The notes beneath the pieces are model-generated. The model worked only from the letters and a program-made list of their open reading frames with translations, was not told where the DNA came from and made no database searches. From an uncultured Lachnospiraceae bacterium (lineage in GTDB: Bacteria > Bacillota > Clostridia > Lachnospirales > Lachnospiraceae): a DNA stretch of 35,704 nt. Made by a program: the position numbers and the translations under genes. Of the stretch, positions 1-35,704 are shown one piece after another. The stretch covers positions 1 through 35,704 of the forward strand of contig CAMWLV010000024.1 in assembly GCA_947175175.1 (NCBI GenBank), read 5' to 3'. Each line of letters begins with the position of its first letter. The stretch's first letter is position 1.

Positions 1-2
1 GT

Positions 3-428
3 GATTATATATATCATCAAATGACAATTCGCAGCAATGGAAAAAGTACATTGTGTCAATACTTTCATGATACTATTTTTGATTATAAAAAGTATGATTA
101 TGATGCACACAACGCACGAAAGAATGCATTATATACTGCAGAAGGAACAATTAAATTATCGGAGGTAGAATACTGTAAAAAATGTAAATATGTGTTAGTG
201 TGCAATTCGGGATGCCGTTCAAAAGCAGAATTTTTAACTGCAGATATACATAGGCCTGACCCAGTAGCTTGTGTTATCATGCCTTTATTATATGAAAAAA
301 TAATTCCTATATTGGATAATTACTCTAAAATTACTTTTGAAAAGTTACTTATAGGAAATTTGGATCCGTTTTATACATCAACAGATTTACATAGATTTAT
401 ACAGAATAAACTGGATAAGGAGATTTAA
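3..428 (+). CDS. Radical SAM/SPASM protein, C-terminal part (truncated by window edge)
   Basis: The frame is open to the left edge, so only the C-terminal ~140 residues are visible; the first ATG at 21 is internal. The visible part has the cysteine layout of a SPASM domain: one Cys in 'STLCQYF' after a turn containing 'SNGK', then a cluster 'YCKKCKYVLVCNSGCRSK', then a last Cys in 'DPVACV'. SPASM domains bind auxiliary iron-sulfur clusters in radical SAM enzymes that modify peptides, proteins or small molecules. The radical SAM core (CxxxCxxC) should lie upstream, outside the window. The stop is two bases from the next start and the next gene's ribosome site lies inside this gene, so the two are probably co-translated. 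The region is more AT-rich than the housekeeping genes downstream. Substrate is unknown. Confidence 0.8.
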   Translation, partial: DYIYHQMTIRSNGKSTLCQYFHDTIFDYKKYDYDAHNARKNALYTAEGTIKLSEVEYCKKCKYVLVCNSGCRSKAEFLTADIHRPDPVACVIMPLLYEKIIPILDNYSKITFEKLLIGNLDPFYTSTDLHRFIQNKLDKEI

Positions 429-429
429 A

Positions 430-1164
430 TTGATTCATAAAATCGGATTTTCTATCAAACTTGATATGGATAAAGATGCATATTGGATTATCGATGACTA
501 TTTTAAATGGTATGAAGTCTGCGAACTAAAATTAAAACAAGTAGATCTGGAATCAGAGGAATTTGAAAAGTTTTATCATTATGTCAGTACAAGATATCCT
601 AATAAAATAACATTTCATTTACCAAGTGACCTGTTACAAGATCAAGACAAATATAGATGTTATTTAAAAATGCTATTTGACAAAATGAAGCAATTTGAAG
701 GGGGATTTATAGTTCATGTTCCAGTAGGAAAGAAAAATGATCAGATAGGAGAAGCAATTATAGGATTAAGAAGACATGTTTCCCCCAATTCGTTCATTTT
801 GCTTGAAAATGATAATAATTTGTCAGCTAACAGTCTTGATGTGGTGTTTATGATGTGTAGAAAATATGAAAATGTTGGTGTTTGTTTTGATGCTGGTCAT
901 GCCATGCTAGCTGGAGAAAAAGAGTTTGAGAAATATCTTAAATGTATTACAAGGAAAGAAAACCAAGTTTATATTAAAGAAGTTCATGTGCATAATGTGA
1001 TTAATAATATTGATCATCAGCCATTTGCCAATAATTGCCCAGCGTTTGCCATAAAAGTTATTAGCAGTTTGAAATGCAACTATAGATTAATCCTAGAAAT
1101 AAAAGGAGTAAATCCGTTGACTTCGGAAGGTTTGGAACAATATAAAGTACTTATTAGATTGTGA
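430..1164 (+). CDS. Xylose isomerase-like TIM-barrel protein (AP endonuclease 2 / sugar isomerase superfamily)
   Basis: A 244-residue protein starting at TTG, with an AAGGAGA ribosome site at about 418-424 inside the upstream gene. The spacing of probable metal ligands matches the xylose isomerase-like TIM barrel: His63, His96, Glu126 in 'ILLEND', Asp154 and His157 in 'CFDAGH', His186/His188 in 'VHVHN', Asp195-His196, and Glu223 in 'LILEIKG'. Family members are divalent-metal sugar isomerases/epimerases or endonuclease IV-like enzymes. It is somewhat short for the fold (usual length about 250-290). Tight coupling to a SPASM radical SAM enzyme suggests both act in one pathway, but the reaction cannot be told from sequence. 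Fold assignment is fairly sure; function is not. Confidence 0.7.
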   Translation: MIHKIGFSIKLDMDKDAYWIIDDYFKWYEVCELKLKQVDLESEEFEKFYHYVSTRYPNKITFHLPSDLLQDQDKYRCYLKMLFDKMKQFEGGFIVHVPVGKKNDQIGEAIIGLRRHVSPNSFILLENDNNLSANSLDVVFMMCRKYENVGVCFDAGHAMLAGEKEFEKYLKCITRKENQVYIKEVHVHNVINNIDHQPFANNCPAFAIKVISSLKCNYRLILEIKGVNPLTSEGLEQYKVLIRL

Positions 1165-1221
1165 TGTTTTTGGATGATATGCCAAGCATTAAGAATCCAC
1201 AATAATCAAGAAATTTTGAAT

Positions 1222-1252
1222 AATCTCAGCAAGTACAATATGAGATTGTTAC
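1222..1252 (+). terminator. Weak hairpin after the radical SAM/TIM-barrel pair
   Basis: AATCTCA (1222-1228) pairs with TGAGATT (1241-1247) across a 12-nt loop, followed by only a short T-containing tail (TTGTTAC). A second small inverted repeat, TGTTAC/GTAACA, occupies 1247-1275. This may be an inefficient terminator; the U tract is poor. Confidence 0.3.
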
Positions 1253-1448
1253 AGAATTAAATTAAAAATGTAACACATTGCAGGAGTAATTTTTCTAAAC
1301 TGCTATATTGATTGAAGATTAATGATATACTGCCTTGAACGAAATAGGGGGAAATGCTAATATGGATAATATAGAAGGGGCAGACGAAAGTGTGTCAGAT
1401 TATCATTTATTTATGAATCTACTATAGTATTTTGGAGTATTAGAATTT

Positions 1449-2684
1449 ATGAAATCATTACTGAAATCCTACCAAGGTATGTTTAACAGAAAATATGTGA
1501 AAATTTACCTGTTGTATATGCTTTTTTTCATGGTGGACGGACCGATGCAGGATATGCTGCCTGTTCTGATGGAGGAGAAAGGGCAGCCGGCGCGTTATTA
1601 TGGATACCTGCTTGCTCTGGTCAATGCCTGTTGTGTCATCGTACCTGGGTTGGTCAGCGTTATATCCGTAAAGTATAACGCCTATCGTGTAGCGGTTATT
1701 ACAATGTTTGTGGCAATTGTAACGGGCTGTATGGCCGGGGGTGTAAGTCAGACCTGTCTGTTGATTGGAGTGCTGGCTCTGCTCGCTTGTGTGCGGACAG
1801 GCTTTAACTATTCTCTGGGAAATGATATTAATTATGAGATTGCGGACGGGCACAGGGGGAAATATTTTGCTGTGCGGGATTTGTTTTTATATGGAGGGAT
1901 TTCTCTTGGTCTGTTTCTCGGAGGACAGCTGGTTAAGATTTTTAATGTCAGCACCATGTATCAGGCAGGCGGCGTATTGTATATCCTGCCACTAATCATG
2001 ATTCTGCTGGTTCGTGCGGAATGCAGGTCTCGAGTGGAACAAGATGGTCAGATGGCGAATAGTGATAATAGCGATGAAGAAGAGGAAGAAAAAGTTTCAT
2101 GGAAGTCCTTTCGGAAAATTGCGGGGGATAAGAAGTTTTGGACATATATGACAGTAAAGCTTTTTTCTAATGTCTATGCAGTGGCGATGGGATATCTGCC
2201 ACTGTATGCCATGACAATCGGAATCTCGGTGTCGAATGTCATGTCGATTTTTTCATTCATGACTCTGTTCAATGCAGTTGGAGCACTTTTTGTCAGTCAT
2301 ATGGGAGATTTGAAGGGCAGAAAGTGGTTCTATGTCTTTGATATAGGATTTGACACACTTCCTGCATTGATTTTTCTGCTGTCTCACAATGTGATTGTTT
2401 TTATGATCGGAATTGTCCTTTCCATGGTGAAAGATATCTTTGCATCAGTGTCTTTTGCATATTTTTATGATGTGTTTGATGACCACAATGGTACGATCAT
2501 TCTTGGGATCGTGGAATCCTTCAGCAGTGCGGTTGGAATTGTTATGCCTGTGATTGTCGGCTGGGTGTGGGAAGTCTCACCGCAGCTCGTATTTGGTATC
2601 GGGGCAGCAGGGTGTCTTTTGTCAGCGTGTGTCGCAGCAGTATTTCTTCCGGATAAAAATAAATTCAAAAAAACCTTGCAATAA
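1449..2684 (+). CDS. Major facilitator superfamily transporter
   Basis: A 411-residue polytopic membrane protein of usual MFS length, with hydrophobic segments through both halves and a charged central loop (residues about 190-225, with an acidic run around 207-215) joining two six-helix halves. The MFS motif A is visible as 'GDLKGRK' at residues 286-292, in the loop between helices 8 and 9. A GGAG ribosome site lies at about 1434-1437. Substrate cannot be inferred: MFS carriers export drugs or move sugars and small metabolites. No terminator follows the stop, and the promoter of the next gene starts 16 bases downstream. The 3' end ('FKKTLQ') marks the left edge of the duplicated block described at 2668-3256. 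Confidence 0.85.
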   Translation: MKSLLKSYQGMFNRKYVKIYLLYMLFFMVDGPMQDMLPVLMEEKGQPARYYGYLLALVNACCVIVPGLVSVISVKYNAYRVAVITMFVAIVTGCMAGGVSQTCLLIGVLALLACVRTGFNYSLGNDINYEIADGHRGKYFAVRDLFLYGGISLGLFLGGQLVKIFNVSTMYQAGGVLYILPLIMILLVRAECRSRVEQDGQMANSDNSDEEEEEKVSWKSFRKIAGDKKFWTYMTVKLFSNVYAVAMGYLPLYAMTIGISVSNVMSIFSFMTLFNAVGALFVSHMGDLKGRKWFYVFDIGFDTLPALIFLLSHNVIVFMIGIVLSMVKDIFASVSFAYFYDVFDDHNGTIILGIVESFSSAVGIVMPVIVGWVWEVSPQLVFGIGAAGCLLSACVAAVFLPDKNKFKKTLQ

Positions 2685-3256
2685 AAGCGCATCTAAGGTT
2701 TGACATTTTGCGAATTTGTGATAGAATTGTAACATAGTTGTAATAGTTCGGAATGGAAAGCCGGATTGAATACAGTATACTATAAGGAAGTCATGATTAC
2801 TGCAGAATGGAGATTGATATGAAACAGCAAAAACACAAGCGTAAGGAAACTTTTTCACTACTCCTTGTCTCCAACACTGGAAATGATACTAAGCATTCTG
2901 TTCTTTCACTTAGGACTCTGCGGCTGATTATTGTGCTGATGTTGCTGATCTGTGCCACTTTTGCATGGACGATATTCCGTTCTGGTACACATTTCAAAAG
3001 TGAGTCTGAGCTTCGGCAGAGGCTGACAACGAGTGAACAGCAGGTGAAGCAGCTGGAAAGTGAAAAAGAGACATTAAGCGCCCAGGCTGCTGCTCTTGCA
3101 GAGGAAAACGAATTATACAGACAGGCAGAGATCATGAGTGCCGAGATGGCGGAAACAGGAGAGAGCACAAGGGAAGAGACACCAAAGGATACAACAATTC
3201 CTGGTCAGTACCCACCAACTGCCAGCGACCTTTCGAAAGAACCGTATTCGGAGGGA
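2668..3256 (+). repeat. Direct duplication, copy 1 (promoter, leader and 5' half of gene)
   Basis: This 589-bp block is repeated at 4231-5009 at high identity; once the 190-bp insertion in the other copy is discounted, the two are the same length. The block runs from the last codons of the MFS gene, through a promoter and leader, to the codons for 'KEPYSEG'. Similarity stops abruptly after base 3256, where the two genes acquire unrelated C-terminal halves. Confidence 0.85.
2700..2727 (+). promoter_or_regulatory. Sigma-A type promoter, duplicated copy 1
   Basis: A consensus -35 TTGACA (2700-2705), a 16-bp spacer and a -10 TAGAAT (2722-2727) preceded by TGA, which also fits an extended -10. 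Transcription should begin near 2734, giving a leader of about 85 nt before the start codon. The same promoter is preserved at 4453-4480. Confidence 0.75.
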
Positions 3257-4024
3257 TACAATTGGGGGAAATATATTGTTAGGATTGTTATACTTATAGG
3301 CGCAGTGTTTATGTTTTTTGCTATCGTTAAACCTTTATTAAGAAAATTACCATTGTATGATTCTTTCAGTATAAAAGATATATATAAATATGCATTATTT
3401 CATAAACGTACCGCAGAGGAATCTTCATTTGAACAGGATTTCGACTGTTCTGAATTTGATACAGAAATAAGTCCGGACAATGAGATTTTTGACAATATGC
3501 AGGAGCAGCATCATACGAATGAAGTATTGGAGCAGGACGTTTTAGAGAACAGTCAGGAACCGCTTCAAAGAGAAACATCTTTCACGGGTGCAGAAGAAGG
3601 TATGCTATTAGTGCTTGATATCCCTATACAGAGAAATAAAATATTATTGGATAAAATCAGGGTTGAAAAAAATATGGTAACAGTTCCTGTAAATGGGGGA
3701 AATATGCAAATAGATGTTTCGTGTAAGAAGTTTGAAATGATGGCAGATATTAATTTTGAGCATTGTAAAAAGTATGATATAAAAAGAGGAACTTTACCCT
3801 ATGTAATTGTAGCAGTAATTGAATATTGCATTAACATATGGAGCAAAGAATGGAATGAAAATGCCGAAAATGCATGTGAGAAATTAAACATTCAGCTAAA
3901 CCAGAAATTGAATCCATATGGAATAAAGACAAGTCTTTCAGGAAAAGGATGTCTTTTTTTTGAAAATAAAGTTTTAATCACTTTCGAAGATGTATTATAT
4001 TTATTGAGTAGTAAAGCGGTATAA
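2819..4024 (+). CDS. Chimeric membrane protein: duplicated N-terminal half fused to an unrelated C-terminal domain
   Basis: A 401-residue protein. The start at 2819 is chosen because GGAG at 2809-2812 is then an ideal ribosome site; an in-frame ATG at 2807 lies inside that region. The N-terminal ~146 residues nearly match the next paralogue: a basic cytoplasmic tail, a membrane helix (about 36-52), a coiled-coil-like stretch rich in Glu, Gln and Leu (about 60-112), and a Pro/Thr linker ending 'KEPYSEG'. After this the M23-like domain of the paralogue is replaced by a second membrane helix (about 153-172) and a roughly 230-residue tail, AT-rich in codon use, whose last 140 residues look like a globular domain. 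I do not recognise that domain. With two helices the tail should be cytoplasmic, unlike the paralogue's extracytoplasmic domain. Probably a recombination product; function unknown. Confidence 0.6.
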   Translation: MKQQKHKRKETFSLLLVSNTGNDTKHSVLSLRTLRLIIVLMLLICATFAWTIFRSGTHFKSESELRQRLTTSEQQVKQLESEKETLSAQAAALAEENELYRQAEIMSAEMAETGESTREETPKDTTIPGQYPPTASDLSKEPYSEGYNWGKYIVRIVILIGAVFMFFAIVKPLLRKLPLYDSFSIKDIYKYALFHKRTAEESSFEQDFDCSEFDTEISPDNEIFDNMQEQHHTNEVLEQDVLENSQEPLQRETSFTGAEEGMLLVLDIPIQRNKILLDKIRVEKNMVTVPVNGGNMQIDVSCKKFEMMADINFEHCKKYDIKRGTLPYVIVAVIEYCINIWSKEWNENAENACEKLNIQLNQKLNPYGIKTSLSGKGCLFFENKVLITFEDVLYLLSSKAV

Positions 4025-4096
4025 TGAGATACTGTGTTTCAACATGTATGGCGTTCAATGTTTTTTCGTTCGGAACCCATGGGCTAAAGCATTTAA

Positions 4097-4125
4097 GGCA
4101 TCAGGAGAAATCCTGGTGTCTTTTT
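4097..4125 (+). terminator. Rho-independent terminator after the chimeric gene
   Basis: A 10-bp stem (GGCATCAGGA, 4097-4106, with TCCTGGTGTC, 4111-4120, including two G-T wobbles) closed by a GAAA tetraloop and followed by TTTTT. A perfect 14-bp palindrome (ACGGGCATGCCCGT, 4133-4146) lies just downstream and may add to it. Confidence 0.75.
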
Positions 4126-4251
4126 GGGTATGACGGGCATGCCCGTGTTTTGTGGTGAAAATCTACTTAGGCGTAACTGACAACGAACTTTATGGTGGGA
4201 TCTGCGGCTGTTTTTTTCAGAGAAAACATTAAAAAACCTTGCAATAAAAGT

Positions 4252-4437
4252 GCACAGAATAAACGCATGAACAAAAAAAGAAGAAAAAGAGCATATTTTT
4301 GTGGAAATTTTTGATCACAATTGACTAAAAATAATTTTACCACTCTTTTTAGTGAAAAAACGAACACATTTTCTTGTAAAAATATCTAAAAATCCAAAGA
4401 AAATTAGCTTCTTTTCGTTTATACGTTTATTCTGTAC
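4252..4437 (+). mobile_element. MITE-like insertion with terminal inverted repeats
   Basis: About 186 bp of AT-rich, non-coding DNA lies exactly where copy 2 of the duplication departs from copy 1. Its ends are inverted repeats: GCACAGAATAAACGCAT (4252-4268) against ATACGTTTATTCTGTAC (4421-4437), 15 of 17 positions pairing. It is flanked by AAGTGCA at 4248-4254 and 4438-4444, so the target duplication is 4 bp (AAGT) or 7 bp (AAGTGCA) depending on where the element end is placed. Removing 190 bp restores the sequence of copy 1 apart from point changes. It encodes no transposase, so it would have been mobilised in trans. Confidence 0.75.
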
Positions 4438-4452
4438 AAGTGCATCTTAGGT

Positions 4453-4480
4453 TTGACATTTTGCGAATTTGTGATAGAAT
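4453..4480 (+). promoter_or_regulatory. Sigma-A type promoter, duplicated copy 2
   Basis: TTGACA (4453-4458), a 16-bp spacer and TAGAAT (4475-4480), base for base as in copy 1. It lies just downstream of the MITE-like insertion and probably drives the M23-like gene and the bactofilin. Confidence 0.75.
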
Positions 4481-4571
4481 TGTAACATGGTTGTAATAAG
4501 TCGGAATAGAATGCCGGATTGATTACAGTATACTATAAGGAAGTTATAATTACTGCAGAATGGAGATTGAT

Positions 4572-5312
4572 ATGAAACAGAAAAAACATAAGCGTAAGGA
4601 AATTTTTTCACTACTCCTTGTCTCCAACACGGGAAAAGATACGAAACATTTTTTGCTTTCACTTAGGACTCTGCGGCTGATTATTGTGTTGATGTTGCTG
4701 ATCTGTGCCACTTTTGTATGGGCGATATTCCGTTCTGGTACACATTTCAAAAGTGAATCTGAGCTTCGGCAGAAGCTGACAACGAGTGAACAGCAGGTGA
4801 AGCGGCTGGAAAGCGAAAAAGAGACATTAAGTACCCAGATTGCTGCTCTTACAGAGGAAAATGAATTATACAGACAGGCGGAGATCGTGAGAGCCGAGAT
4901 GGCGGAAACGGAAGAGAGCGCAGAGGAAGAGACACCAAAGGATACTACGATTCCTAGTCAGTATCCCTGTACTGCCGGCGGACTTTTGAAAGAGCCGTAT
5001 TCGGAGGGACACCCGTATATCTCGATCAGTGCACAGCAGGAGGACTGCATTACAGCAGCAGGTGATGGGACAGTTACTTCAGTTGGTTCTGATGATACAT
5101 ATCCGATCATTATAGAAGTGGATCATGGGAATGGCTACAGATCACGTTATATGTGTCAGCAGGAGGCAAATGTGCAGGTAACGGCGGGACAGCAGGTGCA
5201 GATCCGCGATACCCTGATCGTTATTAATGGAAACGATACCCTGTTTGACTATCAGGTAATATATGGGGAGCAGGTGATCGATCCGCTGCTTGTACTGGAA
5301 GCTAAAGGATAA
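4572..5312 (+). CDS. Membrane-anchored coiled-coil protein with degenerate M23/LytM domain
   Basis: A 246-residue protein; the start at 4572 follows GGAG at 4562-4565 (alternative ATG at 4560). Layout: basic tail, membrane helix (about 36-52), coiled coil (about 60-112), linker, then a LytM/M23-type beta domain (about 147-242). The domain fold is suggested by 'AAGDGTV', 'EVDHGNGY' and the closing 'GEQVIDPL'. The first metal His may survive in 'HPYISIS', but its Asp partner is Ser, the YxHL motif reads 'YMCQ', and the HxHFE motif reads 'FDYQV'. It is therefore unlikely to cut peptidoglycan and may act as a scaffold or as an activator, as EnvC and NlpD do. The bactofilin 58 bp downstream, probably in the same transcript, fits known M23-bactofilin shape modules. 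Confidence 0.7.
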   Translation: MKQKKHKRKEIFSLLLVSNTGKDTKHFLLSLRTLRLIIVLMLLICATFVWAIFRSGTHFKSESELRQKLTTSEQQVKRLESEKETLSTQIAALTEENELYRQAEIVRAEMAETEESAEEETPKDTTIPSQYPCTAGGLLKEPYSEGHPYISISAQQEDCITAAGDGTVTSVGSDDTYPIIIEVDHGNGYRSRYMCQQEANVQVTAGQQVQIRDTLIVINGNDTLFDYQVIYGEQVIDPLLVLEAKG

Positions 5313-5370
5313 AGCAAATTTAAAAACAGCATCAGAAGAGCTGATGTGTAAGGGAAAACAGGAGGATATC

Positions 5371-5772
5371 ATGTTGGGAAAAAACAAAAAGTCTGCGTAT
5401 GGAGATGATGGGCGAGAGAAGGTCGTCAGTACACTGATCGGAAAGGAGACAACCTTTGACGGCGATCTGACTTCAGGAGAAACAATGCGGATAGATGGTG
5501 TGATCAATGGAAACTGTACCTGTGAGAAGAAATTGATTCTCAGCTCAGATGGACAGGTCAAAGGGAACATTACGGCACAGAGCGTTATCATCTCTGGAAG
5601 GGTGGATGGCGATATCATCGTTCAGGGAAAACTGGAGCTGCTGTCCACAGGCAAGATTGCCGGAAATATTACGGCAGGCTCGCTTGTCATCGACGAGGGG
5701 GCTGCATTTGATGGAAGGTGTACGATGTCATCATCAGCTTCTGCAAGCTTGTATGCTGACACAGAGTCATAA
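5371..5772 (+). CDS. Bactofilin (polymer-forming cytoskeletal protein)
   Basis: A 133-residue protein starting at the ATG at 5371, preceded by an ideal AGGAGG at 5360-5365; an upstream in-frame extension has no ribosome site. After a short polar N-terminus the sequence is the regular short-repeat beta-helix of bactofilins: 'STLIGKETTFDGDLTSG', 'MRIDGVINGN', repeated 'G.I.A' turns such as 'VKGNITA' and 'IAGNITA', and a Ser/Ala-rich tail. Bactofilins polymerise without nucleotides and position wall-modifying enzymes at the membrane. It follows the membrane-anchored M23-like protein and is closed by a strong terminator, so the pair probably forms one unit. Confidence 0.9.
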   Translation: MLGKNKKSAYGDDGREKVVSTLIGKETTFDGDLTSGETMRIDGVINGNCTCEKKLILSSDGQVKGNITAQSVIISGRVDGDIIVQGKLELLSTGKIAGNITAGSLVIDEGAAFDGRCTMSSSASASLYADTES

Positions 5773-5783
5773 TTTATTGATTT

Positions 5784-5823
5784 AACTGTCACAAATTCAT
5801 TTTGGGTTGTGGCAGTTTTTTTG
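5784..5823 (+). terminator. Rho-independent terminator after the bactofilin gene
   Basis: An 11-bp stem, AACTGTCACAA (5784-5794) with TTGTGGCAGTT (5807-5817, one G-T pair), and a 12-nt loop, followed by a run of T to about 5822. Confidence 0.9.
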
Positions 5824-5994
5824 TATAAAAAACTCTTTACAAATCAATTGTCAGATAATATAATGAATTTACATAATATTTTGAAAATAACTAAAGTATT
5901 GTGAAAAAACGGCCGATATAGTTACTGTAAACCGATTTGACGGCACTATTTGAGATTTCAAAAGTTTTTATTGTAAAAAAAGTGTGAAAACCCT

Positions 5995-6022
5995 TTGAAA
6001 AATGGTTAAATTAGGTTATAAT
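5995..6022 (+). promoter_or_regulatory. Promoter of the mbl / flagellar rod operon
   Basis: TTGAAA (5995-6000), a 16-bp spacer and a perfect TATAAT (6017-6022). The start would be near 6029, giving an unusually long leader of about 190 nt before mbl. The remainder of 5824-5994 is AT-rich and shows no gene. Confidence 0.7.
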
Positions 6023-6024
6023 AG

Positions 6025-6154
6025 CTTAGTTACAGTATGTCTTCATAGATATAACTGTAATGGGAATACTAAGTTATCAGGAGATTGCGCTGACGAAGCT
6101 AAGGAACAGACACGAAATAACAGGATATGATTGATGCATTTCGAGACAGTTCCT
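6025..6154 (+). promoter_or_regulatory. Structured leader upstream of mbl
   Basis: Two long hairpins can form. The first nests TACAGT (6031-6036)/ACTGTA (6054-6059) inside CTTAGT (6025-6030)/ACTAAG (6068-6073). The second pairs AGGAAC (6102-6107) with GTTCCT (6149-6154) and CGAAAT (6113-6118) with ATTTCG (6138-6143), separated by symmetric internal loops. The first overlaps the likely start site, so it could instead be an operator. I do not recognise it as a known riboswitch class. Confidence 0.5.
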
Positions 6155-6219
6155 GATGATAAATGACTTGATTTTACCAGTTTGAACAAATATGAATTCA
6201 AAGAAAGGGGCATACAGCC

Positions 6220-7212
6220 ATGCAATACACAGATATTGGAATCGATCTTGGAACCGCGAGTATATTAGTTTACATCAGGGGGAAAGGCGTTGTACTGAAG
6301 GAGCCTTCCGTTGTTGCTTTTGACAGGGATACACAGAAAATAAAAGCGATCGGAGAGGACGCACGGCTGATGCTCGGCAGGACGCCGGGAAACATTGTGG
6401 CAGTGCGGCCGCTCAGACAGGGTGTTATTTCTGATTATAAGGTGACGGAGCAGATGATGAAGCACTTTATCCAGAAGGCGCTGGGCAGGAAGACATTCCG
6501 GAAACCGATTATTGCTGTATGTGTACCGAGCGGTGTCACAGAGGTGGAAAAGAAGGCGGTTGAGGATGCTACGTACCAGGCAGGCGCAAGGGATGTCAAG
6601 ATCATCGAGGAACCAATTGCTGCAGCAATCGGTGCGGGGATTGATATCTCAAAGCCTTGTGGAAATATGATTGTGGATATCGGGGGAGGTACTTCTGATA
6701 TTGCAGTGATTTCGCTTGGCGGCACTGTAGTCAGTGCATCGATTAAGGTCGCAGGCGATGACTTCGATGAAGCCATTGTCAGATATATGAGGAAAAAACA
6801 CAATCTTTTGATTGGTGAGAGAACGGCAGAAGACATTAAAATTAAAATAGGTTCAGCATTTAAGAGACCGGAAGTTGATTACCTGGACGTGAGGGGGCGT
6901 AATCTCGTCACGGGTCTTCCGAAGACAATCAGGGTTTCCTCCGAGGAGACCGAGGAGGCGCTTCGTGAGACAACTTCCCAGATCATTGATACGATCCACA
7001 GCGTTCTTGAGAAGACTCCGCCTGAGCTGGCAGCGGACATCGCTGACAGGGGCATTGTGCTCACCGGGGGTGGAAGTCTGCTCTGCGGACTGGAGGATCT
7101 AATCGAGTCCAGGACAGGTATCAATACCATGACCGCGGAGGATCCCATGACTGCAGTTGCAATCGGTACGGGCAAGTATGTCGAGTTCCTTGCGGGAGGC
7201 AGGGACGAGTGA
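6220..7212 (+). CDS. mbl: MreB/Mbl-family rod-shape actin homologue
   Basis: A 330-residue actin-fold ATPase of normal MreB length. The phosphate 1 loop 'DIGIDLGTAS' is at the N-terminus, the phosphate 2 loop 'VDIGGGTSDIAV' near residue 150, and the adenosine motif 'GIVLTGGGSLL' near residue 280. These proteins polymerise under the membrane and guide the elongation peptidoglycan machinery. Two FlgG-family flagellar genes follow at once, the same order as mbl-flhO-flhP in Bacillus subtilis, so I favour the Mbl paralogue over MreB itself, which normally sits with mreCD. The ribosome site AAAGGGG ends about 9 nt before the ATG. It follows a long, structured leader. Confidence 0.88.
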   Translation: MQYTDIGIDLGTASILVYIRGKGVVLKEPSVVAFDRDTQKIKAIGEDARLMLGRTPGNIVAVRPLRQGVISDYKVTEQMMKHFIQKALGRKTFRKPIIAVCVPSGVTEVEKKAVEDATYQAGARDVKIIEEPIAAAIGAGIDISKPCGNMIVDIGGGTSDIAVISLGGTVVSASIKVAGDDFDEAIVRYMRKKHNLLIGERTAEDIKIKIGSAFKRPEVDYLDVRGRNLVTGLPKTIRVSSEETEEALRETTSQIIDTIHSVLEKTPPELAADIADRGIVLTGGGSLLCGLEDLIESRTGINTMTAEDPMTAVAIGTGKYVEFLAGGRDE

Positions 7213-7282
7213 GCAGCAGCGTTTCTCCTGACAGTGCTGGAACTGAAAATGTCGGAGCAGTGTAAGGGATTAGGAGGAGTTT

Positions 7283-8059
7283 ATGCTTAGAGGTCTATAT
7301 ACATCATACACTGGTATGTTGAATGAACAGTACAGGATGGATATCATGTCAAACAATCTGGCAAACGCAGATACGACTGGTTTTAAGAAGGAGGGCTCCA
7401 CGAGCCAGGCATATTCGGAAGTAATGGCAGTGAAGATCAAGGATTGGACAGAAAGTCCGAATACGCCGAAACGTCTTGGAAACATGAGCCTGGGAGTGAA
7501 GATTGGGGAAACTTACACAGATTTCTCACAGGGATCACTCAGGGACACAGGAAATACGTATGACATCGCACTCGGGGGAAAAGGTTTTTTCAACATTGAA
7601 TTTACCAGCAAATCCGGCGAGACCTCTACCAAATATACAAGAGACGGTGGGTTTACCATCACAAAGGAAGGCTATCTGGTGACAAAAGATGGTGATTATG
7701 TCCTCGGTGAAAATGGCAGGATCCAGCTCTCAACAACAGCGGGCAGCACAGTGTTTGACAGGAATGGGGATATTTACCAGGATGACAGACTTGTGGCGAG
7801 CCTCAAAATATCGGATTTTGAAGATACCAATTATCTGACCCATTACGGTGAGACGATGTGGGATGCCAAGGAAGGTGCAGTGGAAATAGACGCGGAAGAC
7901 CCTGAGGTACACCAGGGATATCTCGAGATGTCAAATGCAAACGTTGTCAAGGAAATGGTAAACATGATAACGATTTCAAGGCAGTACGAGTCGAACCAAA
8001 AGATGCTGACTACTTTTGATGATACGCTTGAAAAAACAATGTCGTTGAGTAAAGTATAA
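7283..8059 (+). CDS. flgF: Flagellar proximal rod protein FlgF (FlhO type)
   Basis: A 258-residue member of the flagellar rod/hook family. The N-terminal rod signature is clear: 'MLRGLYTSYTGML' followed by 'MSNNLANADTTGFKK'. The conserved C-terminal helix is also present ('QGYLEMSNANVVKEMVNMI' and 'SRQYESNQKML'), which packs with the N-terminal helix in the assembled rod. It is exported by the flagellar type III system without a cleaved signal. A GGAGGAG ribosome site sits 4 to 10 nt before the ATG. It is the first of two FlgF/FlgG-like genes in tandem after mbl, matching flhO-flhP of Bacillus; the FlgF rather than FlgG label rests on order and on its weaker match to FlgG. Confidence 0.85.
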   Translation: MLRGLYTSYTGMLNEQYRMDIMSNNLANADTTGFKKEGSTSQAYSEVMAVKIKDWTESPNTPKRLGNMSLGVKIGETYTDFSQGSLRDTGNTYDIALGGKGFFNIEFTSKSGETSTKYTRDGGFTITKEGYLVTKDGDYVLGENGRIQLSTTAGSTVFDRNGDIYQDDRLVASLKISDFEDTNYLTHYGETMWDAKEGAVEIDAEDPEVHQGYLEMSNANVVKEMVNMITISRQYESNQKMLTTFDDTLEKTMSLSKV

Positions 8060-8097
8060 GGCATGACATGATTTTTGATTACAGGAGGTAAAGATAA

Positions 8098-8919
8098 ATG
8101 GTACGATCATTATGGACAGGCGCAACAGGTATGATTGCGCAGCAGTTGAATGTAGACAATATTGCCAATAATCTCGCAAATGTAAACACGACAGGTTTCA
8201 AGTCAGAGGTTATGGAGTTTAAATCACTTTTATATCAAACAATACAGACAAGAACCACTACTGCAAACGGTGAGCACAAGCCCATTGGGGCGGAGGTAGG
8301 GCTGGGTGTCAGAAATTCTTCGATCACGTCTATTTTTACAGATGGAAATCTGCTTGAGACACCAGGCGAGGCAAATTTTGCACTCAACGGACGCGGCTTC
8401 TTTGGAATCAGAGGCGCGGACGGAAATACATATTACACACGGAATGGTAATTTTGTGTTTGCTGTCGGACCAGAAGGGATTACACTGGAAACATCCGACG
8501 GACTTCCTGTGTTGGATTCTGAGGGTGAACCGATCATTCTTGAGGATGACGATATTGTCACCAGCAAGATCACGGTCGGCCGCAATGATGGGATGCTGTA
8601 TTATCCTGATGAAGCCGGCGTGCCGCGGAGTCTGGAGATTCAGATTGGTCTCTGGCAGTTTAACAATCCCGCAGGCTTGTACAAGGAAGGCGACAGCTTG
8701 TTCTCAGAGACGGCAGCAAGTGGTGAGGCAATGAATGAGGCTGAAAATGATAATCTGCCCAAGACGAAAATGATCCAGGGATACTTGGAGGGTTCTAATG
8801 TACAGATTGCTGATGAGATGGTAAATCTGATCGTGGCACAGAGAGCTTATGAAATGAATTCCAAGGTTATCACTACTTCGGATGAGATGCTTCAGCAGGC
8901 AAACCAGTTAAAACGCTAA
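8098..8919 (+). CDS. flgG: Flagellar distal rod protein FlgG (FlhP type)
   Basis: A 273-residue rod protein. The N-terminal helix and signature read 'MVRSLWTGATGMIAQQ' and 'IANNLANVNTTGFKSE', with the classic 'FKSLLYQT' stretch of FlgG just after. The C-terminal segment contains 'GYLEGSNVQIADEMVNLI' and 'AQRAYEMNSKVITTSDEML', which is close to the FlgG consensus. FlgG forms the distal rod joining the basal body to the hook. A perfect AGGAGG lies 10 nt before the start. It follows flgF by 38 bp and precedes the rod-assembly protein by 16 bp, so all belong to one operon. Confidence 0.92.
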   Translation: MVRSLWTGATGMIAQQLNVDNIANNLANVNTTGFKSEVMEFKSLLYQTIQTRTTTANGEHKPIGAEVGLGVRNSSITSIFTDGNLLETPGEANFALNGRGFFGIRGADGNTYYTRNGNFVFAVGPEGITLETSDGLPVLDSEGEPIILEDDDIVTSKITVGRNDGMLYYPDEAGVPRSLEIQIGLWQFNNPAGLYKEGDSLFSETAASGEAMNEAENDNLPKTKMIQGYLEGSNVQIADEMVNLIVAQRAYEMNSKVITTSDEMLQQANQLKR

Positions 8920-8935
8920 TAGGGGGTAGTGCGGT

Positions 8936-9325
8936 ATGGATATCGGTGGAATAGGTTCTGCGTATGCGGACTATATGACAAGCCAGGCTTCGAACAGTAA
9001 GGCGGAGTCACTGCAGAGTAAACTGACAAACGGCAGTGCAGTGACAGATGAGGAAAAGCTCAAAGAGGCGTGCAAAGAGTTTGAGTCCTATTTTGTGGAG
9101 CAGGTCTTTAATGCAATGATGGAGACGACAAAGGTTTTCTCAGATGACAAAGAAGATGGCTATGCGACAAAAATGGTAGATTATTTTAAGGATTTTGCAG
9201 TACAGGAGCTGTGCGACAATGTGACAGATGGCGACGGACTGGGACTGGCAAATATTCTGTATGAGCAGATGAAGCGCAATTATGGCATTGGAGTAGTGCA
9301 GCCAGAGGAACTTTCAGAGGATTGA
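8936..9325 (+). CDS. Rod-binding protein, FlgJ N-terminal type
   Basis: A 129-residue protein with the FlgJ N-terminal (rod-binding) domain: 'KEACKEFESYFVEQVFNAM' resembles the family's 'aakqFEalflqqMLkaM', followed by a 'YFKDFAVQEL' segment and 'GLGLANILYEQM', the equivalent of 'GiGLAdmi..QL'. The muramidase domain that FlgJ carries in proteobacteria is absent, as is usual for Firmicutes, so it should act as a rod-assembly scaffold. It ends the flagellar gene set and is followed by a strong terminator. Confidence 0.85.
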   Translation: MDIGGIGSAYADYMTSQASNSKAESLQSKLTNGSAVTDEEKLKEACKEFESYFVEQVFNAMMETTKVFSDDKEDGYATKMVDYFKDFAVQELCDNVTDGDGLGLANILYEQMKRNYGIGVVQPEELSED

Positions 9326-9331
9326 AAACAG

Positions 9332-9364
9332 CCGACCTTGTTTGAAAGAACAGGTCGGTTTTTA
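9332..9364 (+). terminator. Rho-independent terminator of the mbl-flagellar operon
   Basis: CCGACC (9332-9337) pairs with GGTCGG (9353-9358); the stem extends inward with TGTT/AACA after one bulged T, and is followed by TTTTT. It lies between the rod-binding gene and recD2. Confidence 0.88.
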
Positions 9365-9385
9365 CATTATGGAGGAACAGGTGTC

Positions 9386-11656
9386 TTGGAAAAACTGAAG
9401 GGTTTTGTCGAGCATATTATTTTTAAAAATGCGGAGAACGGTTATGGAGTGATCAATCTCAAGGTGGATGAGATGGAGATCACTTGCACTGGAACCTTTA
9501 CCAATCTTGATGAGGGGGAAAGCATTGAGGCGGAAGGAACTTATGTAGATCACGCAGTTTATGGGAAACAGTTCAAAGTAGAGCGTTTTGAGGTGATTGC
9601 TCCCGAGGATAGGGTTGCTGTGGAACGATATCTTGGCTCTGGTGCGATAAAGGGAGTCGGCGCAGCGCTTGCCGCCCGCATTGTGCGGCATTTTGGGGAC
9701 GATACCTTTCGGATTATTGAGGAAGAGCCACACCGGCTCGCCGAGATTAAAGGGATCAGCGAGCGGAAGGCGAGGGAGATTGCGGAGCAGGTTGAGGAGA
9801 AAAAGGATGCAAGGGATGCAATGCTCTTCCTGCAGAAATATGGTATTTCCAACACTCTGGCGATCAAGATCTACAAGCAGTATGGCATGGGACTGTACAA
9901 GATCATGCAGGAAAATCCATATAAGCTGGCGGAGGATGTGTCTGGTATTGGCTTTCGCATTGCGGATGAGATCGCGTCGCGCATAGGAATTCACACGGAC
10001 TCAGACTACAGGATCAGGAGCGGGATATTGTACACGTTGCTGCAGGCGGGGGCAGAGGGACATGTCTTTCTGCCAGAGGAACTTTTGCTGGAAAAGGCGG
10101 CAGAGATGCTGGGATTGACACCAGAGCAGATTGAGCCGCAGATTACGAATCTAGCGATCGATAAAAAGCTTGTGATCAAGGAAAAGGAACTGGAAAACGA
10201 TCAGAAAATGATATGTATCTATGGCATGAGCTTTTACTATGCGGAGCTGAACTGTGCCAGAATGCTCTATGAGCTTCAGCAGGCATTTGACGGGGCAGAG
10301 CGCTTTACCAAGGTGGAGTTGGAACGGCTGGAAAAAAAGATAAAGAAGCTGGAGGAAATCAGCCATATGGAGCTGGATGCACTTCAGCGAAAAGCTGTAA
10401 CCGAAGCGGTGCAAAATGGTATTTTTATCCTTTCCGGGGGTCCCGGAACGGGCAAAACGACAACGATCAATATGATTATCCGCTATTTTGAACAGGAGGG
10501 TATGGATATTTTTCTGGCAGCGCCTACCGGAAGGGCAGCTAAGCGCATGACAGAGGCAACCGGATTTGAGGCAAAAACGATTCATCGGCTTCTGGAGCTT
10601 AACGGCAATATGTCAGACGACAGGCAGTCGTCGACGGTGCATTTTGAGAAGAATGAACTCAATCCGCTGGAGGCGGATGTCGTCATTATTGATGAGATGT
10701 CGATGGTGGATATCCATCTGTTTCAGTCGCTTCTGAAGGCGATCGCGCCGGGAACAAGACTTGTGATGGTCGGCGACAGAAACCAACTTCCGTCTGTAGG
10801 GCCAGGGCAGGTTTTGAAAGATTTGATGGAAAGCGGATGCATCGCCACCGTTGTCTTGTCGAAAATCTTCCGGCAGGCAGGTGAGAGTGATATTGTAGTC
10901 AATGCACACTGTATTAATGAAGGTAAGCCAATTAAGCTGGACAACAAGAGCAAGGATTTCTTCTTTCTGGAACGGGATAATGTAAATGTGATCTATAAGC
11001 ACATAATACTGCTGATTACGGAAAAGCTTCCTCGATATGTCAAATCCGGAACCTATGATATTCAAGTGCTCACACCGATGCGTAAGGGGGCGCTTGGCGT
11101 GGAGACATTGAATGGTATTTTGCAGCAGTACCTCAATCCGCCATCGCCTGAAAAACTGGAACTGGCGCATGGTGACGGAGTGTTCCGCTTAGGGGACAAG
11201 GTGATGCAGATCAAGAATAATTATCAGCTGGAATGGGAGATTGTCAGCAAGTACGGCATCGCTATCGACAGTGGGCAGGGGGTTTTTAACGGAGATGTGG
11301 GTGTCATCAAGGAAATCAATGAGACTGCGAAGACTGTTGTAGTGGAGTATGACGATATGCGGAGAGTGACGTATCCTATTACCGGACTTGACGAGATAGA
11401 GCTTGCCTATGCACTTACTATACACAAATCGCAGGGCAGTGAGTACCCCGCGGTGATCATGCCGCTGCTTACAGGTCCAAGGATGCTGTTTAACAGGAAT
11501 TTGCTCTACACGGGTGTTACACGGGCGAAAAACTGTGTGACAATATTGGGAAGCAGGGAGACCGTCAACCAGATGATTGCAAACGAGAGTGAACAGAAGC
11601 GGTATACAGGCTTAAAGGAAAGAATATGCGAGATTACAAATCAGAATCTAGGATAA
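9386..11656 (+). CDS. recD2: RecD2-type ATP-dependent 5'-3' DNA helicase
   Basis: A 756-residue SF1B helicase. The TTG start at 9386 is supported by GGAGG at 9371-9375; the upstream frame runs into the terminator. Layout: an OB-like N-terminal part ('EHIIFKNAENGYGVINLKV'), helix-hairpin-helix repeats typical of RecD2 ('GVGAALAARIVRHFGDD', 'IKGISERKAREIAEQ'), Walker A 'GGPGTGKTT' near residue 350, the 'DEMSMVD' Walker B near 435, 'GDRNQLPSVGPGQV', and the C-terminal 'ALTIHKSQGSEYPAV' motif. The length matches stand-alone RecD2 of Firmicutes, which works in replication-fork and mismatch repair without RecBC. The 3' end overlaps comF by 31 nt, so the two are co-translated. Confidence 0.95.
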   Translation: MEKLKGFVEHIIFKNAENGYGVINLKVDEMEITCTGTFTNLDEGESIEAEGTYVDHAVYGKQFKVERFEVIAPEDRVAVERYLGSGAIKGVGAALAARIVRHFGDDTFRIIEEEPHRLAEIKGISERKAREIAEQVEEKKDARDAMLFLQKYGISNTLAIKIYKQYGMGLYKIMQENPYKLAEDVSGIGFRIADEIASRIGIHTDSDYRIRSGILYTLLQAGAEGHVFLPEELLLEKAAEMLGLTPEQIEPQITNLAIDKKLVIKEKELENDQKMICIYGMSFYYAELNCARMLYELQQAFDGAERFTKVELERLEKKIKKLEEISHMELDALQRKAVTEAVQNGIFILSGGPGTGKTTTINMIIRYFEQEGMDIFLAAPTGRAAKRMTEATGFEAKTIHRLLELNGNMSDDRQSSTVHFEKNELNPLEADVVIIDEMSMVDIHLFQSLLKAIAPGTRLVMVGDRNQLPSVGPGQVLKDLMESGCIATVVLSKIFRQAGESDIVVNAHCINEGKPIKLDNKSKDFFFLERDNVNVIYKHIILLITEKLPRYVKSGTYDIQVLTPMRKGALGVETLNGILQQYLNPPSPEKLELAHGDGVFRLGDKVMQIKNNYQLEWEIVSKYGIAIDSGQGVFNGDVGVIKEINETAKTVVVEYDDMRRVTYPITGLDEIELAYALTIHKSQGSEYPAVIMPLLTGPRMLFNRNLLYTGVTRAKNCVTILGSRETVNQMIANESEQKRYTGLKERICEITNQNLG

Positions 11657-12357
11657 AGGATGCGCTGCTCAATATGGTATTTCCACGTCGGTGCCCTGTG
11701 TGTGATGAGATTGTTCCGATTGGAGACGGTCTGATCTGTGGTCAGTGCAGGACAAAACCACAGTATATCAGGGAACCGCGGTGCAGGCGGTGCGGAAAGC
11801 AGCTTATGGGGGAGGCAGAGGAATTCTGTCATGACTGCATGCAGCGCAAGCACGCGTTCGACTATGGTTATGCTCTTTATGACTACCAGAGTATGAAAAG
11901 GAGCATTTACCGTTTTAAATATGGAAAAAGATGTGAGTATGCGAAGTTCTATGCGGGGGATATCTGTGAGAAGCTCATCGATGAGATTCGCTTGATGGGG
12001 GCGGATGCTATAATCCCAGTTCCAGTGCATGCATCGAGGAAAAGGAGCAGGGGTTATAACCAGGCAGAACTTGTCGCGTCGGAATTGTCAAGACTTACAG
12101 GAATAGCAATGTATGTAAAATTAGTGCAGAGAACTAAGAGAACTGCACCGCAAAAAGAACTTACCATACAAGAAAGACAAAATAATTTGAAAAAGGCTTT
12201 CAATATTAGCACAAATGTTGTAAAATTAAATAAAGTTATTCTTGTCGATGATATTTATACGACAGGAAGTACATTAGACGCCATTGCCATAGAGTTGAAG
12301 CGGCATGGCGTGAAGGCAGTTTATTTCATAGCACTCTGCATCGGAGAAGGGATGTAG
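11626..12357 (+). CDS. comFC: ComF family protein (phosphoribosyltransferase-like)
   Basis: A 243-residue ComF protein. The N-terminus carries two zinc-ribbon-like pairs, 'CPVCDE' with 'CGQC', and 'CRRCGK' with 'CHDC'. The C-terminal half is a type I phosphoribosyltransferase fold with 'DAIIPVPVH', 'RGYNQAE' and the PRPP loop 'VILVDDIYTTGST'. ComFC is needed for the passage of single-stranded DNA during transformation in Bacillus and relatives. It overlaps recD2 by 31 nt, uses an AAAGGAAAG ribosome site and precedes a YvyF-like gene, the same neighbour as in Bacillus. The ATP-dependent partner ComFA is not in this window. Confidence 0.9.
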   Translation: MRDYKSESRIKDALLNMVFPRRCPVCDEIVPIGDGLICGQCRTKPQYIREPRCRRCGKQLMGEAEEFCHDCMQRKHAFDYGYALYDYQSMKRSIYRFKYGKRCEYAKFYAGDICEKLIDEIRLMGADAIIPVPVHASRKRSRGYNQAELVASELSRLTGIAMYVKLVQRTKRTAPQKELTIQERQNNLKKAFNISTNVVKLNKVILVDDIYTTGSTLDAIAIELKRHGVKAVYFIALCIGEGM

Positions 12358-12386
12358 GAATAAAATTATCAATGGAGGGATTTTGA

Positions 12387-12800
12387 ATGAATGTAAGGAA
12401 TTGTAGAAAATGTGGAAAGCTTTTTAATCACATAGCAGGGATGCCGATCTGTCCGGCGTGCAAGGATAAGCTTGAGGAAAAGTTTCAGGAAGTAAAGAAG
12501 TATATCCGTGAGAACCGTATGGCAGATATCAAGGAGGTCGCGGAGGAGTGCGAGGTTGAACCGGCACAGATCCAGCAGTGGATTCGTGAGGAGCGCCTTG
12601 AGTTCACGGCGGATTCTCCAGTGAAGATTCCCTGTGAGAATTGTGGTGCGATGATTCGTTCAGGAAAGTATTGTGAGAAGTGTAAACGCGAAATGACCAA
12701 TAATCTGTCCAGTGTGATGGAAAAGCCAAAGGCAGTTCTGGCAGAGCCGAAAAAACCGCAGTCAACAGGAAATAAGATGCGCTTCCTTGACAGACAGTAG
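12387..12800 (+). CDS. YvyF-like flagellar operon zinc-ribbon protein (TIGR03826 type)
   Basis: A 137-residue protein with an N-terminal zinc ribbon ('NCRKCGKLFN' and 'CPACKD'), a helical MerR/HTH-like middle ('ADIKEVAEECEVEPAQIQQW', then 'IREERLEF'), and a second ribbon ('CENCGAMI' and 'CEKCKRE'). This order and the HTH segment fit the family found in Firmicute flagellar operons (YvyF), whose role is unclear, probably in regulating flagellar expression. A GGAGGG ribosome site precedes the ATG. Position right after comF matches comFC-yvyF in Bacillus. The usual downstream flgM and flgN genes are missing here. Confidence 0.85.
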   Translation: MNVRNCRKCGKLFNHIAGMPICPACKDKLEEKFQEVKKYIRENRMADIKEVAEECEVEPAQIQQWIREERLEFTADSPVKIPCENCGAMIRSGKYCEKCKREMTNNLSSVMEKPKAVLAEPKKPQSTGNKMRFLDRQ

Positions 12801-12847
12801 TCTTATGGCGGTTATAGCATAAACAGGATTGTTTAAGGAAAAGAGTT

Positions 12848-13249
12848 ATGTTGAATGAAGAGAGAATAAAATTGATGACCAAAATGGCATGTTATGAGGC
12901 TGATGAAGGAAGAAAAAATGTTGCTATCGGAAATTATTTTCGAGGCGACTATATTGGTCTGCAGGTCATAAAATCCATCATCGGCGCAACGATTGCGTAT
13001 GTTATTTTATTTGCAATGTTCATTCTTTATGATTTTGAGGATTTTATGGCAAACATCTACAAGATGGACCTGCTTGGTTTTGCAAAGTCAGTGATTATTT
13101 ATTATCTGATCTTTACGGCAGTATATGCCTTGATTGCATATGGGGTTTATACTTATCGGTATATGAAGGCAAGAAAGAGCCTTAAGATCTATTACAATAA
13201 TCTCAAGAAACTTGCTTATATGTATGACAGGGAGACGAAAAAATTATGA
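12848..13249 (+). CDS. Small membrane protein, two helices, unassigned
   Basis: A 133-residue protein with a charged cytoplasmic N-terminus, two strongly hydrophobic segments (about residues 40-62 and 79-103) separated by a short acidic loop, and a basic C-terminal tail rich in Lys, Arg and Tyr. I do not recognise a family. Its stop overlaps the next start in an ATGA, so it is translationally coupled to the polytopic protein that follows, and the two probably work together. Both lie directly upstream of cdaA, so an effect on c-di-AMP synthesis or wall metabolism is possible but is only inference from position. Confidence 0.7.
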   Translation: MLNEERIKLMTKMACYEADEGRKNVAIGNYFRGDYIGLQVIKSIIGATIAYVILFAMFILYDFEDFMANIYKMDLLGFAKSVIIYYLIFTAVYALIAYGVYTYRYMKARKSLKIYYNNLKKLAYMYDRETKKL

Positions 13250-14205
13250 CAAACCTTTTGGTTTTTAGGGAACAGTTAAAAAAGTTTTACAGCAAATATG
13301 AGCTATACCTTACACCGGTTTTTAAGTTTCTGTTGGCATTAGTGACGTTAGTCATGATAAACAACAGTATTGGCTACATGAGTGAGCTGAAAAAATTCTC
13401 GGTGGTATTCGTGCTTGCCCTCATGTGTTCATTTTTGCCGATGAATTTTATTGTGTTTGTAGCAGCAATCGTGTCACTTGGGCATCTGTACAAATTTTCG
13501 ATGGAATGTGCGCTTGTGGCACTGGTTGTGTTTTTGCTGCTGTTTATCCTTTATTTTCGATTTTCATCAAAGGATACGATCGCAGTATTGTTTACACCGC
13601 TTTGTTTTATATTAAAGATACCTTATGTGATGCCGATTGCAATGGGACTTGTGGGAACACCGGCGTCTGCAGTGTCAGTGGCAAGTGGTGCGGTCATATA
13701 TTATACTGTGAGTTATATGACGGGCAACGCATCGGTGCTCAACACGTTTGAAGAGGATGGAGCCCTGGAGAAATTTCGGTATGTTATTGACGGACTACTT
13801 GGAAATAAAGCTATGTATGTGACACTTGCAGCTTTTGTGGCGACAGTGATCGTTGTGTACTTCATTAGAAGACTCAGTGTTGATTATGCATGGACAATTG
13901 CTATGGTCACAGGAGCACTTCTGGATGTGCTGGTCATGCTGTTTGGAGATTTGATGTACAATACCAATCTCTCGATTGTCGGTCTGATCGTCGGGAGTGT
14001 GGTATCAGTGGGGCTGGCAAAGGCACTGGAATTTTTTGTTTTCAATGTGGATTACTCGCGGACAGAGTATGTGCAGTTTGAAGATGATGAATATTATTAT
14101 TATGTGAAGGCTGTTCCCAAGAATACGGTAGCGGCGCCGCAAAAACGGGTAAAGACGATCAGAGTACCTGAAAAAGCAGTCAGAGAGCAGAAGAGGGATA
14201 GATAA
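13246..14205 (+). CDS. Polytopic membrane protein, unassigned, upstream of cdaA
   Basis: A 319-residue integral membrane protein. Roughly eight or nine hydrophobic segments fill residues 20-275, with a Gly/Ala/Ser-rich region ('GLVGTPASAVSVASGAV') between two helices. The last ~45 residues form a soluble tail, first acidic and Tyr-rich ('EDDEYYYYVKA'), then very basic. The fold is not one I can name. It overlaps the preceding small membrane gene by 4 nt and ends 15 nt before cdaA, whose ribosome site GAGGGATGG lies in the gap, so it is part of the same operon. Confidence 0.75.
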   Translation: MTNLLVFREQLKKFYSKYELYLTPVFKFLLALVTLVMINNSIGYMSELKKFSVVFVLALMCSFLPMNFIVFVAAIVSLGHLYKFSMECALVALVVFLLLFILYFRFSSKDTIAVLFTPLCFILKIPYVMPIAMGLVGTPASAVSVASGAVIYYTVSYMTGNASVLNTFEEDGALEKFRYVIDGLLGNKAMYVTLAAFVATVIVVYFIRRLSVDYAWTIAMVTGALLDVLVMLFGDLMYNTNLSIVGLIVGSVVSVGLAKALEFFVFNVDYSRTEYVQFEDDEYYYYVKAVPKNTVAAPQKRVKTIRVPEKAVREQKRDR

Positions 14206-14220
14206 GAGGGATGGATCAAA

Positions 14221-15093
14221 ATGGATATGATTCTTGAACAGCTTAGTTCATATTTAGAAATTTTGTCATTGCGCAGTTTTAACATCAGGTGGCAGGATAT
14301 AGTGGAGGTTATCATTATATCCTTTTTATTGTATCAGATCATGGCATGGGTAAAGCATACCAAAGTGTGGCTTCTTATGAAGGGAATCATCATTATCATA
14401 GCGTTTATTTTACTGGCGCTTATCTTCAAGATGCACACGATTATATGGATTGTGGAACATGTGCTGAGTCTGGCGGTCACAGCGGTGATCGTTATCCTGC
14501 AGCCAGAGCTTCGTCATGCGCTCGAGGAGCTTGGGCGCAAGAGCTTTGTCACGAATCTGATCACTTTTGAAAAGCCGACAGATGAACGCTTTTCTGACAA
14601 GACTGTGAATGATCTGGTGAAGGCAAGTTTTGAGATGGGCAAGGTGAAGACGGGGGCACTTATGGTGATCGAGCAGAATGTACTGCTCACAGAATATGAG
14701 AGAACAGGTATTGAGGTGGATGGATTGATCTCCAGTCAGCTGCTCATCAATATCTTTGAACATAATACGCCGCTCCATGACGGTGCTGTGATCATACGCG
14801 GAAACAGGGTGGTATCGGCGACCTGCTATCTGCCGCTGTCGGATAATATGCAGATCAGCAAGGAGTTAGGAACGCGGCATCGCGCAGGCGTTGGGATATC
14901 AGAGGTGACAGACGCACTCACGATCATTGTATCAGAGGAGACAGGTCATGTCAGTGTCACTTATGAGGGGAGATTATACCGCAATCTTGACGCAAACGAA
15001 CTGAAGGAAAAGATCAGCATGATACAGAATAAGGAAGTGGAGGAGAATAAGAAGCGCAGGCTCTGGAAAGGTAGGGCTAAAGATGAAAAATAG
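14221..15093 (+). CDS. cdaA: Diadenylate cyclase CdaA
   Basis: A 290-residue membrane-bound enzyme that makes c-di-AMP from two ATP. Three N-terminal membrane helices span about residues 25-95, followed by a short coil and the DAC domain. Catalytic motifs are intact: 'LHDGAVI' (DGA near residue 186) and 'GTRHRAG' (RHR near residue 220). The length and layout match CdaA (DacA) of Firmicutes. Its 3' end overlaps cdaR by 11 nt, and glmM follows, giving the conserved cdaA-cdaR-glmM order. CdaR and GlmM are known to bind and restrain CdaA, coupling second-messenger level to wall precursor supply, potassium and osmolyte control. Confidence 0.96.
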   Translation: MDMILEQLSSYLEILSLRSFNIRWQDIVEVIIISFLLYQIMAWVKHTKVWLLMKGIIIIIAFILLALIFKMHTIIWIVEHVLSLAVTAVIVILQPELRHALEELGRKSFVTNLITFEKPTDERFSDKTVNDLVKASFEMGKVKTGALMVIEQNVLLTEYERTGIEVDGLISSQLLINIFEHNTPLHDGAVIIRGNRVVSATCYLPLSDNMQISKELGTRHRAGVGISEVTDALTIIVSEETGHVSVTYEGRLYRNLDANELKEKISMIQNKEVEENKKRRLWKGRAKDEK

Positions 15094-16417
15094 TATATTG
15101 AAAAAAGCGGTTAGGCTGGTCACAAACAATTTTGGCCTGAAGATTCTGGCGGTGATCGTGTCCTGCGGTCTGTGGGTTGTGGTAGATAACATCAATGATC
15201 CGATAGAGACAGATACTTATTACAATGTCCCAGTCGAGATCATAAACGCGGATCTGGTGACGAATGAGGGCAAAGTATACGAAGTGCTTGACGGGACAGA
15301 TACCGTTAATGTCACTGTGAAGGGAAAAAGAACAGTGCTTTCGTATATTTCAAAGGAGGACATCAAAGCAGTTGCGGACATGTCAGAGCTTACCTTTATG
15401 AATACTGTGGGGATCAAAGTGTCAAGTGCGCGCAGCAATTCCGAGCTTGATTTCAAGACAAACATTGACAGTGTGAAGCTGTCTATTGAAAATATGGTGC
15501 GCGACCAGAAACCGATCAATGTGTCTACATCTGGGGAGCCGGCGGATGGTTATGTGGTTGGTGGTATCAAGCCAAGTCAGAATGTTGTCAGACTTTCTGG
15601 ACCAGAGTCGTTGATTGAACAGATTGACCATATTGATGCTGTTGCCAATATTGACGGATATTCTTCTGATATCGACACGAGTGTTGAACTGAAACTTTAC
15701 GATGCGGCGAACAATGAGATTAAGAATAGTTCCATCAAGATGAATATATCAACAGTCAATGTGACGGTGACGATTCTTGCGACAAAGATTGTTCCGTTGA
15801 ACTTTGTTGTTCCAGACGAACCGGCGGCCGGATATGTGATAAATGGCGAGCCAGTCAGCATGCCTGAAACGGTGACGATCGCTGGCAGGAGCAGTGTGCT
15901 GGATAGTGTATCTAAGATTGTAGTAGCTGATCCGGCGCTCAGCGTGGATGGAAGAACTGAAAATCTGACTACAATAGTCAACATCAAAAAGTATCTCCCA
16001 TCAAATGTGCAGTTTGCAGACAGCAGCTTTGGCGGCAATGTGAATGTTACAGTTGGAATTGATCAGCTTGTGACAAAGGAACTAGAGATACCAGCAAGGA
16101 ATTTTGCGGCAGGGTATGGACCAGAGGATCTGAAGCTGACACTGAGGGAAGTGAATAGCCAGGAATATTATACGATTCGCATATCGGGAACAAAGACAGC
16201 AGTGGATAGTGTGGACGCAGAGAGCGTGATGGGTGTAGTAGACATGAATGTACTCCTTGAGAAGCTGGGTATCACCGAATGGGCTGCGGGTATCTATCAG
16301 GGAGAGATTTCGTTTATTAACCTTCCTGATAACGTGATGCTGGATCATCCATATCTGATGACAGTGATGCTGGAAACAATAGAAGAAACGGATAATACTG
16401 GCAATAATAATGAATAA
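15083..16417 (+). CDS. cdaR: CdaA regulator CdaR (YbbR-domain protein)
   Basis: A 444-residue protein with one N-terminal membrane helix (about 18-34, ending 'CGLWVVVDN') and an extracytoplasmic part built from consecutive YbbR repeats. Repeat signatures include 'VPVEIINADL', 'DGYVVGGIKPSQNVVRLSGPE' trimmed to its core 'VVRLSGPESLIE', 'AGYVINGEPVSMPETVTIAG', and a final divergent repeat. CdaR modulates CdaA through the membrane. Here it overlaps cdaA by 11 nt, and its 3' end runs to within 59 nt of the glmM start. Four repeats can be counted by eye, as in Bacillus CdaR. Confidence 0.92.
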   Translation: MKNSILKKAVRLVTNNFGLKILAVIVSCGLWVVVDNINDPIETDTYYNVPVEIINADLVTNEGKVYEVLDGTDTVNVTVKGKRTVLSYISKEDIKAVADMSELTFMNTVGIKVSSARSNSELDFKTNIDSVKLSIENMVRDQKPINVSTSGEPADGYVVGGIKPSQNVVRLSGPESLIEQIDHIDAVANIDGYSSDIDTSVELKLYDAANNEIKNSSIKMNISTVNVTVTILATKIVPLNFVVPDEPAAGYVINGEPVSMPETVTIAGRSSVLDSVSKIVVADPALSVDGRTENLTTIVNIKKYLPSNVQFADSSFGGNVNVTVGIDQLVTKELEIPARNFAAGYGPEDLKLTLREVNSQEYYTIRISGTKTAVDSVDAESVMGVVDMNVLLEKLGITEWAAGIYQGEISFINLPDNVMLDHPYLMTVMLETIEETDNTGNNNE

Positions 16418-16475
16418 ATGGAACGATGAAGGTATTGAATCGTTACGAAAAATTGGTTTTGGAGGATTGGAAAAG

Positions 16476-17825
16476 ATGGCTAGACTATTTGGTACAGATG
16501 GAGTGCGGGGGGTAGCAAATGATGAATTAACACCGCTTCTTGCAATGCAGTTAGGGCAGGCAGGTGCCTATGTTTTATCAAAGGAAAATGCACATAAGCC
16601 GACAATCATGGTTGGATGCGACACGCGTATTTCGGGTGACATGCTGGCAAATGCCCTGATGGCAGGGGCATGTTCTGTCGGGGCAAACGTGGTGTACGTG
16701 GGAGTGATTCCTACACCGGCAATCGCTTATCTGACCAAAAAATACAGAGTCGATGCCGGCGTTGTGATATCAGCTTCGCACAACCCAGTTGAATTCAACG
16801 GGATTAAGTTTTTCGACGGAAATGGTTTTAAACTGCCAGATTCGCTGGAAGATGAGATTGAAGAGCTGATTCGCAGTGGTATGAAAGATGTTCAGTTTCC
16901 GACAGGACCGAGCGTGGGTAAGATCAAGTACCGCACTGACGCGAGAGAGGAGTATATCAATCATTCGGTCCGCGCTGTTCCAGTTGATCTGAGTGGCATG
17001 AAGATTGTGGTTGATTGTGCGGAGGGGGCTTCCTTCTATACATCTGTGGAGACGTTAAAGGAACTAGGTGCCAATATCGTGGCGATACACAATAATCCTG
17101 ACGGGACAAATATCAATGCAAACTGTGGCTCTACACACATGGGAGAGCTTCAGGCGCGCGTTGTGTATGAGAAGGCGGACGTAGGACTTGCGTTTGACGG
17201 TGATGCCGACAGGCTTCTCGCAGTGGATGAAAACGGGAAGCAGATTGACGGTGATGTGATCATGGCCATTATTGGCAATCACATGAAGTCAAAGGGTACG
17301 TTGAAGGATAATACAATTGTCGCTACGGTGATGAGCAACCTTGGATTTTTCCTGATGGGAAAGGAACATGGTATCAACATTGAGCAGACGAAGGTTGGAG
17401 ACCGGTATGTGCTTGAGCGAATGCTTGAGCTTGGGGCAAACCTTGGCGGAGAGCAGTCAGGACATATTATTTTCCTCGATGAAAACACAACAGGAGACGG
17501 TCTTCTCAGCGCACTGCATTTGCTGCAGGTAATGGTTGAGACAAAGAAAACGCTCTCGGAGCTTGCGACGATCATGACAGTACTCCCGCAGGCACTGGTC
17601 GGAGCGAAAGTGCCCAATCACAAGAAGAACAGTTATATGGAGTATGCGGAGATCGCATCAGCGATCGAACGTGTGAGTGCAAAGTTTGCAGATGAGGGCA
17701 GGGTATTGATCAGGCCTTCAGGAACAGAGCCTTTGGTGCGGGTAATGATTGAGGGCAAAGACCAGCAGCTGATCGAGAAAGAGGCGCGGGAACTTGCAGA
17801 ACTGATACAGAATGTGATGCTTTGA
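16476..17825 (+). CDS. glmM: Phosphoglucosamine mutase GlmM
   Basis: A 449-residue enzyme converting glucosamine-6-phosphate to glucosamine-1-phosphate for UDP-GlcNAc. The start at 16476 follows GGAGG (16461-16465) and gives the canonical N-terminus 'MARLFGTDGVRG'; an upstream in-frame ATG would overlap cdaR. The active-site serine loop 'ISASHNP' holds Ser101, the magnesium loop reads 'FDGDADR', the sugar-binding loop 'GGEQSGH', and the phosphate-binding loop 'RPSGTEPLVRVM'. Length is standard. Third gene of the cdaA-cdaR-glmM set. Confidence 0.97.
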   Translation: MARLFGTDGVRGVANDELTPLLAMQLGQAGAYVLSKENAHKPTIMVGCDTRISGDMLANALMAGACSVGANVVYVGVIPTPAIAYLTKKYRVDAGVVISASHNPVEFNGIKFFDGNGFKLPDSLEDEIEELIRSGMKDVQFPTGPSVGKIKYRTDAREEYINHSVRAVPVDLSGMKIVVDCAEGASFYTSVETLKELGANIVAIHNNPDGTNINANCGSTHMGELQARVVYEKADVGLAFDGDADRLLAVDENGKQIDGDVIMAIIGNHMKSKGTLKDNTIVATVMSNLGFFLMGKEHGINIEQTKVGDRYVLERMLELGANLGGEQSGHIIFLDENTTGDGLLSALHLLQVMVETKKTLSELATIMTVLPQALVGAKVPNHKKNSYMEYAEIASAIERVSAKFADEGRVLIRPSGTEPLVRVMIEGKDQQLIEKEARELAELIQNVML

Positions 17826-17875
17826 TGCACGCGTAAATTATAAATATATAAATATACGATTCGGAGGTGTGAGGA

Positions 17876-18139
17876 ATGGTTAGTCAGAAAGTAGTTATCA
17901 AAAACCCAACAGGGCTGCATTTGCGTCCGGCAGGAATTTTATGTAAGGAAGCGATGGAGTTTAACTCGCTGATAACCTTTACATTTCGCGGAAATACGGC
18001 AAATGCTAAGAGTGTGCTCAGTGTACTTGGCGCATGCATTAAATGTGGCGACGAGATTGAGGTCTTTTGTGAAGGTTCAGATGAAGAAGAGGCTTTGTCA
18101 ACTATGATAAGAGTCATAGAGGACGGCTTAGGGGAGTAA
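17876..18139 (+). CDS. ptsH: HPr-family phosphocarrier protein
   Basis: An 87-residue protein of normal HPr length. The phosphoryl-accepting His15 lies in 'GLHLRPAG' and the regulatory Ser46, target of HPr kinase, lies in 'NAKSVLSVL', both at canonical positions, so it should serve the sugar phosphotransferase system and CcpA-type catabolite control. A GGAGGTG ribosome site precedes it. No enzyme I gene is nearby; Clostridia often carry HPr alone. The core region is more Cys-rich than usual (Cys23, Cys52, Cys55, Cys63 by count), and a specialised HPr-like role cannot be excluded. Confidence 0.85.
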   Translation: MVSQKVVIKNPTGLHLRPAGILCKEAMEFNSLITFTFRGNTANAKSVLSVLGACIKCGDEIEVFCEGSDEEEALSTMIRVIEDGLGE

Positions 18140-18154
18140 GGAACAGATAGTTCT

Positions 18155-18201
18155 TTTACATGAAATTAGTCCGAAGCAGCTTCGGACTAATTTCATGTAA
18201 A
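18155..18201 (+). repeat. Perfect 22-bp inverted repeat after the HPr gene
   Basis: The 22 bases at 18155-18176 are exactly complementary to 18180-18201, with a 3-nt loop (CAG). There is no T run after it on the + strand, though TTCTTTT lies on its left side. It could stop transcription, stabilise the HPr mRNA end, or be a repeat of mobile origin. Confidence 0.8.
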
Positions 18202-18226
18202 GCAGGTATTGTGCGATGAATAGAGG

Positions 18227-18364
18227 ATACAGTTTGGTCTAGGACTTTGCACTGTGCTGCAAAGTCCGTAAGAAAGCATGGAGGTCGAGGATGCATCAAG
18301 CCAACCGCGAAGCGGTTTTTGCATGGCTTGATGCTTGTAACAGGAAGCCGAAGGCTGAACTGTT
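18227..18364 (+). repeat. Structured intergenic element, copy A (upstream of rfbD)
   Basis: About 138 nt able to form a series of hairpins: GGACTTTGCA (18242-18251) with TGCAAAGTCC (18258-18267), then GTAAGAAA, then GCATCAAGCCA (18293-18303) with TGGCTTGATGC (18324-18334) enclosing ACCGC-GAA-GCGGT and a TTTTGCA bulge, then a short GCC/GGC hairpin, with CAGTT/AACTG closing the outside. The element is flanked by an 11-bp direct repeat ATGAATAGAGG (18216-18226 and 18365-18375), suggesting insertion. It matches copy B at 21420-21555 in structure more than in sequence. Confidence 0.75.
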
Positions 18365-18430
18365 ATGAATAGAGGTTGGTTTTATGAGAAAAGATAACAA
18401 TATGAGGAAAGGAAACAGGTAGGAATGATC

Positions 18431-19297
18431 ATGGCGAAAAAAATAATTGTCACAGGCTGTAACGGACAGCTTGGACGTGCGATCAATAAAATTTATCAGA
18501 ACAGTACAGAGTATGAGTGCGTGAATACAGATGTAAGAGAACTTGACATTACGAAAGTTGACGCAGTAGATCGGTTTGTATCTGATGTGAAACCATATGC
18601 CATCATTAACTGCGCAGCGCATACCAATGTAAATGGCTGTGAGACTGATGTGGACAACGCATACCGAATCAATGCGATCGGACCGCGGAATCTCAGTATT
18701 GCAGCCACAAGATATCATGCAAAGCTGATGCATATTTCTACGGATTATGTGTTTGATGGACATGCCAGTGCGCCTTATACAGAGTTTGATGCACCAGATC
18801 CAAAGGCTGTGTATGGAAAGACAAAGCTTGCCGGTGAAAATTTTGTGAAAGAGTTTGCAAGGGAATACTTTATTATCCGCACTGCATGGCTGTATGGCGA
18901 CGGGAAAAATTTTGTCAAAACGATGCTGGGATTGTCAGAGAATCATGATAAAGTGACAGTGGTTGGGGATCAGTTTGGATCGCCGACAAGTGCTGATGAA
19001 CTTGCGAAGGCGATTGCATATCTGCTTCCGACAGACAACTTTGGTCTGTTTCATGGCACCTGTGAGGGCATAACGAACTGGGCTGATTTCACAAGGGAGA
19101 TTTACCGGCTTGCGGGAAAGTCTACAGTGGTTGAGACAGTCACGACAGAGCAGTATGACAAAAATGTGGCAGGGGTCGTTGCGCCCAGACCAGCATACTC
19201 TGTATTGGAAAACTATATGTTGAAACTCACGACGGATTATATGTTCGTGGATTGGGAAAAGGCAATTGCAGAATATATAAAGGACTTGTCTTTCTGA
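18431..19297 (+). CDS. rfbD: dTDP-4-dehydrorhamnose reductase RfbD
   Basis: A 288-residue short-chain dehydrogenase-type enzyme making dTDP-L-rhamnose. The start at 18431 is preferred to the in-frame ATG at 18425 because AGGTAGGA abuts the latter. Features: nucleotide-binding 'VTGCNGQLGRA', 'VNTDVRELDIT', the catalytic 'STDYVFDG' and 'YGKTKLAGE' (Tyr and Lys), and 'PRPAYSVLEN' near the C-terminus, which is characteristic of RfbD. The other three dTDP-rhamnose genes (rfbA, rfbB, rfbC) are not in the window. It leads the sugar-nucleotide set ahead of gmd and fcl, and structured element A lies just upstream. Confidence 0.93.
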   Translation: MAKKIIVTGCNGQLGRAINKIYQNSTEYECVNTDVRELDITKVDAVDRFVSDVKPYAIINCAAHTNVNGCETDVDNAYRINAIGPRNLSIAATRYHAKLMHISTDYVFDGHASAPYTEFDAPDPKAVYGKTKLAGENFVKEFAREYFIIRTAWLYGDGKNFVKTMLGLSENHDKVTVVGDQFGSPTSADELAKAIAYLLPTDNFGLFHGTCEGITNWADFTREIYRLAGKSTVVETVTTEQYDKNVAGVVAPRPAYSVLENYMLKLTTDYMFVDWEKAIAEYIKDLSF

Positions 19298-19314
19298 CAA
19301 ACTATATGTATACT
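19286..19314 (+). promoter_or_regulatory. Possible promoter of gmd
   Basis: TTGTCT (19286-19291, within the 3' end of rfbD), a 17-bp spacer and TATACT (19309-19314). It would give gmd-fcl its own start in addition to any read-through from rfbD. Confidence 0.45.
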
Positions 19315-19366
19315 AAAAGAAAAATGGAATATTGTGGTTAAGTATAAGAAAGGAATCAAGTAAGAT

Positions 19367-20449
19367 ATGAATAATATAGCATTGATCACTGGAATCACGG
19401 GGCAGGATGGGTCTTATCTGGCAGAGTTTCTGCTTGCGAGGGGATATGAGGTGCATGGTCTGATCAGAAGGCACAGTATATCAAACACGATGCGCATCGA
19501 TCATCTGATCAAATCAGAGTACTACAAGGTAAAGTTTTTTCTGCATTTTGCAGATACGACAGACTCTTCCAATCTGATGCGGATTATCGGAGAGATCAGA
19601 CCGACCGAAGTGTATAATCTTGCTGCACAGTCTCATGTGGGGGTGTCGTTTGAGGTTCCAGAGTACACTGCGGATGCGACGGGTGTCAGCACATTGAAGC
19701 TGTTGGAGGCGATCCGGGTAAATGGCGGTAACTGCAGATACTACCAGGCATCTACGTCAGAGCTTTTTGGAGGGCTTCCAGAGACAGCGCCGCAGAGTGA
19801 GACGACGCCGTTTTATCCCAAGAGTCCTTATGGTGTAGCAAAGCTGTATTCATATTGGATTACGGTCAATTACAGAGAGTCTTACAATATGTTTGCGTGC
19901 AACGGAATATTGTTTAACCATGAATCGCCGCGGCGCGGTGAGAATTTTGTGACCAGAAAGATTACGCTCGCCATTGCAAATATCATCGCAGGAAAACAGG
20001 ACAAGCTTTCCTTGGGAAATATGAATGCCAAGAGAGACTGGGGATTTGCGGGCGACTATGTGGAAGGAATGTGGCTGATGCTTCAGCAGAATGTTTCTGG
20101 TGACTATGTGCTTGCCACCAATGAAACACATACAGTACGCCAGTTTGTTGAGGCGGCATTTGGAGAGCTCGGCATTGCCATTCGCTGGGAAGGCGAGGGT
20201 GTTGGCGAGAAAGGATATGACGCTGGGACAGGGAAGCTGCTTGTCGATGTCAATCCTGAGTTTTACCGTCCGGCAGAAGTGGAATTTCTCTGGGGAAATC
20301 CTGCTAAGGCGGAGAAGGAGCTTGGCTGGAAACGAAAGGTTGATTTCAGAGGGCTTGTGTCTATGATGATGGACGCAGACATGAGAGCGGTCACGGGAAT
20401 GTCCTGTGTACAATATAAAAACAGCAAGGACGGAGGAAGCAATGAATAA
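19367..20449 (+). CDS. gmd: GDP-mannose 4,6-dehydratase
   Basis: A 360-residue extended SDR enzyme turning GDP-mannose into GDP-4-keto-6-deoxymannose. Visible are the cofactor loop '[17 protein letters not shown]', the GMD-specific '[14 protein letters not shown]', '[12 protein letters not shown]', the catalytic 'STSELFGG' and '[10 protein letters not shown]', and '[17 protein letters not shown]', which together are diagnostic. The length is typical. An AAAGGAA ribosome site precedes it. The stop overlaps fcl by 8 nt, so the two enzymes of GDP-L-fucose synthesis are coupled. Confidence 0.97.
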
Positions 20450-21383
20450 GTCGGACAAGATATATATAGCAGGGCACAGAGGACTTGTGGGTTCTGCTAT
20501 TGTGAGAAACCTTGAAGCAAAGGGATATACGAATGTGATCGGCAGGACGCACAGAGAGCTTGACCTAACAAACCAGCAGGCAGTGAAAGCGTTTTTTGAG
20601 ACGGAGCGGCCGGATGTGGTTGTGCTTGCAGCGGCAAAGGTTGGTGGAATCAATGCCAACAACACGACACCGGCAGAGTTTGCCTACGAGAATATGCAGA
20701 TTCAGTGCAATGTGATCAAGTGTTGTCACGACTATCAGGTTAAGAAGCTTTTATTCCTTGGAAGCACTTGTATCTATCCAAGGATGGCGCCCCAGCCGAT
20801 TCCAGAGGATGCACTGCTTACGGGACCTTTGGAGGAGACAAACGAGGCATATGCAATCGCAAAGATCTCTGGTCTGGAGATGTGCAAATTCTACAAGAGA
20901 CAGTACGGTGATGATTTTATCAGCTGTATGCCGACAAATCTCTATGGACCGTATGACAATTATGATTTGTCGGGATCCCATGTTATGCCGGCGATGATTC
21001 GGAAATTTCATGATGCGAAGATAAACAATGCACCGAGCGTAGAGTTGTGGGGAACGGGAACACCGCTGCGCGAGTTTTTATATGTGGATGACATGGCGGA
21101 TGCCTGCGTGTTCCTGCTGGAACATTATGATGGAGAGCAGCATGTAAATATCGGCACTGGCAGGGAAGTGACAATTAAGGAGCTGGCAGAGACAGTTCAG
21201 CGTGTGGTGGGATATCAGGGGGAGATTGTATGGAACCAGGATATGCCGGATGGTACACCGCGAAAACTGACAGATGTGACAAAGCTTCATAACCTTGGAT
21301 GGACGCACAAGGTAGAACTTGAGGAGGGTGTGCAGCTTGCCTACGACTGGTTTAAGGAGAATGTGAAAGACGCCAGACTATAG
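20442..21383 (+). CDS. fcl: GDP-L-fucose synthase
   Basis: A 313-residue epimerase/reductase that finishes GDP-L-fucose. The start at 20442 is set by GGAGG (20432-20436). Motifs: '[11 protein letters not shown]', '[13 protein letters not shown]', the catalytic 'GSTCIYP' and 'EAYAIAK', '[10 protein letters not shown]' and 'LREFLYVDD', all typical of Fcl/WcaG. It overlaps gmd by 8 nt. The glycan made by the genes downstream therefore probably contains L-fucose, given a GDP-mannose supply from elsewhere. Confidence 0.96.
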
Positions 21384-21419
21384 CGAAATGACTGAGGAGT
21401 GCTACAGGGGTAAATTAAA

Positions 21420-21555
21420 TGTTACTGTTCATATCAGGACTTAGCATTTACTGCTAAGTCCGTAAGAAAACGTACAGTCAGCAGGTAAAAATCCATTTGC
21501 GAAGCAAATTTTGCATGGATTTTTACTCGTTACTGGAACGGAGTGAACAGTAACA
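21420..21555 (+). repeat. Structured intergenic element, copy B (upstream of the Spo0A-like gene)
   Basis: About 136 nt homologous in plan to copy A: outer TGTTACTGTTCA (21420-21431) with TGAACAGTAACA (21544-21555); GGACTTAGCA (21437-21446) with TGCTAAGTCC (21452-21461); GTAAGAAA; GTAAAAATCCA (21485-21495) with TGGATTTTTAC (21516-21526) enclosing TTTGC-GAA-GCAAA and TTTTGCA. A repeated AATTAAAT borders both ends. It ends 16 nt before the next start codon. Confidence 0.75.
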
Positions 21556-21571
21556 ATTAAATTAGGGTGTG

Positions 21572-21949
21572 ATGAAAGTAAATATGGAGGATGAGCGTTC
21601 GAGAGTAAATATCTATAGACGAACTACATACCATATGGTTAAATGTGGATTCCGGGCAAGGCAGAAGGGATATCGTTATCTGCGGGAGGCAGTATGGATA
21701 GCCTATCAGGAGCCTGAAGTCCTAAGCTCAGTCACGAAACGCTTGTATCCTGAAGTGGCGAAGCGTTTTAATACTACAGATAAACAAGTGGAACGTGCAA
21801 TACGAAACGCGATCGAGACTGCGTGGAACAAGGGAGATCCAGAGTCATTGAAGACTTTTTTTAAAGAAATCTACGGCGACGGGACGATAAGACCTACCAA
21901 TACGAAGGTTATAGAAATGTTCGTTGGATTTTTCAGAAACACACCCTAG
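21572..21949 (+). CDS. Stand-alone Spo0A C-terminal (DNA-binding) domain protein
   Basis: A 125-residue protein matching the effector domain of Spo0A: 'KGYRYLREAV', 'EPEVLSSVTKRLYPEVAK', 'RFNTTDKQVERAIRNAI', 'ETAWNKG', then 'RPTNTKVIEMF'. The HTH recognition segment is intact, but the receiver domain with its phosphorylated Asp is entirely absent; only about 30 unrelated basic residues precede the domain. It should bind 0A-box-like DNA without phosphorelay control, or act as a local regulator of the polysaccharide genes. The start is uncertain: GTG 21569, ATG 21572 and ATG 21584 are in frame. Structured element B lies directly upstream and occupies where its promoter or leader would be. Confidence 0.88.
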   Translation: MKVNMEDERSRVNIYRRTTYHMVKCGFRARQKGYRYLREAVWIAYQEPEVLSSVTKRLYPEVAKRFNTTDKQVERAIRNAIETAWNKGDPESLKTFFKEIYGDGTIRPTNTKVIEMFVGFFRNTP

Positions 21950-21972
21950 GATTTAATGGGAGGAGAATGTAG

Positions 21973-22914
21973 TTGAAGGCAGATTCTAAGATTTTGAGCA
22001 TTATTGTGCCCTGCTATAATGAGGAGGAGAGTGTTCCGCATTTCTATGCAGAGACAGTAAAGCAGGAAACGTTTTTTCGAGAGAAGAATGTGGAGTTAGA
22101 GTTTATATTTGTGGATGACGGCTCAAAGGATGGTACGGTGGAAGCTGTAAAGGCGCTTCGTGAGAGCGATGAGCGTGTGCATCTTGTATCGTTTTCACGC
22201 AATTTCGGAAAGGAAGCTGCCATTATTGCAGGCCTTGAGAAAGCAGTCGGGGACTTTACAGTGCTTATGGATGCGGACCTGCAGGATCCGCCGGCGATCT
22301 TGCCGGAGATGTATGGCTACATTGAAGAAGGGTACGATTCGGTAGCGACAAGACGTGTGGACAGAAAAGGGGAGCCGCCTATTCGTTCTTTTTTTGCCAG
22401 ACGGTTTTATGGTCTGATGCGCAAGATTTCAAAGACAGAGATTGTGGACGGTGCAAGGGATTACCGATTGATGACAAGACAGGTGACAGATGCAATTCTG
22501 GCTATGAAAGAGTATAACCGCTTTTCCAAGGGAATTTTTGGATGGGTTGGATACAGGACCAAATGGATTGAATATGAAAATGTAAAAAGAATTGCGGGAG
22601 AGACAAAATGGTCGTTTTGGAAGCTGTTTCTGTATTCTCTGGACGGGATTATGGCATTCTCGACAGCGCCCTTGTCTGTTGCGTCGGTGTTTGGCATTCT
22701 GTTCTGCGTTATTGCTTTTGTGTTTATGATATTTATCTTCGTCAGGGCTTTGATCTATGGGGACCCAGTGGCAGGCTGGCCATCTATGATGTGTATTATT
22801 TCCCTGATTGGCGGAGTGCAGCTGCTATGCCTTGGTATTATGGGACAGTATATGAGTAAGATGTATATGGAAGTAAAGGACAGACCGAAATACCTTATTA
22901 AAGAGGAGTTTTAA
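21973..22914 (+). CDS. Polyprenyl-phosphate glycosyltransferase (GT2, DPM1/GtrB type)
   Basis: A 313-residue GT2 enzyme, TTG start after GGAGGAG (21959-21965). The catalytic GT-A domain has 'SIIVPCYNEEES', 'FVDDGSKDGT', 'SRNFGKEAAIIAGLE', the metal-binding 'MDADLQDPP' and 'DYRLMTRQV'. Two C-terminal membrane helices (about 232-258 and 270-290) fit the GtrB/ArnC/CsbB group, which loads a sugar onto undecaprenyl phosphate on the inner membrane face. Such enzymes usually support side-branch glycosylation outside the cell; the matching GtrA flippase or GT-C enzyme is not seen here. Confidence 0.9.
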   Translation: MKADSKILSIIVPCYNEEESVPHFYAETVKQETFFREKNVELEFIFVDDGSKDGTVEAVKALRESDERVHLVSFSRNFGKEAAIIAGLEKAVGDFTVLMDADLQDPPAILPEMYGYIEEGYDSVATRRVDRKGEPPIRSFFARRFYGLMRKISKTEIVDGARDYRLMTRQVTDAILAMKEYNRFSKGIFGWVGYRTKWIEYENVKRIAGETKWSFWKLFLYSLDGIMAFSTAPLSVASVFGILFCVIAFVFMIFIFVRALIYGDPVAGWPSMMCIISLIGGVQLLCLGIMGQYMSKMYMEVKDRPKYLIKEEF

Positions 22915-22921
22915 TTGTGGT

Positions 22922-23686
22922 ATGATGGAGAGAAGGACTGGACTTGTAAGCATCGTTGTTCCGGTGTATAATGCGGAGCGGTTTATCGCTGAGACGATCA
23001 GCTATGTACAGAAGCAGACTTATACTGAATGGGAGCTTTTGCTTGTGGACGACTGTTCGACGGATAAGAGCAGGGAGATCATTAATCGGAAAAGTGGAGA
23101 GGATAAGCGGATCAAGCTGATTGTACTGGACGAAAATGCCGGCGCTGCAAAAGCGAGAAACCGAGGTGTTGAAGAGGCCTGCGGACAGTATCTCTGTTTT
23201 CTGGATGCAGATGACATCTGGCTGCCGGATAAGCTTAAGATTGAGTTGGAATCGATCAAAAACGCGGATGCGGGATTTGTGTTTATGGGGTATGAGTTTG
23301 CGGATGTGTCGGGTGCAGGTCTTGGGAAAGTGGTGCATGTACCAGGACACATTACGTATCAGCAGGCATTAAAAAACACGACCATTTTTACATCGACAGT
23401 GATGATAGACAGGAATAAAATACCAGATGAGGATATCTATATGCCATGTATTGCCAGCGAAGATACAGCCACATGGTGGCGGATACTCAAAAGGCATGGG
23501 GTAGGATATGGTATTGACGAAAATCTGGTTAAATATAGAAGAAGTGCAGATACATTGTCGTCAAACAAACTGACTGCAGTCAGGAGAATATGGAATTTGT
23601 ACCGCAGGCAGGAACAGCTGTCTGTCATAAGAAGTGCATACTATATGTGCTTTTGGGCATTCAGGGCAGTTTTGCGGCGGATTTAG
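22922..23686 (+). CDS. Glycosyltransferase family 2
   Basis: A 254-residue GT-A enzyme: 'SIVVPVYNAERFI', 'LLVDDCSTD', 'NAGAAKARNRGVE', and the metal-binding 'LDADDIW' are all clear. A C-terminal 'EDTATWWRIL' supplies the catalytic Glu-Asp region. It has no membrane helices and should add a sugar to the lipid-linked repeat unit in the cytoplasm. It starts 7 nt after the preceding gene and ends 15 nt before the initiating sugar transferase. Substrate unknown. Confidence 0.9.
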   Translation: MMERRTGLVSIVVPVYNAERFIAETISYVQKQTYTEWELLLVDDCSTDKSREIINRKSGEDKRIKLIVLDENAGAAKARNRGVEEACGQYLCFLDADDIWLPDKLKIELESIKNADAGFVFMGYEFADVSGAGLGKVVHVPGHITYQQALKNTTIFTSTVMIDRNKIPDEDIYMPCIASEDTATWWRILKRHGVGYGIDENLVKYRRSADTLSSNKLTAVRRIWNLYRRQEQLSVIRSAYYMCFWAFRAVLRRI

Positions 23687-23701
23687 GTTGGAGGCTGGAC
23701 A

Positions 23702-25084
23702 GTGGGGCGGATAGAGGCAGCGAAGAGGACAATTATATTACAGATGTCATTGATCGGGCTTGTATTCCAGACAGTTTTGTATATCTATGTCTGGTATAAG
23801 GTGTATAATGACATTATGCAGAGCGGCATGTGGAGAAGCTTTCACAGAAAGGGCTTCTGGCTTCTGGCAGCCGTTTATTTTATATTGCTGTTATTTTTTA
23901 CAGGGACTTATGGCGGGCTTAAGGTGGGGTACTTAAAGCCAATGGATGTATTTTTCTCTCAGGTAATTTCGTTATTGTGTGCAAATATTGTCTCTTATTT
24001 TCAGATATCACTGTTGTCACTGGGACTTGTCACGCCTTATCCGCTCCTTTTGATGATGCTGGGGCAGATTGTTGTGTCGGCGTCGTGGACATTTGTGAGC
24101 CACAAGCTTTATCAGCGCTTCTTCCCGCCGAAGAATCTGTTGTTTATCAGCGGTGAGCGGCCGACAGAGGATATCTTAAAGAAGTTTGAGACGCGCAAGG
24201 ATAAGTACAATATCATAAAATGTGCGGCGGAGAGTGACGGACTGGAGGATCTGGAGCGCGAGATCGTGAGCTGTTATGATGGTGTTGTGCTGTGGGATAT
24301 GGATACAGCGCTTCGCAATAAGCTCTTGAAATTTTGTTACAGCAGAAGTATTCGGGTATATATGATGCCCAAGATTCCAGATATTATGATAAAAGGTTCT
24401 GACCAGCTTCATCTGTTTGATACGCCGATCCTGCTCACCAGGGAATATGCGATGACAATCGAACAGCGTGTTGTGAAGCGGCTGATTGATATTGTCTGTT
24501 CGTTGGTTCTGATGATTCTGGCGTCACCCTTTATGCTTGTGACGGCGATTGCGATCAAGTTGTATGATGGCGGTCCTGTTTTGTATAAGCAGATCAGGTG
24601 CACGCGCGATATGAGGGAGTTTCAGATTCTAAAATTCCGAAGCATGCGGACGGATGCGGAGAAAGATGGCGTTGCAAGGCTTGCCTCCAAGAATGACACC
24701 CGCATCACTCCGGTCGGCAGATTTATTAGAAAAGTGAGGATAGATGAACTGCCGCAGCTCTTCAACATATTGAGTGGAGAGATGTCCTTTATCGGCCCAC
24801 GGCCGGAGCGTCCTGAGATTATCCGGCAGTATCAGGAGGAGATGCCGGAGTTTACGTTTCGGACGAAGGTGAAAGCGGGGCTTGCAGGATATGCGCAGGT
24901 GTATGGGAAATATAATACGACACCGTATGACAAGCTCAAGCTGGATTTATTTTATATTGAGAATTACAGTGTATGGCTGGATCTGAAACTGATGCTTCTG
25001 ACACTCAAAATTCTGTTTCAGGCGGAGAGTACGGAAGGTGTAGAGCAGAATCAGACAACTGCGATGAAGAAAGAGAAGGAGTAA
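23702..25084 (+). CDS. Polyprenyl-phosphate sugar-1-phosphate transferase (initiating enzyme)
   Basis: A 460-residue WbaP/WcaJ-type enzyme, GTG start after GGAGG (23690-23694). Four N-terminal membrane helices (about 14-34, 52-70, 84-105, 113-134), a soluble linker (about 145-255), a re-entrant helix (about 264-285), and the C-terminal bacterial sugar transferase domain with 'KFRSMRTDAE', 'VRIDELPQLFNIL', 'MSFIGPRPERPE' and 'KAGLAGYAQV'. It places the first sugar phosphate, often glucose or galactose, on undecaprenyl phosphate. The stop and the next start overlap by one base (TAATG). Confidence 0.92.
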   Translation: MGRIEAAKRTIILQMSLIGLVFQTVLYIYVWYKVYNDIMQSGMWRSFHRKGFWLLAAVYFILLLFFTGTYGGLKVGYLKPMDVFFSQVISLLCANIVSYFQISLLSLGLVTPYPLLLMMLGQIVVSASWTFVSHKLYQRFFPPKNLLFISGERPTEDILKKFETRKDKYNIIKCAAESDGLEDLEREIVSCYDGVVLWDMDTALRNKLLKFCYSRSIRVYMMPKIPDIMIKGSDQLHLFDTPILLTREYAMTIEQRVVKRLIDIVCSLVLMILASPFMLVTAIAIKLYDGGPVLYKQIRCTRDMREFQILKFRSMRTDAEKDGVARLASKNDTRITPVGRFIRKVRIDELPQLFNILSGEMSFIGPRPERPEIIRQYQEEMPEFTFRTKVKAGLAGYAQVYGKYNTTPYDKLKLDLFYIENYSVWLDLKLMLLTLKILFQAESTEGVEQNQTTAMKKEKE

Positions 25085-26175
25085 TGGAGGAAATTGAATT
25101 GATGCAGCAGGGAGTTGACAGCAGGGCAATGCTTGCGACTTTCATAATAAAACTGCCGAAACTGCTTATCTTGGCAGTGGCCGGTGCCGTATTGGGCAGC
25201 GGTCTTAATTTGTTCGTGGTTCTGGTAAAAATACAGAATCGCTGTTATGTGTCAGAGACAGAGTACTATGTCGCATTTGACAAAGGACAGGACGATGCGA
25301 GACACTGGTACAATGATTTTACATGGAATGATGTTCTTACAACAGACGGGATCCTTGGCAGAGCGATGGAACTGCTGGGGAACGGCTATGAGCGAAGTCA
25401 GGTTAAAGAGATGATAAGGGCGGATATTTTATCGGATGTGCGCTATCTGACGATCACTGTCAAAGGGCAGAATGCCGCACAGGTGGCGGAGATCAAAGAT
25501 GCCCTTGGGACAGCCTTGAATGAGTTTGGTGCGACGAAGGAGGAGTTTTCTTCCATCGAAAAGATTGAAGATCAGGGGATCGTACAGGAGGAGATACCAT
25601 ATTTTGTGTGGCGGGCGGCATTTCTGGGTGCTGTCATTGCGGCAGGGATTGGCGTCTTTGTGACTGCCTTTTGTTTTTGCTTGGGTTCTGTGTTTTATAC
25701 GAAAGGTGATATCATGTTGCGTCTGGGGATTCCAGCCTATGGGATGACATTTCGGGAAGGACACCGTAATAATGGGGGTAATACCATGGAGCTGGGGCAG
25801 GCAAAGAAACTGGAGGCAGGTTTAAAAAGGCTGACGGAAAATTATTCGCAGATTTTGCTGATGGACGCGTCTGACGGGCAGGATGCCGCACTGCTTCAGC
25901 AGGAGATTCTGGACAGGGGATTGTCTGATGCCTCGTATTTTCAGGTTTATGATGCAGAGAAGGATATCAAGCGTTTTGGGCAGGATAATACTGTGGTAGT
26001 AGCGGTAATTCCATTTGGAAAACCGTACAGGGAAAGAATAGCAGATGAGATTGATTATGTGCGGATGCATGGAGGCAGGGTTGCTGCAGCAGTGCTCACG
26101 GGGGCAGATAGAACGTGGATGCGGATTTATCGTGGCATATCGGCGGCGCGCAAGCAGGGAGGACGGGAAGGATGA
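25084..26175 (+). CDS. Wzz-like chain-length protein with degenerate BY-kinase-like tail
   Basis: A 363-residue protein; the start at 25084 overlaps the upstream stop by one base. Two membrane helices (about 22-48 and 177-203) flank an extracytoplasmic loop of ~130 residues, the plan of polysaccharide co-polymerases (Wzz/CapA). A cytoplasmic tail of ~160 residues follows. It resembles bacterial tyrosine kinases in pieces: 'YSQILLMDASDGQDA' where Walker A' would be, and 'DNTVVVAVIPFGKPYRERI' with 'GGRVAAAVLTGADRT' near the end. No P-loop and no C-terminal tyrosine cluster are visible. It is probably a fused kinase remnant that no longer binds ATP, controlling chain length without phosphorylation. 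No separate kinase or phosphatase gene is present nearby. Confidence 0.65.
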   Translation: MEEIELMQQGVDSRAMLATFIIKLPKLLILAVAGAVLGSGLNLFVVLVKIQNRCYVSETEYYVAFDKGQDDARHWYNDFTWNDVLTTDGILGRAMELLGNGYERSQVKEMIRADILSDVRYLTITVKGQNAAQVAEIKDALGTALNEFGATKEEFSSIEKIEDQGIVQEEIPYFVWRAAFLGAVIAAGIGVFVTAFCFCLGSVFYTKGDIMLRLGIPAYGMTFREGHRNNGGNTMELGQAKKLEAGLKRLTENYSQILLMDASDGQDAALLQQEILDRGLSDASYFQVYDAEKDIKRFGQDNTVVVAVIPFGKPYRERIADEIDYVRMHGGRVAAAVLTGADRTWMRIYRGISAARKQGGREG

Positions 26176-26954
26176 AATTGCAGGTATTGGTATCTGCCGT
26201 GAATCAGGATGTATCAACGTTGGCAGAGCGCATGCATCTGGAGAGCGATGCGATCATTGTCAACCAGACAGACCATTTTGGACATAAGGAATATACGCAT
26301 AATGGCAGGCGGATACAATGTTACGAGTTCAAAGAGAAGGGTGTCGGGTTGAGCAGGAACAGTGCACTGATGCGTGCAGAGGGTGATATTGTTCTGTTCT
26401 CTGACGAGGATATCATTTATGATAAAGGATATGAGAAACGGGTACTGGATGCTTTTGAGGAGCATCCAGAGGCAGATTTTTTGCTGTTTAATATGCGTGT
26501 GGGAGAGACGCGGGCTACGTACTATACTAAAGAGTACCATAGAGTCCATATATGGAATGCAGGGCGTTATCCCACATACTCTTTTGCTGTGCGGCGCGGA
26601 AAACTGCATGCGGCACATATTACATTTTCCCTTTTATTTGGAGGCGGGGCGAAGTACAGTAACGGGGAGGACAGTCTGTTTTTGAAGGATTGTCTGAAAT
26701 ACGGTCTTGTGATCTACGCAGTGCCAGTGGAAATTGGTGCGGAACAGGAGCGTGAGTCCACATGGTTTCAGGGATATACAGACAAGTTTTTTATTGACAG
26801 GGGTGTGTTGTATCACTTTCTGTATGGCGGACTGGCTTATCTGATGGCAGCGCGTTTTATCATGGCACACGGTAAAGTTATGTGTGTCACGATTCCCAGG
26901 AAAAATGCGCTGGCACTGATGAAAAAGGGAATCAAGTCGGTAGAGGGATTATGA
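26172..26954 (+). CDS. Glycosyltransferase-like protein, GT-A fold
   Basis: A 260-residue protein starting in the ATGA overlap with the Wzz-like gene. It opens 'MKLQVLVSAVNQD' and has a compact GT2-like plan: 'KGVGLSRNSALMRAEGDIV' and 'FSDEDIIYDKGYE' place a metal-binding Asp-Glu-Asp motif, and 'YSNGEDSLFLKDCLKYG' supplies the catalytic Glu-Asp. The classic nucleotide-binding 'VDDGS' is not clear; instead 'IIVNQTDHF' stands in that position, so it is a divergent GT2 relative. It overlaps the EpsG-like gene by 4 nt, in the same operon. Confidence 0.75.
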   Translation: MKLQVLVSAVNQDVSTLAERMHLESDAIIVNQTDHFGHKEYTHNGRRIQCYEFKEKGVGLSRNSALMRAEGDIVLFSDEDIIYDKGYEKRVLDAFEEHPEADFLLFNMRVGETRATYYTKEYHRVHIWNAGRYPTYSFAVRRGKLHAAHITFSLLFGGGAKYSNGEDSLFLKDCLKYGLVIYAVPVEIGAEQERESTWFQGYTDKFFIDRGVLYHFLYGGLAYLMAARFIMAHGKVMCVTIPRKNALALMKKGIKSVEGL

Positions 26955-28111
26955 CGAGGAGCATTTCTATTTTATTTTATCTGTTGATCGCGGCGGTAAC
27001 TTGTGGGATGGCAGAGCAGGTTTTGCCATTTCAGCCTGGTGAGTCGGTATGGAATCATGGGCGGAGGACAAGGAAAAGCTTTCAGAACAGACTGGTGGTC
27101 ACAGGAATTTTTTGTATACTTTTTGCGGTGATGGCGCTTCGATTTGATATCGGCAACGACTACAGACAGTATACACAGACTGCCCATGAGGCTTATGTAG
27201 GTGGATATGTTGTGACGGAGGTGGGATTTAACTGGCTGGTGAGGCTGCTGTATGGGATTGCGGGCGGCGAGTATTACGAGCTGTTGTTTGCAGTGTTTGC
27301 CTTTGTCACGATACTGTTTTTCTTAAAGGCATTTGCAAGACAGAGTGTCAGTTTCCCGCAGACTTTTTTCCTGTTTATGACATTGGGGCTGTATTTTCAG
27401 ACGTTTAATACGGTTCGGTATTACCTGGCACTCTCGATTGCACTTTATTCCATGAAATATGTACTGGAAAAAGATTATTTGAAATTTGTGTTTTGGATCT
27501 GTATAGCGGCATTGTTTCACAAATCTGTCCTGCTGGTGCTGCCTGTGTACTGGATTGCCGCTTTTGGGTGGAAACGATGGCAGATTGTGACAGGGCTGGC
27601 GGTGAGTACAGCCTGTTTTCTGGGAAGGGGATTGGTCTTAAAGCTTGCTCTGGTGCTGTATCCGTCCTATAAGAATACAATTTATCTCGAAGGCGGCGGC
27701 AGCCTGTCGAGTACATTGCGCACTTTGGCGGTGCTTGTGTTGTATGCATGGTTCATTTATGTCCATTGGGGCGTTTCTGCTGGGGAGATGCTAAAGGAGC
27801 AGGGCTGGTATCGTGAGCTTCGGTTTTATGGACAGCTGAATCTGCTGGCGCTTGTGACGGGGACATTTTTCTCTTTTTTGCCGGTAGTGACACGTATTTC
27901 TTATTACTTTGGGGTATCCCAGCTGCTCATGATTCCGCTGATTCTGCAGAATATAAAGGAGCAAAGGATTCGCAGGAAAGTTACGGTTGTGATCTTTGCA
28001 GTGTGCATTTTGTACTTTATGTTTTTTTTACTACAGGCGCATCAGGATGGGGTAAAGCTTCTTCCATATCAAAGCTGGCTGTTTGAGACAGAGCGTTATA
28101 CGTACAAATAA
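26951..28111 (+). CDS. epsG: EpsG-family polysaccharide polymerase
   Basis: A 386-residue polytopic protein; the start in the ATGA overlap gives a clean N-terminal helix. Around ten hydrophobic segments, with 'MALRFDIGNDYRQYTQ' after the second or third helix, which is the hallmark of EpsG proteins, and long hydrophobic stretches near 'LYFQTFNTVRYYLALS'. EpsG proteins replace Wzy in Firmicute exopolysaccharide clusters and polymerise repeat units outside the membrane. It sits among the glycosyltransferases and is followed by 43 nt with a strong ribosome site for the next GT2. Confidence 0.85.
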   Translation: MTRSISILFYLLIAAVTCGMAEQVLPFQPGESVWNHGRRTRKSFQNRLVVTGIFCILFAVMALRFDIGNDYRQYTQTAHEAYVGGYVVTEVGFNWLVRLLYGIAGGEYYELLFAVFAFVTILFFLKAFARQSVSFPQTFFLFMTLGLYFQTFNTVRYYLALSIALYSMKYVLEKDYLKFVFWICIAALFHKSVLLVLPVYWIAAFGWKRWQIVTGLAVSTACFLGRGLVLKLALVLYPSYKNTIYLEGGGSLSSTLRTLAVLVLYAWFIYVHWGVSAGEMLKEQGWYRELRFYGQLNLLALVTGTFFSFLPVVTRISYYFGVSQLLMIPLILQNIKEQRIRRKVTVVIFAVCILYFMFFLLQAHQDGVKLLPYQSWLFETERYTYK

Positions 28112-28154
28112 TACGAAACTGTCATGGGTAAAAATAGGGAGGTGATGCAGGCAG

Positions 28155-28997
28155 ATGGAGCAGGATATCATGTACAGCGTTATTGTGGTCTGTTTAAATG
28201 CAGGACAAAAGCTGTATGAGACCTTAAATAGTATACTGAAGCAGAATTATGGAAATTTCGAGGTGGTTATAAAGGATGGCGGTTCATCGGATGGTTCTGT
28301 TGAGAGGTTTATAAATCTGTGTCGGGATGAACGTGTTCATGTGTATACCCAAAAAGATAGCGGTATTTATGATGCGATGAATCAGGCGGTGAAGCTGGCA
28401 AAGGGTGATTACTTTTTGTTCATGAATAGCGGGGACAGCTTTTATGATGAGGAAGTTCTGAATAAAATAACATATGAAATACATGAGCTTAGGAGAAAAG
28501 ATAAAAAAGCAGATATCGTTTATGGAAACATGTATCATAAGGCACTGAATACGATCATTTATGCATCGCCTGAAATAAATGATTTTGCCTGTTATAGAAA
28601 TGTGCCTTGTCATCAGACCTGTTTTTATCAGCGTGCATTGTTTGATGAGAGAGGATATCATGCAGCATACAATGTAAGGGCGGACTACGAGCATTTTCTG
28701 TGGTGCTATTATGAGCGGAAGGCAGTGATCACGTATGTGCCTGTTGTGGTCGCGTCCTACGAAGGTGGCGGATATTCGGAGACAAAGGAGAATAGAAAGC
28801 GTTCCCAAGATCAGCACCGCGAGATCGTGGTGCACTATATGGGAAGGAAAAAGGCGGACAAATATCGTCTTGTGATGCTGCTGACACTAGCGCCGCTGCG
28901 CAGTGCCATCGCAGACAACAAGCATTTATCTGTGGTTTACAATGGTATGAAGACAGCCATATATAAGTTAAAGAATCGAGTGAAGTGTGTAGTGTGA
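28155..28997 (+). CDS. Glycosyltransferase family 2
   Basis: A 280-residue GT-A enzyme after a near-perfect GGAGGTGA ribosome site. Motifs: 'YSVIVVCLNAGQKLYETL', 'EVVIKDGGSSDGS', 'SGIYDAMNQAVKLAKGDYF' and the metal site 'FMNSGDSFY', the last reading Ser-Gly-Asp rather than the usual Asp-x-Asp. This variant is common in the WcaE/EpsS-like GT2 group with 'KDGGSTDGT'. The protein then contains 'PCHQTCFYQRALF' and 'ADYEHFLW', typical of the same group. No membrane helices. Substrate unknown. Confidence 0.9.
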   Translation: MEQDIMYSVIVVCLNAGQKLYETLNSILKQNYGNFEVVIKDGGSSDGSVERFINLCRDERVHVYTQKDSGIYDAMNQAVKLAKGDYFLFMNSGDSFYDEEVLNKITYEIHELRRKDKKADIVYGNMYHKALNTIIYASPEINDFACYRNVPCHQTCFYQRALFDERGYHAAYNVRADYEHFLWCYYERKAVITYVPVVVASYEGGGYSETKENRKRSQDQHREIVVHYMGRKKADKYRLVMLLTLAPLRSAIADNKHLSVVYNGMKTAIYKLKNRVKCVV

Positions 28998-29039
28998 TTT
29001 GATAGAGACACGAATTTGTGGCTGATTGGAGGTATTTAT

Positions 29040-30341
29040 ATGAGGGTTTTGTGGTTGTGTAATATCATGCTCCCGTTTATTGCAAAGAGTCTGGGGCAGA
29101 AGATCATCATCAAGGAGGGGTGGCTTTCCGGACTTGCCAGCAAGCTGATGGCAAATCAGGAAAGAAATGACATAACACTCGCGATCTGCTTTCCGGAATC
29201 AGAGAGCCGTGCGTTTGTAAAGGGTGATACTGCGCTGTTTGTAAAAGATAAGGCGCAGGGAATCGACTACTACATCTTTCGGGAGGACACGGTTCATCCG
29301 GAGCATTATGATGCCGGTATGGAGGAGAGCCTTGGCGCGGTGATCAGGGATTTTGGACCGGATATTATTCACATTTTTGGCACAGAATATCCACATACGC
29401 TTGCCTGTGTGAAGGCATTCCATCGTCCTGCGCGGACTTTGATCGGAATACAGGGGTTGTGCACCGCTATCGCAGAGGTGTACATGGCAGATCTGCCCTA
29501 TTCTGTGCAGAAGAAAAAGACATTTCGTGATATTTTGAAAAAGGACGGATTGTTTGACCAGCAGGCGAAGTTCGTGAAGCGCGGTACATATGAGAAAGAG
29601 GCGCTCTCGATGGCCGGTCATGTCACCGGGAGGACAGATTTTGACAGGGAAATGACAAAGATGTTTGCGCCAGATGCGAAATATCATTTTATGAATGAGA
29701 CACTGCGGACGGATTTCTATGATGGTGAATGGAAGATTGATCAGATTGAGCGGTATTCCCTTTTCTTAAGTCAGGGAAATTATCCGATCAAGGGGTTACA
29801 CTATGTCATTGATATTCTCCCTGAGCTTGTGGAGGAGTTTGAGGAGACAGTGGTCTATGTGGCGGGAGATGTCATCACGGCAAATGACAGCATCAAGGAT
29901 AAAATCAAGCTGTCGGGATATGGAAAGTTTTTGTTGAACCAGATCAAGAAAAGCAGGATGCAGGATCATGTCAGGTTTGTAGGAAAGCTGCAGGCGGACA
30001 AGATGTGTGCACGATTTTTAAAATCCCATGTATTTTTATGCCCTTCTGCAATCGAAAACTCGCCCAATTCTGTCGGTGAGGCGATGCTTCTGGGTGTTCC
30101 GGTGGTTGCAGCCAATGTGGGCGGTGTGCACAATCTGGTCAGCGATGGAAAAGATGGATTCCTGTATCCGAAGGATAAGCCAAAACGACTGAAAGATTCT
30201 ATCCTGCGCATCTTTGAGGATGACAAGCTTGCGCTGTCACTGTCCTCCAACGCGAGGGCGCACGCACTTAGAACGCATGATCCAGAGACAAATTATAGGA
30301 GGCTTTTGGATATTTATCATGAAATTAACCATTGTATCTAA
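29040..30341 (+). CDS. Glycosyltransferase family 4
   Basis: A 433-residue GT-B enzyme; the start at 29040 follows GGAGG, and an upstream in-frame ATG lacks a ribosome site. The N-terminal half has the variable acceptor domain; the C-terminal half carries the Glycos_transf_1 signature, with 'LSQGNYPIKGLHYVIDIL', 'HVRFVGKL', 'FLCPSAIENSPNSVGEAM' and 'LGVPVVAANVGGVHNLV', including the E-x7-E type nucleotide-sugar site. The 3' end overlaps the next GT gene by 23 nt. Confidence 0.9.
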   Translation: MRVLWLCNIMLPFIAKSLGQKIIIKEGWLSGLASKLMANQERNDITLAICFPESESRAFVKGDTALFVKDKAQGIDYYIFREDTVHPEHYDAGMEESLGAVIRDFGPDIIHIFGTEYPHTLACVKAFHRPARTLIGIQGLCTAIAEVYMADLPYSVQKKKTFRDILKKDGLFDQQAKFVKRGTYEKEALSMAGHVTGRTDFDREMTKMFAPDAKYHFMNETLRTDFYDGEWKIDQIERYSLFLSQGNYPIKGLHYVIDILPELVEEFEETVVYVAGDVITANDSIKDKIKLSGYGKFLLNQIKKSRMQDHVRFVGKLQADKMCARFLKSHVFLCPSAIENSPNSVGEAMLLGVPVVAANVGGVHNLVSDGKDGFLYPKDKPKRLKDSILRIFEDDKLALSLSSNARAHALRTHDPETNYRRLLDIYHEINHCI

Positions 30342-31515
30342 TTACATCAATCATCATCAGATACCGATGTCCAATGAACTGTATCGAAAACTCGGCAGGG
30401 ACTTTGCTTTTATACAGACTTCCAGAATGGAGGAAGACAGGGTTAAGATGGGGTGGGGGAGTGAGGTTTCGTCGATTCCCTACTTAAAGCTTTACTATGA
30501 GGAGGAAGAGCGGTGTGCAAGGCTGATTTTGGACAGTGATATTGTTGTGTTTGGAGGGGTTGAGGACGAGAGCTATATCAAGCCGAGGCTGCGGGCGGGA
30601 AAGATCGTGATCCGAGCCAGTGAGCGTCTTTACCGGGAGGGGCAGTGGAAATCAATTTCTCCGCGCGGCAGAAAGAAAAAGTATGAAGACCACACGCAGT
30701 ATGCGGATGCACCAGTATATCTGTTGTGCCATGGCGCGTATGTGGCGTCTGACTTTAACATTGTGCACGCATATCCTGACAAAAAATATATGTGGGGATA
30801 TTTTCCCAAGGTGAATACCTATAATCTTGATAATCTGTTTTTCCGGAAACTCCATTTTGACCAGGATGGAAAGTCTGAAACCAGGATTTTGTGGGCAGGG
30901 CGTTTTCTGAAATTAAAACATCCGGAGTATGCCATCAAAGCTGCAAAATATCTCGAACAACAGCAGATATCCTTTCATCTGAATATGGTGGGCGGCGGGG
31001 AGCTGGAGGAACAGCTGAAGATGCAGGTGAAAAACTGGCATCTGGAACAGAGAGTCACGTTTCATGGTTTCCAGCCGCCGCAGAATGTACGCAGATTTAT
31101 GGAGGAGTCTGACGTTTTCCTGTTTACCAGCAATCATCTGGAGGGCTGGGGGGCAGTATTAAACGAGTCCATGAACAGCGCCTGCGCAGTCGTGGCGGGG
31201 AGCGGAATCGGTGCAGTTCCGTTCTTGGTCAGGCATGGGTATAACGGATTAGTATACAAAAATGGGCATTATAAGGAATTTCGGGATCAGGTTCTTTGCT
31301 TGTGCAGGGACGAGGCATTGAGAAAGAAACTTGGAACGAATGCCTATCAGACGATGATCAGGGAATGGAATCCCAAAGTGGCAGCAGATAGGCTGTATCG
31401 GTTCTGCGAGGGATTATTGAACGGAAAAGTGGAACCGGAAAAGGAAGGACCTCTGAGCCCGGCGCCGCTGATCGCGCCGCGGGAGGGGTATGCGTATACC
31501 AGAAATGCAAAATAG
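30319..31515 (+). CDS. Glycosyltransferase family 4
   Basis: A 398-residue GT-B enzyme. The ATG at 30319 ('MKLTIVSNYINHHQIPM') overlaps the preceding gene by 23 nt and gives a typical N-terminus; frame extensions upstream are within that gene. The C-terminal Glycos_transf_1 domain shows 'ILWAGRFLKLKHPEYAIKAA', 'VTFHGFQPP', 'DVFLFTSNHLEGWGAVLNES' and 'AVVAGSGIGAVPFLV'. The last ~25 residues are a Pro/Glu-rich tail. Last gene of the polysaccharide operon on this strand; its stop codon lies in the stem of a bidirectional terminator. Confidence 0.9.
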   Translation: MKLTIVSNYINHHQIPMSNELYRKLGRDFAFIQTSRMEEDRVKMGWGSEVSSIPYLKLYYEEEERCARLILDSDIVVFGGVEDESYIKPRLRAGKIVIRASERLYREGQWKSISPRGRKKKYEDHTQYADAPVYLLCHGAYVASDFNIVHAYPDKKYMWGYFPKVNTYNLDNLFFRKLHFDQDGKSETRILWAGRFLKLKHPEYAIKAAKYLEQQQISFHLNMVGGGELEEQLKMQVKNWHLEQRVTFHGFQPPQNVRRFMEESDVFLFTSNHLEGWGAVLNESMNSACAVVAGSGIGAVPFLVRHGYNGLVYKNGHYKEFRDQVLCLCRDEALRKKLGTNAYQTMIREWNPKVAADRLYRFCEGLLNGKVEPEKEGPLSPAPLIAPREGYAYTRNAK

Positions 31516-31540
31516 ACGGAGACAGCCCCGTCTATTTTTT
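31511..31540 (+). terminator. Terminator shared by the convergent GT4 and - strand genes
   Basis: A perfect 9-bp stem, AATAGACGG (31511-31519) with CCGTCTATT (31528-31536), followed by TTTT on the + strand. The + strand stop codon lies in the left arm and the - strand stop in the right arm, so it can end both transcripts. Confidence 0.92.
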
Positions 31541-31759
31541 GTCAGCGAGAATCTTTGCGGTGATTTCATCGATACTGGCGTGCAGGTCAAGACCAACTTC
31601 ATCGGGGCAGTAGATGTAAGCGGAAACATTGTCTAATCCGTTTTCGACTTCTAATACTTCCAGAAAATAGTCGTTTGTAGCCTCCAGAGCATTATGGGGT
31701 ACGTCAAAATCCAGTTCGCAAATTCTCCGAATCAGTTCTGTGAGCTGTTCGTCTGTCAT
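31532..31759 (-). CDS. Small acidic protein, unassigned
   Basis: A 75-residue protein rich in Glu, Asp and Leu: 'MTDEQLTELIRRICELDFDV', then 'ALEATNDYFLEVLEVENG', 'YIYCPDEVGLDLHASI', ending in Lys-Lys. No signal peptide, no membrane helix and no family that I can name. The start overlaps the stop of the decayed upstream gene (31756-31929) by ATGA, so the two once formed a coupled pair. It is convergent with the polysaccharide operon and ends within the shared terminator. Confidence 0.6.
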   Translation of the reverse strand: MTDEQLTELIRRICELDFDVPHNALEATNDYFLEVLEVENGLDNVSAYIYCPDEVGLDLHASIDEITAKILADKK

Positions 31760-31929
31760 GCCACTTTTTTGGGGAAAATAGCATTGCGGGCAACGGTTTC
31801 TAAGCTGGTATAGGACCAGTATGCGTTGTATTCCGTGATGAGGAGATTTTTCTTTCCGGTAATCTCACGCAGCTGCTTTTGGAGTGCGTCTTCTGGGAGT
31901 TTTGTCTCGTCAATTTCGGGGTATTACAT
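31756..31929 (-). pseudogene. Small gene with a stop at codon 2
   Basis: On the - strand an ATG at 31927-31929 follows a GGAG ribosome site, but the second codon is TAA. After it the same frame runs open for 56 codons ('YPEIDETKLPEDALQKQL', 'KKNLLITEYNAYWSY', 'ARNAIFPKKVA') and stops in an ATGA overlap with the next small gene. The peptide is protein-like, so a nonsense change, or an unseen alternative start, is the simplest reading. No family recognised. Confidence 0.55.
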
Positions 31930-32038
31930 GGTGTTTTCTCCGTTTTATATAAAATACTATTTAAGTCGCCTACATTCATTATAAGGTGAGCAGGGCATAA
32001 ACACAATAATAAGATATAAAAATAGTACGAAATTCATA

Positions 32039-32067
32039 TTGTGATTATTTGGAATATGGCATATACT
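32039..32067 (+). promoter_or_regulatory. Possible promoter of the sialyltransferase-like gene
   Basis: TTGTGA (32039-32044), a 17-bp spacer and TATACT (32062-32067). The region 31930-32212 holds no gene; this promoter would give a leader of about 140 nt. Confidence 0.5.
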
Positions 32068-32212
32068 AAAAAATGAAAGAAGATAATATGGCTTTTGTAT
32101 GTACAAATCAGGACATATTGCCGGAGAGATCAATTTTCGGAGTGAAGTGTTAAAGAAGGTCACTTACAAACTATTGATTGGTATGCGTGCCAGGGCATGC
32201 AAGGGGTATAAA

Positions 32213-33337
32213 ATGAATACAAAAAAGACAAAGAGCAGAATTTATGTCTGCCACACTTTTTATCATGTTTATGTAGCAATCTTAAAAGAAATGAAGCTGG
32301 CAAGGAACACATCTGCCAGTGACTATAAAAAAGCAGACATTGCGCTGAGTTCCATTTCAACTAATTTTGAACATCTGGGGGACAGGCTGACAAGGACAGG
32401 GCTTTTTCATGAGGTGATCACGCTGGATGAGAAGCGTGAGGAGTTTTTCCCAGAGCTTGCAAAGTATAGGAAAAATTACAGCAATATCTTGAAACATATG
32501 GTAAACCGCATGATTTTCACCAAAAAGCTTGCAAGGTGTGAGATCCCGTACATGAAAGTGATTGATTTTGCTGCGTATGAGGATATCTATGTGTTCTGTG
32601 ACAGTGACCCAATTGGTTATTATCTGAATTATAAGCACCTTTATTATCATGCGGTGGAGGACGGACTTGACTGCCTCAAGAATCTCGATGATGCGTATGT
32701 CGCAAATCACGGACATTTTAAGCTAAAGACATGGTTTTCGCGCCATAATCTGATCTTTATCATGAACGGTTGGGGAAAGTACTGCATCGATATGGAGATC
32801 AACGACAGGAGTGTGGTGCCGACGGACTGTCCGCGCTTTGTCGAAGAGCCGAGAAAGCCGCTGGAGAGGGAGCTGACTTCAGAACAGAAAAAGTTGATGA
32901 TACAGGCATTTATCGAAGATGCGGACGAATTGATCAGGCAGTTAGAGCCGTCATATGAAGGAGAAGAGTTTGCGTGCTTTTTGACGGAACCGCACCCAGT
33001 TGATGTGGAGGCGAGGAAACAAGTCTGCCTCGATGTGATTGAGAAATACTGTGCGGGATATCGCGTCTTGATAAAACCGCACCCACGGGATATGATAGAT
33101 TATGGGGAGCTATGTCCCGATGCGGTGGTGCTCCGCGGGCGGTTTCCAGTGGAGGTTCTCAATTTCTTTGAAGGGCTTCACATTAAGAAGGCCGTTTCGA
33201 TCGTAACAACGGCTATGAATAATATGGATTTTGTGGACGAGAAATTAAATCTCGGCGCGTCCTTCTGGGATGCTTATGAGGATCCGGAAAAGCACGCTTA
33301 TAATAAAAAGGCAGGGCTTGCGCTCGCCGACAAATAG
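32213..33337 (+). CDS. Glycosyltransferase with bacterial sialyltransferase-type motifs (GT52/GT38-like)
   Basis: A 374-residue protein; the ATG at 32213 has AAGGGG 6 nt upstream, while a longer frame to 32099 has no ribosome site. It begins with 'SRIYVCHTFYHVYVAIL', as in GT52-type enzymes. It also contains 'VEDGLD' (149-151 are Glu-Asp-Gly) and 'KPHPRD' (His-Pro at 290-291), the two short motifs shared by bacterial sialyl- and related Kdo-transferases; a further His-Pro occurs at 261-262. No membrane helix. No sialic acid synthesis genes are in the window, so donor identity is open. It has its own promoter after the small - strand locus and is convergent with the ATPase gene. Confidence 0.65.
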   Translation: MNTKKTKSRIYVCHTFYHVYVAILKEMKLARNTSASDYKKADIALSSISTNFEHLGDRLTRTGLFHEVITLDEKREEFFPELAKYRKNYSNILKHMVNRMIFTKKLARCEIPYMKVIDFAAYEDIYVFCDSDPIGYYLNYKHLYYHAVEDGLDCLKNLDDAYVANHGHFKLKTWFSRHNLIFIMNGWGKYCIDMEINDRSVVPTDCPRFVEEPRKPLERELTSEQKKLMIQAFIEDADELIRQLEPSYEGEEFACFLTEPHPVDVEARKQVCLDVIEKYCAGYRVLIKPHPRDMIDYGELCPDAVVLRGRFPVEVLNFFEGLHIKKAVSIVTTAMNNMDFVDEKLNLGASFWDAYEDPEKHAYNKKAGLALADK

Positions 33338-33376
33338 CAGATCGGCAGAGGAGGGATTTTCCGATAGCCTCATCTG

Positions 33377-34936
33377 TCAGGAAAGTTCCTCGATCACGCA
33401 TTGGTGTTCTTTTTTGTGAGTGTCATAGTTTAGCCCTACGGCGAGTATGTTGTCAATATTTTCTCTTTTTAACTTTTCACTATATTCTTTCTGCTTGATC
33501 TGGGCGATCGCGTCTTGGGGCGATTTGTCCGCTTTTAATTCAAGAATAATACCAGGCAGGCCTTTCTGCCGGGGATAAAAGATGAAGTCGACAAAGCCTT
33601 TTCCGCTTTTTTCTTCTCTCTCAATTCTGTATTTATTTCTTGCAGAGAGATATGCGAGTGTTACGATGCGTGAGAGGCTGTTTTCATCGCTGTATTTCAA
33701 TATGGGAAGCTCGCTGTTGCGGATGTTGTGGAGATAGGATGCCACGACGTCTCCCCTTTTAGCCCAAGTGGCGCCCAGTATTTCGTCCGAATTGCGTACA
33801 AGTTCTGCCACATAGCCGAAATCGTCATCTTTTAAAGCTTTTTGAAATTCCAGCATAAGCTCTTTATTTGGAATTTTTATAGTTCCTTCATGGTACGATA
33901 ACAGACCGTAGATGACCATGGCAGAATAAATTTCTTCTCTATTGCTGATGGTTTCCTGACCAGCAGAATATTCCTCGGCGATACTGATCATGACAGGCGT
34001 ATCATTGACCATTTTTACGACATCATCACGTACCTCGCCAATATTATATTTCAGGAAAAATAAAACCTCGTCTATTTTGCCAGTTTTGGTCCAATAGCTC
34101 TGACAGTATCCGTTGAGTAATGCCAGCACAACAGAGCGTGGGTTGTAGAGCCTTTTGCCTGATGAAGTCAGATATCCATTGTACCAGTCGCGGATCGCAT
34201 CTATGGAAAGTATGTCCTGTTTTTGGCAGAGCGCAGTCACTTCACTTTCTGTAAAACCGAAATATTCATCAAAAGAATGGTCGCCAAGCATGGTATATTC
34301 ATCAAACATATTCAGCGCAGAACCAGTGCTGTATTTTTTGATCGGCAGTACTCCTGTCATGTATGCCAGAGCCACATACGACTTGTCTTTTAACAGATTT
34401 CGCAAAAACTCCAGAAAATTACCATAATGTTCCTGATAAAGCTCATGGCTGAAAATATAGTCCCATTCATCGATGATAAAGATAAATTCGTCATCGGTAG
34501 CAGCCAGCATCTCGGAAATACTGTCAAATTCATCATCTTTCAGCTCAGGATAACTCTTTATAAGATCGCGTCGGATGGCATTCTTGGTGAGATTGATATA
34601 ATCATCATAAGTATTTCCTTGATCCGACAAGTTGTTCATGCACAGATTGATGACATTGTACTTGTTCAGATGTGTCGTGTAGGTTTTTGCTTTGCTGATT
34701 TTCAAGTCATCAAACAATGCGCTGGAATCATATGCCTTGCAATAGTAGGCGCCGAGCATGTTGAGCACAGATGTCTTCCCAAAGCGGCGGGGTTTTGTGA
34801 TGCAGACATACCGGTTCTTGGTGTTGATTCGGGCGCTGATGGATTCAATAATGCCGGATTTATCGACAAAGTAATGGTCATGGACCAACATATAAAAATC
34901 CTTGTATGCAGATTTCGTATTCAAACATCTAGCCAC
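33377..34936 (-). CDS. AAA-ATPase-like / PD-(D/E)XK nuclease-superfamily protein
   Basis: A 519-residue protein, GTG start after AAGGAGTG. The N-terminal AAA-ATPase-like domain has 'YFVDKSGIIESI', a Walker A-like 'KPRRFGKTSVLNML' and a Walker B 'FIFIIDEWDYI'. The C-terminal PD-(D/E)XK-like domain shows 'GFVDFIFYP' and 'GIILELKADKSPQDAI', giving the Asp...Glu-x-Lys triad. This two-domain type is common in multiple copies in Lachnospiraceae and Bacteroides; it is often linked to mobile DNA or defence, but no function is established. Convergent with the sialyltransferase-like gene. Confidence 0.85.
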   Translation of the reverse strand: MARCLNTKSAYKDFYMLVHDHYFVDKSGIIESISARINTKNRYVCITKPRRFGKTSVLNMLGAYYCKAYDSSALFDDLKISKAKTYTTHLNKYNVINLCMNNLSDQGNTYDDYINLTKNAIRRDLIKSYPELKDDEFDSISEMLAATDDEFIFIIDEWDYIFSHELYQEHYGNFLEFLRNLLKDKSYVALAYMTGVLPIKKYSTGSALNMFDEYTMLGDHSFDEYFGFTESEVTALCQKQDILSIDAIRDWYNGYLTSSGKRLYNPRSVVLALLNGYCQSYWTKTGKIDEVLFFLKYNIGEVRDDVVKMVNDTPVMISIAEEYSAGQETISNREEIYSAMVIYGLLSYHEGTIKIPNKELMLEFQKALKDDDFGYVAELVRNSDEILGATWAKRGDVVASYLHNIRNSELPILKYSDENSLSRIVTLAYLSARNKYRIEREEKSGKGFVDFIFYPRQKGLPGIILELKADKSPQDAIAQIKQKEYSEKLKRENIDNILAVGLNYDTHKKEHQCVIEELS

Positions 34937-34956
34937 GGTATCACTCCTTTTTTATC

Positions 34957-34985
34957 ATTATATAATCAGAGGCATTTGGTTACAA
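34957..34985 (-). promoter_or_regulatory. Promoter of the AAA-ATPase gene
   Basis: On the - strand: TTGTAA (34980-34985), a 17-bp spacer and TATAAT (34957-34962), then AAGGAGTG shortly before the GTG start. The short leader (about 15 nt) leaves little room for regulation. Confidence 0.75.
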
Positions 34986-35007
34986 GCAAAATTTTTGAGT
35001 GTCAGAG

Positions 35008-35067
35008 TAAAAATAGGGAGTGTAGCAAATCTAAAGTCTGCACAAGGTCTTTGGATTTGCTACACTC
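35008..35067 (-). terminator. Rho-independent terminator of the SLH-transglutaminase gene
   Basis: A 19-bp stem with one wobble: the bases at 35018-35036 pair with 35049-35067 around a 12-nt loop. On the - strand the stem is followed by CCTATTTTT. It separates this gene from the promoter of the ATPase gene. Confidence 0.85.
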
Positions 35068-35075
35068 ATCAATTT

Positions 35076-35704
35076 TTAAAAATTTGGATGCTCGTATGGC
35101 TCCAATTCAGGTCCACAATAGATTCCATACGCATCACATATCCAATATGTTCCATCCACTTCAACGCGACACCATTGATGAGAATTCTGATTTTCATTAA
35201 CATGTTCGTAGGGAATGCCCAGCATGTTTAGACATAGCCCGGTTGCACGGACGCAGCCTGCACAAGATGCCGTATTGAGGACAAAGAAGCCATAGGGATC
35301 ATTATAATGTGCCGCTTTCATTGAGTACGTCACTTTATCTTCTGTGGTTATCCGTAATGCCAGCGTTATTCCACAGAGTTGTGCTTCCCTGCTCAAGTTT
35401 GCAAGAGGCTCTACGATTTTTCTTGCCTCTTCATATGCCTGTGCTAATTGCGCATTAGTTGCATTTTTTTGAAGACTTTTTCGATTTATAAGTTGATCCA
35501 TAGGAACCAAGGTAACCGGTTTTGAAACGAATGTTTTATGTATTCGCAAAGCAGAATCAATGACATAACTAACAATAGTAGCAGCATTAGCGCGAGTAAT
35601 ACATTCATTTGGCATAAAAGTACCATATTCGTCAAATGCAGAAATAATACCTGCCCGATACAGACGATAGACCGCTTGGGTGGAAGCTGAATCAGCAGTA
35701 TGCC
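35076..35704 (-). CDS. SLH-domain surface protein with transglutaminase-like domain (N-terminus outside window)
   Basis: The frame is open to the right edge; at least 209 residues are visible. The first part is an SLH motif: 'STQAVYRLYRAGIISAF', 'FMPNECITRANAATIVSYV', which anchors proteins to cell-wall polymers. The last ~90 residues are transglutaminase/cysteine-protease-like: a catalytic Cys in 'NTASCAGCVRATGLCLNML', His in 'NSHQWCRVEVDG', and Asp in 'YWICDAYG'. It should be secreted, with the signal peptide beyond the window. The protein ends 'YEHPNF'. Such proteins may cross-link or cleave wall proteins, but the activity here is only inferred. Confidence 0.85.
   Translation of the reverse strand, partial: HTADSASTQAVYRLYRAGIISAFDEYGTFMPNECITRANAATIVSYVIDSALRIHKTFVSKPVTLVPMDQLINRKSLQKNATNAQLAQAYEEARKIVEPLANLSREAQLCGITLALRITTEDKVTYSMKAAHYNDPYGFFVLNTASCAGCVRATGLCLNMLGIPYEHVNENQNSHQWCRVEVDGTYWICDAYGIYCGPELEPYEHPNF

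Follow-up and report, generated by a model that had tools for sequence, protein, structure and literature searches.

A structured, probably mobile element of Lachnospiraceae genomes with inverted-repeat ends and 8-bp target duplications

Two copies, A and B, of a folded sequence in a 35,704-nucleotide contig of an uncultured Lachnospiraceae bacterium (CAMWLV010000024.1, analysed over its whole length and termed the window) belong to two subfamilies of a single interspersed, structured element. Most probably (about 0.82), they represent a Lachnospiraceae non-autonomous DNA transposon of the MITE class whose fold is under selection, rather than a gene-specific riboregulator. As expected of a MITE, it has terminal inverted repeats, a target-site duplication of constant length (8 bp) and a high copy number at unrelated sites.

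Layout of the two copies

The element is bounded by terminal inverted repeats (GTWACWRTTCAS) and contains hairpin I, the sequence GTAAGAA and hairpin II, which is variable; its right end is a palindrome. Both copies lie on the plus strand. Copy A (18226..18366, a span of 141 bp) has inverted-repeat ends and is flanked by the target-site duplication GAATAGAG at 18218..18225 and 18367..18374, identical at 8/8 bases. Hairpin I of A (18242..18267; stem 18242-18251 with 18258-18267), supported by fold and covariation, is followed on its 3' side by the conserved GTAAGAAA (18268..18275). Hairpin II (18293..18334) comprises an outer stem (18293-18303 / 18324-18334), an inner stem with a GAA triloop (18304-18316) and the 3' bulge TTTTGCA (18317-18323), and hairpin III (18337..18366) is the right-end palindrome containing the right inverted repeat. 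Copy B (21421..21554, 134 bp) is flanked by AATTAAAT at 21413..21420 and 21555..21562, and contains hairpin I (21437..21461; stem 21437-21446 with 21452-21461), GTAAGAAA (21462..21469), hairpin II (21485..21526; outer stem 21485-21495 / 21516-21526) and hairpin III, the palindrome GTTACTG...CAGTAAC (21529..21554). When copy B was folded alone, its right repeat was predicted to pair with the left repeat rather than within hairpin III. Neither terminator-like nor promoter-like sites were found inside copies A and B.

The first-pass annotation had described two copies, both stems, an unchanged GTAAGAAA and the TTTTGCA bulge, and all of these were located as described. The copies that it bounded at 18227-18364 and 21420-21555 are real, with their ends corrected to those given above. 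The direct repeats that it reported at the borders are likewise present, at a true length of 8 bp each; the 11-bp repeat read for A had run into the inverted-repeat end of the element itself and included a chance match. The inverted-repeat nature of the ends and the separate right-end palindrome were absent from that reading.

Copy number and distribution

A BLAST search of the source genome with copy A returned 35 matches at E values up to 1, some of them parts of one copy, a number that indicates a pattern beyond chance. A covariance model of the left end gave at least 18 matches in the same genome and matched 40/299 Lachnospiraceae genomes, and a class-wide search with this model matched 2/391 genomes, both of them Lachnospiraceae. 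One genome contained 145 end-motif matches, the two ends of each copy being counted apart. A query with one subfamily matched four unannotated phage records (E up to 0.01) and no plasmid, and a pattern scan of viral contigs identified one match.

The window had no match above the gathering score in Rfam release 15, and a search of 14 further loci at E values up to 1 gave a single snoRNA match (E 0.38) outside the element, in agreement with the earlier statement that no known family matches. No description of the family was found in the literature searched.

Target duplications

Flanking repeats were scored in 148 copies whose ends had been set by the inverted repeats alone. Direct repeats agreeing at 7/8 bases or more flanked 99/148 copies and were perfect in 67, compared with 4/1184 in a shifted control. 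Agreement between the flanks was 0.73-0.84 across bases 1-8 and fell to 0.12 at base 9, so the target duplication is 8 bp long. The 99 duplications comprised 96 distinct target sequences with 70% A+T. At most 4/8 flank bases matched in 29/148 copies, and at most 3/8 in 18. These poor matches count against the reading as a MITE, although they would be expected of old copies. A set of 110 copies was kept out of these statistics because a flank match of at least 6/8 had been a condition of entry.

Comparison of the copies indicates that the element inserts with an 8-bp duplication, i.e. that it is mobile. The first-pass annotation had proposed a transposable structured repeat, to be checked by running a covariance model on Lachnospiraceae; the many copies with inverted-repeat ends and 8-bp target duplications, at unrelated sites with differing flanks, bear this out. 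It would have withdrawn the proposal had there been neither further copies nor covariation, and both were found, the latter in hairpin I.

Conservation of the fold

The predicted RNA folds of copies A and B were more stable than those of shuffled sequences (z -4.65 and -9.67, respectively), and 0/200 shuffles folded equally well. Among 82 model matches, both sides had changed in 10/11 pairs of hairpin I, 96.9% of cells were paired, and the covariation score was 0.451 compared with 0.143 for shuffled and at most 0.089 for slid alignments. This alignment was produced by fitting to the model, and most of the model's training copies are themselves part of the 82; 75 sources, hand-picked from more than 470 loci, were given to the element's model. 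A MAFFT alignment of 25 sequences (24 distinct) showed 5/11 pairs changed on both sides, 98.1% pairing and a score of 0.327 versus 0.097 for shuffles, while two of the five measures lay within the shuffle range (doubly changed pairs, 41/500; further pair types, 95/500).

For hairpin II, 71 regions remained once near-identical ones had been collapsed. An uninterrupted stem of at least 8 was present in 55/71, compared with 1.4% of shuffles; the MAFFT alignment of this hairpin was out of register at the stem ends and was excluded from the counts. CGNAG, the motif of a very stable DNA mini-hairpin, was present in 56/71 regions, a motif count made without a control. Kinship among copies of one genome means that the shuffle controls overstate independence, and part of the sample was gathered with the RNA model R1 and with a search pattern in which part of hairpin I is preset. 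Covariation across many copies in hairpins I and II supports the earlier proposal that a folded nucleic acid is under selection.

Of the two strands, the plus strand is more likely to be the one that folds. Hairpin I was recovered in 105/110 copies, in which G-U pairs numbered 18 and A-C mismatches 3, and the ratio of G-U to A-C in 91 hairpin II regions was 45:2 on the plus strand and 19:14 on the minus strand. Two further interactions were considered and rejected: an H-type pseudoknot joining the loop of hairpin I to a stretch 3' of GTAAGAAA, which by eye was good in some A copies and broken in several, and pairing of the loop YTTRC with GTAAG, which was judged sterically impossible in cis and is broken in GTACG variants.

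Genomic placement and orientation

Genes were taken as simple ORFs, which over-extends their starts. Of the 148 copies, 20 were dropped for short flanks and two because an ORF was missing on one side. Copies with enough flank lay between ORFs or near an ORF edge in 124/128 cases, at a median of 61 nt before the next start and 27 nt after the previous stop. The 27 copies placed 'inside' an ORF (16 within 150 nt of an over-extended start, nine near a stop and two mid-ORF) were left out of the orientation count. Between co-directional genes, the plus strand followed transcription in 47 cases and opposed it in 18 (47/65, p=0.0004); other ORF cut-offs gave 48:17 and 46:20.

The G-rich strand was the plus strand in 23/38 copies of one genome overall and in 6/14 between divergent genes, so no effect of replication on orientation was seen where it could be separated from transcription. 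Between co-directional genes of this genome, the direction of transcription coincided with the G-rich strand in 14/15 sense and 4/5 antisense copies; the replication control therefore rests on the 14 divergent copies, three of which belong to one tandem array.

The bias along transcription suggests that the transcribed fold may matter too. Mobility would then have spread the element and selection retained its sense orientation, the plus-strand RNA in 5' leaders or between cistrons serving the host transcript through protection, processing or translation control. We regard this as possible, though rather improbable. The 47/65 orientation, the lack of a replication effect where separable, the excess of plus-strand G-U over A-C in both hairpins and the short distances to neighbouring ORFs all favour it, and effects on transcripts have precedent in ERIC, Correia and BOX elements (PMC2229807, PMC3049150). 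Against it, sites vary among copies, harm done by the minus orientation could equally yield the bias, and the replication control has the small basis described above. The earlier alternative of a cis-acting RNA consequently holds in part: the ORF-edge placement and the orientation make an effect on the host transcript possible, whereas regulation as the element's reason for existence is unsupported because sites and flanks differ among copies, the products of neighbouring genes having been identified for the window.

Search for a mobilising transposase

None of the loci and genomes searched yielded an autonomous element that shares this interior. The nearest candidate was an IS4-family insertion sequence of Eubacterium plexicaudatum ASF492 (L325:591-2413). 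Its 450-aa transposase matched NCBIfam IS4 above the cut-off and Pfam DDE_Tnp_1, and its 32-bp identical inverted ends start with the same 14 bases as the element (GTTACTGTTCACAC) and are flanked on both sides by the 8-bp duplication AATTTCTG. All 36 exact tips in ASF492 lay on a 6.35-Mb contig, and the single facing pair more than about 0.3 kb and less than 5 kb apart bounds this insertion sequence. Two 313-bp units (L326, L327) have nearly the same ends at other sites, with flank repeats of 7/8 and 8/8 by eye, and the tips of a second insertion sequence of the clade (L353) are symmetric, its flanks repeating at 7/8.

A transposase of this kind as the mobiliser is nevertheless doubtful. Only about 14 outer bases are common to L325 and the element; beyond the tips, neither the remainder of the ends (CAATGTCATTTACTTAA) nor the interior shows any relationship. 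Most of the relatives listed start at CAATGTCATT, lack such tips and duplicate about 10 bp where read by eye. Several (L351, L352, L354, L376) sit within the structured element's end at N6-GAAC^AGTWAC, so the L325 tips may be captured element sequence. One genome (G140) had at least 18 left-end matches and no DDE_Tnp_1 match. The clade transposase occurred in 50/299 genomes and the element in 40, with 11 shared against 6.7 expected (p=0.047), a weak association, and 29 element-bearing genomes had no transposase among the matches listed.

DDE_Tnp_1 matches were present in 11/12 genomes, and among 30 such loci only the known IS4 of genome G250 lay between exact tips, with outer flanks matching at 5/8. 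A tip pair 2.2 kb apart in G250 (L176) enclosed no ORF recognised as a transposase, in a stretch that was partly masked; seven further single-tip stretches of ASF492 held structured copies and solo palindromes and no other transposase unit, and a scan of 1.38 Mb of collected loci (overlaps included) for tips paired at a distance of 0.5-7 kb and flanked by a 7/8 duplication gave none. IS66 elements have GTAA ends and duplicate 8 bp. The source genome held one broken IS66 match; ten matches were found in 4/12 genomes, and no tip pair at 11 loci, where many left ends fell beyond the fetched flank. The likely right ends after the transposase stop at four IS66 loci of three relatives, read by eye, were CGCTTAC (three) and CGTTTAC (one), and IS66-like ends of the kind that an IS66-derived MITE would carry were not found on the element. 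IS256 matches in 7/11 genomes were in no case bounded by a tip pair, and an IS256 left end in G250 read GGTAGTG by eye. Neither IS66 nor IS256 is supported as the mobiliser.

Proposed mechanism

A transposase acting in trans, for which the identities above are only proposals, would recognise the inverted repeats GTWACWRTTCAS and insert the MITE through an 8-bp staggered cut, mostly between genes. The plus-strand interior would form hairpin I with GCA-YTTR-C-TGC at its apex, then a long hairpin II carrying the CGNAG mini-hairpin and the asymmetric 3' bulge, and the end palindrome. Since base pairing in the stems persists even where lineages differ in sequence, the fold is probably needed for the element's spread or persistence; covariation is what the alignments record, and its use is inferred. 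Most likely, the transposase or a host factor would recognise the folded strand during mobilisation. In neighbouring operon transcripts, the element may be mainly a tolerated passenger whose plus orientation is better tolerated. A pure passenger would show no orientation preference, and the non-random 47:18 ratio counts against that view.

A stronger version of this scheme, in which transposition depends on the element's own folded plus strand as RNA or extruded DNA, is unlikely. The covarying hairpins would then direct or license a transposase of the ordinary cut-and-paste type that makes 8-bp staggered cuts, the cues being the apical GCA-YTTR-C-TGC, the CGNAG mini-hairpin and the TTTTNNATGG bulge, and a gene-less element would steer a trans-acting transposase via structure rather than sequence.

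Hairpins at the ends and CGNAG in hairpin II also recall REP or IS200/IS605-like systems, whose tyrosine transposase mobilises hairpins of single-stranded DNA. To our knowledge, an IS200/IS605-type mechanism makes no 8-bp target duplications; the copies do not show the insertion without duplication that such a system would leave, and the one genome tested showed no clear orientation relative to the G-rich strand. The duplications largely refute this reading, which we consider highly improbable. Still more remote is a conventional riboswitch-like RNA fixed upstream of particular gene classes: both window copies do lie upstream of genes within one polysaccharide locus, and the large number of copies in a genome, their unrelated sites, the target duplications and the mixed orientation argue strongly against it as a general explanation.

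The element is widespread in genomes of Lachnospiraceae, a family of gut bacteria, and nameless in Rfam and in the literature searched. Its strong folded structure beside many ORF starts matters for annotating genes, interpreting RNA-seq data and comparing strains, and IS4-type insertion sequences use it as a landing site. We know of few MITEs with evidence of selection on the inner fold, and such evidence here makes a dependence of mobility on structure open to test.

Comparison with known elements

Bacterial MITEs such as QMITE2 of Coxiella, Correia/NEMIS, ERIC and RUP, as summarised in two reviews (PMC10969869, PMC2229807), are likewise short, gene-less and intergenic, with inverted-repeat ends, target duplications (7-9 bp in QMITE2) and stable predicted transcript folds. 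Unlike the families described there, the present element has its own ends and sequence, a short end repeat (about 12-14 bp), a palindromic right end and a fold for which covariation in many genera gives support; TA termini are described for most such families (PMC2229807). BOX of Streptococcus pneumoniae, organised as boxA-boxB-boxC, is similarly structured and high-copy, with modular variants, in another host group, and its mobilisation has been proposed to proceed via an insertion sequence with similar ends (PMC3049150). The bcr1 repeat of Bacillus cereus also combines mobile features, one host group and high copy number (up to 130), and the element falls within the 100-400 bp range of bcr repeats; bcr mobility is associated in that account with TTTAT motifs and a possible site-specific mechanism, in contrast to 8-bp duplications and inverted-repeat ends (PMC6542083).

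This kind of element is thus already in print, as structured MITEs and as 'mobile/repeat sequence candidates', and the family itself is absent from the catalogues searched. Narunsky et al. (2024; PMC11109978) list 250 such candidates, presumed selfish, with a DNA or RNA form left open; comparison with them was by description rather than sequence, and overlap with one is possible. As described in that paper, MRSC-65-2 resembles the present element in being a covarying structured motif with often dozens of copies per genome, and differs in its one long stem, its UYCCGG repeats and its occurrence in diverse phyla.

Two copies of a structured element in the polysaccharide locus

Copies A and B of the element lie in the polysaccharide locus at window positions 18226-18366 and 21421-21554, both on the + strand; the plus strand of the element is that read with hairpin I first, followed by GTAAGAA, hairpin II and hairpin III. 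The genes on either side of copy A are of HPr-like and RmlD (rfbD-like) type; copy B lies between an Epimerase-family gene, probably GDP-fucose-synthase-like given its GDP-mannose-dehydratase neighbour, and a gene whose product has the C-terminal domain of Spo0A. The stems described in the first-pass annotation were all found in both copies, together with the TTTTGCA bulge and GTAAGAAA, which is unchanged. Its border direct repeats are likewise present at both, with their length corrected to 8 bp in each. To that description can be added that the ends of the element (its tips) are inverted repeats, and that the right end is a palindrome in its own right, hairpin III. A 47-bp palindrome (18155-18201; 46 of 47 bases self-complementary) is located directly after the HPr gene, before copy A, and was not among the terminator-like sites in a scan for terminator-like and promoter-like sites.

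Copy number and target duplication

Copy A was used as a BLAST query and gave 35 matches at E ≤1 in the source genome (4.1 Mb, 249 contigs), some of them pieces of one copy. Across 299 genomes of the family, 13 had a match at E ≤1e-5, and the copies in these share the plan of A with different stem letters. A covariance-model search of the kind proposed earlier yielded further copies: model R1, built from 25 sequences and covering the left end only (inverted repeat, hairpin I and GTAAGAA), matched 40 of these 299 Lachnospiraceae genomes at E ≤1e-5 (31 among the 245 good ones), with at least 18 matches in seven of the 40. When 391 genomes were drawn from the whole class, some of them members of the family, two matched at E ≤1e-6: the source genome and another member of that family. 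Named genomes searched with a pattern returned at least 119 matching stretches; titles among the matches listed are mostly Lachnospiraceae or genera of that family, with a few given as Eubacterium, Clostridium, Clostridiales, Clostridia or Oscillospiraceae. Genome G250, scanned with its tip motif, gave 83 + 62 matches, the two tips of a copy being counted singly, and 2 + 0 with the motif reversed as a control. The element is a dispersed repeat.

Target duplications were assessed in 148 copies, with both ends set from the inverted-repeat motif alone. The eight flanking bases agree at 7 or 8 positions in 99 copies (67 perfect) and at four or fewer in 29; of 1184 shifted control comparisons, only 4 reached 7 or 8. 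The fraction of agreeing flanks is 0.73-0.84 at each of the first eight bases and falls to 0.12 at the ninth, and the targets of the 99 well-matched copies comprise 96 different 8-mers (70% A+T). Many copies, varied targets and duplications far above the controls bear out the proposed transposable repeat, which on this comparison moves by insertion with an 8-bp duplication. By simple ORF calls, 99 of 128 copies with enough flank lie between ORFs, 25 close to where an ORF starts or stops and 2 mid-ORF, with 2 unclassed.

Fold and covariation

A MAFFT alignment of 25 left ends shows both-side changes at 5 of the 11 pairs of hairpin I, with 98.1% of cells paired; three of five measures exceeded all 500 shuffles, and the other two were equalled or exceeded by 41 and 95. 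Among 82 model matches, drawn from 75 hand-picked sources, aligned by fitting to the model and including most of its training copies, both-side changes occur at 10 of 11 pairs (96.9% of cells paired). None of the 500 shuffles reaches any of the five measures here, and covariation scores 0.451, compared with 0.143 shuffled and at most 0.089 with a slid partner. The apex, GCA-YTTR-C-TGC, varies little, its innermost Y-R pair being C-G in 31 and U-A in 48. Hairpin II is almost free in sequence; an unbroken stem of at least 8 pairs is present in 55 of 71 regions, compared with 1.4% of dinucleotide shuffles. By raw count, CGNAG occurs in 56 of the 71. Hairpin III switches between A-U and U-A from one subfamily to another. 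Two pairings are predicted for the right inverted repeat, one inside hairpin III and one to the left repeat, and this choice is exactly what distinguishes the predicted folds of A and B. The selection on a folded nucleic acid that had been suggested is upheld by hairpin I covariation in both alignments and by the hairpin II stems, and the evidence for selection on the fold is strong.

Strand of the element

Wobble pairs in hairpin I favour the plus strand (G-U 18, A-C 3 in 105 copies, a sample partly gathered with the RNA model and possibly biased to G-U). Hairpin II, which lies outside the coverage of that model, gives 45 G-U against 2 A-C when read on plus, and 19 to 14 when read on minus, counts that are not independent events because the copies are related. 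Predicted folding is better for plus in 74 of 110 copies. Between co-directional genes, plus runs along transcription in 47 cases and against it in 18 (p=0.0004), or 48:17 and 46:20 at other ORF cut-offs. In G250, 23 of 38 copies have plus as the G-rich strand; for copies between divergent genes the count is 6 of 14, and three of those 14 form one tandem array. Between co-directional genes there, transcription and the G-rich strand coincide and are inseparable. No fixed orientation to the replication fork was seen in G250, where copies are few and some are common to the 47:18 set. Wobble pairs, folding and orientation speak for the plus strand and for transcripts, but CGNAG is a triloop motif known best in DNA, and the hairpin that is read may be of either RNA or DNA.

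Variants, relics and nested repeats

Subfamilies of Eubacterium plexicaudatum ASF492 (loci L332, L333 and L340) retain the hairpin I tip on quite different stems; in these and L342 the stems are CCCCAGC..GCTGGGG and CCCTGTTCAAGCA..TGCTTGGACAGGG with the tip CTTGC-TG (CCTGC-TG in one), and all four are without GTAAGAA. Longer variants of 211 bp, with 8/8 or 7/8 duplications, have additional hairpins in the hairpin II region, and an additional palindrome like ATGGCTTATACAAGCCA is present beside hairpin I in some source-genome copies; the loci concerned are L137 and L139 of genome G276 and contigs C2, C29, C59 and C208 of the source genome. Solo right-end palindromes of 27-29 bp (L176:2912-2938, L072:1501-1529, L471:3509-3537; the first with a perfect 8-bp duplication, ATCAATCA) may be relics of deletion between the direct repeats GTAACWG of the left end and hairpin III. 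Source-genome copies at C23:3165-3460, C21:2554-2871, C103:14297-14595 and C3:53455-53894 are broken by other small palindromic repeats, one starting CTAGTACTCCATCCAGACAGAAATTGG, or fused to a B-type copy, so that more than one MITE family seems to be present in this genome, several of them nested.

Candidate mobilisers

All 36 exact tips in the 6.7-Mb ASF492 genome lie on its 6.35-Mb contig, where facing pairs delimit structured copies, units of 313 bp and a single unit of 1.8 kb that encodes an IS4-family transposase. The IS itself would fit mobilisation of the element by a transposase of this type: it begins with GTTACTGTTCACAC as the structured elements do, its two ends match without a difference over 32 bp, an exact 8-bp duplication flanks it, and short units with nearly identical ends are found at other places. 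However, relatives of the transposase, found in 50 of 299 genomes, belong to ISs that mostly start at CAATGTCATT, with duplications of ~10 bp where read by eye, often within palindromes. In 8 of 37 listed relative loci the IS borders, on one side or both, on a tip of the element's type (by eye), in several at a single fixed position in the element's end, N6-GAAC^AGTWAC. The structured element acts as an insertion target for IS4 elements. Given the different start, the ~10-bp duplications and these insertions, the tips that the ASF492 IS shares with the element may be captured sequence, acquired by an IS inserting at each of the two ends of a structured element whose middle was later lost. The transposase and the element co-occur in 11 genomes against 6.7 expected by chance (p=0.047), a weak association; we keep this transposase as a candidate but consider mobilisation by it unlikely. 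IS66 and IS256, tested by their ends, received no support.

IS4-family ISs with ends near CAATGTCATTWAGTTAA and ~10-bp duplications by eye are located at N6-GAAC^AGTWAC in L351, L352, L354 and L376, and likewise in the element's end in L356, with a decayed duplication. ASF492 has 121 DDE_Tnp_1 matches, many of equal score and length, as if a few ISs had been copied.

Comparison with known systems

The element has no Rfam match, either in the window or in 14 further loci scanned, and literature searches returned no description of the family, in agreement with the first-pass annotation, which knew of none that matched. The element is a structured MITE in kind: in PMC10969869 and PMC2229807, MITEs are characterised by inverted repeats, by duplications and by transcripts that fold stably, and inverted repeats, duplications and a predicted fold are features of the present element also. 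BOX elements (in parts of PMC3049150) and bcr1 (in parts of PMC6542083) serve as comparison systems, and covarying 'mobile/repeat sequence candidates' are described in PMC11109978, where the comparison covers the main text. We therefore rate the family as new and its kind, the structured MITE, as known.
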